Assembly (NCBI RefSeq): GCF_024138715.1
Contig: NZ_CP092074.1
Span: 2,542,001 to 2,606,000 of the forward strand
DNA from: Emticicia sp. 21SJ11W-3
Lineage (GTDB): Bacteria > Bacteroidota > Bacteroidia > Cytophagales > Spirosomataceae
Direction of reading: 5' to 3'
DNA length: 64,000 nucleotides
The position numbers and the translations under genes were made by a program. The first letter of the stretch is position 1. Every line of letters starts with the position of its first letter. The notes below the pieces were generated by a model, which saw only the letters and a list, made by a program, of their open reading frames with translations, was not told the origin of the DNA and made no database searches. This document shows positions 1-64,000 of the stretch, piece by piece.

Positions 1-1
1 T

Positions 2-1120
2 TTGGCAAAATCTGAGTTCACCATCACTCCTGGTTCTGAGCTGGTGCGTTACACTGCCGAAAGAGACGGTATACTTGATACCTTCAATTCTATTGGCGGG
101 GTAGTACTTGCTAATGCCTGTGGGCCTTGTATTGGCCAATGGGCGCGCCATGGCGCTGAAAAAGGCGAGCGTAACTCAATCATTACCTCATTTAACAGAA
201 ACTTTGCGAAACGTGCCGATGGTAACCCAAACACACACGCGTTTGTGGCATCACCGGAAATAGTTACCGCATTTGCCATTGCAGGTAGCCTGACTTTCAA
301 CCCTTTGAAAGATACTTTACTTAACGAAAAAGGTGAGCAGGTAAAACTGGATGCACCTCAGGGTGTTGAATTGCCTCCTATGGGCTTTGATGTGAAAGAT
401 GCCGGATACCAGAAACCTAAAAAAGACGGTAGCAAAGTAAAAGTTGCAGTAAGCCCGACATCTGACCGTCTGCAATTGTTAGAGCCTTTCAAAGCATGGG
501 AAGGTACCGACCTTACCGGCCTGAAATTGTTGATAAAAGCCAAAGGTAAATGTACAACTGACCATATTTCTATGGCTGGCCCATGGTTGAAATACCGTGG
601 TCACCTGGATAATATTTCTAATAACCTGTTGATTGGTGCCATTAACTTTGCTAACGGCTCAGCCAATACGGTTAAGAACCAGATAACCGGCCAATACGGT
701 GAAGTACCAACCGTACAACGTGCCTACAAAGCTGCCGGAATTGGCACTATTGTAGTGGGCGACGAAAACTACGGTGAAGGTTCGTCTCGTGAGCATGCCG
801 CTATGGAACCACGCCACCTGGGTGTGCGTGCCATTGTTGTACGTTCATTTGCGCGTATTCACGAAACCAACCTGAAAAAACAAGGGATGCTGGCATTGAC
901 TTTTGCCAACCCTGAAGACTACGATAAGATTCAGGAAGATGATACTTTTGATATTCTTGGCCTGACCACCTTTGCTGAAGGAGTACCTTTAACACTGGTA
1001 GCGCACCATGCCAACGGTTCGAAAGATGAAATCAAGTTGAACCATACCTACAACGCGAGCCAGATTGAATGGTTCAAGGCTGGTTCGGCGTTGAATCTGA
1101 TTGCAGCAGAAGTTGCCTAA
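2..1120 (+). CDS. Aconitate hydratase, C-terminal half (partial at left edge)
   Basis: Aconitase isomerises citrate and isocitrate in the TCA cycle, in the cytoplasm, using a [4Fe-4S] cluster. The reading frame is open to the left edge, so about half of the usual ~750-residue protein is missing and the TTG at position 2 is not a start. Visible are the ACGPCIGQW segment near residue 40, which carries two cluster cysteines, a linker, and the C-terminal swivel domain with [16 protein letters not shown] and the [14 protein letters not shown] stretch that binds substrate. The overall form resembles the mitochondrial-type aconitase common in Bacteroidota. A terminator hairpin follows. The identity is secure; which acn paralogue it is cannot be told from half a gene. 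Confidence 0.95.
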
Positions 1121-1151
1121 TAAGATGCGTAATACATTGTAAATATGAAAA

Positions 1152-1181
1152 TATCCCGCAGTAATGCGGGGTATTTTTTTT
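1152..1181 (+). terminator. Rho-independent terminator after aconitase
   Basis: A short stem CCCGCA/TGCGGG with a GTAA loop, extended by A-T pairs, is followed by a run of eight T. It lies 30 nt after the aconitase stop codon and before the end of the opposing GH140 gene. Confidence 0.85.
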
Positions 1182-1195
1182 GCCTGATAGGTGGT

Positions 1196-2563
1196 TTATG
1201 GATTGGGGAAGTTCCTGCCGGCATCGTCAAGAATCAGTACCCAGTCCTGCCCGTAACCATAGCGCGGTGGAGTGAACCGGTGTGTGCCTTTGTTTTCTAT
1301 CCGGGCAATGGCTTCTGTTTTACCCGTGCGAGGGTCAAACCAGTATGCATTAACTTGTAAGCCAGAAATCTTTCCCAGATTAACCGTAAATGAATTACCT
1401 ACCGCAGTATACACAAAGGCGTAGTTTTGCCCTCTGGTAGCCTGAATACGCTCGGCAGGAGGCAGGTTATTTTCTACAATTAATGACTGGTCAGGAACGC
1501 GGTCAAGAAAAGGGCGCGATTCTATCAGTTTTCTTAGCCATTGCATTTGTTTTGCACCCGGTAAATCAATGGCCTGTTGCCAGTAAATATGTGGATTATT
1601 GACGGCTTCGCGGTCAGGCGAATACATCTGCCAGATATCATGACAACCATAACTATGCCCGAATGCACCGGCAAATACATCCAGATACGCATATTTGCGT
1701 ACATCGTAGGCGTTTGTTGTTCCTAAGTCATGGGCATTGAAGCAAACGGGGTGGTCTTCATATATGGGTTCTCCGTCAATTACGGGTTTCGTGTTTGGCC
1801 GGTCGTATGCGCCCTTAATGTGGTCATAAATTGGGGTATCGCGACAATGACCGTTCTGAAACATGTTGAAGTCGAACCATGTATCGTCATGAAACCACTC
1901 ACTGGCTCCTTCTCTATTGGGCTGAGGGTGGTAGGTAATCAAAGCCTTGTCGTTACCACCTGCACCTTCTGTTATACCTGCGGCCATGGCTCGCCACACT
2001 TCTACATCGTTGGTATTGGGGCGGGGGTTACGGTCACCACCCAAAATCCAGATAATATTTTTTCTGTGCTTATATCTTTCAGCCAGCCATTTGCCATATA
2101 TACGCGCGTTACCAGTGTTAAATACCTCCGGGCCTTTTCCCCAGCTTGATTTGTTCAGCTTATCGCCCCAGGTAGGCAGGAAACCAATTATGAGACCATA
2201 TTCAGCAGCTTTGTCAATTACGTAGTCTACGTGCCTGAAATACGCCTCGTTAGGCCTTGAAGGGTCGTTATTTATCAGCGGCTTGTCTCCATACGGGTTA
2301 GGCACATTCAGGCCGTCAAACTCGGCCAGAGCAACAGCCTGTATAACGGTGTAATGTTGTGCCGCACGTTTTTTCAGATAATAGTCGGCGTCTTCACGAT
2401 TGAGGCGGTGGAATAGCTCCCAGGCGGTATCGCCTAACCAGAAAAACGGCTTGCCGTCTTTCAGAATAAACCGTTTGTTTTCACTTACGCTAAAGCTTTG
2501 TCCAGAGGCACCCAAGCCCATGAGCAACAGCAACAAGTAAATTAAAGTAGAAGAGAATTTCAT
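1196..2563 (-). CDS. Secreted glycoside hydrolase, DUF4038/GH140 (apiosidase-like)
   Basis: This is a 455-residue exported protein of the DUF4038 type, the TIM-barrel catalytic domain of family GH140. The founding GH140 members release apiose from the pectin rhamnogalacturonan II. The mature N-terminus reads FILKDGKPFFWLGDTAWELF, the classic opening of the family, and later carries LGGDRNPR and a C-terminal beta domain ending in WVLILDD. The start at 2563 (MKFSS) is preferred to an upstream ATG because it is followed directly by a hydrophobic signal peptide that ends in GASGQ. It stands alone, pointing left toward aconitase. Exact substrate is inferred only from the family; other pectic or arabinan side chains are possible. 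Confidence 0.85.
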   Translation of the reverse strand: MKFSSTLIYLLLLLMGLGASGQSFSVSENKRFILKDGKPFFWLGDTAWELFHRLNREDADYYLKKRAAQHYTVIQAVALAEFDGLNVPNPYGDKPLINNDPSRPNEAYFRHVDYVIDKAAEYGLIIGFLPTWGDKLNKSSWGKGPEVFNTGNARIYGKWLAERYKHRKNIIWILGGDRNPRPNTNDVEVWRAMAAGITEGAGGNDKALITYHPQPNREGASEWFHDDTWFDFNMFQNGHCRDTPIYDHIKGAYDRPNTKPVIDGEPIYEDHPVCFNAHDLGTTNAYDVRKYAYLDVFAGAFGHSYGCHDIWQMYSPDREAVNNPHIYWQQAIDLPGAKQMQWLRKLIESRPFLDRVPDQSLIVENNLPPAERIQATRGQNYAFVYTAVGNSFTVNLGKISGLQVNAYWFDPRTGKTEAIARIENKGTHRFTPPRYGYGQDWVLILDDAGRNFPNP

Positions 2564-2659
2564 TATTTTAATTTGTATAAGGTTTGAATAGCGATACAAT
2601 CTAAAAATAAAATCTGAAAATCAGGTATTGCATTGATTTTTAAGCCCTTTTAAGGCCAC

Positions 2660-2695
2660 AAAAAAGCCGGAAGGTTGTTAATCCTGCCGGCTTTT
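2660..2695 (-). terminator. Terminator of the ATP-grasp/GCS2 cluster
   Basis: Read on the minus strand, AAAAGCCGG and CCGGCTTTTTT flank a short loop that has extra AGGAT/ACCTT pairing, ending in a T run. It lies about 20 nt after the stop codon of the last gene of the leftward cluster. Confidence 0.8.
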
Positions 2696-2714
2696 AGCTG
2701 AAAAGTTATTTCGT

Positions 2715-3911
2715 TTATTCTTCAAAGAAGGCGCAACTGCCGCCGACCCAGTCGAAATTTTTATTAAAATTGACACCTATCATTTCGCCGCGGCTGAGCC
2801 TTGCCAGATTGGTTACAAGTGAAGGTCGCTGTGCAGCATCGTCCCACACAAATAGCATCCGTATTTCAGTTTTTATGAGCTTTCCCTCTGTATCTTCAAT
2901 AATTGGCTCATATTTTACTTTTTTCTGGATCAGATAATTTTCTTTGTCGCTGATAGCATCCAGGTCAGACTTCGTAAAAACAAGTTTTACGCCACTTCCT
3001 GCGAAGGAAAACAAGGGTTTAAGTACAAAGTTTTCTAAATCGGCAGGATATTCTTTTAAATCAGACAAATAATAACTTTCTGGCACATAAGGGCTCCTGA
3101 GCAGCGGTAATGTAAACTTACTGATTCTGAAAAACCAGTTGGGGTGTGTTACCCATTTTACATCTACGTCGTCAGTCAGTTTAAACTCTGTCTCTAAATC
3201 AGGATAATTCTGCAGCAGGTCATCAAAAATCAGCCGGTTGTAAATCCGTTTGATTTCAATCTGGCGGCCTTCTTTTTCATAAAAGAGTTTCCGTCCGTTT
3301 TTCGTTATTTTTGTATAACAAACCGGCTCAATACCCCAAAGTTGTTTGCTTATTTCAAAATCAAGCCTTGTTTTTTGCTTTTCAGGGTAAATTTCAAGCA
3401 GAATTACATTTTCGGCTTTTTCATTGCCTAACAATACTTTTCTCATGGCTTCTACATAAGTAGCCATATTTAGCCGGTTAAAAAACTGGTTAAAGTTTTT
3501 AGGTACGGCAAAAAACTTTCTGTATTTCTGGCCCAGATACCATTGATAAGCAAATAAAGACGGAAAACCCTGTAATTCTATCAGTTGTGGGATTAATTCG
3601 CCATTGGCGTCTTTACAAACCGCAAAATCAACAGCCAGAAAATTAGGGTGTTTATCTTCATTGGGCACATACTGATTAGCCGGAATAGCCCTTTCTGTCT
3701 TTGCCTTAAAATCATCTTTTTTTATGGTATCAATAATATCATTACAAGCCTGCAATAGCTTTATTTTCAATGCCTGGGGTACAAAAACGGGTGTTTCAGC
3801 AATGCGGAAGTCCAGTTGGCCGGGGAAGTCTCTTTCAATTTCAGCCAAAAAGGCTTCATATTTCTCTGTTGAAAAACTTTCGTTAAACTGGCGGCGTATT
3901 TCAGGTATCAT
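2715..3911 (-). CDS. Divergent ATP-grasp-like protein of unknown substrate
   Basis: A 398-residue cytoplasmic protein without signal peptide. The N-terminal half has a pre-ATP-grasp feel, with PNFLAVDFAV near residues 89-98 and LIELQGFPSLF near 110-120. The C-terminal half carries a plausible ATP-grasp core: NFVLKPLFSFAGSGV (Lys298 and the glycine loop at 303-308), then YLIQKKV, then EIRMLF at 349-354. A normal metal-binding E-x-N ending is hard to see; GVNFNKN at 379-385 may stand in for it. It is the last gene of the leftward cluster, 42 nt after the amidotransferase. It may ligate an amine to a carboxylate, as glutathionylspermidine synthases and other ATP-grasp enzymes do, but the substrate is unknown and the assignment rests on motif reading. 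Confidence 0.6.
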   Translation of the reverse strand: MIPEIRRQFNESFSTEKYEAFLAEIERDFPGQLDFRIAETPVFVPQALKIKLLQACNDIIDTIKKDDFKAKTERAIPANQYVPNEDKHPNFLAVDFAVCKDANGELIPQLIELQGFPSLFAYQWYLGQKYRKFFAVPKNFNQFFNRLNMATYVEAMRKVLLGNEKAENVILLEIYPEKQKTRLDFEISKQLWGIEPVCYTKITKNGRKLFYEKEGRQIEIKRIYNRLIFDDLLQNYPDLETEFKLTDDVDVKWVTHPNWFFRISKFTLPLLRSPYVPESYYLSDLKEYPADLENFVLKPLFSFAGSGVKLVFTKSDLDAISDKENYLIQKKVKYEPIIEDTEGKLIKTEIRMLFVWDDAAQRPSLVTNLARLSRGEMIGVNFNKNFDWVGGSCAFFEE

Positions 3912-3953
3912 AAATAGCGCTTTTAATAAATGTAAGAATAAATTTTGCTGATT

Positions 3954-4769
3954 TTATGCCAGCTCGACCAGATGCTCAGCCGCATTTCTCAGGAACGTCG
4001 GAATGATTACTGCCTCAGTTAGCATTATCTTGTCAGGGTCATCCAGCCTGTCAATCATTTCTTCATATTTGTCGGCCCCGTATTCTTTAATAACGGCCAG
4101 CATTTTTTCTTCCTGCTTAAAGTATCTCATCATGCCTTCAGAATCAGCTTCCGGGTGAAACTGCGTACCGAAGACTTCATCAGAGAACCTGATGGCCATA
4201 ATAGCCCGCTCTAAAGGAACATAAGGCCTGATTTTCTCGAGACATAGTACTTTGGCACCAAACGCGTTTATTTTATCCCAATCAGGTTGAATCAACTGAT
4301 AGTCTCTTGAGTCAACTGCATAAAATAGCTCAGGTAGTTTTTCAAATAATGGCTCGTTTTCACCTTCTTCCGTGCGGTGTATTGGCATTACACCAAATGA
4401 AGTAGACCTTCGCTTGCAAACGCTACCAAAGCCCAGATGATGACTGGCTATCTGAAAAGAATGACAAATCAGAAACAGGTATTTCTTCACCTCATGCGTT
4501 GCGTTGTAGGCAAAGATGCTGTCAATAAAGCCGGTAAATTTTTTCTCCCAAGGGTGCCCTTCAGGCAATGGGTTACCCGGGCCGCCGGTAGATATAAAAA
4601 TTTGATAATTGTATATATCGGGTATTTCGTTTTTCTGACGTACATCAAAAATGTCGTACTCACCACCCGTACCTTCCTGCGCCAGAAACTGGTCGCACAA
4701 CATTTTTATACAACGCATACCTTCGTTGGGTCGGCCGTCGTATAGGTCTAAAATCGCAATCTTCATCAT
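3954..4769 (-). CDS. Class I glutamine amidotransferase-like protein
   Basis: A 271-residue protein with the class I amidotransferase fold. STGGPGNP lies near residues 60-67, the nucleophile is in LICHSFQ (Cys102), and the catalytic His and Glu are in GTQFHPEAD (His205, Glu207). The nucleophile elbow reads ICHSF rather than the usual G-x-C-x-G, so it may be tuned for another role than donating ammonia, for example hydrolysing gamma-glutamyl bonds. Other relatives of this family act as gamma-glutamyl hydrolases. The ~65-residue C-terminal extension after the triad is helical and of unknown use. It follows the GCS2 gene by 192 nt, a gap that contains a strong hairpin. A role in making or trimming the cluster's product is inferred. 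Confidence 0.75.
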   Translation of the reverse strand: MMKIAILDLYDGRPNEGMRCIKMLCDQFLAQEGTGGEYDIFDVRQKNEIPDIYNYQIFISTGGPGNPLPEGHPWEKKFTGFIDSIFAYNATHEVKKYLFLICHSFQIASHHLGFGSVCKRRSTSFGVMPIHRTEEGENEPLFEKLPELFYAVDSRDYQLIQPDWDKINAFGAKVLCLEKIRPYVPLERAIMAIRFSDEVFGTQFHPEADSEGMMRYFKQEEKMLAVIKEYGADKYEEMIDRLDDPDKIMLTEAVIIPTFLRNAAEHLVELA

Positions 4770-4777
4770 AATAAGGG

Positions 4778-4798
4778 GCTTATGAGTAGCATCATAAG
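4778..4798. repeat. Short inverted repeat upstream of the amidotransferase gene
   Basis: CTTATGA and TCATAAG arms flank a 7-nt spacer (GTAGCA region), 8 nt upstream of the amidotransferase start codon. The symmetry could be an operator half-site pair or an RNA hairpin in the leader; nothing decides between them. Confidence 0.4.
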
Positions 4799-4877
4799 GC
4801 TTATTTTAGTAAAAAATAACACAAATTTAACAAAATCTACTGATATACAGGGTCTAAATACCCTTAAAAGAAGGCAA

Positions 4878-4909
4878 ATCCTGCAAGTTAGTGTGCTAAC
4901 CTACAGGAT
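4878..4909 (-). terminator. Hairpin inside the cluster, between GCS2 and amidotransferase genes
   Basis: ATCCTG ... CAGGAT outer arms and GTTAG ... CTAAC inner arms form a two-part stem with a TGTG loop and a 3-nt internal bulge on each side. On the minus strand it is followed by a T-rich stretch (TTTGCCTTCTTTT). It lies 52 nt after the GCS2 stop. It could be a partial terminator or an RNA-processing site that lowers expression of the last two genes. Confidence 0.5.
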
Positions 4910-4961
4910 CTGGCCTTTACAATTCATTAAAAACACTTCGTTCTGGTCTGTTTGTTCCTTA

Positions 4962-6059
4962 TTACAAACCAATTCTGGTTTCGGAGACTATGTAATCAAC
5001 CACCGACTTCATGTTTTGGGTTTGTTCAAACACCCGCAGCTGTCTGTCGGCTCCGGTACCCATCTTTAAAATTTCATGTATGTATTCCACTTCTTTACGG
5101 CTACCCAGTTCGTCAAGTACATCATCAACAAACTCAATGAGTTCTTCGGCCAGGTGGCTGTAAGGTACTTCTATTTCTTTACCAAAATCAATCAGGTTTC
5201 CGGCTATACCGTACCGGGCCGCACGCCATTTGTTTTCGCTGATGAGCATCCGGTGGTAGGGTCTGAAACTCAGGTTCTGTTGGTGCAACTTATGTATTTT
5301 AGCCACTATTGCCTGCATTAAAGCAGCCAGACAGATGGTTTCGTCGGCACGCATTGGGATATCGCAGATACGGAACTCAACCGTAGGATATACCGGATGC
5401 AGGCGGATATCCCACCAGATTTTCTTGCCGTTATCAATACAGTTGGTTTTAATAAGCAGGTTTACGTAGTTGTCGTACTCTGCCACGCTTGAAAAATAAT
5501 CTGGTATACCAGTTCTCGGGAATTTGTCGAAAACCTTTGAGCGATACGACTTAAAGCCGGTATTGCGCCCACACCAGAACGGCGAATTGGTTGACAAGGC
5601 GTATATGTGCGGCAGAAAATAGCGGGCGGTGTTTAGAATCTGCATGCCTTCTTCACGATTTGGAATACCCACATGAACGTGTAAGCCAAAAATAAGATTT
5701 GAACGAGCCACATCACGCATGTCGTCAATCAGTTTTTCATACCTTTCGTTGGGGGTAATAAGTTGCCGTTGCCAGTCAGAAAAAGGGTGCGTACCCGCAG
5801 CGGCGATGTGTAGGTTTTGCTTAGCTGCAAGGTCGAACAGCATTCGGCGCAGGTAAGTAACTTCTTCACGCGCCTGTTGAATGTTCTCGCACACACTTGA
5901 TATCATCTCTACCACTGCCTGGTGCATTTCCTGCTTGATTCTCTCCTGCAGAATCACCTGGCCGCCCTCTACAATTTTAGACATGTGCGAACGAAGCTCA
6001 CGGGTTTTGGGGTCAATAGTCTGAAATTCTTCCTCAATACCTAGTGTAAATTGCGCCAT
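4962..6059 (-). CDS. Carboxylate-amine ligase, glutamate-cysteine ligase family 2 (YbdK-like)
   Basis: The 365-residue protein opens with FTLGIEEEFQ (Glu9-Glu11), the signature of the GCS2 family, and has the HVHVGIPN strand near residue 127 that forms part of the active site. GCS2 enzymes join the gamma-carboxylate of glutamate, or a related acid, to an amine or amino acid using ATP, through a phosphorylated intermediate. E. coli YbdK has only weak glutamate-cysteine ligase activity, so the true substrate of the family is often unknown. No glutathione synthetase-type gene is seen here; instead an ATP-grasp gene lies 83 nt upstream. It therefore probably makes a first amide bond in a pathway other than plain glutathione synthesis. 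Confidence 0.88.
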   Translation of the reverse strand: MAQFTLGIEEEFQTIDPKTRELRSHMSKIVEGGQVILQERIKQEMHQAVVEMISSVCENIQQAREEVTYLRRMLFDLAAKQNLHIAAAGTHPFSDWQRQLITPNERYEKLIDDMRDVARSNLIFGLHVHVGIPNREEGMQILNTARYFLPHIYALSTNSPFWCGRNTGFKSYRSKVFDKFPRTGIPDYFSSVAEYDNYVNLLIKTNCIDNGKKIWWDIRLHPVYPTVEFRICDIPMRADETICLAALMQAIVAKIHKLHQQNLSFRPYHRMLISENKWRAARYGIAGNLIDFGKEIEVPYSHLAEELIEFVDDVLDELGSRKEVEYIHEILKMGTGADRQLRVFEQTQNMKSVVDYIVSETRIGL

Positions 6060-6142
6060 AATTTTCTTAGTTCAGGATGTATAAGAGAGAAACAGTTTAG
6101 CTTGGGTGGGTAATAAACCCGTATTACCCACCAAGATAAAAA

Positions 6143-7249
6143 TTATTTTTTCTTTGCAACTGTTTTAGCGGCAGGTTCTTCTTTTTTGGCCGGGGCTTTT
6201 TTATCTTTTGCAACTTTTGGCGCAGTTTCAGCTTTTTTTACGGCAGGAGCCTTTTTCTCGGGCGCAGCCGGCTGTAAGGTGGTAGTCAGCAAATCGCTAC
6301 CGGTAATTGATGCCCGTGTGAAGGTGCCCCATGTACAGTTGTTTTTACCATCTTGTTGCTCTATGGCTCTTTCAATGGCCATTTTGGCGGCATTTTTTAC
6401 AATCCAATCAAAGTTTTCGTTACCTACCGAATTGATGTCGGCATCAGGGGCAGGGTTGCAGAAGTCAATGGCATACGGAATACCATTGCGAACGGCAAAC
6501 TCTACCGTGTTGAAATCATAACCTAATGCGTGGTTGAGTTTTAATACGTAATCTGTAATGGTTTCCATCAGTTTTTTGTGCTCTTCACCCTGTGTTTTAG
6601 GCTGAGTAGCATAACGTAAATGATGCGGATTACGCGGCTCATAAGGCATAATGTGCACATATTTGCCATTGAGGCAGTAGCAACGGTAATAATCAGTAAA
6701 CTCTATTTCTTCCTGCAGCATCATTACCAGCTGGCCTGTTTCTTCGTGTTTCTGCCATAGGTCGTTCGGGTCATAAACTTTATATACGCTTTTCCAGCCG
6801 CCACCGGCGTGGGGTTTCATATAGGCCGGAAAACCAATCTGACCGAACATATATTCCCAATCCATCGGAAACTTCAGGTTACGGAACGAACGGTCGGTGG
6901 TGTCGGTTGGTCTCTCTTTCGACGGAAGCAACACCGTTTTTGGCACAGGAACACCCAGCTTTACAGCCAGGCAGTTATTGAAAAACTTTTCGTCGGCGCT
7001 CCACCAGAATGGGTTATTGATAACAGCCGTGCCGCACAACGCCGCGTTTTTAAGATACGCCCGATAAAAAGGTACATCCTGCGATATCCTGTCAATAATT
7101 ACTGCGTAATCTGTTGCTACGCCCTGTTCTACCTTGTCAATCAACACGGGTTCGGCAATGATACCGGCCGGGGCTGTTCTGTTTACTTCTTCAATAAATG
7201 CCCACGGAAATGTATCTTCCATTCCAAAAAGAATTCCTATTTTTTTCAT
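6143..7249 (-). CDS. ATP-grasp ligase with Lys/Ala-rich C-terminal tail
   Basis: A 368-residue cytoplasmic ATP-grasp enzyme. Residues 1-100 form a preATP-grasp domain resembling D-Ala-D-Ala ligase. PAYMKPHAGGGW (Lys145, glycines 149-151) is the nucleotide-binding loop, LQEEIEF near 178 lies at the adenine site, and E250 with IDFCNP (Asp262, Asn265) gives the metal ligands. Such enzymes join a carboxylate to an amine through an acylphosphate. The last ~41 residues (about 328-368) are low-complexity, with 14 Lys and 12 Ala plus Pro, resembling a histone H1-like tail, and are not part of the catalytic fold. The gene is second in the leftward cluster, 58 nt after the esterase and 83 nt before the GCS2 gene. 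The substrate is unknown. Confidence 0.8.
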   Translation of the reverse strand: MKKIGILFGMEDTFPWAFIEEVNRTAPAGIIAEPVLIDKVEQGVATDYAVIIDRISQDVPFYRAYLKNAALCGTAVINNPFWWSADEKFFNNCLAVKLGVPVPKTVLLPSKERPTDTTDRSFRNLKFPMDWEYMFGQIGFPAYMKPHAGGGWKSVYKVYDPNDLWQKHEETGQLVMMLQEEIEFTDYYRCYCLNGKYVHIMPYEPRNPHHLRYATQPKTQGEEHKKLMETITDYVLKLNHALGYDFNTVEFAVRNGIPYAIDFCNPAPDADINSVGNENFDWIVKNAAKMAIERAIEQQDGKNNCTWGTFTRASITGSDLLTTTLQPAAPEKKAPAVKKAETAPKVAKDKKAPAKKEEPAAKTVAKKK

Positions 7250-7307
7250 GATGCTATGCTTTGTTATAATTGCTTTAGTATTTGTTTTTCTTTGATTAAA
7301 TTCTTGT

Positions 7308-8027
7308 TTAAAGTTCGCCTGCCAGCATTTTGCCTACATACTCAGGGAACATCATGCGCCAGAGAGGCCAGTCGTGCGATGCCCACTGTTTCTCGTCATA
7401 CCAATGATGAATACCTCTTGAACGCAAAATGTGTGACATATTGACGTTGTCTGCCTTGCAGATGTCCCAGTCTGATGTGCCCAATACTATTTTCATGTGG
7501 TTGTATTTCCAACCTTCCTGGCTTTGCATGTAGTCAACCGGGTTGTTAAAATAAACGTTATCATCAAAATGGCCTTTCATAAAGCTTTTGATGTCAAACG
7601 CACCACTCATGCTGAAACAATACTCAACTAAATCGGGATATTTCAGGGCAAAATTGGTACAATGAAACCCTCCGAAACTACACCCGGCTACTGCAATGCG
7701 GTGTACGCTGCATTCGCGCTGAATGGCTGGCACCAGCTCTTCTTTTATAAACCTGGTATAGAGGTTATAGTTATGAATCTTTACGTCGGGTGGTAGGTCG
7801 CGGCCATAAAAACTCTGAAAATCGATGCTGTCTACGTTATATAACTTCACTCTGCCATCGTTAACAAACTGAGCTATGGAATGGTTAAGGCCGAAGTCAC
7901 GATTCTGAAGATAATTGCCCATTGAGGTAGGAAACATAAGAATAGGGTAGCCCCAGTGGCCGCTTACCAGTAAATCAATGTCTCTGCCCAGAATATGAGA
8001 ATAGAATTTAATGTGTCGTTCGTCCAT
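7308..8027 (-). CDS. Alpha/beta-hydrolase, esterase-like (COG4947 type)
   Basis: A 239-residue alpha/beta hydrolase with no signal peptide. The nucleophile elbow is GCSFGG (Ser117), an acid is offered by TSDWDIC (Asp186 or Asp188) and the base by ASHDWPLW (His218), in the expected order. It is the first gene of the leftward cluster and has a 373-bp gap upstream that it shares with a divergently transcribed second esterase. Within an amide-forming pathway it may cleave or release a conjugate, or transfer an acyl group. The family has no well-defined substrate, so this is inference from context. Confidence 0.78.
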   Translation of the reverse strand: MDERHIKFYSHILGRDIDLLVSGHWGYPILMFPTSMGNYLQNRDFGLNHSIAQFVNDGRVKLYNVDSIDFQSFYGRDLPPDVKIHNYNLYTRFIKEELVPAIQRECSVHRIAVAGCSFGGFHCTNFALKYPDLVEYCFSMSGAFDIKSFMKGHFDDNVYFNNPVDYMQSQEGWKYNHMKIVLGTSDWDICKADNVNMSHILRSRGIHHWYDEKQWASHDWPLWRMMFPEYVGKMLAGEL

Positions 8028-8400
8028 ACAGTTTTGCAGGCTTTTATGTTTTGGTTTTTGATGATTTACTGATGTTTATTTTAGAAAATCTGTCACAAAA
8101 TTGGCTTAATAAATGCAAACGATAAAAGATTGAACCGAATAAAATACTTGCAATGAGTAAATTGAATTATTGATTTGAGTCTAAAATTCTGACAATGACA
8201 GGTCATGTAAAATAAAATATTGTTTTATGGCATTCTGGTGTTTTAGCGTATTGAATTTGTAATTTTGCCAGAACAAAACAATTCATTGAAATATTAGTCG
8301 ATTTTGCTCAATGTTACAAATGATTTCTGGAAAATTTGTTGACATGCTGTGGCCAAAAACTAATGTTTCAGTTTTTTTGTCATCTAAAACCTAATCAAAA
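8028..8400. other. Divergent intergenic region between two esterase genes
   Basis: This 373-bp AT-rich stretch separates the leftward cluster from the rightward esterase and must hold promoters for both. One -7 box for the rightward gene can be read (TAATTTTG at 8260-8267). No clear CAAAnnTA box for the leftward cluster and no RNA gene or open reading frame was found. Confidence 0.6.
8237..8267 (+). promoter_or_regulatory. Candidate promoter of the rightward esterase
   Basis: TAATTTTG at 8260-8267 matches the Bacteroidota -7 consensus TAnnTTTG. At the expected 19-nt distance upstream only GGTG is present instead of TTTG, so the -33 element is weak. The leader would be about 125 nt. Confidence 0.3.
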
Positions 8401-9204
8401 GTGCATTTCATTTCAGTTAAGAAGAACTTAAAAATTTACTCAGAACACCTAAAAAGAGAAGTTGTTTACGACATCATTTTGCCGCATCAGCACTCAACTC
8501 AACAGTCTTCATATAAAGTTTTATTGATGAACGACGGGCAGGACCTGGCCGCGCTGCAAATAGAGCGCGTACTGCAAAACCTCTATGCGAACAACGAAAT
8601 TGTGCCTTTTGTTTTGGCAGCCATACATACCAACGAGAACCGCCTGAAAGAATATGGTACTTCTGCCATGCCTGATTACAAAAACAGGGGTAATATGGCC
8701 GGTAAATATGAACATTTTATAATTCAGGAGTTTTTACCGTTAATTAGACAGACGTACCAAACCTCATTACAAATGGAAGACAACTACTTTTGCGGGTTTT
8801 CGCTGGGTGGGCTGTCGGCTATGGATATTACCCGCAGCAACCCGGATGTTTTTTCTAAAGTCGGGGTTTTTAGTGGTTCGTTCTGGTGGCGCAAAAAAGC
8901 CTATGAGGAGGGCTATGACGACGAAAACGACCGCATTATGCATGTGCTGGTGAGAAACGGGCGTTACCATACCGGACAAAAATTCTGGTTTGAGTGCGGC
9001 ACAAACGATGAAAAAGACGACCGTAACGGCAACGGAATTATAGATTCTATTGAAGATACTCTTGATTTAATAACAGAATTAGAAAAACTGGGTTATACTC
9101 AAAAGGAAGACATTGTTTATTATGAAATAAATGGCGGAGAACATAACTACCAGACCTGGAGCCAGGCCATGCCCGTTTTTCTGAAATGGTTGGTAGGTAA
9201 ATAA
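8401..9204 (+). CDS. Putative esterase (enterochelin esterase-like, COG2819 type)
   Basis: A 267-residue esterase of the esterase-D/IroE-like type. LMNDGQD lies near residues 42-48, the nucleophile is in CGFSLGG (Ser134), and GGEHNYQTWSQAMP near the end provides the catalytic His. The start is a GTG at 8401; the next in-frame ATG is 42 residues on and would remove the first strands of the fold, so the GTG is preferred. No signal peptide is seen. It is divergent from the ATP-grasp/GCS2 cluster and shares its regulatory gap, so it may hydrolyse an ester or amide of the same product. The substrate is unknown. Confidence 0.8.
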   Translation: MHFISVKKNLKIYSEHLKREVVYDIILPHQHSTQQSSYKVLLMNDGQDLAALQIERVLQNLYANNEIVPFVLAAIHTNENRLKEYGTSAMPDYKNRGNMAGKYEHFIIQEFLPLIRQTYQTSLQMEDNYFCGFSLGGLSAMDITRSNPDVFSKVGVFSGSFWWRKKAYEEGYDDENDRIMHVLVRNGRYHTGQKFWFECGTNDEKDDRNGNGIIDSIEDTLDLITELEKLGYTQKEDIVYYEINGGEHNYQTWSQAMPVFLKWLVGK

Positions 9205-9235
9205 ACTTTTTAACTGTTGCCGGTGCAACAATCTT

Positions 9236-11854
9236 ATGCTTAGACTGACACTTATTTCTGTTCTTGTTTTTTTCAGCACTTTAGTGCGTGCCGGAGGCAT
9301 AAAAGGCATAGTAACTGACGCTAACGGAGAGCGTATGGCGTTTACCTCTGTTATAGTAAAAGGACAAAACGCCGGAACCATGACCAATGCGGAAGGTGAG
9401 TATAGGATAAATCTGAAACCGGGCAGTTATGAGATTAACTTTCAGTTTGTAGGCTTTAAAACCGTTACCCGCCGTGTGGTTGTGGCTAATGATTTTACCG
9501 AGCTGAATGTGCGTATGCAAGAGCAAACCATTATGCTGCAGGAGGCCAGAATAAGTGCCAAAGAAGAAGACGCCGCCTATACCATTATGCGCAAGGCAAT
9601 AGCCAAAAGCAAAATTCATCAGAAACAGGTGGTGAGCTACCAGGCAAATGCTTATGTGCGTAATTCAATATTACTCAACAAAATTCCGCTGGTGCTCAAA
9701 AAGGACCTTTACCGACAAAACATTAAAGAGGGGATACCGTTTTTGTCTGAGTCGGTAATGGAAATAGTTTTCAACGAGCCCAACTCTAAATTTACCAAGG
9801 TGCTGGGGCAAAAGAGTTCTTTCAACAATATTTCTATTTCTGACGGTTTTTATCTTTTCGATTTCTACGACCCCGGTCATTACCGTGTTTCGCCGCTTTC
9901 GCCACAGGCTTTCAGATACTACCGCTTTGAATACGAAGGTTTTTTTGAAGACCGCGGCCTGATTATCAATAAAATAAAAATCATTCCGAAGTCGTTTGGG
10001 GAAGGCGTTTGGCAGGGAACCATTTATATTATAGACGATTACTGGAATATTCATAGCATTGATGCTGAAACTATTGAAAACGGCCTTAATCTTAAAATAA
10101 ACCAGTATTACAGCCCGGTTGAGAAAGTCTGGATGCCAATTAACCAGCGGATAGATTTTTACGGAAAATTGTTTGGATTTGACTTTGTTATTAAGGCACA
10201 GTTAAATGCCGGTTATACTGCCGTAAAAACGAATCCGGCGTTTGTGGAAGACATAAAAATTATTGACGAGAAAAAAGAGGGGATAACGATTGAAGGTATT
10301 TCGAAAAATTCTTTGAAAAATTCGAAAACTGAAGAACTACTGAAAGACAGCAAAGAGTTTTCGGTGAGGAATCTCATGAAAATAATGAAAGATTATGAGA
10401 AAGAAGAAAGAACCCGGGCCAGAGCCAACAAAGAAGAAGCAGCGGTTGTAAGCAGAGAATTAATGATAGTAGAGCCATCTGCCAGAGGCAAAGATTCTAC
10501 TTTTTGGAATTCTATGCGCAAAATACCACTTACCAATGAAGAAAGCGAAAGCTATCAATACAGTGACAGTGTAAAAATAGCAAAAATTGAAAAAAGAGAC
10601 AGCCTTCAAAGAGATTCGCTTAGTAAAGCCTGGCGGTACTTTTTGTTAAATTATGATTTTAAATTAAAAAATGGCAGATATCTGCATTTTGAACCACCCT
10701 ACACCCCGTTTGTGGGTTTAAATTATAATTCGGTTGAAGGCATTGTGTCTGATATGGGTGTCGGCTTTAAAAACTATACATCTCTGGGCGCTAAACCCAG
10801 AGTCAGATACAATGTGTCGGCAAATATGCGTTATGCTTTTCAGGCCAGGGCATTGCGTGGTAAAGTGGGCGGAGAATACGAGGTTGGCACATCAAAGCTA
10901 TCGGTTGGTGCGGGAAATTATATTGAACAATTTGACCCCAACAGCCTCATTTTTGAATGGATGAACACCGTAACCACTTTGTTCAATGAGCAAAACCTGA
11001 TGAAGATTTACAGCAAGAAATTCGTTAACATTGGCTATAGCTATAATGAAGACGCCAGGTTGACTTTTTCAACCAATATGGAACTGGCAAGAAGGTCTCC
11101 GCTGGAAAACCTTCAGAAAATATACCGGATAAAAGATTTTGAAAAAAACGGGTTTTCGCCTAATAATCCTTCCAATCTTGAGCTCGGCGAAAGCGCTTTT
11201 ACTACACACAATGCGCTTATATGGCAGAATATGATAAAATGGACGCCGTCTTCTAAAGTGATTATCAGAAACGGCGTGCGCAAGTATCTGACCGGCGGAG
11301 CGCCCATTATTACATTTATTTACAAGAAAGGAATGCTTGACGCCAATTTTGACTACCTGAGCCTGAATATAAAGCAACATGTAAACACAGGGGTATTGGG
11401 CAAACTAGACTATATGGTTGAAGTAGGTGATTACGTGAACGACCGCAGCGTTTACCTGATGGATATGAAACATATTAACAATAGCTACCTGAATGCCCTG
11501 CGGATTGGTCTTTTTGCCAGATACCGGTTGTTAGAAACCCGTATGCCCCTGCCTGAAGATAACGGAGCCAAATCTATAAACCTTTACCGTTTTAGTACCA
11601 AAGGCGCATATTTGCAGGCCCATGTAATTAATGAATTTAAGCAGCTTATTTTTACCCGTCTGCCTTTTGTAAAGAGATGGGGGCTAAAAGAAGACCTCTT
11701 TGCCAATTATCTGAACACGCCGGCTGTAAAAAACTATATAGAAGTTGGTTATGGTATTGATGGCATCATGAGGGCATTAAGAATTGAAGCCGTAAGCAGT
11801 TTTGAAAACGGCGTATACAAGAGGTCCGGTATTAAATTAGGTGTAACCATGTAA
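9236..11854 (+). CDS. DUF5686 outer-membrane protein with carboxypeptidase-like regulatory domain
   Basis: An 872-residue envelope protein. A short signal peptide (LISVLVFFSTLVRAGG) is followed by a CarboxypepD_reg-like beta-sandwich (GIKGIVTDANGERMAFTSV, residues ~22-100) as in TonB-dependent receptors, then the long DUF5686 region ending in a beta-barrel-like C-terminus with alternating aromatic strands. There is no TonB plug. The family is restricted largely to Bacteroidota and its function is not known; it may be an outer-membrane assembly or surface protein. The gene starts 31 nt after the esterase and is followed after 26 nt by the transpeptidase-like gene, so the three may be co-transcribed. 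A second member lies at 45868-48360. Confidence 0.85.
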   Translation: MLRLTLISVLVFFSTLVRAGGIKGIVTDANGERMAFTSVIVKGQNAGTMTNAEGEYRINLKPGSYEINFQFVGFKTVTRRVVVANDFTELNVRMQEQTIMLQEARISAKEEDAAYTIMRKAIAKSKIHQKQVVSYQANAYVRNSILLNKIPLVLKKDLYRQNIKEGIPFLSESVMEIVFNEPNSKFTKVLGQKSSFNNISISDGFYLFDFYDPGHYRVSPLSPQAFRYYRFEYEGFFEDRGLIINKIKIIPKSFGEGVWQGTIYIIDDYWNIHSIDAETIENGLNLKINQYYSPVEKVWMPINQRIDFYGKLFGFDFVIKAQLNAGYTAVKTNPAFVEDIKIIDEKKEGITIEGISKNSLKNSKTEELLKDSKEFSVRNLMKIMKDYEKEERTRARANKEEAAVVSRELMIVEPSARGKDSTFWNSMRKIPLTNEESESYQYSDSVKIAKIEKRDSLQRDSLSKAWRYFLLNYDFKLKNGRYLHFEPPYTPFVGLNYNSVEGIVSDMGVGFKNYTSLGAKPRVRYNVSANMRYAFQARALRGKVGGEYEVGTSKLSVGAGNYIEQFDPNSLIFEWMNTVTTLFNEQNLMKIYSKKFVNIGYSYNEDARLTFSTNMELARRSPLENLQKIYRIKDFEKNGFSPNNPSNLELGESAFTTHNALIWQNMIKWTPSSKVIIRNGVRKYLTGGAPIITFIYKKGMLDANFDYLSLNIKQHVNTGVLGKLDYMVEVGDYVNDRSVYLMDMKHINNSYLNALRIGLFARYRLLETRMPLPEDNGAKSINLYRFSTKGAYLQAHVINEFKQLIFTRLPFVKRWGLKEDLFANYLNTPAVKNYIEVGYGIDGIMRALRIEAVSSFENGVYKRSGIKLGVTM

Positions 11855-11880
11855 AATCAGGCTTGCTTAGGTTTTAAGAT

Positions 11881-12579
11881 ATGGGTTCAGACAATTTGCT
11901 TCAAAAACAATTACTTTACGAACGTGTGGCTAATGCCTATAAGGCAAAAAGTGCCATGCTTGACAGTATTTTAGTTGAAAAATCAATTAAAAACAGAAAT
12001 TTCAGGCTCTTTATCAGGGTATTTAAAAAGGAGCAATTACTTGAAGCCTGGATAAAACACCCTGAAAAAATAAGGTATGAATTGCTAAGAAAGTATAACT
12101 TTACAGGTAGCTCAGGTAATTTGGGCCCTAAGCGGAAATCAGGCGACGGGCAAATTCCGGAAGGAATCTATCAAATTACTAATTTTAATCCTTTAAGTGC
12201 CTTTCATTTGTCGCTCAGAGTAAATTACCCAAATATTGCAGATATACATTGGGCTGATAGCGAACACCCGGGTGGAGATATTTACCTGCATGGCGGTAAC
12301 ACAAGTACAGGGTGTATTCCGGTGGGTGATGATTGCATTGAAGAACTTTACCTGCTCTCGGTTTATGCTGCTGATGCAGGCCATTTGCCAGACGTACATA
12401 TTTACCCTTCCAGTATGGCTGGCGCAGCTTTTAACTCACTTATTACAGGCCATAGCAATAATATACACCTGATTGATTTCTGGCATAAGCTAAAAGCAAT
12501 TTTTGATGATTTTGAGCAAACAAATGCGCTGAAATCAATAAAAACAGACCAGAAAGGCCATTATTATCTGGCAGACTAA
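11881..12579 (+). CDS. L,D-transpeptidase-like protein (YkuD/YafK type) without signal peptide
   Basis: The 232-residue protein carries the YkuD-type active site: IYLHGG (His137) followed by STGCIPV (Ser142, Gly144, Cys145). GDGQIPEGIYQI near residues 88-99 is the opening strand of that domain. L,D-transpeptidases cross-link or trim peptidoglycan, or attach proteins to it, in the periplasm. The N-terminus (MGSDNLLQKQLL) is polar and shows no signal peptide, and an in-frame TAA sits only 4 nt before the ATG, so the frame cannot be extended. Either export uses another route, the N-terminus is altered, or the enzyme acts elsewhere. YafK-type identity is a fair guess. Confidence 0.78.
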   Translation: MGSDNLLQKQLLYERVANAYKAKSAMLDSILVEKSIKNRNFRLFIRVFKKEQLLEAWIKHPEKIRYELLRKYNFTGSSGNLGPKRKSGDGQIPEGIYQITNFNPLSAFHLSLRVNYPNIADIHWADSEHPGGDIYLHGGNTSTGCIPVGDDCIEELYLLSVYAADAGHLPDVHIYPSSMAGAAFNSLITGHSNNIHLIDFWHKLKAIFDDFEQTNALKSIKTDQKGHYYLAD

Positions 12580-12683
12580 ATTTCCCTGATTGAGGTAAAT
12601 GAATTATATTTGGTGTTCTATAAAATTAATCCTTCCGGTTACAGTTTTTAGTCAATAACCGGCAATTCTATTACATTACCTGC

Positions 12684-13376
12684 ATGCTTTTATTTTATCA
12701 GCCAGCTATAGCCACCAGTCATTTTCTTGATACAGACGACTCACGTCATTGCGTTAAGGTGCTTAGAAAAACACCAAAAGATATAATTCATGTGGTTGAT
12801 GGCACAGGCGGGCTTTATGAATGCGAAATAACAAAAGCCAACGAAAAAAAATGTGAAGTAAAGATAGTTTCGTGGCAGAAAGATTTTCAGAAAAGAAACA
12901 CGTACCTTCATATTGCCATTGCCCCAACCAAGAACGCCGATCGGCTTGAATGGTTTATTGAGAAGGCCGTTGAAATAGGCATAGATGAAATTTCGTTAAT
13001 ACTTACGAAGCACTCAGAACGCAGGCAGCAAAAAACAGAGCGGCTGGAGAAAATTGCGGTTTCGGCCATGAAACAATCTTTGAAGGCCTATTTGCCAAGA
13101 ATTAACGAACCAGTGCCATTTGAGAAATTTTTGAAGAGTGTATTGCAGGAGCAGAAATTTCTGGCGCATTTAACCGAGGAATCAAAGCCGCTGGTTAGTA
13201 AACTTAAGCCAGGCACAGCACATTGCATTATGGTCGGCCCCGAAGGTGATTTTGCTGCTGAAGAAATACAATTGGCTCGTGATAATGGTTTTGAATGGGT
13301 TACACTCGGAAACGCCCGCCTCAGAACAGAAACAGCAGGCCTGGTGGCATGCACGCTGAGTAATAACATGTTTTAA
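12684..13376 (+). CDS. rsmE: 16S rRNA (uracil-1498-N3)-methyltransferase RsmE
   Basis: RsmE uses S-adenosylmethionine to methylate N3 of U1498 in 16S rRNA of the small ribosomal subunit. The 230-residue length is normal for the family. An N-terminal PUA-like domain (HCVKVLRKTPKDII) precedes a SPOUT methyltransferase domain with IAPTKNADRLEWFIEKAVEIG, the SAM-knot segment MVGPEGDFAAEE, and LGNARLRTETAGLVA near the end. A DUF4159 gene follows after 14 nt and is probably in the same transcript, a pairing of no known functional meaning. Confidence 0.95.
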   Translation: MLLFYQPAIATSHFLDTDDSRHCVKVLRKTPKDIIHVVDGTGGLYECEITKANEKKCEVKIVSWQKDFQKRNTYLHIAIAPTKNADRLEWFIEKAVEIGIDEISLILTKHSERRQQKTERLEKIAVSAMKQSLKAYLPRINEPVPFEKFLKSVLQEQKFLAHLTEESKPLVSKLKPGTAHCIMVGPEGDFAAEEIQLARDNGFEWVTLGNARLRTETAGLVACTLSNNMF

Positions 13377-13390
13377 CGAAGTTAGTCTTT

Positions 13391-14065
13391 ATGAAGCAAA
13401 TTATTACATATTTAATGCTGGGTATTTTTTGTTCATTCATTAGCATGAGCAAAATTATGGCTCAGCAACCTACGCTTAAAATTGCCAAACTGAGGTATGG
13501 CGGTGGTGGCGACTGGTATGCCAATAAGACCTCATTGCCAAATCTGATTAAGTTTTGTAACCAGCATCTGAAAATGAACCTGTATCAGGAAGAAGATATT
13601 GTGGAGGTTGGCAGCGGTGATATTTTTCAGTATCCTTTTATACACATGACAGGCCACGGGAATGTGGTTTTTACAGATGCCGAAGTGCAGAACCTACGTA
13701 AATATCTAATTTCAGGTGGTTTTTTGCATATCGACGATAACTACGGTCTGAATAAGTTTATCAGACGAGAAATGAAAAAAGTTTTTCCTGAACTTGAGTT
13801 CATAGAGCTGCCTTTTTCTCATCCAATCTATCAGCAGAAATACAAATTTCCGAACGGTCTGCCTAAGGTGCATGAGCATGACAACCTGCCACCGCAAGGT
13901 TTTGGGCTAATCTGGCAGGGAAGGCTGGTTTCTTTTTTTAGCTACGAATGTGACCTCGGCAATGGCTGGGAAGACCAGAGCGTACACCATGACCCGGAAG
14001 AACTACGCCAGAAAGCGCTTCAAATGGGGGCAAATCTTGTGCAATATGCCTTTACAAGTTATTAA
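13391..14065 (+). CDS. DUF4159 domain protein, exported
   Basis: A 224-residue protein with a signal peptide ending near SKIMAQQ. The rest matches the DUF4159 pattern: LKIAKLRYGGGGDWYAN near the mature start, then FIHMTGHGNV, SGGFLHIDDNYG, ELPFSHPIYQ and VHEHDNLPPQGFGL. DUF4159 has a flavodoxin/GAT-like fold and is often found near MoxR/BatA-type aerotolerance genes; here its neighbour is rsmE. The function is unknown. It follows rsmE by 14 nt. Confidence 0.85.
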   Translation: MKQIITYLMLGIFCSFISMSKIMAQQPTLKIAKLRYGGGGDWYANKTSLPNLIKFCNQHLKMNLYQEEDIVEVGSGDIFQYPFIHMTGHGNVVFTDAEVQNLRKYLISGGFLHIDDNYGLNKFIRREMKKVFPELEFIELPFSHPIYQQKYKFPNGLPKVHEHDNLPPQGFGLIWQGRLVSFFSYECDLGNGWEDQSVHHDPEELRQKALQMGANLVQYAFTSY

Positions 14066-14150
14066 TTTATTGAATTGTACATTTCAAAGTGCTGGTTTTG
14101 GACATTTTGAAGAACTTTTCGCTTTCTTTTGCAACAGCGTAACATTATGC

Positions 14151-14179
14151 TTGCAGTTGTTGTTTTAGGTTTATATTTG
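14151..14179 (+). promoter_or_regulatory. Candidate promoter of the desaturase gene
   Basis: TTG at 14151 and TATATTTG at 14172-14179 are 18 nt apart, close to the Bacteroidota pattern TTTG-N19-TAnnTTTG. Predicted transcription would begin about 25 nt before the desaturase start codon. Confidence 0.45.
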
Positions 14180-14208
14180 TATTTTAATCTAATCCTTATA
14201 ACGTTCAA

Positions 14209-14955
14209 ATGGTTGCCGCAATTTCTTTTTTTATTGGTCATTGGTACTTATCCTTATTTAGTCAGACATTCTTCTTACACCGATATTCAGCTCATAAAAT
14301 GTTTACGATGAATAAGTTCTGGGAAAGATTTTTCTATTTCCTTACTTATGTATCGCAAGGGTCTTCCTATCTTAATCCTCGTTCGTACGCCATTTTGCAC
14401 CGCATGCACCACGCTTACAGCGACACCGAGCGCGACCCGCATTCGCCGCATCATACCGAAAACGTTTTTACTATGATGTGGAAAACCAAAGAAATTTACA
14501 ATTCTTTACTTAACTATAAGTATAAAATTGAAGAGCGTTTCGAAAAAGACTTACCAGAGTGGAGAATCATTGATAAAATAGGAGACACCTGGTTTTCAAG
14601 AGTTGCCTGGGGTTCAAGCTACGTCGTATTTTATGTGCTTGGCTTTTTGTATTTCGATATCCACTGGGGTTTCTTCTTCCTGTTGCCGATACATTTTCTG
14701 ATGGGCCCTATTCACGGTGCTATTGTAAACTGGAGCGGCCATAAATATGGTTATCAGAACTTCGACAACAAGGACGAATCTAAAAACTCATTGTTTTTTG
14801 ACTTCCTGATGTTGGGCGAATTGTTCCAGAATAACCATCATAAACACCCGATGTCAATCAATTTTGGTAAAAAGTGGTATGAGATTGACCCGACGTATCC
14901 GGTTATTAAATTTCTAACCTGGACCAAGATAATCAAGCCTAAACGGGCAAAATAA
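14209..14955 (+). CDS. Membrane fatty-acid (acyl-CoA type) desaturase
   Basis: A 248-residue integral membrane di-iron desaturase that introduces a double bond in an acyl chain and so tunes membrane fluidity. The three histidine boxes are visible: HRYSAH near residue 24, HRMHHAY near 65, and NNHHKHP near 210. Hydrophobic segments lie at the N-terminus and around residues 135-175. The length and the N-terminal opening (FFIGHWYLSLFSQTFFLHR) fit the short desaturases of Bacteroidota. It is monocistronic, between a DUF4159 gene and the convergent gldC. Substrate position (delta-9 or other) cannot be told. Confidence 0.88.
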   Translation: MVAAISFFIGHWYLSLFSQTFFLHRYSAHKMFTMNKFWERFFYFLTYVSQGSSYLNPRSYAILHRMHHAYSDTERDPHSPHHTENVFTMMWKTKEIYNSLLNYKYKIEERFEKDLPEWRIIDKIGDTWFSRVAWGSSYVVFYVLGFLYFDIHWGFFFLLPIHFLMGPIHGAIVNWSGHKYGYQNFDNKDESKNSLFFDFLMLGELFQNNHHKHPMSINFGKKWYEIDPTYPVIKFLTWTKIIKPKRAK

Positions 14956-14968
14956 TAGCTTTAAAATG

Positions 14969-15019
14969 AAAAAGATTTGACATTCATAGCCTATGGCTTA
15001 GAGTGTCAAATCTTTTTTT
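14969..15019. terminator. Bidirectional terminator between desaturase and gldC
   Basis: Arms AAAGATTTGACATTC and GAGTGTCAAATCTTT pair with one wobble over 15 bp, with an A run before and a T run after, so the hairpin can stop transcription from both convergent genes. Confidence 0.88.
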
Positions 15020-15034
15020 ATGTATTACCCTCAA

Positions 15035-15382
15035 TTACTGTTGGTTTTCGTTCTTCAGCTCTTCATCTAAATGGCGTTTCAGGCTTCTGCAGGTACTCTC
15101 TAAGATCTCAATCATTTTCTTGTCGCCTGTTGCATCACTTATCATTTGTGCTACATTTCCTACAATATCAATGGCAAAGTGCTTCATTTCGTCGGTTGCC
15201 ATCTCTTTTGTCCAGAGATTAATTCCCAGCAGACCTTTATGGTAGTGGTCCCAGACACTAATTGAAATAGCCTTTGATTCATTGATACCCTCATTCGGGT
15301 TTTCAGTAGCATCCCAGAATATTTTTTCAGGGACTCTGGCTGCATCAAGCTCGATAGTAAAATTAATTTCTGATTTCTTCAT
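15035..15382 (-). CDS. gldC: Gliding motility protein GldC
   Basis: A 115-residue cytoplasmic protein that matches GldC: KKSEINFTIELDAARVPEKI at the start, then WDATENPNEG, ISVWDHYHKGLLGINLWTKEM and a helical C-terminus. In Flavobacterium johnsoniae gldC supports gldB in gliding and in the linked type IX secretion system, but it is not strictly essential. No other gld gene is in the window. Its presence supports a Bacteroidota origin but does not by itself prove that the cell glides, as gldC also occurs in non-gliding members. Confidence 0.9.
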   Translation of the reverse strand: MKKSEINFTIELDAARVPEKIFWDATENPNEGINESKAISISVWDHYHKGLLGINLWTKEMATDEMKHFAIDIVGNVAQMISDATGDKKMIEILESTCRSLKRHLDEELKNENQQ

Positions 15383-15804
15383 TCAATTTAAGAGTAAATA
15401 AGATAATAGATTAAAAATTAAAATTCCGGGCAGAAAGTTCAAAATCTAAACAAAAAACTACACATACATTTTTGGCATTACGGAGCCGTTATGGTGCAAA
15501 TGTAACTTTTCAATGAAAAAATTTAATTAACATGAGAGTACAGGAGAGGATAATAGCAGTTATTGAGTATCTTTGGATAAAGATGTAGGTCTGAATTAAT
15601 TAAATTTTACACGTCTTTGTTGCATGGCAATGCTGGTTTTTCCATTACGACAAAACGATTTTTTTTAAGGCCGACACTTTTGGGTATTGGCCGGTATGTA
15701 AACAATGTGTTAGCGTTAATTACTTACCTGATCTTGCATTTACCAGCTGACAATTTTGTTGATTATAGATTTGAACCATCCAAACGCTTTTTGAAAATAA
15801 GAAT
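15383..15804. other. Intergenic region upstream of rhaM
   Basis: This 422-bp AT-rich gap separates the divergent gldC and rhaM. It holds a weak imperfect hairpin (CATTACGG/CCGTTATG near 15478-15497) and a -7-like box TAGATTTG at 15766-15773 before rhaM without a good -33 partner. A 63-codon open frame here has no family resemblance and was not called. Confidence 0.5.
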
Positions 15805-16122
15805 ATGAAGCATAGAGTGGCACTAAAAATGAAGCTCCACCCCGGGCAGGCCGAAGAATACAAGCAACGCCACGACGAATTGTGGCCGGAGATGAAAGCG
15901 CTACTGAAAAGCATTGGTGTGGAAGATTATGCCATTTTTCTGGATGAAGAAACCAATATTTTGTTTGCCTCGCTAAAAATAGAAGACCCATCGCTTTTAG
16001 ATACATTACCCGGCCACCCTGTTATTCAACGCTGGTGGAAATACATGGCTGATATTATGGATGCCAATGCTGACAATTCGCCTGTTTCAACACCCTTAAA
16101 AGAAGTATTTTACTTGCCCTAA
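15805..16122 (+). CDS. rhaM: L-rhamnose mutarotase
   Basis: RhaM interconverts alpha- and beta-L-rhamnopyranose so that the correct anomer is used by the isomerase. The protein is 105 residues, the family length. KHRVALKMKLHPGQAEEY and KQRHDELWPEM hold the active-site Tyr19 and His23 (equivalent to Tyr18 and His22 of E. coli), and HPVIQRWWKYMADIM holds the conserved Trp pair. It starts a three-gene unit with rhaT 10 nt downstream and then GH105. The catabolic genes rhaA, rhaB and rhaD are not in this window. Confidence 0.93.
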   Translation: MKHRVALKMKLHPGQAEEYKQRHDELWPEMKALLKSIGVEDYAIFLDEETNILFASLKIEDPSLLDTLPGHPVIQRWWKYMADIMDANADNSPVSTPLKEVFYLP

Positions 16123-16132
16123 CTAAAAACTT

Positions 16133-17173
16133 ATGAATGCAATTCTTGGTATCATTTTTCATTTCATAGGCGGCTTTGCCTCTGGTAGTTTTTACATTCC
16201 TTATAAAAATATAAAGCAATGGGCCTGGGAAAGTGGCTGGATAATAGGCGGAGTGGCCTCATGGATTATAGCTCCCTGGCTTTTCGGATTTATAACCGTG
16301 CAGGACTTAATACCGAGTATTCAGTCGGCTGATAGCAAAACTATTTTCTACACAGTGCTATTCGGTGTGTTGTGGGGTTTCGGAGGGCTTACTTACGGGC
16401 TAACCATGCGTTATCTGGGTGTGTCGTTGGGTGTAGCAGTTGCGCTGGGTTTTTGTGCCGCATTTGGTACGCTTATTCCACCAATTTATGAAGGCCGCTT
16501 TGGCGAATTGCTCTCTACCAGTTCAGGGCAGATAACCCTGGCCGGGGTGGTACTTTGCGTGGCCGGTATATTTGTATGTGGTAAGGCCGGAATGATGAAA
16601 GAAAAAGAACTGGACAGCGCAGCCAAGCAGGAAACCGTAAAAGAATTTAACCTTAAAAAAGGTTTGTTTGTGGGTACCTTCTGTGGTATTATGAGTGCCT
16701 GCTTTGCTTTCGGGCTTGCTGCCGGGGCTCCGATTGCGGCTCAGGCAGAAGCCAACGGAACCGACCCTCTGTTTAAAAATAACGCTATATTACCAGTGCT
16801 GCTGATAGGCGGTTTTGCTACTAATTTCGTGTGGTGTATGATTCTGAATTTCAGAAATAAATCTTTTGGTGATTATACCGACACCAAAACACCCCTAAAA
16901 AGGAATTACCTGTGGGCCATGCTGGCCGGTGTAACCTGGTATTTCCAGTTCTTCTTCTACGGCATGGGGCAGTCAAAACTGGGTAAATCGTTAGACTTTG
17001 CCTCTTGGACACTCCACATGGCATTTATAATATTGGTAGGCACCTTGTGGGGGCTTTTCTATAAAGAATGGAAAGGCGCCAGCAGCGCAACCATGCGGGT
17101 GCTGTATCTGGGTTTATTCATCATTATTCTTTCGTCGGCTTTTATTGGTATGGGCAGCTATTTTGTTCATTAA
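16133..17173 (+). CDS. rhaT: L-rhamnose/proton symporter
   Basis: A 346-residue inner-membrane protein with about ten hydrophobic segments that matches RhaT, which imports L-rhamnose with a proton. Landmarks are IIFHFIGGFASGSFYIPYKNIKQWAWESGWIIGG-type opening (residues 7-45), WGFGGLTYGLTMRYLGVSLG near 82-100 and FAAGAPIAAQ-like FGLAAGAPIAAQAE near 200. It lies 10 nt after rhaM and 14 nt before GH105, consistent with an operon that takes up rhamnose freed from rhamnogalacturonan. Confidence 0.93.
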   Translation: MNAILGIIFHFIGGFASGSFYIPYKNIKQWAWESGWIIGGVASWIIAPWLFGFITVQDLIPSIQSADSKTIFYTVLFGVLWGFGGLTYGLTMRYLGVSLGVAVALGFCAAFGTLIPPIYEGRFGELLSTSSGQITLAGVVLCVAGIFVCGKAGMMKEKELDSAAKQETVKEFNLKKGLFVGTFCGIMSACFAFGLAAGAPIAAQAEANGTDPLFKNNAILPVLLIGGFATNFVWCMILNFRNKSFGDYTDTKTPLKRNYLWAMLAGVTWYFQFFFYGMGQSKLGKSLDFASWTLHMAFIILVGTLWGLFYKEWKGASSATMRVLYLGLFIIILSSAFIGMGSYFVH

Positions 17174-17187
17174 ATCTATTATTTATT

Positions 17188-18534
17188 ATGCTAAAGATTT
17201 TTAAAACGGTTGCCCTGCTTGTGGCAATCGGATGTACTTGTTTTGCTCAGCAACAGGCACCTGCTTCTACTTTACACTCAGATGCCCTGCATACGGCCAA
17301 GCCAGATTATCCAACTTTATATGGCACTACCAAACCGGAAGATATTATTGCAGTGATGAACCGTGTCAGGAATTATCTTGAGAGGGTTACACCTACAAGG
17401 GTGGTAGATAAAAATACAAATGCCGTTATATATGACTTTTCAAAAATTGATAATAACGCTATTGTTTTTAAAGGCGATTTCAGTCTAACCAGTTATGAGT
17501 GGGGAGTAACCTACGAGGCCATGTTACTGGCAGGTGAGGTAACCGGCGACACTGCTTTTACAAATTATACCGCGCGTCGATTCAAATTTCTGGCAGATGC
17601 TGTACCTTATTTCAGAGAAGTATATAAAACCAATAAGCAGACCTCACTCAAACAGATGATTGACCCACATGCGCTTGATGATTGCGGAGCAATGTGTGCG
17701 GCTTTGATTAGGGCTACCAAAAGTGGTGTGGTGAAAACCAATCTGAGACCTATCATTGATGATTACATCAATTATATTGTCAATAAAGAGTTCCGTCTGA
17801 AAGATGGCACTCTGGCTCGTAACCGACCTTTGCCTAATTCCTTGTGGCTCGACGATATGTTTATGGGTGTGCCTGCTATTGCTCAGATGGGCAGCCTGAC
17901 AGGCGACAAAAAGTATTATGATGAAGCCGTGAAGCAGGTGCTACAGTTTTCTAAACGCATGTTCAATAAGGATTTAAATTTATACATGCACGGCTGGGTG
18001 CAGGAAATGGAAACCCACCCTGAGTTTCATTGGGCAAGGGCAAACGGTTGGGCTATTTTAACAATGGTTGAGTTACTGGAAGTATTACCTGAAACTCACC
18101 CGGGCAAAACGTCCGTGCTAAACCAGCTGAAAGCACATGCCAAAGGACTGGCTGCGCAGCAGTCGGGGAGTGGTTTCTGGCATCAATTGCTTGACCGCCA
18201 TGATTCATATCTGGAGACATCGGCTACGGCTATTTATACCCACAGTATAGCAAAAGCCATTAACAGAGGTTGGCTGGATGCCACCACTTATGGCCCAATG
18301 GCCTTATTGGGTTGGAACGCCGTTGCCACCAAAGTAAATGAAAAAGGACAGGTAGAAGGAACCTGTGTAGGCACCGGAATGGGTTTTGACCCTGCGTTTT
18401 ATTATTATCGCCCGGTAAATGTATATGCTGCACACGGTTATGGCCCGGTACTTTTGGCAGGCTCAGAAATGATTAAATTATTGAAGAATAAAAAATTTGC
18501 GCTGAACGACAGTGCGGTGATGTTTGGGAAGTGA
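17188..18534 (+). CDS. Exported GH105 unsaturated rhamnogalacturonyl/glucuronyl hydrolase
   Basis: A 448-residue protein with a signal peptide (MLKIFKTVALLVAIGCTCFAQ). The rest is an (alpha/alpha)6-barrel typical of GH105 (YteR-like) enzymes, which remove the unsaturated uronic acid left at the non-reducing end by pectin lyases. Conserved pieces are IDPHALDDCGAM, WLDDMFMGVPAIAQMG (with the catalytic Asp), HGWVQEM, HWARANGWAI and FWHQLLDRHDSYLETSATA. The ATG at 17188 is chosen over a start inside rhaT because it gives the signal peptide. It completes the rhaM-rhaT unit: the enzyme frees rhamnose-containing sugar, which RhaT imports. Confidence 0.9.
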   Translation: MLKIFKTVALLVAIGCTCFAQQQAPASTLHSDALHTAKPDYPTLYGTTKPEDIIAVMNRVRNYLERVTPTRVVDKNTNAVIYDFSKIDNNAIVFKGDFSLTSYEWGVTYEAMLLAGEVTGDTAFTNYTARRFKFLADAVPYFREVYKTNKQTSLKQMIDPHALDDCGAMCAALIRATKSGVVKTNLRPIIDDYINYIVNKEFRLKDGTLARNRPLPNSLWLDDMFMGVPAIAQMGSLTGDKKYYDEAVKQVLQFSKRMFNKDLNLYMHGWVQEMETHPEFHWARANGWAILTMVELLEVLPETHPGKTSVLNQLKAHAKGLAAQQSGSGFWHQLLDRHDSYLETSATAIYTHSIAKAINRGWLDATTYGPMALLGWNAVATKVNEKGQVEGTCVGTGMGFDPAFYYYRPVNVYAAHGYGPVLLAGSEMIKLLKNKKFALNDSAVMFGK

Positions 18535-18711
18535 GATATAAGTTAAGACGCAATATTGTTTTCCTGCAAAATGGAGACGCATTCAGCGCCTCCAAATTCA
18601 ACACAGGTTAGAACCACATTGTATGATGGGGAAAATGCATGTTTATATGTTTATAAATACTCTATTACAATTGCTCGTCTCGCTAATCTAATTGGCAAAT
18701 CATCTTCTTTA

Positions 18712-19509
18712 TCAATCAGGCATTTTTATTTTACCACTATTTATGTCTTCTTGGAAGATAACTTGACCATCAAGAAGAATGTATCCTTCTGGATTTTCAT
18801 CGTAAGGAATTGAGCCTGGAATTATAACTTCTCCTATTTCTAATCTCCCATCTAATTCACCAATCAGTTTTTTTAAATCTCGTAAAAAGCTATTATATTT
18901 GGGCGTAATTCGGTAAGCTGACGGTCGATTATTAAATGGAGGGTCAAAAAGTGTGTACTCAAATTTTTCTTGTTCGTTTCCAGTAGGAATCAACCCCAAT
19001 TCTATTGTATCTAGCCAAACATTGGATTTTGAATAAAGACTAAAGGTTAAATCTTGACCCTGCCCGTCCTTCAAGTCTTCTCGATTAATTCCAAGGCTAT
19101 AATAGTGCAAAGGCGAATTATTATATTCTCCAGAAATACTAAAATGCTTATACTCCCACACGTCTCCTACTTTTATTGGTAATAATATAGAAACGTCCCA
19201 AAGTCTCTTGGCATAAACATTTTCTACTAATAAATCCCAATCATAAATACGAATTAGAGCCACATCTTCATTTCCATTAAGTAATTGCACAATTCTATTT
19301 TGCTGATAATTTTTAATAAATTCGCTGACTGTAAAATTTTCACCAGTAAGAGAATGTATTTTATGTATACCATAGAAATCAGCTAATTCAAGAAAATTAC
19401 TATCAAACTTTAAATTTTTTTTTACATAATTTTCATAATTTACTGGAATATGCACAGTAAATCCAAAAGCATCTAAATCGCTTAAATATTCATTCCATAT
19501 TTTATTCAT
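18712..19509 (-). CDS. Hypothetical protein, orphan, AT-rich
   Basis: I do not recognise this 265-residue protein. It has no signal peptide or membrane segment, opens with MNKIWNEYLSDLDAFGF, and is rich in Asn, Tyr and Asp. The coding DNA is visibly more AT-rich than its neighbours. Such stand-alone, soluble, AT-rich genes in Bacteroidota are sometimes orphan immunity proteins of toxin systems or remnants of transferred islands, but there is no toxin gene nearby and this is only a guess. No operon partner; gaps of 177 and 215 nt lie on either side. Confidence 0.65.
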   Translation of the reverse strand: MNKIWNEYLSDLDAFGFTVHIPVNYENYVKKNLKFDSNFLELADFYGIHKIHSLTGENFTVSEFIKNYQQNRIVQLLNGNEDVALIRIYDWDLLVENVYAKRLWDVSILLPIKVGDVWEYKHFSISGEYNNSPLHYYSLGINREDLKDGQGQDLTFSLYSKSNVWLDTIELGLIPTGNEQEKFEYTLFDPPFNNRPSAYRITPKYNSFLRDLKKLIGELDGRLEIGEVIIPGSIPYDENPEGYILLDGQVIFQEDINSGKIKMPD

Positions 19510-19724
19510 TAGACTAAATTTAAGGTATTATGTTAAAATGATTATTCCCCCAATAACTGTGCAGTAAATTAAGGTAAAATAACTTAAATTTACTGGAATA
19601 TGAAACGTAGAAATTTCCTTATCCACCACCTCTCATACTTAAATCTTCCAACATTTATTATAAAAAGCTGTCCTATTAACTGAATATTATTCGTCTTAGA
19701 GTAAAATTTTAAACAAATAATCAG

Positions 19725-20183
19725 ATGACACTACCTAACATTTTTACAGAGCCGGTTTCAACACAAGTTGTTAACTGCATCAATCAACTGCAACCAGTAA
19801 CTACTCCACAGTGGGGTAAAATGACAGTAGACCAGATGCTGGCACATTGTAGTGTGGCTTATGAAATGGTTTATGAAGATATTCACCCTAAACCCGGATT
19901 CTTCATGAAAATTACGTTGAAGCTGTTTGTAAAACCAGCCACTACGGGATTGTAGCCATATAAACGTAATTCCCCAACAGCACCTGCTTTTATAATCAAA
20001 GACCGAAAAGATTTTGAAGCGGAAAAAAGCCGATTGATAGCATACATCACTAAAACACAAGAACTCGGAGAAATGCACTTTGACAATAAAGTGTCTGATT
20101 CGTTTGGAGTATTGACTACAGAAGAATGGAATAATCTATTTTATAAACACATACACCACCACTTAACACAGTTTGGGGTGTGA
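19725..20183 (+). pseudogene. DUF1569 (DinB-like) gene interrupted by one in-frame TAG
   Basis: The first frame gives 76 residues and stops at TAG (19953-19955). The same frame then continues without interruption for 75 codons to a TGA at 20181-20183, and the two parts together read as one complete DUF1569 protein of about 152 residues. The upstream part has WGKMTVDQMLAHCSVAYEMVYE and FVKPATTGL; the downstream part has PYKRNSPTAPAFIIKD, SFGVLTTEEWN and KHIHHHLTQFGV. Histidines expected at the metal site of the DinB-like fold are present in both parts. A single base change from a Lys or similar codon would explain it. Either a recent pseudogene, a sequencing error, or rarely readthrough. Confidence 0.85.
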
Positions 20184-20352
20184 ACCCCACTCCCTGCCTC
20201 TCCCCAACAATGGGGAGAGGAGTTATATGAATATTATTTACATAAAATAATTAAACTATTCTTAAGTATTTTTACTGTACTTATATTCTTAAAATTCTTA
20301 TTCCTTCCCCATTGTTGGGGCGACCCGCGCAGAGAGGGTTAGGATGGGGTTT
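20184..20352. repeat. Long imperfect palindromic element after the DUF1569 pseudogene
   Basis: Perfect arms CCCCAACAATGGGGA (20202-20216) and TCCCCATTGTTGGGG (20306-20320) lie 89 bp apart, and each arm is itself nearly self-complementary. Outer flanks (AACCCCA... and ...TGGGGTT) extend the symmetry imperfectly. The AT-rich centre has no frame. It lies between convergent genes and looks like a small non-coding mobile or REP-like element; its copy number is unknown. Confidence 0.6.
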
Positions 20353-20358
20353 CCTCTG

Positions 20359-21090
20359 TCATACCCCACCAAAAACCTTCTTCAACAATTCTGTAGTTCT
20401 TGCCCAGGGATTTTCCCTTATTTTCAATTCTTCGTTTGCAACTAATATAAACAGACCGTCTATGGCTTTTTGTGTGGCGTAGGCGTTCAAATCTGTATTT
20501 ACTTTTTTAACAAATGGTAATCGGTTATAAGCCGTTGCCAAATCGGTGTAGTATTTGGTGGCCTGAGTTTTTTGAAGGGCATTTTGCACAACGGGCGAAA
20601 ATTTGGCAATCAGTTGGTCAGATGTCGTCCGTTTCAGGTATTCGGTTGCTGCATTTTTTTCACCTTTCAATATTCCCCAGGCATCAGTAATGGTCATGCT
20701 GGTAATGGCGCTTACAAATATAGGTTTGGCTTCTTTGGCTGCTTCCTCGGCGCCTCGGTTCAAAGCTACCACAAACTTATCTACTTCGCTGCCAAGCCCG
20801 GCTCTGCGCAAGGCAGTTTCAACTCTCTCAATTTCGGGCGGGAACGGAATTTTTATAGTAGGGTTCAGGTAATACCCATTAAGCCTTGATGCGCTGTCGG
20901 CTCCTTTATTGATACCCACCTGAAGCGCCTGCTTCAAACCTGCCACTACTTCCTGAGTGCTTAATGAGCCTGTGCCCTGTACCTGTTTATTGACTTCATT
21001 CAATACTTTACCCAGATTTAATTTTTGTCCGGCACAACTTTCTAAGCCTAAAAGACCGATTATCAACACCAGAATACGTATTCTTCCCAT
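20359..21090 (-). CDS. DUF4197 lipoprotein
   Basis: A 243-residue protein with a lipoprotein signal: a hydrophobic run then LLGLESCAG, with the lipobox Cys at residue 19. It fits DUF4197: ALQVGINKGADSASRLNGYY, IPFPPEIERVETALRRAGLG, FVVALNRGAEEAAKEAKPIF and ITDAWGILKGEKNAATEYLK. The family is common in Bacteroidota and Proteobacteria envelopes and has no known function. It is divergent from cinA with 133 nt between the start codons. Confidence 0.88.
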   Translation of the reverse strand: MGRIRILVLIIGLLGLESCAGQKLNLGKVLNEVNKQVQGTGSLSTQEVVAGLKQALQVGINKGADSASRLNGYYLNPTIKIPFPPEIERVETALRRAGLGSEVDKFVVALNRGAEEAAKEAKPIFVSAITSMTITDAWGILKGEKNAATEYLKRTTSDQLIAKFSPVVQNALQKTQATKYYTDLATAYNRLPFVKKVNTDLNAYATQKAIDGLFILVANEELKIRENPWARTTELLKKVFGGV

Positions 21091-21223
21091 TTTCGACTAA
21101 TTTTAAATGTGAATTTTTATAATTAATAATTGTCTTACTAACGAATGAACCCCGAAAATTGTATTTTTGTGCAGATTTAGTTTTATCGGCACATACAGGT
21201 ATAACAAAACGCAATATTGTAAT

Positions 21224-22498
21224 ATGAAACTAATTTTAGCAGAGGTTGTCACGATTGGAGACGAAATTTTATACGGACAAATTACAGATACCAATACACA
21301 ATGGATGAGTACTGAACTTGATAAGATTGGTATCAAGACAGTTCGGAAATCGTCGGTGGGTGACCAGGAAGATAAAATTTTACAGATACTTGAAGAGGCA
21401 GGAAGCAGGGCCGATATTGTTTTGATAACAGGTGGCCTTGGCCCTACCAAAGACGATATTACAAAAAAAACGCTTTGTAAGTATTTTGGCGATGAGTTAA
21501 TCATGAATGAAGATGCCTTGGCCTTTGTAACTGATTTCTTTAATAAAAGAGGCAGACCATTAACAGAAATCAACCGTCAGCAGGCATTAATACCAAGCCG
21601 CTGCACGTATCTGCCCAATAAAACCGGCACTGCCCCGGGTATGTGGTTTGAGAAAAAAGAAGGAGACCCAAAAGGCAGGATATACGTTTCAATGCCGGGT
21701 GTGCCGTCAGAAATGAAATACCTCATGACAAACGAGGTGATTCCGAGATTAAAGAAATACTTTGACACTCCGGTAATATATCATAAGATGATTCGTACAA
21801 TAGGTATCGGAGAGTCTTTACTGGCAGAAAAAATTGAGCATTGGGAAGACAGCCTGCCTGCGCATATCAAACTTGCTTACCTGCCCAGCTTCGGACAGGT
21901 ACGTTTACGCCTGACAGGTGTAGGTGAAAACGAGGAAATACTGAAACAACAAGTGCAGGCAGAAGTTGATAAGGTTTTACCCCTTATTAATTCTTATGTT
22001 TTTGGTTTTGACGATGAAGACCTGGAAGTAGCCATAGGCAAGATACTTAAAAGCAAAGGGCATACTGTATCTGCTGCCGAAAGTTGCACAGGGGGCTTCG
22101 TTTCGCACATGTTTACCAAGGTGCCGGGTAGCTCTGCCTATTTTATGGGAAGCGTGGTGAGCTACGATAACTCAATAAAAATGAATGTGTTGGGCGTAAA
22201 GCCGGAAACACTTGAGGCGCATGGGGCAGTGAGCGAAGAAACAGTTACCCAAATGGCCGAAGGCGTAAGGGCACTGATGAAAACAGACTATGCCATTGCT
22301 ACCAGCGGAGTAGCCGGGCCAGACGGCGGCACGCCTGAAAAGCCGGTTGGCACGCTCTGGATTGCCTGCGCCATGGAAGGCAAAACGGTGGCCCGGAAAA
22401 TACAAATGTCGAACCAACGAGATACTAATATAAACTATGGCAGTGTAGTGGCGCTCAATTTGTTAAGAAAAATGCTGATTGGCGACTACGAATCTTAA
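21224..22498 (+). CDS. cinA: CinA-like competence/damage-inducible protein (NMN deamidase domain)
   Basis: A 424-residue cytoplasmic protein. The N-terminal MoCF-biosynthesis/COG1058 domain begins AEVVTIGDEILYGQITDTN and has LITGGLGPTKDDIT near residue 65; the C-terminal CinA/PncC domain has SAAESCTGGF and SGVAGPDGGTPEKPVGTLW. Members with both domains can hydrolyse ADP-ribose and deamidate nicotinamide mononucleotide in pyridine-nucleotide recycling. The ATG at 21224 is chosen over an upstream one because it begins the conserved domain at once. A -7-like box TATTTTTG lies at 21162-21169. The E2 gene follows after 28 nt. Confidence 0.92.
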   Translation: MKLILAEVVTIGDEILYGQITDTNTQWMSTELDKIGIKTVRKSSVGDQEDKILQILEEAGSRADIVLITGGLGPTKDDITKKTLCKYFGDELIMNEDALAFVTDFFNKRGRPLTEINRQQALIPSRCTYLPNKTGTAPGMWFEKKEGDPKGRIYVSMPGVPSEMKYLMTNEVIPRLKKYFDTPVIYHKMIRTIGIGESLLAEKIEHWEDSLPAHIKLAYLPSFGQVRLRLTGVGENEEILKQQVQAEVDKVLPLINSYVFGFDDEDLEVAIGKILKSKGHTVSAAESCTGGFVSHMFTKVPGSSAYFMGSVVSYDNSIKMNVLGVKPETLEAHGAVSEETVTQMAEGVRALMKTDYAIATSGVAGPDGGTPEKPVGTLWIACAMEGKTVARKIQMSNQRDTNINYGSVVALNLLRKMLIGDYES

Positions 22499-22526
22499 TC
22501 TGACATCAACAAAATCGAAAAAGAAT

Positions 22527-23840
22527 ATGGCTCTTGTAGAAATGATAATGCCAAAAATGGGCGAAAGTATATTTGAATGTACTGTCCTGAACTGGTTGAA
22601 GAATGTGGGCGACACAATAGAACAAGATGAAATGATTCTGGAAGTGGCTACCGACAAGATTGATACCGAGATAGGCTCACAATACGATGGCGTTATTAAA
22701 GAAATACTGGTAAAACAAGGCGAAATAGCCACCATAGGCAAACCTATATGTATTATTGAAACAGATGCTGTTCAGGCTGCTGCAGCCAAAGAAAAATCTG
22801 CTGATGCAGTGGTTGCCATAGAAGAAAAAGAACCGGAGATACTGGCGGCAGAGCTGGAGCAACAGTCGAAACTAACGAATGTAATTCTTGAAAACGCCGA
22901 ACCCAGGGTAAACTCGCTGAGTGGCAGGTTTTATTCGCCACTGGTGCAGAACATAGCCAGAGAAGAGAATATATCTATTGAAGAGCTGGAAAGCCTGAAA
23001 GGTACAGGCATTGAAAACCGTGTTACCAAAGATGATATTCTGGCTTATGTGCAACTGAAAAAAGATAAAAAAAGTACGGTTTCGGTAGAACAGCCGGTAG
23101 CAACCACGAGCAATTATACACCACAGGCCACCGACCAGATTATTGAAATGGACCGTATGCGGAAGATGATTGCCGAGCGGATGATTGAATCGAAGCGGAT
23201 TTCGGCGCATGTTACTTCATTTGTTGAAACAGACATGACCAACGTGGCCTTATGGCGAGACAAAATAAAGGCCAAATTTCAGCAGGAAACCGGAGAGAAT
23301 ATCACCTTTACGCCATTGCTGATTGAGGCGGTTGTGAAAGCCATCAAGGATTTTCCGATGATTAATATTCAGATAGACGGAGACAGGATTATCCGCAAAG
23401 GGAAAATCAATATCGGTATGGCGGTAGCATTACCAAGCGGTAACCTTATTGTGCCGGTTATACATGAGGCAGACTCTTACAGCCTGATTGGCCTTACAAA
23501 AAAAGTAAATGAGCTGGCACAAAGAGCCAGAGGCAATAAGCTAAAGGCCGATGATTTGTCTGACGGAACGCTTTCTATGTCTAACATAGGTTCATTTGGT
23601 AACATTGCCGGTACACCAATTATTATGCAGCCGCAGGTTTCTATACTGGCGTTTGGTGTTATTCAAAAGAAAGTATCGGTAATTGAAACCGCGCATGGCG
23701 ATACCATAGGTATCAGACAGAAAATGATTATTTCGCATTCTTACGACCACCGCGTGGTTGATGGCTCGCTTGGCGGCCAGTTTGTGAAGCGGGTATCTGA
23801 TTACCTGGAAAACTTTGATTTAGATAGAAAGTTGTTTTAA
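22527..23840 (+). CDS. Dihydrolipoamide acyltransferase (E2) of a 2-oxo-acid dehydrogenase
   Basis: A 437-residue E2 core enzyme. It has one lipoyl domain (residues ~1-78) with the lipoylated Lys44 in VATDKIDTEI, a linker rich in Ala and Glu, a peripheral subunit-binding domain (YSPLVQNIAREENISIEELE), and a catalytic domain ending with SHSYDHRVVDG, which carries the active His. One lipoyl domain plus the general form suggest a branched-chain or mixed 2-oxo-acid complex rather than pyruvate dehydrogenase. No E1 or E3 gene is adjacent. The ATG at 22527 avoids overlap with cinA and begins the lipoyl domain directly. Confidence 0.92.
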   Translation: MALVEMIMPKMGESIFECTVLNWLKNVGDTIEQDEMILEVATDKIDTEIGSQYDGVIKEILVKQGEIATIGKPICIIETDAVQAAAAKEKSADAVVAIEEKEPEILAAELEQQSKLTNVILENAEPRVNSLSGRFYSPLVQNIAREENISIEELESLKGTGIENRVTKDDILAYVQLKKDKKSTVSVEQPVATTSNYTPQATDQIIEMDRMRKMIAERMIESKRISAHVTSFVETDMTNVALWRDKIKAKFQQETGENITFTPLLIEAVVKAIKDFPMINIQIDGDRIIRKGKINIGMAVALPSGNLIVPVIHEADSYSLIGLTKKVNELAQRARGNKLKADDLSDGTLSMSNIGSFGNIAGTPIIMQPQVSILAFGVIQKKVSVIETAHGDTIGIRQKMIISHSYDHRVVDGSLGGQFVKRVSDYLENFDLDRKLF

Positions 23841-23956
23841 GCGATACACGGAGGTCTGGCAGTGGTCAGACCTTTGTTATATTGAATCACCCTGGTTATT
23901 GTAAAAGACATAGATTTGCGTTAAAGCATATAAACTCACATTTAAAATCTAATTGT

Positions 23957-24490
23957 ATGAAAAACGAAGGATTTGACCCCGCAGAAATAGCCGAACTGAA
24001 AGCTGAATGCAATGCAGAAGGGCAGAACTATATAGTAGTAGAAGACGAAGATGGCATGAGTAACTCCGGCGAGTTTGCCCATATTCAGTTTGTTGGTAAG
24101 CATGATGGCGCAGAGGTAATCTATGATGCCGTTATCAGTACCTTGCGTCTGAACCACAGCAGTCTGGTTTTTGAGGAAGCCGAAGAAAGAATGAAAAAGG
24201 CCTACCCGAACTATGTAGAGGTTGACAGACGCAAAGCCAACTATAAAATGACCGAAGATATGGAGCTGATGCTGGAAGAAATCATTGAAGAGCTGGAAGA
24301 AGAAGAGGTAATTAAGGTGTCGGAGTTTCTGGATATCGACGAAGACTTTGAATACGGCATAGGGCTTGATGTTTCGCTGAATGTTGAAGAAATAACAGAT
24401 GAAGTGGTTACTAAATTTGTTAATGATTTCAACGCAGGTACACTCAAACTAGATAATACGCTTTACAGCTTTACCAGCGAAGAAGAATAA
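23957..24490 (+). CDS. Conserved acidic protein of unknown function, upstream of MoxR/VWA pair
   Basis: A 178-residue soluble protein, extremely acidic, with the helix MLEEIIEELEEEEVIKVSEF in its second half. No signal peptide or membrane segment. I do not recognise a named family. It is 15 nt upstream of the MoxR-type ATPase and probably co-transcribed, so it may be a partner or substrate adaptor of that chaperone-like pair. The ATG at 23957 is preferred to an earlier one in the E2-MoxR gap, since the preceding residues (rich in His, Cys and Lys) do not fit the acidic protein. Confidence 0.7.
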   Translation: MKNEGFDPAEIAELKAECNAEGQNYIVVEDEDGMSNSGEFAHIQFVGKHDGAEVIYDAVISTLRLNHSSLVFEEAEERMKKAYPNYVEVDRRKANYKMTEDMELMLEEIIEELEEEEVIKVSEFLDIDEDFEYGIGLDVSLNVEEITDEVVTKFVNDFNAGTLKLDNTLYSFTSEEE

Positions 24491-24505
24491 ACCGCAAATA
24501 AAAGC

Positions 24506-25348
24506 ATGGCAGGAAGTTTTACAGGAACCGATAATTATGTAGCCACCCGCGAACTGCAAACAGCAGTGAATGCTGCGGTGGCGTTGCAAAGGCCATTGTT
24601 AATTAAAGGTGAACCGGGCACCGGTAAAACCCTGCTGGCGTTTGAGGTAGCACGGGCTCTAAACAGGCCGCTGTTTAGTTGGCATGTAAAGTCTACCACC
24701 ACTGCTCAACAAGGGCTTTATGAATATGATGCGGTTTCTCGCCTGCGTGATTCCCAGCTGGGTGATGAGCGGGTAAATGAGGTGGCAAATTATATAAAAA
24801 AGGGCAAAATCTGGGAAGCTTTTGATACTGATGAACCAAGCGTATTATTGATAGATGAAATTGATAAAGCGGATATTGAGTTTCCGAATGATTTGTTGCA
24901 GGAGCTTGATCGGATGGAGTTTTATTGCTACGAACTGAAACAAACGATTCGGGCCAGGCACAGGCCGGTTATTATCATTACGTCAAACAATGAAAAAGAA
25001 CTGCCTGATGCCTTTTTGCGCCGTTGTTTTTTTCATTTCATTCGTTTTCCGGACAAAGAAACCATGCAGCAAATAGTAGATGTGCATTATCCGGGTCTGG
25101 AAGAAAACCTGCTTGCCAATGCTTTAAAGACTTTCTTTGGTATAAGAGAAATCAAAAATCTAAAAAAGAGGCCATCCACCAGTGAACTTATCGACTGGCT
25201 TAAATTATTGCTGGTAGGTAAGGTGTCGGCAGACGACCTGAACGATTTAAGCAAATTGAATGAAATTCCGCCATATCTGGGTGCGCTGCTGAAAAATGAA
25301 TCTGACTATGATTTGTACAAGGCATTAAGAGAAAAGGGAATCAAATAA
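24506..25348 (+). CDS. MoxR-family AAA+ ATPase
   Basis: A 280-residue AAA+ ATPase. Walker A is GEPGTGKT (residues 35-42), Walker B is VLLIDEID (113-120), sensor 1 is IITSNNEKELPDAFLRRC. MoxR proteins act as chaperones that insert cofactors or remodel complexes with a VWA-domain partner. The partner lies 17 nt downstream. The pair resembles the CoxD/CoxE-type group, but no carbon-monoxide dehydrogenase or molybdenum enzyme gene is in the window. Confidence 0.92.
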   Translation: MAGSFTGTDNYVATRELQTAVNAAVALQRPLLIKGEPGTGKTLLAFEVARALNRPLFSWHVKSTTTAQQGLYEYDAVSRLRDSQLGDERVNEVANYIKKGKIWEAFDTDEPSVLLIDEIDKADIEFPNDLLQELDRMEFYCYELKQTIRARHRPVIIITSNNEKELPDAFLRRCFFHFIRFPDKETMQQIVDVHYPGLEENLLANALKTFFGIREIKNLKKRPSTSELIDWLKLLLVGKVSADDLNDLSKLNEIPPYLGALLKNESDYDLYKALREKGIK

Positions 25349-25365
25349 TTTAAACTATCAAGGCT

Positions 25366-26562
25366 TTGCTTTTAGATTTCTTCTATCATTTAAAGGCCAA
25401 TCATCTGCCTGTTTCGTTGAGAGAGCATCTGACCCTGTTAGAAGCGCTCAACAAAGAGGTGATTGCCTACAATGTAGAAGATTTTTATTTTTTAAGCCGG
25501 GCCATTTTTGTAAAGCACGAGCAAAACCTTGATTTGTACGATAAACTATTTGGTGAGTTTTTCGGAGACCTGGAAAGTGTGCCAGTTGAAAGTCTGCTGG
25601 CCAATATGAATGAAGACTGGTTGAAGACGCATTTGTTAAAAGAGCTGAGCGAAGCGGATAAACAGGGTATTGAGGCAATGGGTGGGCTTGAACAATTGCT
25701 GGAACGACTAAGAGACCTGTTAAATGAGCAAAAGGAAAGGCATGAAGGCGGAAGCAAATGGGTAGGTACCGGCGGCACGTCGCCTTTTGGTAACTCGGGG
25801 TATAATCCGGCCGGAATACGAGTAGGAGGGAAAGGCGGTGGCAAAACAGCAGTAAAGGTTTGGGACAAGCGCGATTTTAAGAACTATGATAACGACCTTG
25901 AACTGAACACCCGAAATACCAAAATGGCCTTAAGAAGGCTCAGGATTTTAACCAGAGAAGGGGTAGAAGATGAGCTGAATATTGAAGAAACAATTGAACG
26001 GACATCGCAGAACGCCGGATTGCTTGATATTAAAATGCAGGCTTCCAGGCAAAACAGGGTAAAAGTATTGCTGTTGTTGGATGTAGGTGGGTCAATGGAT
26101 GATTTTATTGAAGAATGTTCAACTTTGTTTTCATCGGCTAAGTACCAGTTCAAGCATCTGGAGTACTTTTATTTTCATAATTGCATTTATGAAACCATGT
26201 GGAAAGATAATGGCCGTAGATACGAAGACAAAATAGCTACCTGGGATATACTAAATAAATATAACAAAGACTATAAAGTTATTTTTGTGGGCGATGCCTC
26301 CATGTCTCCGTGGGAGTTGTCAGAGCCACGCGGTAGTGTTGAACATTATAACGAAGAATCGGGTTTAACCTGGTTGTCAAGATTCAAAGAGAAATTCCCT
26401 AATCTGGTATGGCTAAACCCGATTAACGACGGCTACTGGCAATATACGCACAGCATTAAACTGATAAGAGACTGGTCTGATGACCGAATGTTTCCGCTTA
26501 CCATAAACGGTATCGAAAAAGCGATGAAATGCCTGAAAAACAATAAGCTGAAATTCAGTTAA
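25366..26562 (+). CDS. VWA-domain protein, CoxE-like (COG3825)
   Basis: A 398-residue cytoplasmic protein starting at a TTG codon. The opening LLDFFYHLKANHLPVSLREH is typical of the family and an in-frame TAA stands 12 nt upstream, so the start is well bounded. A Gly-rich linker covers residues ~128-160 (GGTSPFGNSGYNPAG, GGKGGGKTAV). The VWA core begins VLLLLDVGGSMDD (MIDAS Asp239, Ser243; Gly in place of the usual Ser at the middle position, as in the COG3825 group). It works with the MoxR ATPase upstream. Its TAA stop overlaps the stop of the convergent acyl-CoA reductase in a shared TTAA. Confidence 0.88.
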   Translation: MLLDFFYHLKANHLPVSLREHLTLLEALNKEVIAYNVEDFYFLSRAIFVKHEQNLDLYDKLFGEFFGDLESVPVESLLANMNEDWLKTHLLKELSEADKQGIEAMGGLEQLLERLRDLLNEQKERHEGGSKWVGTGGTSPFGNSGYNPAGIRVGGKGGGKTAVKVWDKRDFKNYDNDLELNTRNTKMALRRLRILTREGVEDELNIEETIERTSQNAGLLDIKMQASRQNRVKVLLLLDVGGSMDDFIEECSTLFSSAKYQFKHLEYFYFHNCIYETMWKDNGRRYEDKIATWDILNKYNKDYKVIFVGDASMSPWELSEPRGSVEHYNEESGLTWLSRFKEKFPNLVWLNPINDGYWQYTHSIKLIRDWSDDRMFPLTINGIEKAMKCLKNNKLKFS

Positions 26563-27578
26563 ATTCCTTTCAGAAACGATAAAGTATTTACACCATCTGC
26601 AAAATCGTTCAGTTTAGGGCATTGTGCCTCTCCAAAATCAAAACTGTTTTCAATGCGTCTTTGGCCCGATACAATACATTGTATTTTGTCCTGCTGCTCA
26701 GCCAGTAATTGTTTCAGATGCGCATCGTTTTCATAATATTCAAAATAGCAGACAGATATTGGCGAAACAAGTGATGGCTCTTCGCGGAGCAGTAAAAAAC
26801 CGTTGTCGAAATGCGCAATTCTGTTTACAAGTAATACAGACTTGTTGTAGTCGTAGTTATTATTGTATTTATGATGAATACTGATAGTGCTCCAGTATTC
26901 TATTGACTCATAGAACTTATCAAATGTATAGCCTGCCGGTACATATAATTTTGAAACATTTCTACACCCCAATCCGAAATACTGAAAAATATCATTACCC
27001 AGATTCGCCAGCTCTGTTCTTGCTTCATCGCCGGTCAGTACAGCCACCGAAGTCCGGTTTTTACGAATTATGTGCGGAATCTTAGAAAAATAATATTCAA
27101 AGTGTTTTGCTGTGTTGTCACTTCCGGTTGCAATTACGGCATCAGCGGTATTCAGTTTATCGGCTATTTGTAGATATGGCTCTATGGCAGGTTTAATAGC
27201 AATCAATCTGGCAATAAGCATACGCATCAGAACCGAATCGCTGGAGCTGAGTTTAATCAGTGCAATATTACCACTCAACACTACACACAGCAAATCATGA
27301 AACCCCACTAAAGGTATGTTGCCAGCCATTACTATACCTACGTTTTTGGGTGGGTTGGTAAAGGCTAAATCGTTGGCTGTAACAAAATCTTCAAGTTCAG
27401 ATTTATTAAGATAATAACGAGCTATATTTTGGATCGATAACAATACATTATCTTCTGTAAACCAGGCATTTTCGTTGCGCGCCGCCACCGACCACTGCTT
27501 TAACACATCTGCATTCTTTTCATCGAGCAGGAAGTCTCCTAATTGAGAAAATGTAACAATAAAATCTTTTGATTGCAT
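26559..27578 (-). CDS. Acyl-CoA reductase (LuxC family)
   Basis: A 339-residue LuxC-type acyl-CoA reductase. These enzymes reduce a fatty acyl-CoA or acyl-protein to an aldehyde with NADPH. Landmarks are GIVMAGNIPLVGFHD (residues ~81-95), VIATGSDNTAKHFEYYF (~148-164), IIRKNRTSVAVLTGDE, and the catalytic Cys205 in FGLGCRNVSK. The ATG at 27578 is chosen over an upstream ATG that would add a 12-residue tail. No bioluminescence genes are near; in Bacteroidota such genes probably serve lipid or aldehyde metabolism. It is divergent from a dicluster ferredoxin gene with 117 nt between start codons. Confidence 0.9.
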   Translation of the reverse strand: MQSKDFIVTFSQLGDFLLDEKNADVLKQWSVAARNENAWFTEDNVLLSIQNIARYYLNKSELEDFVTANDLAFTNPPKNVGIVMAGNIPLVGFHDLLCVVLSGNIALIKLSSSDSVLMRMLIARLIAIKPAIEPYLQIADKLNTADAVIATGSDNTAKHFEYYFSKIPHIIRKNRTSVAVLTGDEARTELANLGNDIFQYFGLGCRNVSKLYVPAGYTFDKFYESIEYWSTISIHHKYNNNYDYNKSVLLVNRIAHFDNGFLLLREEPSLVSPISVCYFEYYENDAHLKQLLAEQQDKIQCIVSGQRRIENSFDFGEAQCPKLNDFADGVNTLSFLKGI

Positions 27579-27648
27579 TATTTTTAGAAAAAGTACCCTG
27601 TTATTTAAAATCATACAAAAATACGACTAATTTGAAACTTTGAAGGTG

Positions 27649-27656
27649 TATATTTG
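27649..27656 (+). promoter_or_regulatory. -7 box of the ferredoxin gene
   Basis: TATATTTG fits the Bacteroidota -7 consensus about 40 nt before the start codon; no good -33 element at the usual spacing. A box CAAAAATA at 27616-27623, read on the minus strand as TATTTTTG, could serve the divergent acyl-CoA reductase gene. Confidence 0.3.
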
Positions 27657-27695
27657 TTGATTATTTGAAATAACTACTAAAAATATAGAGAGAGT

Positions 27696-28046
27696 ATGGC
27701 AATTATGATTACAGACGAGTGTATCAATTGTGGTGCATGCGAACCTGAATGCCCTAATACGGCAATCTATGAAGGAGGAGTGGAATGGACATGGGGTGGA
27801 GGAACAAAATTGACAGAGGTAGAGTTAGGTGATGGAACGATTATCGGAGGCAAAGATCCAATGTCGCCCGTTTCCGATGAGTTTTATTATATAGTGTCTG
27901 ATAAATGTACTGAATGTCATGGTTTTCATGAAGAACCGCAATGTGCAGCCGTTTGCCCGGTTGACTGTTGCGTGCCAGACCCTGATAATGAGGAAGACGC
28001 CGAAACACTAGAAGCGAAGAAAGCGTGGCTTCATGCTGAAGCCTGA
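27696..28046 (+). CDS. 4Fe-4S dicluster ferredoxin
   Basis: A 116-residue electron carrier with two [4Fe-4S] clusters. The first motif ligands are Cys9, Cys12, Cys15 and Cys19 ([11 protein letters not shown]); the second are Cys71, Cys74, Cys83 and Cys87, with an insertion [17 protein letters not shown] as in Allochromatium-type ferredoxins. The long acidic loop between clusters and an acidic C-terminus are typical. It may supply electrons for biosynthetic steps; its divergent placement beside an acyl-CoA reductase suggests a link but the reductase itself uses NADPH in known members. A terminator follows. Confidence 0.92.
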
Positions 28047-28389
28047 AAAATAAAATAGGTGCTTAACTGGCGCTCTTATGAAGGCCTGACGGGTATTACC
28101 GTCAGGCTTTTTTTGTGTCTAATTCTTACAATTGTACATATTTAAGAAATAATTGCACTCCAAAACAATCTACTGAATATTAGATAAAATTCAATAGAAA
28201 ATTTGTTTTGTTTATTTCTTGTACTTTTTTTATATTTTATATTTTTTTACACACAGAAATCAGTAAAAAACAATTTAGTTGTAATTTTTTAATTTTTTTT
28301 AAACATAATATTTGGATATAAAAGATTTTTGCCAAACATTTGCATTGAAATTCAGTTTCAAACAATCGCCACTTAAACCAAAGATTATT
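28047..28389. other. AT-rich leader/promoter region of the porin-amtB unit
   Basis: After the ferredoxin terminator this 343-bp stretch is almost entirely A and T. It must hold the promoter of the porin-amtB pair. TTTG at 28207 and TATATTTT at 28231 (20 nt apart) are a weak match; no clear operator or RNA gene is seen. Confidence 0.45.
28081..28114 (+). terminator. Terminator after ferredoxin
   Basis: GCCTGACGG and CCGTCAGGC form a perfect 9-bp stem with a 6-nt loop, then seven T. Confidence 0.92.
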
Positions 28390-29511
28390 ATGAAAAAATT
28401 AGTTTTTACAGTATTATCGTTGCTTACAGTAGCGGCGACCCAAGCACAAGAAAGTACAACAACCACAGAAAAAACAAACCCACTAACATTCTCAGGTTAC
28501 GTTGATACTTATTTCTTCGCCAATTTTAATAATCCAAAATCAAGATCAAATTTAGGTACCTCTGGCTACGAACGTGTTTTCGACCAAAAAGCCGGTCAGT
28601 TTCAGGTTGGTCTTGCTCAAACAAAAATGTCCTACTCTACTGAAAAAGTAGACGCAGTGATTGACCTTGTATTTGGTAACCATGCTGACCTTGGCAACTA
28701 CGCCAACATTATCAGCCCGGTTTCTGGCGCAACCAGTACAGCGCTTGCTATCAAACAAGCTTACATTACCTGGAAAGCCACAGACAAATTCTCTTTAACG
28801 GCTGGCCAGTTTGGTACACACATTGGCTATGAAGTTATTGATGCCCCGGTTAACTTTAACTATTCACTTTCAAACCTTTTTGGTAACGGTCCATTTTACC
28901 ACACAGGTTTAAAAGCAACCTTTGCTACTTCTGAAAAATCATCATTAATGGTAGGTTTAGTAAATGGTGTTGACTCTAAAGATGATAACAACGACAAATT
29001 GGGTATCATTGGTCAATTCTACATTTCACCTGCTGAAGGCTGGAATTTGTATCTTAACTGGATTGGCTCTGATGAAGGAATTACCGAAAAGTCTTACTAT
29101 TCATTATTTGATGTTACTACTTCATATCAAATCACTGAAAAATTATTGTTAGGCTTAAATGCCGCTACAGGTAGCCAGAACAAAAAGACCTGGGGTGGTG
29201 CAGCTTTCTATGCGCAATATGCAATTACCGATAAATTTGCTTTGGGTGGTCGTTACGAATACTTTGACAACCTGAGCGCTATCCGTGGTTTGCAAAACTC
29301 AAAAAGACTAGGCGGTGGTACTTCGGTTAATTCATTTACATTAACAGGAAACGTTACCATCTCTGAAAATCTGTTGTTCAAACCTGAGTTCCGTCTTGAC
29401 AGCTACGCCAAGTCTTCATTGGCTGATGGTCAGCAATTCCAGGACAAAGATGGCAACTTCACTAAAGACTCACAGTCTACTTTTGGTGGTGCGCTAATCT
29501 TTAAGTTTTAA
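28390..29511 (+). CDS. Outer-membrane beta-barrel porin, partner of AmtB
   Basis: A 373-residue exported protein with a clean signal peptide (MKKLVFTVLSLLTVAATQAQ) followed by a Thr-rich linker and a barrel of alternating strands (LTFSGYVDTYFFANFN; QAYITWKATDKFSLTAGQFG; final GGALIFKF with the C-terminal Phe typical of outer-membrane proteins). It fits the outer-membrane beta-barrel family often annotated in Bacteroidota as a porin of the OmpL type. It lies 76 nt before amtB, so it probably admits ammonium or small nitrogen compounds across the outer membrane. The ATG at 28390 is chosen because it begins the signal peptide; a TTG upstream would not. Confidence 0.82.
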   Translation: MKKLVFTVLSLLTVAATQAQESTTTTEKTNPLTFSGYVDTYFFANFNNPKSRSNLGTSGYERVFDQKAGQFQVGLAQTKMSYSTEKVDAVIDLVFGNHADLGNYANIISPVSGATSTALAIKQAYITWKATDKFSLTAGQFGTHIGYEVIDAPVNFNYSLSNLFGNGPFYHTGLKATFATSEKSSLMVGLVNGVDSKDDNNDKLGIIGQFYISPAEGWNLYLNWIGSDEGITEKSYYSLFDVTTSYQITEKLLLGLNAATGSQNKKTWGGAAFYAQYAITDKFALGGRYEYFDNLSAIRGLQNSKRLGGGTSVNSFTLTGNVTISENLLFKPEFRLDSYAKSSLADGQQFQDKDGNFTKDSQSTFGGALIFKF

Positions 29512-29587
29512 TCAATTACACTTTTTCAATAACCTAAACTAAACATAAACCTTTACTTTTTGTACAACACTTAAACCCAAACACATT

Positions 29588-30922
29588 ATGCGTAAAAATC
29601 CTCTCCCTCTCATTATTTTGCTTGCCATAGCAATTGCCGGGGTATTTATGCCTGCTGTGCCTTCTACTATCGTTACAGAGGGTATTGTTGGCGCCGACGT
29701 AGCATGGATGCTTGTAAGTACTGCCTTAGTACTTATCATGACACCAGGTCTTGCATATTTTTACGGTGGTATGGTAAACACTAAAAACGTTATCTCTACC
29801 ATGCTTCAGAGCTTCATTGCGATGGGTGTTATTTCTATTCTTTGGGTTACAATTGGCTTTAGCCTTGCATTTGGCGATTCAATTGGTGGCTTTGTTGGCG
29901 ACCCTACCACTTTCTTTATGTTTAAAGGTGTGCTTGAAAGCAAACCGTGGTCGCTTGCCCCAACCATTCCTTTAGTTGTTTTTGCGTTTTTCCAATTGAA
30001 ATTTGCCGTTATCACACCGGCCCTTGTTACGGGTTCATTAGCAGAACGTATCAATTTCAAATCATACGTATTGTTCATGATTCTTTTCAGTTTGTTTATC
30101 TATGCTCCTTTGGCGCACTGGACATGGCATCCTGAAGGTTTCCTTTTCAAACTGGGTGTGCTTGACTTCGCCGGTGGTACCGTTGTACACATGTCGGCCG
30201 GTTGGGCTGCATTGGCTGGCGCTATCTACCTGAAACGTCGTCGTGCACACGTTGAAAGCAGTTTCTTACCTCCTGCCAATATTCCTTATGTATTGTTAGG
30301 TACTGGTTTACTTTGGTTCGGTTGGTTTGGTTTCAATGCGGGTTCAGCGCTAAGTGCAGGTACATTGGCTGCTTCAGCTTTTGCAACAACTAATACTGCC
30401 GCTGCTGCTGCAGGTTTGGCTTGGGTGTTGTTTGATGCCGCACGTGGTAAAAAAGTATCGGCACTTGGTTTTAGTATTGGTGTTGTTGTTGGTTTAGTTG
30501 CCATTACTCCGGCGGCTGGTTTTGTTACCATTCCTCACTCAATCTTTATCGGAGCTATTGCATCTATTATCTCTAACTACCTGGCGCACCTTAAAACCAA
30601 AACGGCTCTGGACGATACGCTTGACGTATTCCCTTGCCATGGTGTTGGTGGTATGGTTGGTATGGTTATGACAGGTATTTTTGCCAGCAAAGGTGTTAAC
30701 AGCGCCGTAGTTGACGAAGGATTGTTCTTTGGTACATCAAAACTATTTGTTAATCACATGATTGCGCTGGTAGTAGTTTCGGTGTTTGCATTTGCCATGT
30801 CTTTTGTTCTTTTGAAAATTACTGATTTAATTCTTCCACTACGTGTGAGCGAGTCTGACGAAAAAGAAGGTCTTGACATCAGCCAACACGATGAGTCTCT
30901 TCTTGAGGCTGCTGGTGCGTAA
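29588..30922 (+). CDS. amtB: Ammonium transporter AmtB
   Basis: A 444-residue inner-membrane ammonium channel with about eleven helices after a signal-like N-terminus. Signature stretches are GLAYFYGGMVNTKNVISTM, the first pore His in GTVVHMSAGWAALAG and the second in FPCHGVGGMVG. The C-terminal tail (ESDEKEGLDISQHDES) fits the cytoplasmic extension that GlnK blocks. No glnB/glnK gene is beside it, unlike most amtB genes. It follows the porin gene by 76 nt; two hairpins lie downstream. Confidence 0.96.
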   Translation: MRKNPLPLIILLAIAIAGVFMPAVPSTIVTEGIVGADVAWMLVSTALVLIMTPGLAYFYGGMVNTKNVISTMLQSFIAMGVISILWVTIGFSLAFGDSIGGFVGDPTTFFMFKGVLESKPWSLAPTIPLVVFAFFQLKFAVITPALVTGSLAERINFKSYVLFMILFSLFIYAPLAHWTWHPEGFLFKLGVLDFAGGTVVHMSAGWAALAGAIYLKRRRAHVESSFLPPANIPYVLLGTGLLWFGWFGFNAGSALSAGTLAASAFATTNTAAAAAGLAWVLFDAARGKKVSALGFSIGVVVGLVAITPAAGFVTIPHSIFIGAIASIISNYLAHLKTKTALDDTLDVFPCHGVGGMVGMVMTGIFASKGVNSAVVDEGLFFGTSKLFVNHMIALVVVSVFAFAMSFVLLKITDLILPLRVSESDEKEGLDISQHDESLLEAAGA

Positions 30923-30955
30923 GCAATTAAACGCAGAAGATATACCCAATATGTA

Positions 30956-31002
30956 ACAAAATCACAATTGCGGGTTAAACCGTACTTTTATTGTGGTTTT
31001 GT
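30956..31002 (+). repeat. Inverted repeat after amtB
   Basis: Arms ACAAAATCACAAT and ATTGTGGTTTTGT pair over 13 bp with one G-T wobble, about 34 nt after the amtB stop and before a second hairpin. It may act with the next hairpin as a double terminator. Confidence 0.55.
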
Positions 31003-31017
31003 TGTACTCCATAAGTT

Positions 31018-31050
31018 AAAATGCCCGCTACATTAGTGGGCATTTTCTTT
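31018..31050 (+). terminator. Terminator after amtB
   Basis: AAAATGCCC(G)CT ... AGTGGGCATTTT forms a strong stem followed by a T-rich run. It closes the porin-amtB unit. Confidence 0.85.
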
Positions 31051-31104
31051 TATATAGGTTTTCGTTGTTAATCTAATTGCCGGTTGGTAGAGGAATGACA
31101 TAAG

Positions 31105-31150
31105 AAAAGGAACCTCAACATCATATCTATCTGCAAGTTGAGATTCCTTT
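31105..31150 (-). terminator. Hairpin terminator of the twin lipoprotein genes
   Basis: On the minus strand AAAGGAATCTCAACT and GTTGAGGTTCCTTTTCTT form an extended stem with a U-rich 3' side, 20-70 nt after the stop of the second lipoprotein gene. Confidence 0.6.
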
Positions 31151-31171
31151 ATAAAAGAATAGTTCCTTTTT

Positions 31172-31579
31172 TTATTTTACCCTTGTGTATTTGCTTCTGC
31201 TCTCTGCACTTCCAATAACCAGTACTTTTGAATCCAATTGATAAATTGTCCATTGTGGGCCGGTTACACAACTCATATTCGGACAATTTTTAAGGTCAGA
31301 GAAGAAAATGGTGTTGTCTTTAACAACGTATTTGTTACCTGCGCTACAACATTCTGCTCCGGGTTTACCATCACGTAAAAACGCACCACTGGTTTTAAAT
31401 TCTATGTTGGGTATAGCCATTAAAGTATTAATGGTTACCCATTTACCCCATTTACCATTTTCTTTTTGTTGCATTTCATAAGTGGGCGACCATTCGCCGA
31501 TTAACTTCTTAGGTGAAATGTCTGACTCACAAGATAATAAGCCAATGGTAAAGCCCAGAGCAACAACCAGTTTTTTCAT
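31172..31579 (-). CDS. Small lipoprotein with GAECC motif, paralogue A
   Basis: A 135-residue predicted lipoprotein (lipobox LLSC, Cys17). The mature part begins KKLIGEWSPTYEMQ, as in lipocalin-like small proteins of Bacteroidota, and carries GAECCSAGNKYVV, SDLKNCPNMSC and a C-terminal strand. It is clearly homologous to the gene 29 nt upstream (31609-32022). The vicinal cysteines in GAECC and the later CP..SC hint at disulphides or metal binding in the periplasm. Function unknown. Confidence 0.78.
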   Translation of the reverse strand: MKKLVVALGFTIGLLSCESDISPKKLIGEWSPTYEMQQKENGKWGKWVTINTLMAIPNIEFKTSGAFLRDGKPGAECCSAGNKYVVKDNTIFFSDLKNCPNMSCVTGPQWTIYQLDSKVLVIGSAESRSKYTRVK

Positions 31580-31608
31580 ATTAAGTAAAATTAGGGAAAG
31601 GGGCTAAA

Positions 31609-32022
31609 TTATTTTGCACTTGAGTACTTGGCACGGGTGCCGCAGCTTTCAACAACCAGTGTATCGGTATCCAGGCGCGGAATTCCCCATTCTGAGCAAG
31701 GCATACAGCTTGCGTAAGGGCAGCTTTTCAGGTCTGAAAAAATTATCTTTTCGTTTACTACAGTAAATTTATTTCCGGCAGAGCAGCATTCTGCGCCGTC
31801 TTTGCCGTCGCGCAGGAAACGGCCGTTAGCAGTGAACTCTATTGGAGCAATAGCAGCAAGGGTAGAAATATACTGCCATTGGCTCCAGGAGCCATCGGTA
31901 GTTTTGGTCTGGATCTGGTAGGTATGATTCCATTTACCAACCAGTTTTTCAGGCACAACAGCATCTTTTTGACAAGCCGCAAAAGCAAAGGCGAATACGA
32001 AAATTTTTATAAATGTTTTCAT
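31609..32022 (-). CDS. Small lipoprotein with GAECC motif, paralogue B
   Basis: A 137-residue predicted lipoprotein (lipobox FAAC, Cys17) and tandem paralogue of the next gene. Shared landmarks are EKLVGKWNHTY, FLRDGKDGAECCSAGNKF and IIFSDLKSCPYASC. This copy has extra cysteines (MPCSEW, ESCGTRAKY) that the other lacks. The order and short spacing suggest a tandem duplication and one transcript. Function unknown. Confidence 0.78.
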   Translation of the reverse strand: MKTFIKIFVFAFAFAACQKDAVVPEKLVGKWNHTYQIQTKTTDGSWSQWQYISTLAAIAPIEFTANGRFLRDGKDGAECCSAGNKFTVVNEKIIFSDLKSCPYASCMPCSEWGIPRLDTDTLVVESCGTRAKYSSAK

Positions 32023-32107
32023 TTAATTAGGTTATTTACCTGAATGATGCTTTAGCGGCAAAAAACGTTGGAATAGAAGTAAAATTTTTATAGCCAGCGT
32101 TTTACAT

Positions 32108-32147
32108 TAAAACAAGGCACCCGGTTGATTGAGGTTGCCTTGTTTTG
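32108..32147. terminator. Hairpin between M28 peptidase and lipoprotein genes
   Basis: AAAACAAGGCA and TGCCTTGTTTT form an 11-bp stem with a ~15-nt loop. On the minus strand it lies just after the peptidase stop and ends with AAAACAAGG/CCTTGTTTT followed by T-rich sequence. Confidence 0.75.
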
Positions 32148-32153
32148 TAAATG

Positions 32154-33518
32154 CTATTCACCGGCATTTCTTAAACCAACTCTTGGCAGCACCGGTAAAC
32201 TCTCATTACCGTCTTCGCTAACGGCCTGCACTGCAAAAAAGTAGTTATCTTTAGAGTAAGGCAGCGTAATTTTTACATCTGTAGTAAAGAATTTTTTCTG
32301 CCAGTAGGGCATGGCGGTTTCGCGCATTAAAACGTAGTATCCTTTTACCTTACCGGTTTTTGAAGCTTTCCAGCGCAAACTGGTTGAATTACCCAAGCCT
32401 CGCACATCAAGAATTACATCTTCCGGCATCGATGGTGACTTTGCCAGATTGGCCAGAGTTGCAGCATTAATGGCTGTGTTTTTACGAAGGTATTCAAAAT
32501 CCATGTATCGGGCATGATCGCCAATTTCAATGCCTTTTTCAACACGTAAATCCTGATGCTGCCGCAAAAAATTCTCGTTCATTTCAGAAAGACGCACAGC
32601 AGCAAAGCCTCTGTTCACAAACGGGGTATGGTCACCACCGCGTAAGAAACGATCGTTTCTGTATATCATTACCACTTCCAGGTTATCAACGTATCGTTCA
32701 CCTACTTCTTTTACATAACGCGCCAGCTGGCGGGCTTTACCGTCATTCTCTACCCCATACTGTCTGATTGCCCCCACCTTTTTATCCATCTCAAAGGCCG
32801 GTAAACCCTCGCTGAAAACCCGCAGACGGGTGTTGTCTATTATATTGGTTTCATTGCTGTGGTTTGAACCCATGATGTCGTTATTGAGCACGCCTTCAAT
32901 ATTCCAGCTTTCGGCAACAGCTTTTTCAGCCAGATGATTAGCGCCCAAAAGCCCTTGTTCTTCGCCGCTCACGGTTACAAAAACAATAGTTGCCGGAAAC
33001 TTAGACTTTGCCATTACCCGGGCCAGTTCAATAACGGCAACGGTTCCACTGCCGTCATCATTAGCGCCGGGTGCGTCAGCTTCGCGGTTCATTACATCTG
33101 TAACACGGCTGTCTATATGGCCGCTTACAATAAAAATCCGGTTGTCGGTGGGGTCGGTGCCTTTTAATGTGGCCATTACATTGCCAATTTCAATGGTTTT
33201 ATCAACACGTTTACCATCGGGCTGGAGCGTCCAGGTATCAATATAAGCGGTCATACGGCCATCTGATTGCCTGGCAAATTCCTGAAACTTACTCAGAACC
33301 CACCTACGGGCGGCCCCAATACCCTGTTTGTTGTCGGTAGTGGTTGATAGCGTGCTTCTGGTGCCAAAACTTACCAGTTTGTCGATATATGCTTTCAGGC
33401 TATCGCTTGAAACCTGATTGACGATTGCCTCAATTTGTGGGTCGCGGTTAATGATTTTCTGAGCTGACAGTTGAGAAGAGATAATGATGAAGTTGATTGC
33501 CAGGAGTACTTTTTTCAT
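32154..33518 (-). CDS. Exported M28-family zinc aminopeptidase
   Basis: A 454-residue secreted peptidase. The signal peptide ends at QLSAQ. The two-zinc M28 ligands are visible in order: SGHIDSR (His), PGANDDGSG (Asp), SGEEQGLLG (Glu base and ligand), NNDIMGSN (Asp) and GGDHTPF (His). A C-terminal fibronectin type III-like domain (residues ~370-450) begins after PEDVILDVRGLGN. It probably cleaves N-terminal residues from peptides outside the cytoplasm. Monocistronic, with a possible -7 box CAAAAATA at 33547-33554 (minus strand). Confidence 0.9.
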   Translation of the reverse strand: MKKVLLAINFIIISSQLSAQKIINRDPQIEAIVNQVSSDSLKAYIDKLVSFGTRSTLSTTTDNKQGIGAARRWVLSKFQEFARQSDGRMTAYIDTWTLQPDGKRVDKTIEIGNVMATLKGTDPTDNRIFIVSGHIDSRVTDVMNREADAPGANDDGSGTVAVIELARVMAKSKFPATIVFVTVSGEEQGLLGANHLAEKAVAESWNIEGVLNNDIMGSNHSNETNIIDNTRLRVFSEGLPAFEMDKKVGAIRQYGVENDGKARQLARYVKEVGERYVDNLEVVMIYRNDRFLRGGDHTPFVNRGFAAVRLSEMNENFLRQHQDLRVEKGIEIGDHARYMDFEYLRKNTAINAATLANLAKSPSMPEDVILDVRGLGNSTSLRWKASKTGKVKGYYVLMRETAMPYWQKKFFTTDVKITLPYSKDNYFFAVQAVSEDGNESLPVLPRVGLRNAGE

Positions 33519-33650
33519 AGATATGTTTTGATTAGATGTCTCTAAACAAAAATACTAAACAATTGGCAGATGAAAACAACCACGCAAAAAGATTTAGACA
33601 CAAACAGACAGTTTGTAGAGAATTATGGATTGTAGAAGGCTATCATTCAT

Positions 33651-33676
33651 TATACCGACTAAAGTCGGCGGTATAG
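33651..33676. repeat. Small hairpin between M28 peptidase and mtaB
   Basis: TATACCGAC and GTCGGCGGTATA form an imperfect stem with a TAA loop (one extra C). Not followed by T; significance unknown. Confidence 0.4.
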
Positions 33677-33689
33677 TTACGAATTAAAC

Positions 33690-33722
33690 AAAAAAGGATG
33701 CTTCGGTTAAGAAACATCCTTA
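33690..33722 (-). terminator. Terminator of mtaB
   Basis: On the minus strand AAGGATGtTTC and GAAgCATCCTT form a stem with a short loop and end in a run of six T, ~20 nt after the mtaB stop. Confidence 0.8.
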
Positions 33723-33742
33723 AATATAACTAATAAATAGAT

Positions 33743-35071
33743 TTAAGCATGAACCAGCTCCTCGTATGTTTCTTCTACTTCAACCAGCATTTCTTCGTTT
33801 ATTGCAACCAGATTAACTTTTTTGGTCTCGTTGATTAGCAATGGGTCATATTTGGCAACTACACGTACATAGTTTTCAGTAAAGCCCTGCATCAAGCCGT
33901 TTTCAATATCTTCTTCAAACAATACCGTAAAAGACTTGCTTAATTGCTGCTCGTAGAAAAAGCGTCTTTTCTTCTCAGAAAGGATATGAAGCATTTTGGA
34001 GCGTTCAGCTCTTTTGCTGGCAGGTACAACGGGTTTAATACTCAAGGCGGTTGTATTGGGGCGCTCTGAGTAAGTAAAAACGTGCAGGTAACTAATATCT
34101 AAATCGTTTAAGAACTGGTAGGTAGTCAGAAACTCCTCGTCAGTTTCGCCCGGGTGGCCTACAATTACATCAACTCCAATACAACAATCAGGCATCAACT
34201 CTTTAATTTTCGTTACCCTGTCGGCATATAATTCTCTTTTGTACCGGCGGCGCATCAACCCTAATACTTTGTTGGAGCCAGACTGCAAAGGAATATGAAA
34301 ATGCGGCACAAAACGTTTTGATTGCGCCACAAACTCAATGATTTCATCAGTAAGCAAATTTGGCTCGATGCTGGAAATCCTGAATCTTTCAATACCTTCT
34401 ACTTCGTCCAGTGCTTTGATCAGTTCCAGAAAAGTTTCTTTTCTTTCATCATGCTGCAGGCCGAAATCACCGATGTTTACACCCGTAAGCACAATTTCTT
34501 TTACACCACTATTGGCAATTTCACAGGCCGCTTTCAATACATTCTGAATAGTATCTGAGCGGCTTTTGCCTCTGGCCAGTGGAATAGTGCAATAAGCGCA
34601 AGGATAATCGCAGCCATCCTGAACTTTCAGAAAAGTACGGGTACGGTCATTTAATGAATAAGAAGTATGGTAATCAATGGCTTCTTCAATATTTGAATTA
34701 TATACTTTTGCGCTTGCCTGTTTAGGCTCTTTTACAAAATCGCCGATGATATCAATAAGCCTGAATTTTTCAGCAGCGCCCAGCACCGCATCTACGCCCT
34801 CAATTTCAGAAATTTCCTTTGGTTTAAGCTGGGCATAGCAACCTATAATAGCTACGTAGCCATCCGGGTTTATTTTATTGGCTTCCTTAACTATCTTTTT
34901 ACACTTCTTGTCTGCGTTTTCGGTAACCGAGCAGGTATTAATTATAAAAATATCAGGTTGTTGGTTAAACTCAACTTTCTGATACCCCCGGTCTTCAAAC
35001 ATCCGCCCGATGGTTGAGGTTTCAGAATAATTAAGTTTACAACCTAACGTATAAAACGCTACTTTCTTCAT
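33743..35071 (-). CDS. mtaB: tRNA (N6-threonylcarbamoyladenosine(37)-C2)-methylthiotransferase MtaB
   Basis: A 442-residue radical-SAM methylthiotransferase. The N-terminal UPF0004 domain holds three cluster cysteines (TLGCKLNY Cys11, NTCSV Cys47, IGCYAQ Cys78); the radical SAM motif is CDYPCAYC (Cys154, 158, 161); a TRAM domain ends the protein. It converts t6A to ms2t6A at position 37 of ANN-decoding tRNAs. The start at 35071 (MKKVAFYTLGCK) is chosen because it matches the usual N-terminus; an upstream ATG would add 25 unrelated residues and overlap the divergent GNAT gene. Confidence 0.94.
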   Translation of the reverse strand: MKKVAFYTLGCKLNYSETSTIGRMFEDRGYQKVEFNQQPDIFIINTCSVTENADKKCKKIVKEANKINPDGYVAIIGCYAQLKPKEISEIEGVDAVLGAAEKFRLIDIIGDFVKEPKQASAKVYNSNIEEAIDYHTSYSLNDRTRTFLKVQDGCDYPCAYCTIPLARGKSRSDTIQNVLKAACEIANSGVKEIVLTGVNIGDFGLQHDERKETFLELIKALDEVEGIERFRISSIEPNLLTDEIIEFVAQSKRFVPHFHIPLQSGSNKVLGLMRRRYKRELYADRVTKIKELMPDCCIGVDVIVGHPGETDEEFLTTYQFLNDLDISYLHVFTYSERPNTTALSIKPVVPASKRAERSKMLHILSEKKRRFFYEQQLSKSFTVLFEEDIENGLMQGFTENYVRVVAKYDPLLINETKKVNLVAINEEMLVEVEETYEELVHA

Positions 35072-35177
35072 ATATTCAAATTTCTGTGCAAATTTAATTA
35101 AAATTAATAGATTTGTCTCTATATCATTGAAAACCAATGGTATCAATACTACCGACCCAAAAAATCAATGCTTTTTT

Positions 35178-35666
35178 ATGCTAAAAAGTTCAAGACTCAA
35201 CTTTCTGAAAATTAACGAATCGTGCGTTGACTTATTTACAGATGCACAGTTTACTTACCCGGTAATGAAATACATAACCGGCCACGCTTTAACCAAAGAG
35301 GAAGCCATTGAAAGATACCTGAAATTTACAGATGAGCCCATTGCCGGTAACTATTTTGTACTGGATGTTGCCAGTGGCCAGACAATCGGTCTAGCCAAGC
35401 TGGCGGTCGAATCGCCGGGTGTGGTTGAAATTGGCTACAGTCTTTTTGAAGATTACTGGGGCAAGGGATTAGCCTCTGAAATGGCGCATGCATTAATGGA
35501 TTATGCCCTGGAAACCCTGAAACCTGAAAAAATAATTGGTTTTGTAGACAGCCGGAACAGGGCATCGGTGAGGATATTGGAAAAAGTGGGATTAACTTTA
35601 GAAAGCGAAGTTAAAGAGCGGCAGGGTGGAAATGTGTGGTTGTTTTCAAAAACCATTGCCTATTAA
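35178..35666 (+). CDS. GNAT family N-acetyltransferase (RimJ/RimL-like)
   Basis: A 162-residue acetyltransferase with the GNAT core: FVLDVASGQTIGLAKL, then VEIGYSLFEDYWGKGLASEM with the acetyl-CoA pyrophosphate-binding Q/G-x-G-x-A variant (YWGKGLASE), and the C-terminal NRASVRILEKVGL typical of the RimJ/RimL group. The substrate is unknown. The ATG at 35178 is preferred to one at 35127, since MLKSSRLNFLKI is the normal opening. It is divergent from mtaB and convergent with glnA. Confidence 0.85.
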   Translation: MLKSSRLNFLKINESCVDLFTDAQFTYPVMKYITGHALTKEEAIERYLKFTDEPIAGNYFVLDVASGQTIGLAKLAVESPGVVEIGYSLFEDYWGKGLASEMAHALMDYALETLKPEKIIGFVDSRNRASVRILEKVGLTLESEVKERQGGNVWLFSKTIAY

Positions 35667-35674
35667 AAAACAAA

Positions 35675-35703
35675 AACCCCATCAAAATATAATGGGGCTT
35701 TGT
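35675..35703. terminator. Bidirectional terminator between GNAT and glnA
   Basis: CCCCAT and ATGGGG arms with AAAA/TTT flanks and a 9-nt AT loop; A-rich on one side and T-rich on the other, serving convergent genes. Confidence 0.75.
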
Positions 35704-35728
35704 AAACAAAATATTATTCGAAAAAGTC

Positions 35729-36745
35729 TTATACTTCTGCAGTCTTAACGGTTTTGATAATACGCGCAGCCACTTTGTATGGATCTGCCGCTGAGTTTGG
35801 ACGACGGTCTTCCAACCAGCCTTTCCAACCTTTCTGAACCGCTGCAATCGGGATACGGATAGACGCACCGCGGTCAGACACACCGTAAGAGAATTTGTCA
35901 ATTGATTGTGTTTCGTGCTTACCAGTTAAACGAAGGTGGTTATCGGCACCGTAAACAGCAATGTGTTCTTTCACAAATGGAGCGAACGCCTGACAAATAA
36001 TATCATAAGTTTCTTTTTTGCCTGCAGTTCTCAAGATAGTATTTGAGAAGTTTGCGTGCATACCAGAACCATTCCAGTCTGTTGCGCCTAGTGGCTTACA
36101 ATGCCAGTTAATAGCAACATTATATTTTTCACCTAATCTTTCTAGAAAATAACGTGCAATCCAGGTTTCGTCACCTGCTTGTTTTGCACCTTTTGCAAAT
36201 ACCTGGAACTCCCATTGTCCGGCAGCTACCTCAGCGTTGATACCTTCAACATTCAAACCAGCTTGCAGACAAATTTCCAAGTGTTCTTCAATGATTTCAC
36301 GACCGAAAGCGTTGTTAGCGCCAACCGAGCAATAATACTGGCCTTGCGGAGCAGGGTAGCCGTTTACAGGGAAGCCTAAGGGTTTGTTGGTTTCCGGATT
36401 CCACAAGAAATACTCTTGCTCAAAACCGAACCAGAAATCGTTATCGTCATCTTCAATAGTAGCACGACCGTTTGACTCATGAGGAGTACCATCGGCGTTC
36501 AATACTTCGCACATTACTAAATAACCAGTTCCCAGACGAGCAGGGTCAGGACAAATGAAAACGGGTTTCAATAAACAGTCAGACGAACCACCAGGAGCTT
36601 GTTCAGTAGAAGAGCCATCGAAAGACCACATATCACAATCTTCCAATTTGCCACTGAAATTCTTTTCTATTTTGGTTTTGCTGCGAAGGCTTTGAGTTGG
36701 TTTGTAACCGTCAAGCCAGATGTACTCTAATTTAGCTACTGACAT
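35729..36745 (-). CDS. Glutamine synthetase, type II (eukaryote-like)
   Basis: A 338-residue glutamine synthetase of the short, eukaryote-like GSII class. It condenses ammonia and glutamate to glutamine with ATP. Family stretches are LEYIWLDGYKPTQSLRSKT, WSFDGSSTEQAPGGSSDC, FGFEQEYFLWNP (metal-binding Glu), GQYYCSVGANNAFGREI, EVAAGQWEFQ, NGSGMHANFS and HETQSIDKFSYGVSDRGASIRIP. A GSIII gene lies 7 kb away. A -7 box TATATTTG is seen at 36794-36801 (minus strand). Confidence 0.95.
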   Translation of the reverse strand: MSVAKLEYIWLDGYKPTQSLRSKTKIEKNFSGKLEDCDMWSFDGSSTEQAPGGSSDCLLKPVFICPDPARLGTGYLVMCEVLNADGTPHESNGRATIEDDDNDFWFGFEQEYFLWNPETNKPLGFPVNGYPAPQGQYYCSVGANNAFGREIIEEHLEICLQAGLNVEGINAEVAAGQWEFQVFAKGAKQAGDETWIARYFLERLGEKYNVAINWHCKPLGATDWNGSGMHANFSNTILRTAGKKETYDIICQAFAPFVKEHIAVYGADNHLRLTGKHETQSIDKFSYGVSDRGASIRIPIAAVQKGWKGWLEDRRPNSAADPYKVAARIIKTVKTAEV

Positions 36746-36793
36746 TGTTGTAATTTTTTAAGATGTATCGGTTATTGATCAAAGAATATGTTA

Positions 36794-36801
36794 CAAATAT
36801 A
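36794..36801 (-). promoter_or_regulatory. -7 box of the GSII gene
   Basis: Read on the minus strand the bases give TATATTTG, a full match to TAnnTTTG, about 50 nt before the start codon. No convincing -33 element at 19-21 nt. Confidence 0.35.
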
Positions 36802-37235
36802 AATGCAAAAAACAATATAAGATTCTTTAAACAGCAATTATTTTAGTGAAAAATTTTATTTTCTTTAAAAAATGCAATTAATTATAGAAATATTAAGATT
36901 GCCTTGGTTTATAATAATTCTTTGAGTGTGATTATGTTGTAAATCTACTAATTTTAATGATACATCAATCATTTTTGAAACCTATTTTTGACGAAATAAC
37001 AAAAAAAATATAAATATTGGCCTCAAATTGCACTAATATTTTTCAAAATTGCATTTTTATCGGATTTCATTTTTCTAAGAAACACTAGTGAAGATACTTT
37101 GGCTGCAATAAGTATAAATACTCACAGGTGAAACGCAACTTTATAAGGTTTTGGCGGTAAAAAATAGAATACTTTGAGAGGTATGCACAAACAGAAAATA
37201 ATTATTTAGACCAGTTCCAAATAGTTTTAATTTTA

Positions 37236-37267
37236 TTTGGATTTATTCTAAACAGCACCTAATTTTG
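37236..37267 (+). promoter_or_regulatory. Promoter of the 121-residue hypothetical gene
   Basis: TTTG (37236-37239), 20-nt spacer, TAATTTTG (37260-37267): a full match to the Bacteroidota vegetative promoter, giving a leader of ~33 nt. Confidence 0.6.
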
Positions 37268-37306
37268 TAGTGTAATATTTTTACAGTCAATCAGAGTTTT
37301 GAAGAA

Positions 37307-37672
37307 ATGGAAAAACTGAACGTGCCGGAAAGAATGAAAGCGGAGCTGCATAAAACAAATAAAGGGATTGTTTGGCAATGTGACCTGACTAACAGGATTT
37401 TTGTTGAGTTTGGAGGAATGACCACAGCATTTAAAATTCATAATTTTATAAATTTTAAACGGCTGGTTGACGGTATTAATATTATAGATAAACTATACGA
37501 TTTATCTGACGAGGCCGACTTCGACATTATCGAGGCACCTAATACTAATCATACATTTACCCTACATCTTTGTGACCTTATCCACCTGAGAGAGTTATTG
37601 TCTGGTGCCAAGTTTGCCTTATATGTTAATTCATTTCTGATTGAATTGCTGGGTGATTATGAAGTTGTTTAA
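37307..37672 (+). CDS. Conserved small protein of unknown function
   Basis: A 121-residue soluble protein, no signal peptide. It opens MEKLNVPERMKAELHKTNKG, then IVWQCDLTNRIFVEFGGMTTAF, FINFKRLVDGINIIDK and a C-terminal hydrophobic helix (FALYVNSFLIELLGDYEVV). I do not recognise a named family; it has the look of a conserved Bacteroidota-specific protein. Its own promoter is clear, so it is probably a real expressed gene. Ferritin follows 116 nt later with a promoter of its own. Confidence 0.7.
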   Translation: MEKLNVPERMKAELHKTNKGIVWQCDLTNRIFVEFGGMTTAFKIHNFINFKRLVDGINIIDKLYDLSDEADFDIIEAPNTNHTFTLHLCDLIHLRELLSGAKFALYVNSFLIELLGDYEVV

Positions 37673-37683
37673 TCTTCTCTATA

Positions 37684-37700
37684 TTTAGATTATATCTAAA
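37684..37700. repeat. AT-only palindrome between small gene and ferritin
   Basis: TTTAGAT and ATCTAAA arms with a TAT centre, followed by TTTTA. It may be a weak terminator of the small gene or an operator for ferritin; the sequence does not decide. Confidence 0.4.
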
Positions 37701-37736
37701 TTTTACCTTTTCGGGCTTTCATTTGAACAAATACGG

Positions 37737-37766
37737 TTTTCTGATTGTAATATTGTCATACTTTTG
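37737..37766 (+). promoter_or_regulatory. Candidate promoter of ferritin
   Basis: TACTTTTG at 37759-37766 is a full -7 match. At -33 there is TTTT (37737-37740), 18 nt away. Predicted leader ~17 nt. Confidence 0.45.
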
Positions 37767-37788
37767 AACAAACAATATTATTTATACT

Positions 37789-38313
37789 ATGAAAGACCTG
37801 GTTAGACTTCGTACGTCTCTTAAAGAAGAAATTGAAACCGCATTAAATGCGCAGATAAAAATGGAAGCTGAGGCTTCTGCCAAATATTTGTCGATGGGCT
37901 CATGGTGTGAGCGCAATGGCTACTTAAAAAGCGCCGAATACCTGTATCGTCAGTCGAACGAAGAGCGCGAGCACATGCTGAAAATTTTCCATTACGTAGC
38001 ATCTGTAGGCGGAACAGCCATCAGCCCTGCCGTTGAAACGCCACAATTAGAGTGGGGGACTTTCCAGAGTGTGTTTGAAGCTGCCTTACAAAGCGAGATT
38101 AACGTAACGCATACGATCAATAAACTGGTTACCAAATGCCGTAATGCCGAAGATTACGCCACTGAGAATTTCTTACAATGGTTTGTAAAAGAACAAATTG
38201 AAGAAGAAGCCAACGCCCGCCGTGCCCTTGAACTGTTTGATGTGATTGGTACTGACGGCACCGGATTGTTTGTAGTTGATAAAGAAATAGGAAAAATAGG
38301 AACAGAAGAATAA
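37789..38313 (+). CDS. Non-haem ferritin
   Basis: A 174-residue ferritin. It forms a 24-mer shell that oxidises and stores iron. The ferroxidase residues can be followed: Glu26 in IKMEAEAS, the EExxH set at Glu59 and His62 (NEEREHM), Glu103 (LQSEIN), and WFVKEQIEEEA near residues 131-141 for site B. It lacks a haem-binding Met of the bacterioferritin kind. It has its own promoter and terminator. Confidence 0.94.
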   Translation: MKDLVRLRTSLKEEIETALNAQIKMEAEASAKYLSMGSWCERNGYLKSAEYLYRQSNEEREHMLKIFHYVASVGGTAISPAVETPQLEWGTFQSVFEAALQSEINVTHTINKLVTKCRNAEDYATENFLQWFVKEQIEEEANARRALELFDVIGTDGTGLFVVDKEIGKIGTEE

Positions 38314-38334
38314 AATTTTGTTTTCTGTAAGACG

Positions 38335-38362
38335 AAGCACAGGTATTGCCTGTGCTTTTTTT
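38335..38362 (+). terminator. Terminator after ferritin
   Basis: AAGCACAGG and CCTGTGCTT form a 9-bp stem with a 5-nt loop, followed by a T run. Confidence 0.9.
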
Positions 38363-38468
38363 AGTTTTTATGCGTACAGCAATAAAATTTTTTATCTGAA
38401 AATTTAAATTATTATAGCGTTTGTATCTAATATTATAATTAATAATAGACATATTATCTTAGTTTTGT

Positions 38469-38498
38469 TTTGAAAACAGATGTTTTATTTTACTTTTG
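38469..38498 (+). promoter_or_regulatory. Promoter of the cobalamin riboswitch-metE transcript
   Basis: TTTG (38469-38472), 18 nt, TACTTTTG (38491-38498). The start of transcription would fall near 38504, just before the closing stem of the riboswitch at 38526, as expected for a riboswitch-led transcript. Confidence 0.62.
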
Positions 38499-38525
38499 CA
38501 GTGTCTTCGCAATACCTTTCAATCG

Positions 38526-38657
38526 GGTTAACGGTTTTTATTGAGGCTTGCTTTAATAAAACCAAGAAGGAATCGTGTGCGAATCACGAACAGACGTGCT
38601 ACTGTAATTAAATGTTCTTTAGAGAATAGTTTAAAAGTCAGATACTTGCCGTTAACC
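38526..38657 (+). promoter_or_regulatory. Cobalamin (B12) riboswitch upstream of metE
   Basis: GGTTAACGG (38526-38534) pairs perfectly with CCGTTAACC (38649-38657) to close the aptamer. Inside are the conserved B12 elements: GGAATCGTGTGCGAATCACGA with its internal GTG/CAC stem, GCTACTGTAA (the ACTGT core), and the B12-box AAGTCAGATACTTGCC. Aptamer size is normal. Binding of adenosyl- or methylcobalamin is expected to shut off metE, the B12-independent methionine synthase, when B12 is available. This implies the cell can obtain B12 and has a B12-dependent MetH elsewhere. Confidence 0.93.
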
Positions 38658-38727
38658 TAAATGGCTATGCCTTCACGATTAAGGTTTTAGTCAAGCATTG
38701 TTTTTATAGAATCAAAAAAAGGATGTT

Positions 38728-38770
38728 CCGGCCATTAATAATTGGTTGGGCTGGCATTGCTTTGTTTTTT
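38728..38770 (+). terminator. Possible expression-platform hairpin of the B12 riboswitch
   Basis: CCGGCC (38728-38733) can pair with GGCTGG (38749-38754), one G-T pair, and a T-rich run follows at 38761-38770. A second small stem CCCG/CGGG lies at ~38780-38796. Together they could terminate transcription before metE or hide its start region. The choice between these is inference. Confidence 0.4.
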
Positions 38771-38841
38771 CTGTAAAATCCCGGCCTTGAAACGGGAATT
38801 GGTGGGTTCGGGGTAATGATAACCTTTAACAAATCAATCAA

Positions 38842-41157
38842 ATGTTTACACACAATCTGGGTTACCCGCGCATCGGTAACAAACGCGAATTAAAAAAAGC
38901 CTGCGAGGCATTCTGGGCAGGTAAAATCACAAAAGAAGAATTGTTGGACACCGGACGACAAATCAGGCTTAAAAACTGGCTGATTCAAACTGAAGCAGGT
39001 ATTGAGCTTGTACCGTCTAACGATTTTTCATTGTACGACCAGGTGCTGGATATGTCGCTCATGTTGGGGGCCATACCTACGCGATACCATTCTTTGCAGG
39101 CGCATGAACTGGAGCTCTATTTTGCTATGGCAAGGGGTGTACAAAAAGACGGTATGGATATTAGCGCTATGGAAATGACCAAGTGGTTTGACACTAACTA
39201 CCATTACATTGTGCCAGAATTTGTAAAAAATCAGCAGTTCAGCAATTTCTCGAAGAAAGCCATAGAAGAGTTTGAAGAAGCCAGAGAGCAGGGATTTTTA
39301 ACAAAGCCGGTATTGATTGGGCCGGTGTCTTATTTGTTACTAGGTAAAGAAAAGCAAGCGGGTTTTAATAAAATAGACCTGCTGGAAACACTTTTGCCGG
39401 TTTATCTTGAAATATTAAAGGAACTATCTTCTAATGGTGCAGAATGGATGCAAATAGATGAACCTTATCTGGTAATGGACCTGAGCGAAGAAGAAAAGAG
39501 AGCTTTTGCAAAGGCATATCAGGTAATCAGGAAGGCCATGCCTGAACAAAAATTATTACTTGCCACTTATTTTGAAGACCTGGGGAATAATTTGATGCTG
39601 ACGCTTTCTTTACCTGTTGATGCCCTGCATATTGATTTGGCCAGAGCGCCACAGCAGCTAGAAGCCATTTTAAGCAATGAAGGATTCAGGGCCTCAGAAA
39701 AAATTCTTTCATTAGGAATAGTGGATGGCCGGAATATCTGGAAAAACAATTTTACTGCTTCCTTAGCGCTTATAAAAACGGCTTTGCAAACACTTGGTGC
39801 AAACAGAGTGGCTGTAGCCCCTTCATGCTCATTATTGCATGTGCCTTGCGACCTTGCATTTGAAAAAGATGAGGAGTCGCTCCCGGCTGAAATCAAAAAC
39901 TGGCTTGCCTTTGCGACACAAAAGCTCTGGGAGGTGGGTACCCTAGCCAAACTGGCTGGGCCAGAAACAACCCATACGTATTTGGACACACTGACAGAAA
40001 ACCAGCAGGCAATCAGACAACGCAGGGAGTCTGCAAAAATTCACAAAACATTCGTAAAAGAACGATTAGGAAAATTGAATGCGCATGATTTTAACCGTAA
40101 AAGCAATTTTGAGAGCAGACAAAAGCTGCAATGGAAGGCTCTGAACCTGCCGGTTTTCCCTACAACCACCATTGGGTCATTCCCACAGACCTTAGAAATA
40201 CGAAAATTACGTGTAAGCCTGAAAAAAGGAGAAATATCGCCCGAAACCTACGAAAAACTTATTGAAGAAGAGATTGGAAAAGCAATCAGCTGGCAGGAAG
40301 ACCTGGGCATTGATGTGCTGGTACATGGAGAGTTTGAAAGAAACGACATGGTTGAATATTTCGGCGAGCAACTGTCGGGCTACGTATTTACACAAAACGG
40401 ATGGGTACAAAGCTATGGTAGCCGCTGTGTAAAACCACCCGTCATCTACGGCGACATAGAACGCCCACAAGCCATGACAGTCCGCTGGTCGGCCTTTGCG
40501 CAGTCAAAAACCAGGCGTTTAATGAAAGGCATGCTTACAGGGCCGGTTACCATATTGCAATGGTCATTTGTGAGAGACGACCAACCCCGCTCGCAAACGG
40601 CATTCCAGATTGCACTGGCCATCAGAGATGAGGTAGTTGACTTAGAAAAAGCAGGCATTAAGGTGATACAGATAGATGAGCCGGCTATCAGAGAAGGTTT
40701 GCCACTCAGAAAATCGAAATGGGAAGAGTACCTGAAATGGGCCGTGAATGCTTTCAGGTTGAGCGCAGCCGGGGTGAAAGACGAAACGCAGATTCATACG
40801 CACATGTGTTATTCTGAGTTTAACGACATCATTTCATCTATTGCAGCTATGGATGCAGATGTGATAACCATTGAGACGTCGCGCTCTCAGATGGAATTAC
40901 TAAAGGCCTTTGCAGACTTTAAATATCCGAACGAAATAGGGCCGGGGGTTTATGACATACATTCTCCGAGGATTCCGACTGTTGAAGAAATGGTTTCCTT
41001 GCTCGATAAGGCCCTGGAAGTAATACCTGCCCGCAACTTATGGGTAAACCCCGACTGCGGCCTTAAAACCAGAGGCTGGCAAGAAACCGAAGAAGCCCTT
41101 AAAAACATGATAGAGGCTGCCAAACGTATGCGTAGGGTGGTGCAGATTAATTCGTAA
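38842..41157 (+). CDS. metE: Cobalamin-independent methionine synthase MetE
   Basis: A 771-residue enzyme that transfers a methyl group from 5-methyltetrahydropteroyl-polyglutamate to homocysteine. It has the two-barrel structure: an N-terminal half opening HNLGYPRIGNKRELKKA and a catalytic half opening FPTTTIGSFPQTLEIRKLR. Zinc ligands are in IHTHMCYSEF (His, Cys) and NPDCGLKTRGW (Cys). IQIDEPAIREG is the conserved active-site strand. It is a single gene under a cobalamin riboswitch. Confidence 0.97.
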   Translation: MFTHNLGYPRIGNKRELKKACEAFWAGKITKEELLDTGRQIRLKNWLIQTEAGIELVPSNDFSLYDQVLDMSLMLGAIPTRYHSLQAHELELYFAMARGVQKDGMDISAMEMTKWFDTNYHYIVPEFVKNQQFSNFSKKAIEEFEEAREQGFLTKPVLIGPVSYLLLGKEKQAGFNKIDLLETLLPVYLEILKELSSNGAEWMQIDEPYLVMDLSEEEKRAFAKAYQVIRKAMPEQKLLLATYFEDLGNNLMLTLSLPVDALHIDLARAPQQLEAILSNEGFRASEKILSLGIVDGRNIWKNNFTASLALIKTALQTLGANRVAVAPSCSLLHVPCDLAFEKDEESLPAEIKNWLAFATQKLWEVGTLAKLAGPETTHTYLDTLTENQQAIRQRRESAKIHKTFVKERLGKLNAHDFNRKSNFESRQKLQWKALNLPVFPTTTIGSFPQTLEIRKLRVSLKKGEISPETYEKLIEEEIGKAISWQEDLGIDVLVHGEFERNDMVEYFGEQLSGYVFTQNGWVQSYGSRCVKPPVIYGDIERPQAMTVRWSAFAQSKTRRLMKGMLTGPVTILQWSFVRDDQPRSQTAFQIALAIRDEVVDLEKAGIKVIQIDEPAIREGLPLRKSKWEEYLKWAVNAFRLSAAGVKDETQIHTHMCYSEFNDIISSIAAMDADVITIETSRSQMELLKAFADFKYPNEIGPGVYDIHSPRIPTVEEMVSLLDKALEVIPARNLWVNPDCGLKTRGWQETEEALKNMIEAAKRMRRVVQINS

Positions 41158-41164
41158 GGCTCCA

Positions 41165-41189
41165 TCCCGACCTTCCCCAACTGTCGGGA
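41165..41189. repeat. Hairpin after metE
   Basis: TCCCGAC and GTCGGGA arms with a pyrimidine-rich loop, 8-32 nt after the metE stop. Could be part of the terminator though no T run follows. Confidence 0.5.
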
Positions 41190-41205
41190 AGTAGTAAAAC
41201 AAAAA

Positions 41206-41261
41206 TCTCTCCGCACGGCGTTCGCTCCCTTATGTGGGGTCATACTGCCGATGCGGAGAGA
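41206..41261. repeat. Palindromic element between metE and the ferredoxin gene
   Basis: Perfect arms TCTCTCCGCA (41206-41215) and TGCGGAGAGA (41252-41261) with partly paired CGGCG/CTGCCG inside, between convergent genes. Preceded by AAAA and, on the minus strand, followed by TTTTTG, so it can also be a terminator for the leftward pair. Confidence 0.6.
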
Positions 41262-41279
41262 AATGAAGCCTATCGGGTT

Positions 41280-41546
41280 TTATTCACCCAATATATATTT
41301 ACCAAAAAATTTCTCTGCTTTCTTCTCTGTTACTTCTCCATGCCAGGCGTTTTCCGGCTGAAAACTAACCACAGGCGCGTAATCGCAATTATCAGAGCAG
41401 TCCATCTTTACAAGCAATACTTCTGCTTTCAGATGGTTTTCTTTGATTTTCTCTTTAAAAACCTTCCTTATTTCTTTGCTGTATTTACCGCATTTACTAC
41501 CGTCGCACACAAATATGGTGTGCTCAGGAATTTCTATCTTGCTCAT
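41280..41546 (-). CDS. Thioredoxin-like [2Fe-2S] ferredoxin domain protein
   Basis: An 88-residue protein with the four cysteines of the thioredoxin-like [2Fe-2S] ferredoxins: FVCDGSKCGKYSKE near the start and MDCSDNCDYAPVV in the second half. It probably carries electrons or acts as a small redox adaptor. It begins 2 nt after the stop of the LtaS-like gene and so is surely in the same transcript, an odd pairing. Confidence 0.85.
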   Translation of the reverse strand: MSKIEIPEHTIFVCDGSKCGKYSKEIRKVFKEKIKENHLKAEVLLVKMDCSDNCDYAPVVSFQPENAWHGEVTEKKAEKFFGKYILGE

Positions 41547-41548
41547 GG

Positions 41549-43387
41549 CTATTTATCTAGGTAATCCTGAAAAGTACGCTGAATAAGCGCTTTGCCTAAT
41601 TCAAGGTCATGAGGGGTAATGTCTCCGTCAGACTCAATCATTTTCTTACCGATGTTGTCGAAAATAAGGTTTTTCTTTGGTTGCACAAACCCAAACCCAT
41701 TATTAAACGAGAAAAACGCCCATGGTCTTGCTTTGGGGTCAAAAATATTCTTACTCCAGTTATAGGCATAGGCGTTCAAACCCACCTGATGCAACAAAGT
41801 AGCTGAAATGTCTATCTGCGATGCCACCGACGAAACCTCAATGCCCGTTTTAGCCAAAGCGCCACCCAGCCAAAGCATCGGTATTTTAAAATCATCAACT
41901 TTTTTGCCAGTTGGCGGTATCCGGTGGCCGTGGTCGGCTATGATAATAACCAGGGTGTTATTCCACCAGGGCTGTTTTTTAGCCGTTTCAATAAAGTCAC
42001 CGAGCGAATGATCAGCATAATACATCGCATTCATGAATTTTGTTTGCTCATCATCACCCTCAAAGGCGTTGGCAATCGGAATTTCAAATGGTTCATGGCT
42101 GCTCAGCGTTAATATGGTCGAGAAAAACGGCTGATTCACTGTAGCATGGTCGGCCAGAAACTTGTTAAAAACGATGTCGTCATGTGCACCCCATTTAGAG
42201 TTCCAGTATTTTGAATCAAAATCCTGCTTGCTCACAATCTTCTGAAAATCAGAAGAATAGAGATAAGACTTAATGTTGGCAAATTCAATTTCTCCGCCAT
42301 AATAAAAATCGGTTGCGTAGGCGTTCTGCTCAAAATCTTTACTTAAAACCGGCAACTTGGCCGATTTGTTGGGTTCTGTAATGATAGAAGCAATTGGCTG
42401 TGCCGGATACCCACTCAAAATAGCCGGTATGCCTTTGTCTGTTCTGTCGCCGCTGGCATAAATATTCGAAAAATAAACGCCTTCTTTTTTCAGGGCATTG
42501 AAACGGGGGGTAACTTCAAGACCATTAATCTGATGTCCGGTTGCCTTTTTTGTAAAACTCTCCCAGATTACAATCAGTACATTCGGTTTTTTGATACCCT
42601 GTTTTAAAATTTTCTGCCCTTTTTTTGAACTCACATATAATTCCTTGATTTTGTCGCTCAATTCTTCTTTAGGCAGGTAGGTATAAGGATTTACCTTATC
42701 TATAGAACCATTAACCAGCGAGCTGAAGAAGTTCCAGGTGGGGTTAACCGCAGCAATATTGGCAAAATTATTAGTTGAAAAATAAACGGTACTCTGGTTC
42801 ATGGGCGATACCCCCAGGCTGCCGCGTATGGGTATAATCAGCGAGCCGGTAACAAGAATTGCAACCGGAATAAAAGGCAGATTGTCTATGTAATTCCAGT
42901 TGTCAATATTACGCGTTATGATTCTGTAAACAATTAATGACGCAACGGTTAGCAGTATCAGAAAGCTGAAAAACAACTGCAACAGCGGAGAAGAACTAAC
43001 CGATGCCCAGGCTTCGCGCGGTGTTTTCAGATACCGCAAAGGGGTGGCATCCAGGTGGTATCCCCAGGTATTAAAAACCTGAAGATCAATTACAATAATG
43101 AGATTGGCAAAAAGAACCATTATAAAAGTATAGCTGAAAATCCAGTTTTCGAGCCTGCTTTTTTTAATGAAGTTAGAGAATGCCACCAGCAAAAAAGGAA
43201 TAACAGACAGGTAACCTGCCATTGAAAAATCCATTCTTATACCGTTCCAGAAAATCCCCCATACAGTTTGCAAGGTAAGCAGTTTGGTGTCTTCAATATG
43301 ATAACCCAAAAAAATTAGTCTTGCAACCAGAAAGAAGATAACCCAAAACCCATAGTAAATCAGTAAAAATTGTAATCTTTCTTTCAT
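41549..43387 (-). CDS. LtaS-like membrane sulfatase-fold protein
   Basis: A 612-residue inner-membrane protein with about five hydrophobic segments in residues 1-200 and a large periplasmic alkaline-phosphatase/sulfatase domain. The domain opens PNVLIVIWESFTKKATG (metal-binding Glu), has YASGDRTDKGIPAILSGYP with the catalytic Thr, LTLSSHEPFE, and IIIADHGHR (Asp-His metal ligands). Relatives include LtaS lipoteichoic-acid synthase and phosphoglycerol or phosphoethanolamine transferases. A Gram-negative cell has no lipoteichoic acid, so the acceptor is more likely a periplasmic glycan or lipid. The 2Fe-2S gene follows at 2 nt. Confidence 0.88.
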   Translation of the reverse strand: MKERLQFLLIYYGFWVIFFLVARLIFLGYHIEDTKLLTLQTVWGIFWNGIRMDFSMAGYLSVIPFLLVAFSNFIKKSRLENWIFSYTFIMVLFANLIIVIDLQVFNTWGYHLDATPLRYLKTPREAWASVSSSPLLQLFFSFLILLTVASLIVYRIITRNIDNWNYIDNLPFIPVAILVTGSLIIPIRGSLGVSPMNQSTVYFSTNNFANIAAVNPTWNFFSSLVNGSIDKVNPYTYLPKEELSDKIKELYVSSKKGQKILKQGIKKPNVLIVIWESFTKKATGHQINGLEVTPRFNALKKEGVYFSNIYASGDRTDKGIPAILSGYPAQPIASIITEPNKSAKLPVLSKDFEQNAYATDFYYGGEIEFANIKSYLYSSDFQKIVSKQDFDSKYWNSKWGAHDDIVFNKFLADHATVNQPFFSTILTLSSHEPFEIPIANAFEGDDEQTKFMNAMYYADHSLGDFIETAKKQPWWNNTLVIIIADHGHRIPPTGKKVDDFKIPMLWLGGALAKTGIEVSSVASQIDISATLLHQVGLNAYAYNWSKNIFDPKARPWAFFSFNNGFGFVQPKKNLIFDNIGKKMIESDGDITPHDLELGKALIQRTFQDYLDK

Positions 43388-43578
43388 TGAATCGGTTTAG
43401 TAAAATTAGCTCAAGCTTTGGTCAAAGTTTGCGCAGCCAATAATTGAGGCTTGCAGACTTGTTTTTAATAAAGAAATATCACTTATTGAGCAAAAGTTAT
43501 AAATGCTTTTTTAATCGATGTACTTTCTCTATTTTTAACCCCAAATATAGGACATCTCAACAAAACTACTAATAAAAA

Positions 43579-45771
43579 ATGGCAAGATTAAGATTTAAGG
43601 CGGTAGATGAAGCCCAAACCCGCCAAACTATTAAAGTAGACATACCTGCTGGCAAAGTAACAGAATACTATGGCGCAAATATCTTTAATGATGACGTGAT
43701 GCGCGCCATGTTGTCGCCGGAGGCATATACCAAAGTAACAACTGCCATTAAGAGTGGTGAAAGAATTGATCGTGAGATAGCTGACGAGGTGGCGTCTGCC
43801 ATGAAATCGTGGGCCGTTTCAAAAGGAGCCACACACTATACGCACTGGTTTCAACCTTTAACGGGTGGCTCTGCCGAAAAACATGATGCTTTTTTTGACA
43901 TTAATTTTGATGGCAAAGCCCTGGAGAAATTCAAAGGCAGCTCATTGGTGCAGCAAGAACCAGATGCCTCTTCGTTTCCGAGCGGGGGTATCAGGGCCAC
44001 TTTTGAGGCGCGTGGTTATACCGCCTGGGACCCAACCTCTCCGGCATTTATTATTTACAACGACGCCGGCACAGGTACGCTTTGTGTACCTTCTATTTTT
44101 GTTTCGTACACAGGTGAGCTGCTTGATTCCAAATCACCGTTGTTAAAGTCTCTATCGGTGCTCGACAAAGCAGCTACTGAAGTAGCCACTATTTTTGACC
44201 GCCATGTTGAGAAAGTATCAGCTACATTAGGCGCAGAACAGGAGTATTTTCTCGTGGATAAGGCCTTATTCAATGCCAGACCTGACCTGATGATGGCCGG
44301 TAGAACTGTTTTTGGCCATGCCCCGGCAAAAGGCCAGCAGCTGGAAGACCACTACTTTGGCAGTATTGCCCCAAGAGTTAATGCCTTTATGGTTGACTTT
44401 GAATTTGAGTGTCTGAAACTGGGTATTCCGGTTAGAACACGTCATAACGAGGTAGCCCCGGCTCAGTTTGAAGTAGCCCCGACTTTTGAAGAAGTAAATC
44501 TTGCCTGCGACCACAACATTCTGTTGATGGACGTAATGCGTAAAGTAGCTAAAAAACACCACTTCGAAGTTTTGTTTCATGAAAAACCATTTGCTGGTAT
44601 TAATGGTAGCGGTAAGCACAACAACTGGTCGATGGGTACAGATACCGGCGTAAACCTTTTAGGCCCAAGTACCAAACCTAAAGAGAGCTTACGTTTTGTA
44701 ACGTTTCTGATAAATGTAATAAAAGCTGTGCACGACAATGCCGATTTGCTGAGAGCCAGTATTGCCACCGCAGGCAACGAACACCGCCTGGGTGCTAATG
44801 AGGCGCCTCCGGCCATTGTTTCTATCTTCCTTGGTTCAGAAATGATTAAGGTACTGGAAGACATTGAAAACAAAGAAATAGTTTCTATTGAGAAAGGTGA
44901 AAACGCGTATATTAAACTGGGTTTAAATCGTATTCCATCTATTTTGCTTGATAATACCGACAGAAACCGTACTTCGCCGTTTGCATTTACCGGTAATAAG
45001 TTCGAATACCGCGCTGTGGGTAGTTCTGCCAACTCAGCCCAGCCGATGATGGTACTAAATACCATTGTGGCTAATCAGCTGATAAAATTCCGCCAGGATT
45101 TTGATGCGGAAATGACCGAGCATGAAGGTAAAAAAGAAGAAGTAATTGTAAAGATTCTGAAAGGATATATTAAGGAGTCAAAGAAGATATTGTTTGAAGG
45201 AAACGGTTATTCTGACGAGTGGAAAGACGAAGCGGCCAGAAGGGGCTTGTCTAACGTTGCCAGTGCTCCTGAAGCGCTGAAAGCCTATCTGAAACCTGAG
45301 TTTATTGCAGTATTTGAAAAACTCGGCGTTCTGACAGAGCGCGAAATTCATGCCCGCTATGAGATAGAACTGGAGAATTATATCAAGAAAATTCAGATTG
45401 AATCTCGCCTTATCGGTGATCTGGCAATGAATCACGTAGTTTCTACGGCTGTTAACTATCAGGGCAAGATGGTGCAAACCGCCAAGGCGTTGCGCGATAT
45501 GGATCTCAACAAAGAGGCCGAGCCAGTATTGAATATCATTAAGGAAATATCGTTACGGGTTTCTGAAATATCTAAAAAAGTAGAAGAGATGACAGAAGCA
45601 CGCAAACATGCCAATGCCATAGACGACATTGAAGAAAGAGCAAAACTTTATGGAAATGACATTAAGAATTTCTTTGAAGAAATCAGATATCATGTTGATA
45701 AACTGGAATTACTGATAGACGATGAAGACTGGCCACTGGTAAAATACAGAGAGTTGCTGTATATCAGATAA
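43579..45771 (+). CDS. glnN: Glutamine synthetase, type III
   Basis: A 730-residue glutamine synthetase of the large GSIII class, typical of Bacteroidota and cyanobacteria. Stretches include THWFQPLTGGSAEKHDAFFD, FPSGGIRATFEARGYTAWDP, LGAEQEYFLVD (Glu ligands), RHNEVAPAQFEVAP, FHEKPFAGINGSGKHNNWSMG and NRTSPFAFTGNKFEYRAVGS. A long helical C-terminal region follows. It is monocistronic. Along with GSII the cell has two glutamine synthetase types. Confidence 0.96.
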   Translation: MARLRFKAVDEAQTRQTIKVDIPAGKVTEYYGANIFNDDVMRAMLSPEAYTKVTTAIKSGERIDREIADEVASAMKSWAVSKGATHYTHWFQPLTGGSAEKHDAFFDINFDGKALEKFKGSSLVQQEPDASSFPSGGIRATFEARGYTAWDPTSPAFIIYNDAGTGTLCVPSIFVSYTGELLDSKSPLLKSLSVLDKAATEVATIFDRHVEKVSATLGAEQEYFLVDKALFNARPDLMMAGRTVFGHAPAKGQQLEDHYFGSIAPRVNAFMVDFEFECLKLGIPVRTRHNEVAPAQFEVAPTFEEVNLACDHNILLMDVMRKVAKKHHFEVLFHEKPFAGINGSGKHNNWSMGTDTGVNLLGPSTKPKESLRFVTFLINVIKAVHDNADLLRASIATAGNEHRLGANEAPPAIVSIFLGSEMIKVLEDIENKEIVSIEKGENAYIKLGLNRIPSILLDNTDRNRTSPFAFTGNKFEYRAVGSSANSAQPMMVLNTIVANQLIKFRQDFDAEMTEHEGKKEEVIVKILKGYIKESKKILFEGNGYSDEWKDEAARRGLSNVASAPEALKAYLKPEFIAVFEKLGVLTEREIHARYEIELENYIKKIQIESRLIGDLAMNHVVSTAVNYQGKMVQTAKALRDMDLNKEAEPVLNIIKEISLRVSEISKKVEEMTEARKHANAIDDIEERAKLYGNDIKNFFEEIRYHVDKLELLIDDEDWPLVKYRELLYIR

Positions 45772-45795
45772 TACCTGGCTTAATAAGTAATCAAA

Positions 45796-45838
45796 AAAAG
45801 GTTTGTTCAGCAATTGATTGAACAAACCTTTTCTTTTG
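45796..45838. terminator. Bidirectional terminator after GSIII
   Basis: AAAAGGTTTGTTCA and TGAACAAACCTTTT form a 14-bp perfect stem with a 9-nt loop, flanked by A and T runs, between convergent genes. Confidence 0.92.
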
Positions 45839-45867
45839 GGTAATTTCCTGAAAATAGAATACAATGC

Positions 45868-48360
45868 TTAAAGTGTTATTTCGGCGGATACCTTAACCCC
45901 AAAACGCTGTACATCCGGCTTGTCAAGGTAGGTAAGGCGGTGCATGGCTTCAACCCTGAAAAACTTAAAAATATTGCTTACTCCATAGCCTAATTCAATA
46001 TAGGGAGCTTTGCCCAGCCCTGAGAAATTCCTGAAGCCGGCATCAGAATTAGGGGGCGTAATTGAATAGTTTTTATCGCTTAATGTACCCCATAAAAATT
46101 TTCCGGTGGTAAAGGTTCTCCATTTCCATTTTTTAATGAGCGGAAAACGGTTAAATAGCAAGCCCTCAAAGTCATGATTGTATCGAACGGTGGCGTAGCG
46201 GTCACTGACAAACTCAAAGATATTCATGAGGTTGAAAGAGTTACTGACAATAAAAATGGATTCGTTACCGAGATGGCTTTTCAGCAATGGGTAAGGAACG
46301 GTACCAAATATGGCCCCTGCCTCTGCTCTGTAGTAGGTCTTACCAAAATATCCGAGATTAAGCGTATGGCTGAACTTGGCCATCAGGTTATGGTAATTAA
46401 AATCACTATTCAGAATATTCTTGGCGCCAAGTGTATATTTAAAGGTTATGGTAGGAGACTTAACCGTGCCAAAGCTGAGCCTTTCGTTATCGTTAATAAC
46501 AGCCAGTTCGTCACGCGCAAAAGTTATTTCAGACAACAGCTCTGATGTGTTAAAGCGCGTGGTAAGAGGCGAGGTGTCGCCCATGTGTGGTAAACTTCTG
46601 TACTGAAAATTATAGAGGGGGTCGAAACTGCGGGTTCTTACACCAAACGAGGTAAACACGCCCTTTGATACTTCTCTCTGAAACTGTATTCTGTTTTCGT
46701 TTTCATAATACGGTCTGTTCAAAGTGAAGAAACGCATATAGGCCGAAAAAATAGGGCCCAACCCCAGGTCTTCCTTGCGCAAGCCTACCTGCTCAATATC
46801 ATGAGAAACCTTCATGCTCATGGTTGTCCAGGGCTTTCTTGAAAATATACGGGTTACTTCTCCGCTCATTTTCCATTCTTCATCTTTTGTGCCATAAGCA
46901 AGGTAACCTTCCAGAACCCATTTTCTGCTGAACTCATAATTGGTTCTTAAACCCAGCCTGAGGCGCACGCCTTCAACATCGTTTATGGCGCCTGTGTAAA
47001 CCAATGAGCCCAACTCAATGCCTGTAAACAAGCGGGTATAGCCACTGGTAAGAATCTTGGCTATTTCTGTATAGTTTTTAATGGCCGGTATAGTCTTGAT
47101 GGTGTCTATCATGGTATAGGCCAGTTGCTCGTCTCTTGTAAATGGTTCCGGCCTTACCGACTGCCAGTATTTATTGTCGGTCTCGCGGTAGTCTGGCGAT
47201 ATCTCAATACCACTTGCATAAAACTTTACATCTTTGGGGCGGTTTAAAACAATATCTTCGTTATAGTTGGTAAACTTGAGCAAAAGCCCGGCTGAACCTT
47301 TGGTAACTTCAGAGACATCAACCAGAATACGGTTTTTAACGGGCATCCAGATATTATCTACGGGTTCAAGTTCCTGCTGAATTTTAATTCTTTCTACAAA
47401 ATTAAGGTTGGCATCTTTTGAGATAGCCGCGTCTATCTGCACAATTCCCCAGGTGCCTTTATGTATCCACATGGTGCCAGCAAAGGCTAAATCCTGCTTT
47501 CTTTTGGGTGTAAACTCAATGCGGTAGCAGAAATCGTCGCCCAGGTAGGTGCTGTCTGCCAGGTAATAATCATATACCAGGCGCCAGTCGTCTGCAATAG
47601 GAGAGGCAAAAGTTTTGTTCAGGATATCAACCTGATTGACATAAAAATTATATTGCTGAAATGTAGAACCTATCAACTGCGACGTAAGGCTGCCATCAGT
47701 AACGCCAATGCCTTTAATGTTGGTCTTTTCTATTATTTCCTTCGATAACCGGGGGTCGTTTCTGAAATAATAATGCGATACCGATTCAGATATAAACGTA
47801 GGCACCAGGGCCTTACCTTCGTCGTCGGTTAGTGTACCCAGCTCTTCAATGGCTTTGTTTACTTTTTGCGCCAGTTTTCTTTTTCTGAGCTTATCTGTAA
47901 TGTTATTGATATCAACCTCAATTTTATTATAGCTTTTGTAATCAAAGGCGCTTAATTTCTTGAAATTGTTTTCAGATTTGGCAGCTACTGCCTTCCTGAT
48001 AATAGCCCAGGCGGGGTTTTCTCCGGCATGAACGGTGATTTCATGCAACAGAATCTCGGTTGGTTTTAATTGGATATTGACCGTTTGGGATAGCGAGTCG
48101 CGCCGTATAAAAACGGTTTTACTGGCATAGCCCATACAGCTTACAAGCAGGGAGTCTGAATTGAGTGCCGGAAGTATGAGAACAAAATTACCTTCAAAAT
48201 CGGTGTTTTTGCCGATGGTGGTATTTTTTAAGCTGATAGAGGCAAACGGTACAGGGTCATGCGTAACAAAGTCTGTTACTTTGCCTTTAATAGTGTAAGA
48301 ATTTTGAGCAGCAGCAATGGTGGATGCAAGGTATAAGACCAACAAGTAAAGTCTTTTCAT
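45868..48360 (-). CDS. DUF5686 outer-membrane protein with carboxypeptidase-like regulatory domain, second copy
   Basis: An 830-residue exported protein and distant paralogue of the one at 9236-11854. The signal peptide (MKRLYLLVLYLASTIAAAQ) is followed by a CarboxypepD_reg-like domain (YTIKGKVTDFVTHDPVPFASI), the DUF5686 part (IIRKAVAAKSENNFKKL...), and a barrel-like C-terminus (FGVKVSAEITL). The start at 48360 is chosen as it begins the signal peptide. No SusCD or TonB gene is adjacent. Function unknown; probably surface or outer-membrane biogenesis. Confidence 0.86.
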   Translation of the reverse strand: MKRLYLLVLYLASTIAAAQNSYTIKGKVTDFVTHDPVPFASISLKNTTIGKNTDFEGNFVLILPALNSDSLLVSCMGYASKTVFIRRDSLSQTVNIQLKPTEILLHEITVHAGENPAWAIIRKAVAAKSENNFKKLSAFDYKSYNKIEVDINNITDKLRKRKLAQKVNKAIEELGTLTDDEGKALVPTFISESVSHYYFRNDPRLSKEIIEKTNIKGIGVTDGSLTSQLIGSTFQQYNFYVNQVDILNKTFASPIADDWRLVYDYYLADSTYLGDDFCYRIEFTPKRKQDLAFAGTMWIHKGTWGIVQIDAAISKDANLNFVERIKIQQELEPVDNIWMPVKNRILVDVSEVTKGSAGLLLKFTNYNEDIVLNRPKDVKFYASGIEISPDYRETDNKYWQSVRPEPFTRDEQLAYTMIDTIKTIPAIKNYTEIAKILTSGYTRLFTGIELGSLVYTGAINDVEGVRLRLGLRTNYEFSRKWVLEGYLAYGTKDEEWKMSGEVTRIFSRKPWTTMSMKVSHDIEQVGLRKEDLGLGPIFSAYMRFFTLNRPYYENENRIQFQREVSKGVFTSFGVRTRSFDPLYNFQYRSLPHMGDTSPLTTRFNTSELLSEITFARDELAVINDNERLSFGTVKSPTITFKYTLGAKNILNSDFNYHNLMAKFSHTLNLGYFGKTYYRAEAGAIFGTVPYPLLKSHLGNESIFIVSNSFNLMNIFEFVSDRYATVRYNHDFEGLLFNRFPLIKKWKWRTFTTGKFLWGTLSDKNYSITPPNSDAGFRNFSGLGKAPYIELGYGVSNIFKFFRVEAMHRLTYLDKPDVQRFGVKVSAEITL

Positions 48361-48477
48361 TTCATATCTTGGTGAATTCACTAATCTATAAGATAAAACG
48401 CAGCCGCTCTGCCAAAGGTTGCCTTATTTAGTAAAATAAGTGTTTTTATAATAGTTATTGTTGAAAAAATACAAAAA

Positions 48478-48505
48478 AAGTTGGCAGGGTTTATCTGCCA
48501 ACTTT
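48478..48505 (-). terminator. Terminator of the ispG operon
   Basis: AAAGTTGGCAG and CTGCCAACTTT form a perfect 11-bp stem with a 6-nt loop; on the minus strand followed by six T. It lies 28 nt after the last gene of the leftward operon. Confidence 0.9.
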
Positions 48506-48533
48506 GTGTTTTTGTGAGCCGGTAATTCAGCCG

Positions 48534-48953
48534 CTATTTATGGTATTCGTTTATGAAATCTCCCTTGGGCATAAATTCAAGGTCTTCAACCGACTGATTG
48601 AAATAATACACCCAGGCTTCGTATTCCTGCTGATTGCTTTTCAGTATTACCCTGGCTTTTTTTCTTACGTATTCAGAGTGGTCAGGGTCCATCGGGTAGT
48701 ACTCTTCGTATTTGTCTAAGAGAGAAAACAGCTTGTCAGGTTCTTTCAATTGGTAGAGTTCTCCTTTTACAAAGTATTTTTCTCCGCTGGGGCAAGGTAT
48801 TATACCCGGGTAGTAGTCTACCATATACATTTTGCCCTCCATTGCTGCCTTACCCAAAGGTTCGGCATACTGATTTATCCAATCGTGCGATTCAATGTTT
48901 CCGTACTCGCTCAAAAGAGTACCATACACAAACAGATACTGATTTTCATTCAT
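48534..48953 (-). CDS. Gamma-glutamylcyclotransferase-like protein
   Basis: A 139-residue GGCT-like protein. The substrate loop YGTL lies at residues 10-13 and the catalytic Glu is probably Glu83 in DKYEEYYP. Such enzymes release 5-oxoproline from gamma-glutamyl-amines or peptides. It is the last gene of a five-gene leftward operon starting with ispG, 9 nt after the TPR gene. A link with the gamma-glutamyl-type chemistry of the GCS2 cluster is possible but it is 42 kb away and unproven. Confidence 0.85.
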   Translation of the reverse strand: MNENQYLFVYGTLLSEYGNIESHDWINQYAEPLGKAAMEGKMYMVDYYPGIIPCPSGEKYFVKGELYQLKEPDKLFSLLDKYEEYYPMDPDHSEYVRKKARVILKSNQQEYEAWVYYFNQSVEDLEFMPKGDFINEYHK

Positions 48954-48962
48954 TTCTTTGAT

Positions 48963-49517
48963 TCAACTTGATGCTTTTTTACTATGTTCAAAAAAAAGCG
49001 TTTTTAACAATTGAGTAGATTGGTTATCACCCAACCGGGCAGCTATTTTAAAACTTTTTTCTGCACTTTCAAAATCTGCTGTTCTGAACTCCAGCTCGCC
49101 AATCATTCTCATTACTTCCGGGTTTTTATCCAGATACATTCTTGAAGCGCGTTTAAGTTCAAAAAGCGACATTTTATAGTCTTCAAGATGATAATGGCAC
49201 AGGGCTTTCCAACGGAAAGTTTCGGCCAGTGCATTATCTATCCGTATAGATTTTTCAAAGTCGGCCAGAGCGGCTTCCCAGTTCTCAAAATAATAATGAC
49301 ATTTGCCTCTGAATAAATAAGCAGTTGAAGATTTGGGATAGTTGAGCACCGCAAGGTTGAAGTACCTGAAAGCCGCCAGATAGTCGGCATTATTGTAATA
49401 CACTACGCCTTCTTTGAACAGGATTTCGTCATACTCCTGGGGCGTAACATCCTGACCTAGTCTGATTCTCAGATAGATAAATATCATAAACGGTATGCCA
49501 ATCAGCAAAGCCTCCAT
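48963..49517 (-). CDS. Membrane-anchored TPR protein
   Basis: A 184-residue protein with one N-terminal membrane segment (ALLIGIPFMIFIYL) and about four tetratricopeptide repeats. Repeat signatures include FKEGVVYYNNADYLAAFRYF, AYLFRGKCHYYFENWEAALADFEKSI and AETFRWKALCHYHLEDYKMS. It is probably a protein-interaction scaffold at the inner membrane. The ATG at 49517 is chosen because it lies 4 nt after the upstream stop; an earlier one would overlap it. Confidence 0.8.
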   Translation of the reverse strand: MEALLIGIPFMIFIYLRIRLGQDVTPQEYDEILFKEGVVYYNNADYLAAFRYFNLAVLNYPKSSTAYLFRGKCHYYFENWEAALADFEKSIRIDNALAETFRWKALCHYHLEDYKMSLFELKRASRMYLDKNPEVMRMIGELEFRTADFESAEKSFKIAARLGDNQSTQLLKTLFFEHSKKASS

Positions 49518-49521
49518 GAGA

Positions 49522-49878
49522 TTATTCTTTTTTGAGTTCTTCCTGCGTTTTTTTGGGTAAACTTTTAACAACCAGGTCGTATGACTCCGTTATCAGTTCT
49601 TTCACAACCGGGTCTTTTATACGTGAATCTGCTATTACGCTGTTCCAATGTTTTTTATTCATGTGAAACGCCCCTGTAATGCCGTCATATTCTGCCCTGA
49701 GCTCTTCATTCTTTTCAGGTGTATTTTTGAGGCTGATAACCAGCGGATGGTTGTCAATACCAACCAAGGCAAACATTTTGCCCATTACTTTAAATACCAG
49801 CGCATCAGGCCCGAAGGGTGTTTCTTCAGTAACTCCTTTTTTTGCCAGACAAAATTCTCTGAACGAATCAAGATTCAT
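49522..49878 (-). CDS. MmcQ/YjbR-family protein
   Basis: A 118-residue protein of the MmcQ/YjbR family, which has a CyaY-like fold and is annotated as DNA-binding. It opens LDSFREFCLAKKGVTEETPFG, then ALVFKVMGKMFALVG, PLVISLKNTPEKNEELRAEY and HMNKKHWNSVI. Its role is not established. It lies 10 nt after the small membrane-protein gene and 4 nt before the TPR gene. Confidence 0.85.
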   Translation of the reverse strand: MNLDSFREFCLAKKGVTEETPFGPDALVFKVMGKMFALVGIDNHPLVISLKNTPEKNEELRAEYDGITGAFHMNKKHWNSVIADSRIKDPVVKELITESYDLVVKSLPKKTQEELKKE

Positions 49879-49888
49879 AACACAGGGT

Positions 49889-50083
49889 TTAACGTGTTGC
49901 GCAACGGGTAACCATTACCACCAGACAGAAAAGAAAGATGATGATGGAAATTTTGTTGATTCCGTGCATCATTTTCAAATTGAAGCTATGCGGATATTTG
50001 CCTTCCTTGTCTTTACGGAAAACCCTTAGAAAGTAAGCAAATACAGGCCCGATAGCCAGATAATGTTTGATTTTATTCATCAT
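49889..50083 (-). CDS. Small single-pass membrane protein
   Basis: A 64-residue protein with YFLRVFRKDKEGKYPHSF, NLKMMHGINKISI and one hydrophobic helix near the C-terminus (IIIFLFCLVVMV). It recalls the small Bacteroidota proteins grouped as DUF6728, a match made from memory and not checked. It sits between ispG (13 nt) and the YjbR gene (10 nt) in one transcript, so it is probably a real gene. Confidence 0.65.
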   Translation of the reverse strand: MMNKIKHYLAIGPVFAYFLRVFRKDKEGKYPHSFNLKMMHGINKISIIIFLFCLVVMVTRCATR

Positions 50084-50096
50084 GGTTCTATAATTG

Positions 50097-52067
50097 TCAG
50101 TCGTTCAGCAGCTCCATTTCTAATACTTCAGGCTCTAACCAGCGACCATCTTCTTTAATTAGTTCTATTAATTCATTGACTGCGTTGTCGGCATGTACCG
50201 ACTTCTTCACCACGTTTTGCCCGCGATACAGCGCAATTTTGTCTTTGCCTATGCCTACATAGCCATAATCGGCGTCGGCCATTTCTCCGGGCCCGTTTAC
50301 AATACAACCCATAATGCCAATTTTAACGCCTTTCAGGTGGTCGGTATGTTTGCGTATTAAGGCGGTGGTTTCCTGCAAATCAAACAGGGTACGACCGCAC
50401 GACGGGCAACTGATGTACTCTGTTTTGCTCATCCGTGTGCGCGCCGCCTGCAGAATACCAAACGATGTGCTATTGGCAGCAGCAGGGTTATCGAACGATA
50501 AAAGAATGCCATCACCGAAGCCGTCAACCAAAAGCCCGCCGCAATCGGTAGCGGCATATAACTGGGCATCTACTTCTGCCAGGCCTTTGTAATTGCGTTT
50601 CAAAACAACCGGGTTTTTGATTCCGGCATTCAGTAATTCAAAGTATATCTTACGTAGTTCTGGCATGGCCGCCTCATTGGCTGTTTCAACCACCAACACC
50701 AGAGTAGGGTGCTGTTTTATTATTTCTGCAAAAGCTGGTGACAAATCGGTCAGAGTTACTTTTACAAAATTGATAGCCTGGTGCATTTGGTTCGCGGCAA
50801 TGGCATCAGCAAGACTGGCGCTATCAAAATAAGGAAACTTATTGACTTTGTCTTCATGCAACTTCCATGCTTCGGCATCCAGAATCTCTTTCAGGCCATT
50901 GGGTAGCATAAACGGAATAGGCGTTTTGCCGCTAAAAATATAATCGGCACCTATATCATTCATGCGCCATTTATCAGGCAAGGGTAAATAAAAATGCCCT
51001 ATTGGCTTTAAATCTTCGTGCTTTTCAACAATTGTACCAGAGAAATCAGCAATTACTCTCGGCACATTCAACCCTCCGAAATTGCCAACCTCGAGTGTTT
51101 CGCGTCTTTGGTACTGGTAAGGATTAACAGGTATAGTATTGATTGGGGCTATGGGCTGCGCTTTTTCATTTCTATGGGCATAGCGGTCTACCAATGCACG
51201 TGCTACCGGCGCTTCAAACTCAGGGTCTTCTGTTAAACTTACACGCACGGTGTCGCCCAGGCCGTCTTCCAATAAGGTACCAATTCCCATTGCCGACTTG
51301 ATTCGGCCGTCTTCGCCTTCACCGGCTTCTGTAACACCCAGGTGTAACGGATAAGGTTTCAGGTTTTCGGCGGCAAGCCTTTGCACCAGCAGCCGGTAGG
51401 CTTCAACCATTACCTGCGGGTTAGACGATTTCATCGAAATAACGATATTGAAATAATTTTCGTCTTCGCAGATTCTGAGAAACTCCAGAGCAGATTCAAC
51501 CATTCCGAGTGGGGTATCACCATAGCGGCTCAAAATCCTGTCAGATAGTGAGCCATGATTGGTGCCAATACGCATGGCCGTGCCATACTCTTTACATATT
51601 TTTATTAAGGGCAGAAAACGGTCTCTGATTCGCTCCAGTTCGGCCTGATAATTTTCTTCGGTATACTCAATAAACTCAAAGCGCTTTTTATCAGCGTAGT
51701 TGCCCGGGTTTATTCTTACTTTTTCAACAATTCTTGCGGCCAGTTCGGCTGCATTGGGTGTAAAATGGATATCAGCCACCAAAGGAGTATTATAACCCCT
51801 GCGGCGCAGCTCATTTTTAATATTTTCAAGATTCTGTGCTTCTTTTACGCTGGGTGCAGTAATTCTAATCAGCTCGCAACCGCTTTCAATCATTCTGATT
51901 GACTGTTCTACCGACCCTGTTGTGTCCATGGTGTCAATGGTGGTCATTGACTGCACCCTGATCGGGTAGTCAGACCCCAGCCATAAATCACCTATTTTTA
52001 CCTGTACGGTTTTTCTACGGGTGTATTCGGTTAACGAATCACAATATTTTTTTTCAGACTCAGACAT
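50097..52067 (-). CDS. ispG: 4-hydroxy-3-methylbut-2-enyl diphosphate synthase IspG (long form)
   Basis: A 656-residue iron-sulphur enzyme that makes HMBPP in the MEP isoprenoid pathway. The N-terminal barrel opens VKIGDLWLGSDYPIRVQSMTTIDT; the C-terminal part holds the [4Fe-4S] ligands in YISCPSCGRTL and GIMGCIVNGPGEMADADYGY. The ~250-residue insert between them marks the long form found in plants, Chlamydiae and Bacteroidota (the common short form is ~380 residues). It heads a leftward operon with four small downstream genes. Confidence 0.95.
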   Translation of the reverse strand: MSESEKKYCDSLTEYTRRKTVQVKIGDLWLGSDYPIRVQSMTTIDTMDTTGSVEQSIRMIESGCELIRITAPSVKEAQNLENIKNELRRRGYNTPLVADIHFTPNAAELAARIVEKVRINPGNYADKKRFEFIEYTEENYQAELERIRDRFLPLIKICKEYGTAMRIGTNHGSLSDRILSRYGDTPLGMVESALEFLRICEDENYFNIVISMKSSNPQVMVEAYRLLVQRLAAENLKPYPLHLGVTEAGEGEDGRIKSAMGIGTLLEDGLGDTVRVSLTEDPEFEAPVARALVDRYAHRNEKAQPIAPINTIPVNPYQYQRRETLEVGNFGGLNVPRVIADFSGTIVEKHEDLKPIGHFYLPLPDKWRMNDIGADYIFSGKTPIPFMLPNGLKEILDAEAWKLHEDKVNKFPYFDSASLADAIAANQMHQAINFVKVTLTDLSPAFAEIIKQHPTLVLVVETANEAAMPELRKIYFELLNAGIKNPVVLKRNYKGLAEVDAQLYAATDCGGLLVDGFGDGILLSFDNPAAANSTSFGILQAARTRMSKTEYISCPSCGRTLFDLQETTALIRKHTDHLKGVKIGIMGCIVNGPGEMADADYGYVGIGKDKIALYRGQNVVKKSVHADNAVNELIELIKEDGRWLEPEVLEMELLND

Positions 52068-52261
52068 CTATTTATGTTCTGTTTTTTGACGCAAATCTAA
52101 CCATGAATATAACGAGTTTTATGTAAGAAAGGTTGAAAAATTTATCAGAAATTGAAAAATCGCTGATATAGACTGATAAATACCAAAAACACACCCTTAA
52201 TTTGTGATTTAATGATGCATTGTTCTAAAAAATCAAGATTGTAAGCAAGCTGCGGCCATGA

Positions 52262-52294
52262 TTGCGCATTAATGCCGGATTATTGATAATTTTG
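52262..52294 (+). promoter_or_regulatory. Candidate promoter of queE
   Basis: TAATTTTG at 52287-52294 is a full -7 match; TTG at 52262-52264 is 22 nt upstream, slightly too far. The leader would be only ~10 nt, leaving no room for a preQ1 riboswitch. Confidence 0.35.
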
Positions 52295-52310
52295 CAAAAA
52301 AAATACTTGA

Positions 52311-52922
52311 ATGGTTTCAGAATTAATTAAACTGCCGGTGATGGAATCTTTTTATACCCTTCAGGGAGAAGGATACCATGCGGGAAAAGCTGCCTATTTT
52401 ATACGTTTAGGCGGTTGTGATGTTGGCTGTGTATGGTGCGATGTGAAGGAGTCGTGGGATGCCTCCATTCATCCGCAATTTACTGTGGATGAAATTGTTG
52501 AGGGCGCTTTGGCCTATACAGGCAGAATGGCAGTAATTACAGGTGGCGAACCATTGATGTATAACCTTGATGAATTAACGGCTTCACTGCAAAAAGCCGG
52601 TTTTAAAACCAATATTGAAACGTCTGGCGTATATGAAATGAGCGGGCATTGGGACTGGGTGTGTTTCTCGCCCAAGAAATTTAAAACACCACATGAAAGC
52701 ATCTATAAGCAGGCCAATGAACTGAAAGTAATCGTTTACAACAAGAGTGATTTTGCCTTTGCAGAGAAATACGCGGCATTGATGAATGAAAACTGTATTT
52801 TGCTATTACAACCTGAATGGAGCAGGCACCAGGAAATGCTACCGCTGATTATTGATTATGTAAAAGCAAACCCCAAATGGAGAGTGAGCCTGCAAACCCA
52901 TAAGTATATGGATATTCCATGA
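52311..52922 (+). CDS. queE: 7-carboxy-7-deazaguanine synthase QueE
   Basis: A 203-residue radical-SAM enzyme that converts carboxytetrahydropterin to 7-carboxy-7-deazaguanine on the way to queuosine. SFYTLQGEG is the typical opening; the cluster motif is Cys36-x3-Cys40-x2-Cys43 in GGCDVGCVWCD; GGEP near residue 80 binds SAM. No other que gene is close. A hairpin element follows. Confidence 0.94.
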   Translation: MVSELIKLPVMESFYTLQGEGYHAGKAAYFIRLGGCDVGCVWCDVKESWDASIHPQFTVDEIVEGALAYTGRMAVITGGEPLMYNLDELTASLQKAGFKTNIETSGVYEMSGHWDWVCFSPKKFKTPHESIYKQANELKVIVYNKSDFAFAEKYAALMNENCILLLQPEWSRHQEMLPLIIDYVKANPKWRVSLQTHKYMDIP

Positions 52923-52933
52923 AACCTAAATAT

Positions 52934-52960
52934 GCCCCTTCCCTTCTAAAGGGATGGGGC
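52934..52960. repeat. Palindromic hairpin after queE
   Basis: GCCCCTTCCCTT and AAGGGATGGGGC form a 12-position stem with one mismatch and a 3-nt loop. It resembles the C-rich/G-rich elements near 20202 and 41165 and lies between convergent genes. Confidence 0.6.
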
Positions 52961-52986
52961 TAAAGAAAATCTCCTTTAAGGTTCAA

Positions 52987-53541
52987 CTATTGCCCATACT
53001 TAAAACGTTGCCCGTACATCACAATAGAGGCTATAGCTAAAGCATTGGCATGAAGGTTAAAACCTACTATGGCCGGGCTTGCATTTTTATCTAAATCAAG
53101 CTTTGTTTTCAAAGCATAAACTGTAATGAGGTATTGGTGCGGGGCACCCGGAGGAGGGCATGGGCCGCCGTATCCGTTTGTACCATAATCAGTAATGCTC
53201 TGGATAGCCTCTTTTGGAGCAATAAATTTGTTTATATCGCCCGCACCGGCCTTCAGTTCCGTAACGTTTGCCGGAATATTGAATATCACCCAATGCCAGA
53301 AACCACTGCCTGTCGGGGCATCCTTATCATACATGGTAACCGCAAAACTTTGAGTGCCTTTGGGAATACCTGTCCAGGATAATTGAGGAGAGATGTTCTG
53401 ACCGGAACAACCAAAACTATTATAAAACTCTTTGATGGTGGCTTGCCCACCAAGGTCATTGCTTTTTAACGTGAAGTTCTGCGCCAATGCCACATTGCCA
53501 AGTAGCATCACGAATAGTAAATATACACCTGTTTTTTTCAT
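52987..53541 (-). CDS. Exported YbhB/YbcL-type PEBP protein
   Basis: A 184-residue phosphatidylethanolamine-binding-like protein with a signal peptide ending at VALAQ. SPQLSWTGIPKGTQSFAVTMYDKDAP, GFWHWVIFNIPANVTEL and YGGPCPPPGAPHQYLITVYAL are the conserved PEBP strands and ligand site. Bacterial relatives have no settled function. It lies 66 nt after a haloperoxidase-like gene on the same strand. Confidence 0.9.
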   Translation of the reverse strand: MKKTGVYLLFVMLLGNVALAQNFTLKSNDLGGQATIKEFYNSFGCSGQNISPQLSWTGIPKGTQSFAVTMYDKDAPTGSGFWHWVIFNIPANVTELKAGAGDINKFIAPKEAIQSITDYGTNGYGGPCPPPGAPHQYLITVYALKTKLDLDKNASPAIVGFNLHANALAIASIVMYGQRFKYGQ

Positions 53542-53607
53542 ATCAATTTGGTTTTTAGTTTTGAGTTTATCAATAAATTTTAGACCGAGTCTCTTAAAAA
53601 CACATAC

Positions 53608-55119
53608 CTACTTTTTATATTGAAGACGCAATGTATTTTTACCAATCATTTTCCCCATTGCCGCACCCTGTTCTATACCATCTCTGAAATGGATACCCCC
53701 ATAAACCCTTGATATACTGCATTCGTTGGCTGCTTCCCAGAAAGAACTGAATTTGCGGGGCGCACCTACAAAATATTTTGAGTAATCAATAAAATTCTGG
53801 TTGTCGCCCATTTTTTCGGTAAGGATGGTAGCCATCGTTGCCGATTGCGCAGAATGCCCCGACGGAAACTCCGGGAATGGCGGGGTAAGCAGGGCTGGTT
53901 CCCACTTGCTGTCAATATAGCGTTTAATATACGCAATAGGCCTGATAAAATTCTGCTCGTATTTGGTTTTCCAGCAGGCAATAAAAGTATCATTCAGGCC
54001 AATTGTCAGATTACTGTAAAGCTCGGCGGCTACATCAAGGCTTTTCGGATTTTGTTTCAATACCTGTGTAAGAATAGAAATGGAGTGCCCGGGTGCCGAG
54101 TAAGTAAATGCTGCGGCGTCGTCCCAGAAATTGGCAATCTGCAGTTTCTTACTGTTGGGTTTTACTTCTTTTGAAATATTGTAGACTTCCATAGCCATCT
54201 TATAGAACTGAGAGCTGGGGTAAATAGAAAACTCAACCTTTGGCTTTATATCAACGCCATTCTGGTTTTCAAGCAGAAAAGTGCGGTTTTTCCCCCAATA
54301 CGGATGCAGCGGCCCTGTGTTTTCGAGGTCGGCCACGCGGTTTATTTCAAAACATGAGGTACAAACAGGCAATTTATAGTTCATGTCATAAGTGCGCATA
54401 AAGGTATTATGCCCACCGTCTGTCATGGAATAATTATAAACCCAGTTGGCTATTTTTACACCATATTTTTGCGATTTCTCAACAGTTTCGGTTGGTAATT
54501 TTTTTGAAAAATAACTATTGATTGAATCTTTAAGGGCATAGACTTTTTCCATCCAGATAAACGGAGACGACACAAACATTTTGTCGACCATGGTAAACAT
54601 GGCTGTTGAGGCAGCCAGAGGGGCGTTGAAATCGGTGCTGTCTATAAAGAGGCTGTCGGGCTTTTTGAAATCCTGTAACTGACCCGATAACGAAAAATTG
54701 TCGGTGTAGGCTGGTAAAATTGCCTCGTAAGCCGCAATATTAATGTAAGCGGTGTTTCGTGCGGCTACATTGGGGCTGTAGCCCTGGGTTTGTTCAATTA
54801 AATCAAAAATGAGCTCATGCCAATGCACCATCAGGTCAGAGGTCTCGTAATTGTATTTACGTTGAGGCTCCTTCTTTCTGAAAGTTGAACCTACATTTGC
54901 CGAATCTGCGGCCGATGCGTCGTCAATTTCTTCAATTTCTTCTTCCTGTTGTGTATTTACAGTTGCAGGCTTTACATTTGCAGTTGTTTTAGGAGGATTA
55001 GCTTTTTTAGCGGCCGGTACTTGCTTGCCAGTTGTTGTGGATTTGGCAGTTGGTTTTTGTTGCCCAAATACTCCTAAATAAACTATGATTAAAATTCCAG
55101 TCAAAAAAGATTTCTTCAT
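53608..55119 (-). CDS. Exported vanadium-haloperoxidase/PAP2-family protein
   Basis: A 503-residue protein with a signal peptide (FLTGILIIVYLGVFGQ), then a ~75-residue linker rich in Lys, Thr, Ala, Pro and Glu. The catalytic region has FIRPIAYIKRYI, FPSGHSAQSATM (His of the acid-phosphatase/VHPO triad) and SRVYGGIHFRDGIEQG (Arg and vanadate- or phosphate-binding His). Family members are vanadium-dependent haloperoxidases or phosphatases; which applies here cannot be read. It lies upstream of the PEBP gene on the same strand and diverges from polA. Confidence 0.88.
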   Translation of the reverse strand: MKKSFLTGILIIVYLGVFGQQKPTAKSTTTGKQVPAAKKANPPKTTANVKPATVNTQQEEEIEEIDDASAADSANVGSTFRKKEPQRKYNYETSDLMVHWHELIFDLIEQTQGYSPNVAARNTAYINIAAYEAILPAYTDNFSLSGQLQDFKKPDSLFIDSTDFNAPLAASTAMFTMVDKMFVSSPFIWMEKVYALKDSINSYFSKKLPTETVEKSQKYGVKIANWVYNYSMTDGGHNTFMRTYDMNYKLPVCTSCFEINRVADLENTGPLHPYWGKNRTFLLENQNGVDIKPKVEFSIYPSSQFYKMAMEVYNISKEVKPNSKKLQIANFWDDAAAFTYSAPGHSISILTQVLKQNPKSLDVAAELYSNLTIGLNDTFIACWKTKYEQNFIRPIAYIKRYIDSKWEPALLTPPFPEFPSGHSAQSATMATILTEKMGDNQNFIDYSKYFVGAPRKFSSFWEAANECSISRVYGGIHFRDGIEQGAAMGKMIGKNTLRLQYKK

Positions 55120-55228
55120 AGTTGAGACATATTTATAAAAAAGACGAATATTTGAACCTTATTTCTATTTTCGACAAAAATCTGACTTAGAAAAGGTTTT
55201 TGCAACAATTTTTTAGACAATTTAAGTA

Positions 55229-58090
55229 ATGCCGGACAAAAAACTATTTCTTCTTGATGCGATGGCCCTTATTTACAGGGCCCATTTTGCATTTCTGAAA
55301 GCACCAAGAATTACCTCTAGGGGACTGAACACCAGCTGTGTTTTTGGCTTTGCCAATTCGTTGCTGGAGGTGATTCAGAAAGAAAAACCTACACATATAG
55401 GCGTGGCTTTTGATTTGCCCGGTGGCACTTTCAGAAATACAATGTACCCTGAGTACAAAGCTAACCGGCAGGAACAACCCGAAGATATTACCGTAGCCAT
55501 ACCTTACGTAAAAAAACTGGTAGAAGCGATGGATATACCCACCCTGATGTTGCCAGGCTACGAAGCTGACGATATTATTGGTACGTTAGCCAAAAAAGCA
55601 GCAAGAGATGGTTTTGAGGTTTACATGATGACGCCCGACAAAGACTACGGGCAGTTGGTAGAAGAACATATTTACTTGTATAAGCCTGCTATTCTGGGTA
55701 AGGATGTTGAGATAATGGGGCCCAATGAGGTATGCACCCGCTGGAACATAAAAAATGTAGACCAGGTGGTGGATATACTTGGCCTGATGGGCGATGCCGT
55801 TGATAACATACCCGGCGTGCCTGGAGTTGGCGAAAAAACCGCCGCCAAACTGGTAGCAGAATACGGCACTATTGAGAACCTGCTTGCTAATAGCGACCGG
55901 CTGACAGGAAAACTGGGTGAATCGGTAAGGAATAATAAGGAAATAGCCTTGCTTTCTAAAGAACTGGCTAAAATAGAACTGAACGTACCCATAGAGTTTG
56001 AGGCCGACAGGCTGAAAATTATGCCGCCTCACGTAGAGTTACTTTCGCCGTTGCTTGATGAGCTTGAGTTCAGAACCTTAAGAAAGCGGCTTTTGCCAGA
56101 CGAACCTGGAGCAGCACCAGCACCCAAAGCCACAGGCAGTGCAGATGCCGGCAAAAAATCGGCTATAGGCGCCAAGTCAGGTGAGCAGATATCTTTGTTT
56201 GAGTCGGCGCCGGCCGGAAATCTTTTTCCGGAAGAGCATGAAGAGGGCTTTGCGGCGCATTACGCTTCTAATAAAGATACCATTGAAACAGTTGTACATG
56301 ATTATTATCTGATTGATACGCCAGAACTCCGTAAAAGCCTCATTTATTATTTATCGCAGCAGGATGAATTCTGTTTTGATACTGAAACTACCTCGGTAGA
56401 TGCCATTGATGCCGAAATAGTAGGTATGTCTTTTGCCTACAGAAAAGGAGAGGCCTATTATATACCTATGCCTGAAAATCAGGAAAAGGCATTAGCCATT
56501 GTACAGGAATTTAAAGAGGTTTTTGAGAACGAAGCCATTATGAAAATTGGCCAGAACATTAAGTATGATTTGATGATTCTGCAAAATTATGGCATTGAAG
56601 TAAAAGGCAAACTGTATGATACCATGCTGGCCCATTATATTATTGAGCCAGAGCAAAGGCATGGTATGGATTACCTGGCCAATGTTTATCTGAACTATGA
56701 ACCGGTTTCTATTGAAACCCTGATTGGTAAAAAAGGCAAGACGCAGCTATCTATGCGCCAGGCCGAACCAGAGAAAATAAAAGAATATGCCGCGGAAGAT
56801 GCAGATGTAACCTTGCAACTGAAACAGGTATTAGCGCCAAGGCTGAATACGAGCCAGCAGCAGGAAAAACTAATGGCCAATGTTGAAATGCCTCTGGTAA
56901 CGGTTTTGGCCGATATGGAAATGGCAGGGGTGAGGGTAAGCATGGAGACACTGCACGAAATGTCGCGCGTGCTTGATACTGATATTCAGGAAATTCAGGG
57001 GAATATTTTTAAGCTGGCCGGTGGAGAATTTAATGTGGCGTCGCCGAAACAATTAGGCGAGATTCTGTTTGAAAAACTGAAACTGGACAAAAACGCCAAG
57101 AAAACCAAAACAGGGCAATATGCAACCGGTGAAGACGTGCTGTCTAAGCTGGAAAGCGAACATGAAATTGTAAGAAAGATATTGGATTTCCGTGAGTTGG
57201 TCAAGCTGAAAAGTACTTATGTTGATGCCCTTCCTGCACTGATATCGAAGAAAACGGGAAGAATACATACTTCCTATAATCAGGCTGTAGCTGCTACGGG
57301 TCGTTTGAGTTCAACTAACCCGAACTTGCAGAATATACCGATTCGCACGGTGCGTGGCCGTGAAATCAGAAAGGCATTTATACCAAGAGACGAAAACCAT
57401 GTGATACTTTCTGCCGATTACTCGCAGATTGAATTGCGTATCATGGCTGCATTCAGTGAAGACGACAGTATGCTTAATGCCTTCAACCAGGGTATTGATA
57501 TTCACTCAACTACGGCTTCAAAAGTGTTTAAGGTAGCTTTAGACCAGGTAACCTCTGATATGCGCCGGAAAGCCAAAATGGTAAACTTCGGTATTATTTA
57601 TGGTATTTCGGCCTTTGGATTAGCACAGCGCCTGGGGATTCCGAGAGGTGAAGCCAAAGACATAATTGATGCCTACTGGGTTGAGTTTCCGAAGATTAAA
57701 ACCTTTATGGATAATGCCATCAATAAAGCCCGCGAAACCAAATATGTTGAAACCATTATGGGCCGACGCAGGTATCTGAGAGATATTAATTCTCAGAATC
57801 AGGTAGACAGGGGCTTTGCTGAGCGAAACGCCATTAACGCGCCCATTCAAGGTTCAGCAGCAGATATGATAAAGGTTGCCATGATTAATATTCATGACTT
57901 TATGAAAAAAGAAAAGTTGCAGTCGAAAATGATATTACAGGTACACGATGAGTTGGTTTTTGATGCCCTTAAAAGTGAGGTAGATTACCTGAAACAGAAG
58001 GTAGATGAACTCATGTGTACGGCAATTCCGTTACCAGTAAAGATGGAAACCGGTATGGGTGTTGGCAGCAACTGGCTGGAAGCCCATTGA
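55229..58090 (+). CDS. polA: DNA polymerase I
   Basis: A 953-residue DNA polymerase I. All three activities look intact. The 5'-3' nuclease domain (residues ~1-290) has GYEADDIIG and TPDKDYGQL and the helix-hairpin-helix GVPGVGEKTAAKL. The 3'-5' proofreading domain has FDTETT (DxE), IGQNIKYDL and YAAEDADVTL. The polymerase domain has ADYSQIELRI (motif A), KMVNFGIIYGIS (motif B) and VHDELVFDA (motif C). It is used in Okazaki-fragment processing and repair. A ~50-residue Ala/Gly/Ser-rich linker joins the first two domains. Confidence 0.97.
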   Translation: MPDKKLFLLDAMALIYRAHFAFLKAPRITSRGLNTSCVFGFANSLLEVIQKEKPTHIGVAFDLPGGTFRNTMYPEYKANRQEQPEDITVAIPYVKKLVEAMDIPTLMLPGYEADDIIGTLAKKAARDGFEVYMMTPDKDYGQLVEEHIYLYKPAILGKDVEIMGPNEVCTRWNIKNVDQVVDILGLMGDAVDNIPGVPGVGEKTAAKLVAEYGTIENLLANSDRLTGKLGESVRNNKEIALLSKELAKIELNVPIEFEADRLKIMPPHVELLSPLLDELEFRTLRKRLLPDEPGAAPAPKATGSADAGKKSAIGAKSGEQISLFESAPAGNLFPEEHEEGFAAHYASNKDTIETVVHDYYLIDTPELRKSLIYYLSQQDEFCFDTETTSVDAIDAEIVGMSFAYRKGEAYYIPMPENQEKALAIVQEFKEVFENEAIMKIGQNIKYDLMILQNYGIEVKGKLYDTMLAHYIIEPEQRHGMDYLANVYLNYEPVSIETLIGKKGKTQLSMRQAEPEKIKEYAAEDADVTLQLKQVLAPRLNTSQQQEKLMANVEMPLVTVLADMEMAGVRVSMETLHEMSRVLDTDIQEIQGNIFKLAGGEFNVASPKQLGEILFEKLKLDKNAKKTKTGQYATGEDVLSKLESEHEIVRKILDFRELVKLKSTYVDALPALISKKTGRIHTSYNQAVAATGRLSSTNPNLQNIPIRTVRGREIRKAFIPRDENHVILSADYSQIELRIMAAFSEDDSMLNAFNQGIDIHSTTASKVFKVALDQVTSDMRRKAKMVNFGIIYGISAFGLAQRLGIPRGEAKDIIDAYWVEFPKIKTFMDNAINKARETKYVETIMGRRRYLRDINSQNQVDRGFAERNAINAPIQGSAADMIKVAMINIHDFMKKEKLQSKMILQVHDELVFDALKSEVDYLKQKVDELMCTAIPLPVKMETGMGVGSNWLEAH

Positions 58091-58247
58091 TATTGAAAAT
58101 TTTTAATTTAAGTAAATTTTATAACCACCATAATGGTTGCTTTCATGTACCGGTTGCAGCACCTAATAGTTGGGTGTGTAAACCGTGCAGAGGCTCTGGG
58201 GTTATATAATCTAAAACAGTGCTTGTTAGTCACTTTAAGTAGAGTAA

Positions 58248-58865
58248 ATGAACGTAAGTATAGTTATTTTAGCAGCAGGGGGGTCTACCCGCATGGGCGC
58301 CCCAAAACAATTGTTGCATGTTGAGGGGCAATCGCTTATGAAGCGTGTAGCAGAAATGGCCATGGATACACCCTGTTATCCGATTGTGGTAGTGCTGGGG
58401 GCTAATAAAGCGTTGGTGCGTAAAGAACTGGAGCGTATGCCTGTTACCCTGATTGATAACCCAAACTGGCAGGATGGCATGGCCAGTTCGCTAAAGATGG
58501 GGCTGGTTGGTGCCTACATGACATTTAAAGACCTGGAAGCCGTTATTTTTCTTACAGTAGATATGCCTTACGTATCTGTTGAGCTGATAGAACACCTGAT
58601 TAAGAAAGCACAGGAAAACATGAGCACCACAAACGAAACCCCAGACATAGTGGCTTGCCATTATGATGGGCAGCTGGGGATACCTGTTCTTTTTAAAAGA
58701 AATATGTTTAACGATTTACTTGAGCTGAAAGGAGACACCGGAGCCAAAAAAGTGATAATGGCGCATCAGGATAAAACCGCTAACATAGATTTTCCGCAAG
58801 GTAAATTTGACCTTGACACAATTGAAGAATACAGGAATTTTTTGTCAAATTTTAATCAGAACTAA
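58248..58865 (+). CDS. MobA/MocA-like nucleotidyltransferase
   Basis: A 205-residue nucleotidyltransferase with VILAAGGSTRMGAPKQLL at the start, FLTVDMPYVS (metal Asp) near residue 105, and GIPVLFKR near 145. This is the MocA/MobA-like group; known relatives attach CMP or GMP to molybdopterin. No molybdenum enzyme or xanthine dehydrogenase gene is nearby; instead its stop overlaps the start of a lipid A acyltransferase-like gene by one base (TAATG), so it may be misnamed or simply co-located. Confidence 0.88.
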   Translation: MNVSIVILAAGGSTRMGAPKQLLHVEGQSLMKRVAEMAMDTPCYPIVVVLGANKALVRKELERMPVTLIDNPNWQDGMASSLKMGLVGAYMTFKDLEAVIFLTVDMPYVSVELIEHLIKKAQENMSTTNETPDIVACHYDGQLGIPVLFKRNMFNDLLELKGDTGAKKVIMAHQDKTANIDFPQGKFDLDTIEEYRNFLSNFNQN

Positions 58866-59764
58866 TGCAGGCAGTTGGTTATTATATTTCGTTACCTTTT
58901 CTATACTTTATTTCGGTTTTACCTTTTCCGCTGTTGTATCTGCTTTCTGATTTTTGCTACCTGATAATCTATTATGTAATTGGTTACCGGAAAAAAGTAG
59001 TAAGAACGAACCTGAAAAACAGTTTTCCTGAGAAAAGTGAAGCTGAATTGTTGGCAATTGAAAAAGACTTCTATCAGTATATTGTTGATTTTTTTCTGGA
59101 GATGTTCAAGTGCCTTACTATATCAAAAGAGGCGCTGCTGAAAAGAGTAAGTATTGAAAACCCGGAAGTAGTATTGGAGCTCTATAAAAACGGGCAAAAT
59201 TGCATCGTTTCAACGGGTCATTACGGCAACCATGAGTGGGTAAACCAGGTGTTGCCATTTCTGCTTCCGTTTAAAATAAAAACGGTTTACAGAGTACAGC
59301 ACAACACTTATTTTGACCGGATGTTTCTTGATTTCAGGTCGAAATACGGGGTTGAAATGATTTCGATGGAAGAAGCGTCAAAAAAAATCACAAAAGCAGA
59401 AAAAGACCCTTTTCTTCTGCTGCTTGCCAATGACCAGTCTGCTCCGCCAGACAGAGCATTCTGGACGATGTTTCTGAATCAGGAAACTTCATTTTTTATT
59501 GGTACAGAAATATTTGCGCGTCGATTCAACATTCCGGTGGTTTATGGCTGTATAAAAAGAGTAGGCAGAGGCCAATACAAGGCTGTTTTTGATATGATCA
59601 GCGATGCCCCCAACACATTGCCCAAAGGTGATATTATTGCAGCACACGCGCAAAAGCTGGAGCGGGATATAAAGGCGGACCCATCGCCCTGGATGTGGTC
59701 TCATAAACGCTGGAAATACAAAAAAGTAAACGGCCAATACATTGATTTAAATTATAAAGAGTGA
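58865..59764 (+). CDS. Lysophospholipid/lipid A acyltransferase (LpxL/HtrB-like)
   Basis: A 299-residue inner-membrane protein with a hydrophobic N-terminus (YYISLPFLYFISVLPFPLLYLL) and the LpxL-like acyltransferase core: STGHYGNHEW (the H-x4-E/H-type catalytic motif), YRVQHNTYFDRMF, LLANDQSAPPDRAFW. It probably adds a late acyl chain to lipid A or a similar lipid. It is translationally coupled on both sides: TAATG with the gene before and GTGA with the glycosyltransferase after. Confidence 0.9.
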   Translation: MQAVGYYISLPFLYFISVLPFPLLYLLSDFCYLIIYYVIGYRKKVVRTNLKNSFPEKSEAELLAIEKDFYQYIVDFFLEMFKCLTISKEALLKRVSIENPEVVLELYKNGQNCIVSTGHYGNHEWVNQVLPFLLPFKIKTVYRVQHNTYFDRMFLDFRSKYGVEMISMEEASKKITKAEKDPFLLLLANDQSAPPDRAFWTMFLNQETSFFIGTEIFARRFNIPVVYGCIKRVGRGQYKAVFDMISDAPNTLPKGDIIAAHAQKLERDIKADPSPWMWSHKRWKYKKVNGQYIDLNYKE

Positions 59765-60717
59765 AAACTAAGTTTTTAATCTTACGGTTTTCTTCCATCG
59801 GAGACATTATACTCACCACACCCGTTGTGCGGTGCCTGAAACTGCAATACCCCAATGCTGAGGTACATTTTGCTACCAAAAAGCAATTTAAGGTGCTGGT
59901 TGAGAATAATCCGTATATAGATAAGTATTTTCTGCTAGATGGCCCGCTGAATAATTTTGTGGAAACCCTGAAAGCAGAGAACTACCATTATGTAATAGAC
60001 CTGCATAATAACCTGCGTACATCGGTTATCAAGTTTCGGTTAGGAAAACCTTCGTTTGGCTATAACAAGCTGAATTTTGAAAAATGGCTGCTGGTTAATC
60101 TAAAAATCAACCGTATGCCAAATGTGCATATTGTAGACCGAAACCTGAAAACCGTTGAAAGCCTGGGTGTAATAAACGACAACAAAGGGCTTGATTACTT
60201 TATACCCGAACAACATAAAGTAAATCTATCTCAGGTTATTGGTGATACGCCTTCATTTGTTGCCTATGCCATAGGCGGGCAGCATTTTACAAAAAAACTA
60301 CCTACCGAAAAAATTATTGAATTGTGCAGTAAAATTGATAAAAAAATTGTGCTGCTGGGTGGTAAAGAAGATGAACCCAACGGCGACATAATAGCCAATG
60401 CAATGGGTAACAAGGTCTATAACGCCTGCGGTAAATATAATCTAAACCAGTCGGCCTCTATATTGCAGCAGGCTGAATACGTAATAAGCCATGATACCGG
60501 CCTTATGCATATAGCATCGGCACTAAAGAAAAGAATAGTTTCTATCTGGGGCAATACAGTACCTGAATTTGGTATGTATCCGTATCAGACACAATTCAGT
60601 ATTATTGAAAACAAGGGCCTGCCATGCAGACCCTGCTCAAAAATAGGGTATAGTAAATGCCCTAAAGGCCACTTTAAGTGTATGAATAACCTCGAAATAA
60701 ACAAAATTGAGTTTTAG
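59761..60717 (+). CDS. Glycosyltransferase family 9 (heptosyltransferase-like)
   Basis: A 318-residue GT9 protein starting at GTG within the overlapping GTGA of the preceding stop. RFSSIGDIILTTPVVRCLKLQYP is the classic N-terminus; VAYAIGGQHFTKKLP and SHDTGLMHIASALKKRIVSIWG form the sugar-nucleotide-binding site. Such enzymes add heptose or other sugars to the lipopolysaccharide core. Coupling with the acyltransferase supports a role in outer-membrane lipid assembly. CX2C-type CRPCSKIGYSKCPKGHFKC at the end is a family feature. Confidence 0.92.
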   Translation: MKTKFLILRFSSIGDIILTTPVVRCLKLQYPNAEVHFATKKQFKVLVENNPYIDKYFLLDGPLNNFVETLKAENYHYVIDLHNNLRTSVIKFRLGKPSFGYNKLNFEKWLLVNLKINRMPNVHIVDRNLKTVESLGVINDNKGLDYFIPEQHKVNLSQVIGDTPSFVAYAIGGQHFTKKLPTEKIIELCSKIDKKIVLLGGKEDEPNGDIIANAMGNKVYNACGKYNLNQSASILQQAEYVISHDTGLMHIASALKKRIVSIWGNTVPEFGMYPYQTQFSIIENKGLPCRPCSKIGYSKCPKGHFKCMNNLEINKIEF

Positions 60718-60723
60718 CGATTA

Positions 60724-61308
60724 TCAATTATACTTTATTAATTGGTTGATTTGCGCATATTGTAGAAGCATAATGGTTTTGCCGTCCTTAATTTCACCGT
60801 TCTGCACCATTTTCATTGCCTTGCTAAAGTCTAGTTCCAGCACGTCAATGTCTTCTTCATCGGTTACCCCGCCACCTTCGGTTACTTTCTGGTCTTTGGT
60901 GTATTCGGCCACAAAAAAATAAAGGATTTCAGTTACAGACCCCGGCGACATATAGGCCTCAAATACTTTTTGTACCTGGTTAATGTGGTATCCTGTTTCT
61001 TCTTCTGTTTCGCGTTTAATGCAATCTTCCGGATTATCTTTGTCTAACAAGCCTGCACATGCTTCAATAAGCATACCGCTCTCGTTTCCGTTTACGTAGG
61101 TAGGTATCCTGAACTGCCGCGTAAGTATGACCGTTTTGCTGTTGTTGTTATAAAGCAAAATTGTTGCGCCATTACCTCTGTCGTAGGCTTCGCGGCTTTG
61201 TTTTTGCCATTCTCCGTTTTTCTTTTGCCATTCAAATGTTACTTTGCGAAGAATATACCAGTTATCTGACAAGACCTCGGTACTCAGATTTCTAACTTTA
61301 GGATTCAT
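60724..61308 (-). CDS. nudK: NUDIX hydrolase, GDP-mannose pyrophosphatase NudK-like
   Basis: A 194-residue NUDIX enzyme. The Nudix box is [26 protein letters not shown] and the form matches NudK, which cleaves GDP-mannose. [28 protein letters not shown] is the usual N-terminal dimer region. The start at 61308 (MNPKVRNL) is preferred to an ATG 13 codons earlier. Its promoter is read below and overlaps the promoter of the divergent DeoR gene. Confidence 0.9.
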
Positions 61309-61313
61309 TTTGA

Positions 61314-61342
61314 TTGTTTGTGTTTTATTTTGATTACTTTTG
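61314..61342 (+). promoter_or_regulatory. Promoter of the DeoR-family gene
   Basis: TTG (61314-61316), 18 nt, TACTTTTG (61335-61342). Predicted leader ~15 nt before ATG at 61363. Confidence 0.5.
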
Positions 61343-61344
61343 AA

Positions 61345-61374
61345 CAAATGTAAAAATTAAGTATGAATTTTCAA
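61345..61374 (-). promoter_or_regulatory. Promoter of nudK
   Basis: On the minus strand TTG (61374-61372), 19-nt spacer, TACATTTG (61352-61345). Its -7 box is 2 bp from that of the divergent promoter, so the two overlap and probably compete. Confidence 0.55.
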
Positions 61375-62115
61375 GAACGAAAACACATTATTTTAGAAAA
61401 AGTGGAAGAATCTGGCTCTGCTGATGTAAAAGAGCTGGCTGTTCTTTTGAATACCTCAGAAATAACAGTTCGCCGTGATCTGGCCGCACTTGCCGAAAAA
61501 GGGTTAATCTACCGTACACACGGCGGGGCTATGAAAATTAGTCTGGCCAAAGACCCGGTAAGCTTTATTAATAAATCGGCCACGAGAAGCGAACAGAAAG
61601 ACCATATCTGCCAGATAGCGGCTTCATTTATACAAGAAGGAGACGTGGTGTTTCTTGACTGCGGCAGTACTGTTTACAGGTTATGTCCGTTTATCAGAAA
61701 CATGAATATAAAGGTTGTTACTAATTCTATACCTGTTGTTAATGCACTGCTCAATTCGGCAGTAAGTTTGAATTTTGCGGGTGGTGAAATTGATATGGAA
61801 CGGCAGGCAAGCCACGGCACTGTTGCAATTGAGCATTTTGCAAGATACCGGGCCGATAAGGCATTTATAGGCGTAGACGGTATTTCTATAGCCACAGGGC
61901 TGAGCGCTTCCAGCGAGAAAGAAGCAGAAATATCAACAACCCTGGCCAGATACAGCCGGGAAACTTTTCTTTTGTGCGATTCTACCAAATTAGAAAAAGA
62001 TAAGTACTTGCCGTTTGCACCATTAACTATGGCGCAGTATCTGATAACCGATAAAGAGGCAGATGCAGAACTAATGAAGCGCTATGAAAGCTACGGCATC
62101 AGGGTATTGAATTAA
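61363..62115 (+). CDS. DeoR/GlpR-family transcriptional regulator
   Basis: A 250-residue regulator. The N-terminal helix-turn-helix has SADVKELAVLLNTSEITVRRDL, followed by KGLIYRTHGGAM; the sensor domain (DeoRC) has VFLDCGSTVYRLCPFI, VTNSIPVV and KAFIGVDGISIATGLS. Family members bind phosphorylated sugars and usually repress sugar genes. It is divergent from nudK with overlapping promoters, so regulation of nudK and of itself is likely. The inducer is unknown. Confidence 0.93.
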   Translation: MNFQERKHIILEKVEESGSADVKELAVLLNTSEITVRRDLAALAEKGLIYRTHGGAMKISLAKDPVSFINKSATRSEQKDHICQIAASFIQEGDVVFLDCGSTVYRLCPFIRNMNIKVVTNSIPVVNALLNSAVSLNFAGGEIDMERQASHGTVAIEHFARYRADKAFIGVDGISIATGLSASSEKEAEISTTLARYSRETFLLCDSTKLEKDKYLPFAPLTMAQYLITDKEADAELMKRYESYGIRVLN

Positions 62116-62117
62116 AA

Positions 62118-62138
62118 AAGGCCCGAAAACCGGGCCTC
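62118..62138 (-). terminator. Terminator between DeoR gene and DUF1624 gene
   Basis: AGGCCCG and CGGGCCT with a short A-rich loop; on the minus strand followed by TTTTTTAATT. Works best for the leftward gene but lies between convergent genes. Confidence 0.82.
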
Positions 62139-62148
62139 AATTATAAAA

Positions 62149-63297
62149 TCATAGATATCTTAACCACTTGTTTTCTTTATGCTCTGCCTTGTAGCTGGCA
62201 TACCACTTACACATCGGATACAGCAACGCAACAATACCAAGCCAGATAGGGTATATGTACCAGATTTCAAGACCTGAAGGGGCTTTGGGTTTTCCAAACT
62301 GAAACGAACCGAAAACAAGGTCTTTGAACTCAAAACCCTGAAAAAACAGCATCACTAACATTGCTGTATGAATAATGTACCAGTGGATTAAGTAATAAAA
62401 CAGTGGTACTTTACCATAAGTGGACACTATCTTAATGAATTTGCCATGCTTATTGGCACTCACTGATAAGATAATGAAACAAATACCCAGTGTTACTAAA
62501 GTATATAAAAGAGAAGGCGGATATTTGGTTACATTGAGGAACGACATAATCACTAAAACCGGGTCACGGTCAATTTTCCAGGGTATAGGGTCTCCGTAAA
62601 TATTTATGTATCTCAACACAACAAACAAGAGCAGCGAAAGCCAGCCCAACTTATACAGCAGGGTTTTCCGTTTACGGGGCGATAAGCTGAAAACGGTTCC
62701 ACCAAAGCCATAACCCAGCAGCATTATACCAAACCACGGTATTGGAGGATAACTAATTGCAAATACGTGGGTATCTGACAACTGAAAAACAGAAAACGTA
62801 AATAAAGGTGCCAGGTAAGAATAGGGTGGCTGGTTAAATGGCAATAAGCCTAATAGATTATGCAGGAAGATAATTGCTAAACCAATAATCAGAATGGTTT
62901 TTGAACTTAAACGAATCAGGGGTGCCAGAAGAATAAAGCCAATGCCAATTGCGCCGATAACCTGAAAGAACAGCGTTCGGAACTTCAGGTCAAACCATAT
63001 ACCTAGCCCGACTATCGTAAACTCAAGCAAAACCAGCCAAAGGCCTCTGCTAACAAGAAACTTCTGGTTTTCTTTCAATTCAGAGTTTTGAAATGACAAA
63101 TAAGCAGATACACCAGATAAAAACACAAAGGTTGGCGCGCAAAGATGGGTTATCCAGCGAGTAAAAAATAAGAGAGGAGTAGTAACAGACAAGTCGGTAG
63201 GGTCTGTCCCTATGTGAAGCAGGTCCCGGGTATGGTCTAATGCCATAATAATCATAACAAGACCCCGCGTGAAGTCAATAGAATTAATTCTTCGCAT
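62149..63297 (-). CDS. DUF1624/HGSNAT-like polytopic membrane protein
   Basis: A 382-residue protein with about ten membrane helices. The N-terminus RRINSIDFTRGLVMIIMALDHTRD matches the DUF1624/heparan-alpha-glucosaminide N-acetyltransferase catalytic family, where a His near this position carries the acetyl group across the membrane. PPIPWFGIMLLGYGFG and LFYYLIHWYIIH are further landmarks. It may acetylate an extracytoplasmic sugar. A GH127-like gene ends upstream on the same strand. Confidence 0.85.
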   Translation of the reverse strand: MRRINSIDFTRGLVMIIMALDHTRDLLHIGTDPTDLSVTTPLLFFTRWITHLCAPTFVFLSGVSAYLSFQNSELKENQKFLVSRGLWLVLLEFTIVGLGIWFDLKFRTLFFQVIGAIGIGFILLAPLIRLSSKTILIIGLAIIFLHNLLGLLPFNQPPYSYLAPLFTFSVFQLSDTHVFAISYPPIPWFGIMLLGYGFGGTVFSLSPRKRKTLLYKLGWLSLLLFVVLRYINIYGDPIPWKIDRDPVLVIMSFLNVTKYPPSLLYTLVTLGICFIILSVSANKHGKFIKIVSTYGKVPLFYYLIHWYIIHTAMLVMLFFQGFEFKDLVFGSFQFGKPKAPSGLEIWYIYPIWLGIVALLYPMCKWYASYKAEHKENKWLRYL

Positions 63298-63482
63298 TTT
63301 CAGTAAGTTGGCTATAGGTTCTTTCCAGGTAGGTTAGAAGCGTTATTCATCTCAATACAATTACTCAGTAAAACTTCTCCGCTTGAAAGTGAAAGAAACT
63401 TTTACAAATACAATTTTATTAAAAAATATTTAAATTAAAATGCTTTACGAAAGAAAGTGTATTTTCGTTGCGTCAGGAATTA

Positions 63483-63524
63483 AAAAAAAATCACCTTTAC
63501 AAATTTTCAGGTCTGTAAAGGTGA
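63483..63524 (-). terminator. Terminator of the GH127-like gene
   Basis: TCACCTTTACA and TGTAAAGGTGA form an 11-bp stem with a 12-nt loop; on the minus strand nine T follow. It lies ~22 nt after the GH127-like stop. Confidence 0.9.
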
Positions 63525-63546
63525 TGTATGGGTATCTGTAAATGCT

Positions 63547-64000
63547 TTATTTAACAACCGGGAAAGCCACAATTCTTAACTTACTACAACCATAAGGAAT
63601 AAGCGTAATGGTTTCTTCTTTTTTATCTACTTCACCCAGATAAATACCGTCGCGCGGGGTAACCGGTTGCCGGGCAACGCCTTCTACTAATTGCCATGCA
63701 GGTATCTTTTTACCTTTTGCTTTTATTTCAACAGGGGCATTGGCGCTGTTCCAGACAAAGGCATCTGTTGGCGGCTTTACCACAACGCTTGTATTTTCTA
63801 CAGGTTTTTGAATAATAGAGAGGGGCAAACCGTAATTCCAGTCGCTTTTGGGCTGAATTTCATAATAAGTGCCTTCTTCTTTTATTTCTTTCTGCGACCA
63901 GCTTTCTTCAATTTTAAGTGCATAAACCAGCGGCCCTCGTTCAATGGCCTTTGAGTTTTTTGCCCAACTGGTTGTTTTAACTTCCATTGGTAATTGCAGG
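63547..64000 (-). CDS. GH127-like (DUF1680) protein, C-terminal end (partial at right edge)
   Basis: About 151 C-terminal residues are seen; the frame stays open past the ATG at 63987 to the window edge. NSKAIERGPLVYALKIEESW and YYEIQPKSDWNYGL are typical of the C-terminal beta domain of DUF1680/GH127-family proteins, whose founding member is a beta-L-arabinofuranosidase. The catalytic barrel lies outside the window, so activity cannot be judged. It fits the other plant cell-wall sugar genes here (GH140, GH105). Confidence 0.82.
   Translation of the reverse strand, partial: LQLPMEVKTTSWAKNSKAIERGPLVYALKIEESWSQKEIKEEGTYYEIQPKSDWNYGLPLSIIQKPVENTSVVVKPPTDAFVWNSANAPVEIKAKGKKIPAWQLVEGVARQPVTPRDGIYLGEVDKKEETITLIPYGCSKLRIVAFPVVK

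What the first reader, a model, noticed from the sequence alone, without database searches (positions are those of the whole stretch)
2715..9204. Uncharacterised amidoligase cluster: ATP-grasp + GCS2 + class I amidotransferase + second ATP-grasp-like protein, framed by two esterases
Seen directly: five leftward genes with recognisable ligase and hydrolase active sites (GIEEEF of GCS2, KPHAGGGW of ATP-grasp, ICHSF/FHPEAD of the amidotransferase, GCSFGG of the hydrolase), plus a divergent esterase. Known: GCS2 and ATP-grasp enzymes form amide bonds through acylphosphates, and gene neighbourhoods mixing these families have been proposed by comparative genomics (work on amidoligases by the Aravind group) to make unknown peptides or conjugates. 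Inferred: this set could build a gamma-glutamyl- or oligo-amino-acid conjugate, then edit (amidotransferase) and release (esterases) it. It is the best candidate in the window for a system without a described product.
Basis: partly seen in the sequence, partly recalled or inferred. Interest (0 to 1): 0.8.

Follow-up and report, generated by a model that had tools for sequence, protein, structure and literature searches.

The report
Bacteroidota peptide-conjugate ligase operon
A five-gene operon found in many Bacteroidota bacteria encodes three amide-bond-making enzymes and partner hydrolases that probably build and take apart a small, still unidentified peptide-like molecule.

Summary
Five same-strand genes (8027-2715) and a divergent esterase (8401-9204) lie where stated. 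They form a real operon, widespread in Bacteroidota: of 80 named loci, 62 were long enough to judge and 51 of these keep A-B-C-D-E.

In 296 Bacteroidota genomes, ATP-grasp B (>=48% identity) is in 104. All 104 also carry E or a substitute, X: 88 E only, 15 X only, one both.

E has no Pfam or NCBIfam match. Its model (pLDDT 92.7) is a circularly permuted ATP-grasp like glutathionylspermidine synthase, YgiC and eukaryotic glutathione synthase. X matches CP_ATPgrasp_2. E keeps the ATP-site lysines and two metal-site acids, but lacks the R-x-D arginine and has ExQ instead of ExN.

The genome has no GshB-type glutathione synthetase match and has BshC, so plain glutathione synthesis is unlikely.

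Best reading: these enzymes make a peptide-amide conjugate (B extends, E/X caps, C adds gamma-glutamyl); D, or an M29 aminopeptidase in its place, and the esterases take it apart. The product is unknown. I found no description in the held library; the key 2009 amidoligase paper was not readable.

The parts
7308..8027 (-). Gene A: alpha/beta hydrolase (PF00756), first gene of the leftward operon; Ser117 of GCSFGG, Asp188, His218
   Evidence: S117 in 44 of 48, D188 in 48 of 48, H218 in 45 of 48 aligned relatives
6143..7249 (-). Gene B: ATP-grasp ligase of Ddl/LysX-like fold, with a 51-aa Ala/Lys-rich tail that is not conserved
   Evidence: K145, E250 and D262 in 104 of 105 and N265 in 103 of 105; tails listed
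4962..6059 (-). Gene C: GCS2 carboxylate-amine ligase (PRK13515/YbdK type), probable gamma-glutamyl ligase
   Evidence: E9 and E11 in 60 of 62 (two gaps), E228 and R230 in 62 of 62
3954..4769 (-). Gene D: class I glutamine-amidotransferase-like hydrolase with Cys102-His205-Glu207
   Evidence: all three residues in 54 of 54 aligned
2715..3911 (-). Gene E: circularly permuted ATP-grasp of glutathionylspermidine-synthase/YgiC fold; no Pfam or NCBIfam family
   Evidence: D95, E112, Q114, K265, K298 in 92 of 92 aligned
8401..9204 (+). Gene F: second esterase (PF00756), divergent from A
   Evidence: divergent upstream in 41 of 62 evaluable named loci, same strand upstream in 12
8028..8400 (.). 373-bp divergent intergenic region between A and F, presumed to hold both promoters
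   Evidence: ORFs wholly inside it are at most 37 aa; promoter-like matches in the wider region not above shuffles (18 against 16.5)
4770..4961 (-). 192-bp C-D gap with a 17-pair terminator-like hairpin at 4912-4875
   Evidence: 8 terminator-like sites in the region, shuffles 7.2 with sd 2.4, so chance is not excluded

Best explanation
This is a conserved Bacteroidota operon for making and breaking a small cytosolic peptide-amide conjugate. Shown by comparison: B and a ligase of the circularly permuted ATP-grasp kind (E, or X in other families) are the regular pair; C, D, A and F accompany them; the ligase and hydrolase active sites are largely conserved. Inferred: B (Ddl/LysX-like) joins an activated carboxylate to the amino group of an amino acid. 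E or X then activates the carboxyl end of that peptide and couples it to an amine or amino acid, as YgiC and Gss do with spermidine and glutathione synthase does with glycine. C adds a gamma-glutamyl group where it is present. D (replaced by an M29 aminopeptidase in some lineages) and the esterases A and F cut the conjugate or its precursor, so its level can be set. The amine partner is most likely a polyamine or an amino acid; the genome has the polyamine gene nspC.
For: Order A-B-C-D-E in 51 of 62 evaluable named loci (18 of 80 too short). B at >=48% identity in 104 of 296 genomes, all 104 with E or X (88 E only, 15 X only, one both). In G033, G043, G059, G269 and G292 B and E lie on one contig at least 190 kb apart, so the pairing is not only linkage. 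X sits directly beside B in 15 of 15 X-only genomes (places). C at >=47% (93 genomes) and D at >=41% (70 genomes) occur in the sample only with B, E or X. E model pLDDT 92.7; its 34 PDB matches at E<=0.001 are a putative glutathionylspermidine synthase, eukaryotic glutathione synthases and synthetase-like proteins, YgiC, YjfC, E. coli Gss and Cp1B. E profile against YgiC: E 0.0059 in the PDB, 1.3e-5 in a one-to-one hhalign. The E. coli record calls YgiC peptide--spermidine ligase; passages of PMC12568646 cite that work and show that Cp1B makes an amide with an L-amino acid. M29 aminopeptidase between C and E in five loci whose genomes lack D. M17 aminopeptidase and a third ATP-grasp in L220. 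NspC over its cut-off in the genome.
Against: No substrate or product is known. E lacks the arginine of R-x-D (position 93 never R in 92 aligned) and has ExQ (92 of 92) where YgiC, Gss and X have R-x-D and ExN, and both motifs matter in Cp1B, so E may use another substrate or chemistry. A single-sequence search of solved structures with E found nothing of use, and hhalign of E with Gss was not significant (E 0.14). C is missing in 5 of 92 E genomes and 9 of 15 X-only genomes, D in 37 of 92 E genomes, so no fixed five-step pathway holds everywhere. Three E genomes lack B. E or X goes by family, so the 104 cases are far from independent. NspC shows only that a polyamine can be made.
Confidence: 0.45

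Rival explanations
1. Amine use through gamma-glutamylated intermediates, in the manner of the Puu pathway (recalled): C gamma-glutamylates an amine and D removes the gamma-glutamyl group later.
For: C is a GCS2 ligase and D a class I GATase-like hydrolase with an intact Cys-His-Glu; one E protein is fused to a sodium:solute symporter (L041).
Against: Outside A-F no neighbour family recurs in more than 13 of 92 E loci, so no oxidase or dehydrogenase is a conserved partner (most neighbours were not annotated). D matches PF00117, and no PF07722 match was reported. Two regular ATP-grasps are not needed for such a route.
Confidence: 0.15
2. A glutathione-like low-molecular-weight thiol pathway: C makes gamma-glutamylcysteine, E (of eukaryotic glutathione-synthase fold) adds a third residue, and B extends further.
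For: E has the fold of eukaryotic glutathione synthases; C belongs to the wider glutamate-cysteine-ligase family.
Against: C scores 558 bits for PRK13515 but 58 bits for gshA_cyano (cut-off 249). The genome has no TIGR01380 match and has BshC of bacillithiol synthesis (GshF not searched). C is absent, at >=47%, from genomes that keep B and E.
Confidence: 0.15
3. A ribosomal peptide (graspetide) system whose small precursor gene was overlooked, or ligation of amino acids to a protein as RimK does.
For: The B model also resembles graspetide ligases PsnB, MdnC and the Chryseobacterium enzyme 7mgv, and LysX/ArgX that work with the carrier LysW. B has a weak rimK_fam match.
Against: No convincing precursor ORF in the two longer gaps of the window. 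Median gaps in named loci are 57, 33, 46 and 13 nt. B and E are far apart in some genomes. The B tail varies from 0 to 114 residues.
Confidence: 0.15
4. Mostly a catabolic or scavenging operon in which the hydrolases are the main activity and the ligases recycle what they release.
For: Several hydrolases per locus, with M17 or M29 aminopeptidases in some.
Against: The ligases, not the hydrolases, are the regular part (B with E or X in 104 of 104; D in 55 of 92 E genomes).
Confidence: 0.1

Closest known systems
YgiC/YjfC peptide-spermidine ligases and Gss (glutathionylspermidine synthetase) of E. coli
   Same: Same circularly permuted ATP-grasp fold as E; K265, K298, D95 and E112 fall on like residues of YgiC and Gss
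   Different: E lacks the R of R-x-D and has ExQ not ExN; 11-15% identity in the fold alignments; no amidase domain as in Gss; E sits with B, C and D
Eukaryotic glutathione and homoglutathione synthases
   Same: Fold of E, TM-score by query 0.45-0.63
   Different: No sequence family match; no TIGR01380 glutathione synthetase in the genome
Cp1B of the fungal E-64 pathway
   Same: Stand-alone ATP-grasp of the same fold that makes an amide with an L-amino acid and works with a second amide ligase
   Different: Partner ligase is an ANL enzyme, not ATP-grasp or GCS2; going by motif, R139 and N165 of Cp1B have no like residue in E (Cp1B itself was not aligned)
YbdK family carboxylate-amine ligases (PRK13515)
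   Same: C is a full member by score
   Different: The three plasmid relatives of 69 whose surroundings I read (Paracoccus, Spirosoma, Mycobacterium) do not show the cluster in their annotation
Ddl, LysX/ArgX and graspetide ATP-grasp ligases
   Same: Fold of B; K145 aligns with a Ddl lysine; the roles of K88 and Q179-E180 are recalled
   Different: B ends its metal motif as D-x-x-N (D262, N265) rather than the usual E-x-N (recalled); no family cut-off reached
Amidoligase gene neighbourhoods of Iyer, Aravind and co-workers (2009, recalled)
   Same: General idea of ATP-grasp, GCS2 and hydrolase clusters
   Different: The paper is not held, so whether this exact cluster was listed there could not be checked

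Membership tests
GCS2 / YbdK carboxylate-amine ligase (gene C) | Score over the curated cut-off | tested here: met
   PF04107 220 bits (cut-off 21); NF010039 558 bits (cut-off 371); TIGR02050 310 bits (cut-off 176)
Class I glutamine amidotransferase fold (gene D) | Cys-His-Glu triad | tested here: met
   C102, H205, E207 in 54 of 54; PF00117 over cut-off
Class I glutamine amidotransferase fold (gene D) | Glutaminase that passes ammonia to a synthase | not testable with these tools
   A biochemical property
ATP-grasp ligase (gene B) | Fold and ATP-site lysines | tested here: met
   Foldseek 511 PDB chains at E<=0.001, led by Ddl; model pLDDT 78, residues 317-368 below 50; K88 in 100 and K145 in 104 of 105 (role of K88 recalled)
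RimK / R2K subfamily (gene B) | Score over the curated cut-off | tested here: not met
   rimK_fam 28 of 143 bits; R2K_2 20.4 of 26.2 bits
Circularly permuted ATP-grasp of glutathionylspermidine/glutathione synthase fold (gene E) | Same fold over the whole chain | tested here: met
   All 34 PDB chains at E<=0.001 belong to this fold group by title
YgiC/Gss peptide-spermidine ligase family (gene E) | R-x-D and E-x-N catalytic motifs | tested here: not met
   D95 and E112 kept; position 93 never R and position 114 always Q in 92 aligned proteins
YgiC/Gss peptide-spermidine ligase family (gene E) | Peptide-spermidine ligase activity | not testable with these tools
   Needs purified enzyme
CP_ATPgrasp_2 (protein X of the second cluster type) | Score over the curated cut-off | tested here: met
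   PF14403 32.5 bits (cut-off 32); PF04174 27.8 (cut-off 23.1); one representative. R-x-D and E-x-N kept in 12 of 12 aligned X
Glutathione biosynthesis | GshB-type synthetase in the genome | tested here: not met
   TIGR01380: no match in G000; rings in 8 of 14 control genomes, over cut-off in 3; GshF not searched
Ergothioneine biosynthesis | EgtB and EgtD beside the ligase | tested here: not met
   None among the matches of the ten proteins scanned at this end of the window; rest of the genome not searched
Anti-phage defence | Match to PADLOC-DB | tested here: not met
   0 families for all six proteins

The most novel reading that the evidence does not exclude
Much of the Bacteroidota makes a dedicated peptidyl-amine conjugate, comparable to glutathionylspermidine but built by a separate two-ATP-grasp machine (B plus E or X). 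It would be decorated by a gamma-glutamyl ligase and switched off by its own hydrolases, making it a new class of core metabolite in the phylum.
Probability: 0.25. Interest if true: 0.85.

Novelty: new variant of a known kind. Interest (0 to 1): 0.6.

Why it matters
Ligase B is in 104 of 296 sampled Bacteroidota genomes, always with a second ligase, which points to a common metabolite whose identity I could not find in print. It also gives a family-less protein (E) a fold, a partner and a likely chemistry, and makes the product directly testable by gene deletion and LC-MS.

Tried and rejected
Plain glutathione or ergothioneine pathway: judged unlikely. Defence system: no PADLOC match. Mobile or viral gene set: no match for B (E limit 1e-10) or E (1e-5) in the plasmid collection; 84 pattern hits in viral contigs, none a relative of B. 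Hidden precursor peptide: nothing convincing. B tail as a conserved substrate: it varies from 0 to 114 residues. One common profile for E, X and B: weak or none (E against X E 0.009, E against B 0.56, X against B 0.039); X against YgiC 0.27, E against Gss 0.14, X against Gss 0.037. Lineage-specific neighbours such as an aromatic amino acid lyase beside B in L130 were not followed. Promoter and terminator scans were not above shuffles. Literature: searches listed no paper on this cluster; I saw listings only, except passages of PMC4431377 and PMC12568646. The YgiC/YjfC paper (Pederick 2023) was seen only as a reference.

Named loci and sampled genomes overlap (for example L189 is the G190 contig and L204 the G265 contig). 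Genome counts are not corrected for relatedness. The B-E identity comparison used 25 genomes taken as unlinked; one, G251, proved to be split by a contig end. Without it, 24 genomes give Spearman 0.81 (0.74 before); several of the 24 are drafts where linkage cannot be excluded. ORFs in loci were called by a simple longest-ORF script, so starts are approximate; in L154, L157 and L163 it missed X, which one search found.
Full report
Observation. The window lies at 2542001-2606000 of a 5.18-Mb single-contig genome. The nearest named relative found with protein B is Emticicia sp. C21, at 89% identity (which may leave out very near records). Five genes run leftward: A 8027-7308, B 7249-6143, C 6059-4962, D 4769-3954, E 3911-2715. 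F runs rightward from 8401 to 9204. Gaps are 58, 83, 192 and 42 bp, with 373 bp between A and F. Pfam and NCBIfam give esterase for A and F, GCS2/PRK13515 for C and class I GATase for D. B gets only weak ATP-grasp matches and E gets none.

Conservation of the cluster. A search of 296 Bacteroidota genomes found E in 92. About 20 kb, or less at contig ends, was fetched around the matches of the 91 other genomes (92 loci, one genome giving two). All-against-all clustering of ORFs in these loci gave five leading families: E in 90 loci, C in 50, B in 48, D in 40 and the esterases in 38. No other family reached more than 13 loci. Of 80 named loci found with B, 18 had less than 2.5 kb before or 6 kb after B and were not judged; 51 of the other 62 had A-B-C-D-E in order on one strand. 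F was divergent upstream in 41 and on the same strand upstream in 12 of the 62.

Presence and absence. B at >=48% identity is in 104 of 296 genomes; all 104 have E or X: 88 E only, 15 X only, one (G137) both, with a 36% X. Five weaker B relatives were dropped before this count. Three E genomes (G144, G154, G220) lack B. C at >=47% is in 93 genomes, all with B, E or X: 87 of 92 E genomes and 6 of 15 X-only genomes; nine lower matches (34-40%) stand in genomes without B. D at >=41% is in 70 genomes, all with B, E or X: 55 of 92 E genomes and 15 of 15 X-only genomes. Linkage is not constant. In G033, G043, G059, G269 and G292 B and E lie on one contig at least 190 kb apart. In 24 genomes where they were not found together, B and E identities rank alike (Spearman 0.81), which shared descent alone could also give. 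X-only genomes fall in nine families in which no E was found, so the swap may reflect few events.

Variants. Type 2 loci read A-B-X-D-esterase in the fullest cases, with X in the place of C and E. X is directly beside B in 15 of 15 X-only genomes (places); a representative is CP_ATPgrasp_2. In five loci (L042, L048, L062, L096, L097) an M29-type aminopeptidase lies between C and E, and these five genomes (G255, G093, G271, G251, G055) have no D at >=41%. In 14 of the 80 named loci the listing shows F, a protein of about 470 aa and one of about 400 aa ahead of A; for L220 these are an M17 aminopeptidase and another ATP-grasp. In L041, E is the C-terminal part of an 867-aa ORF that begins with a sodium:solute symporter.

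Structures. E was modelled from 43 sequences with mean pLDDT 92.7. Foldseek's 34 PDB chains at E<=0.001 are all glutathionylspermidine synthase, glutathione synthase or synthetase-like, YgiC/YjfC or Cp1B entries. The E profile finds only YgiC among solved sequences (E 0.0059, limit 10), and a one-to-one hhalign gives 1.3e-5 over 80 columns, while the same test against Gss gives 0.14. Alignment with E. coli YgiC and Gss puts D95, E112, K265, K298 and Q329 on like residues. The R of R-x-D is absent in all 92 aligned E proteins and N of E-x-N is Q in all 92; X keeps both motifs in 12 of 12. In Cp1B, replacing R139, D141, E163 or N165 by alanine abolished or significantly lowered activity (passage of PMC12568646). 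E is therefore similar in fold and probably in type of chemistry, but is not filed as a YgiC/Gss member. B was modelled at pLDDT 78 with a tail below 50. Its best fold matches are Ddl, graspetide ligases and LysX/ArgX.

Mechanism. Shown: conserved ligase and hydrolase active sites in one operon, with B paired to E or X. Inferred: B and E/X make two amide bonds in sequence, C adds a gamma-glutamyl unit, and D or the M29 enzyme and the esterases cut. No signal peptide is evident by eye in A-F, so the work is probably cytosolic. The genome has NspC of polyamine synthesis, so a polyamine partner is possible but not shown.

Against a plain thiol pathway: no TIGR01380 match and a BshC over its cut-off. 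GshF, BshA, BshB and the ergothioneine genes were not searched genome-wide.

Novelty. The searches listed no paper on this cluster, but the 2009 amidoligase survey is not held. I rate it a new variant of the known kind of amidoligase neighbourhoods, interesting for its breadth and its unknown product.

The B floor was corrected to 48% and the unlinked comparison from 25 to 24 genomes.

Noticed in passing
window 38515-38667 (+): Cobalamin riboswitch (RF00174, 61.6 bits)
   Followed up: no
window 1196-2599 (-): Apiosidase-like gene with putative collagen-binding domain just downstream of the operon
   Followed up: no
window 9236-12579 (+): DUF5686 protein with carboxypeptidase-regulatory-like domain, then a YkuD-type L,D-transpeptidase
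   Followed up: no
L041:7937-10537: E fused behind a sodium:solute symporter; a hint at what the ligase handles
   Followed up: partly
L145, L151, L152, L156, L158-L162, L164-L166: Second cluster type with X of CP_ATPgrasp_2 beside B
   Followed up: yes
L206, L212, L217, L219, L220 and nine more named loci: Chryseobacterium-group version with two extra genes ahead of A; in L220 they are an M17 aminopeptidase and a third ATP-grasp
   Followed up: partly
window 4912-4875 (-): 17-pair hairpin with T-rich tail between C and D, possible attenuator
   Followed up: no
L130, L131, L136, L139, L141, L146: A shared neighbour family next to or near B, an aromatic amino acid lyase by Pfam in L130
   Followed up: no
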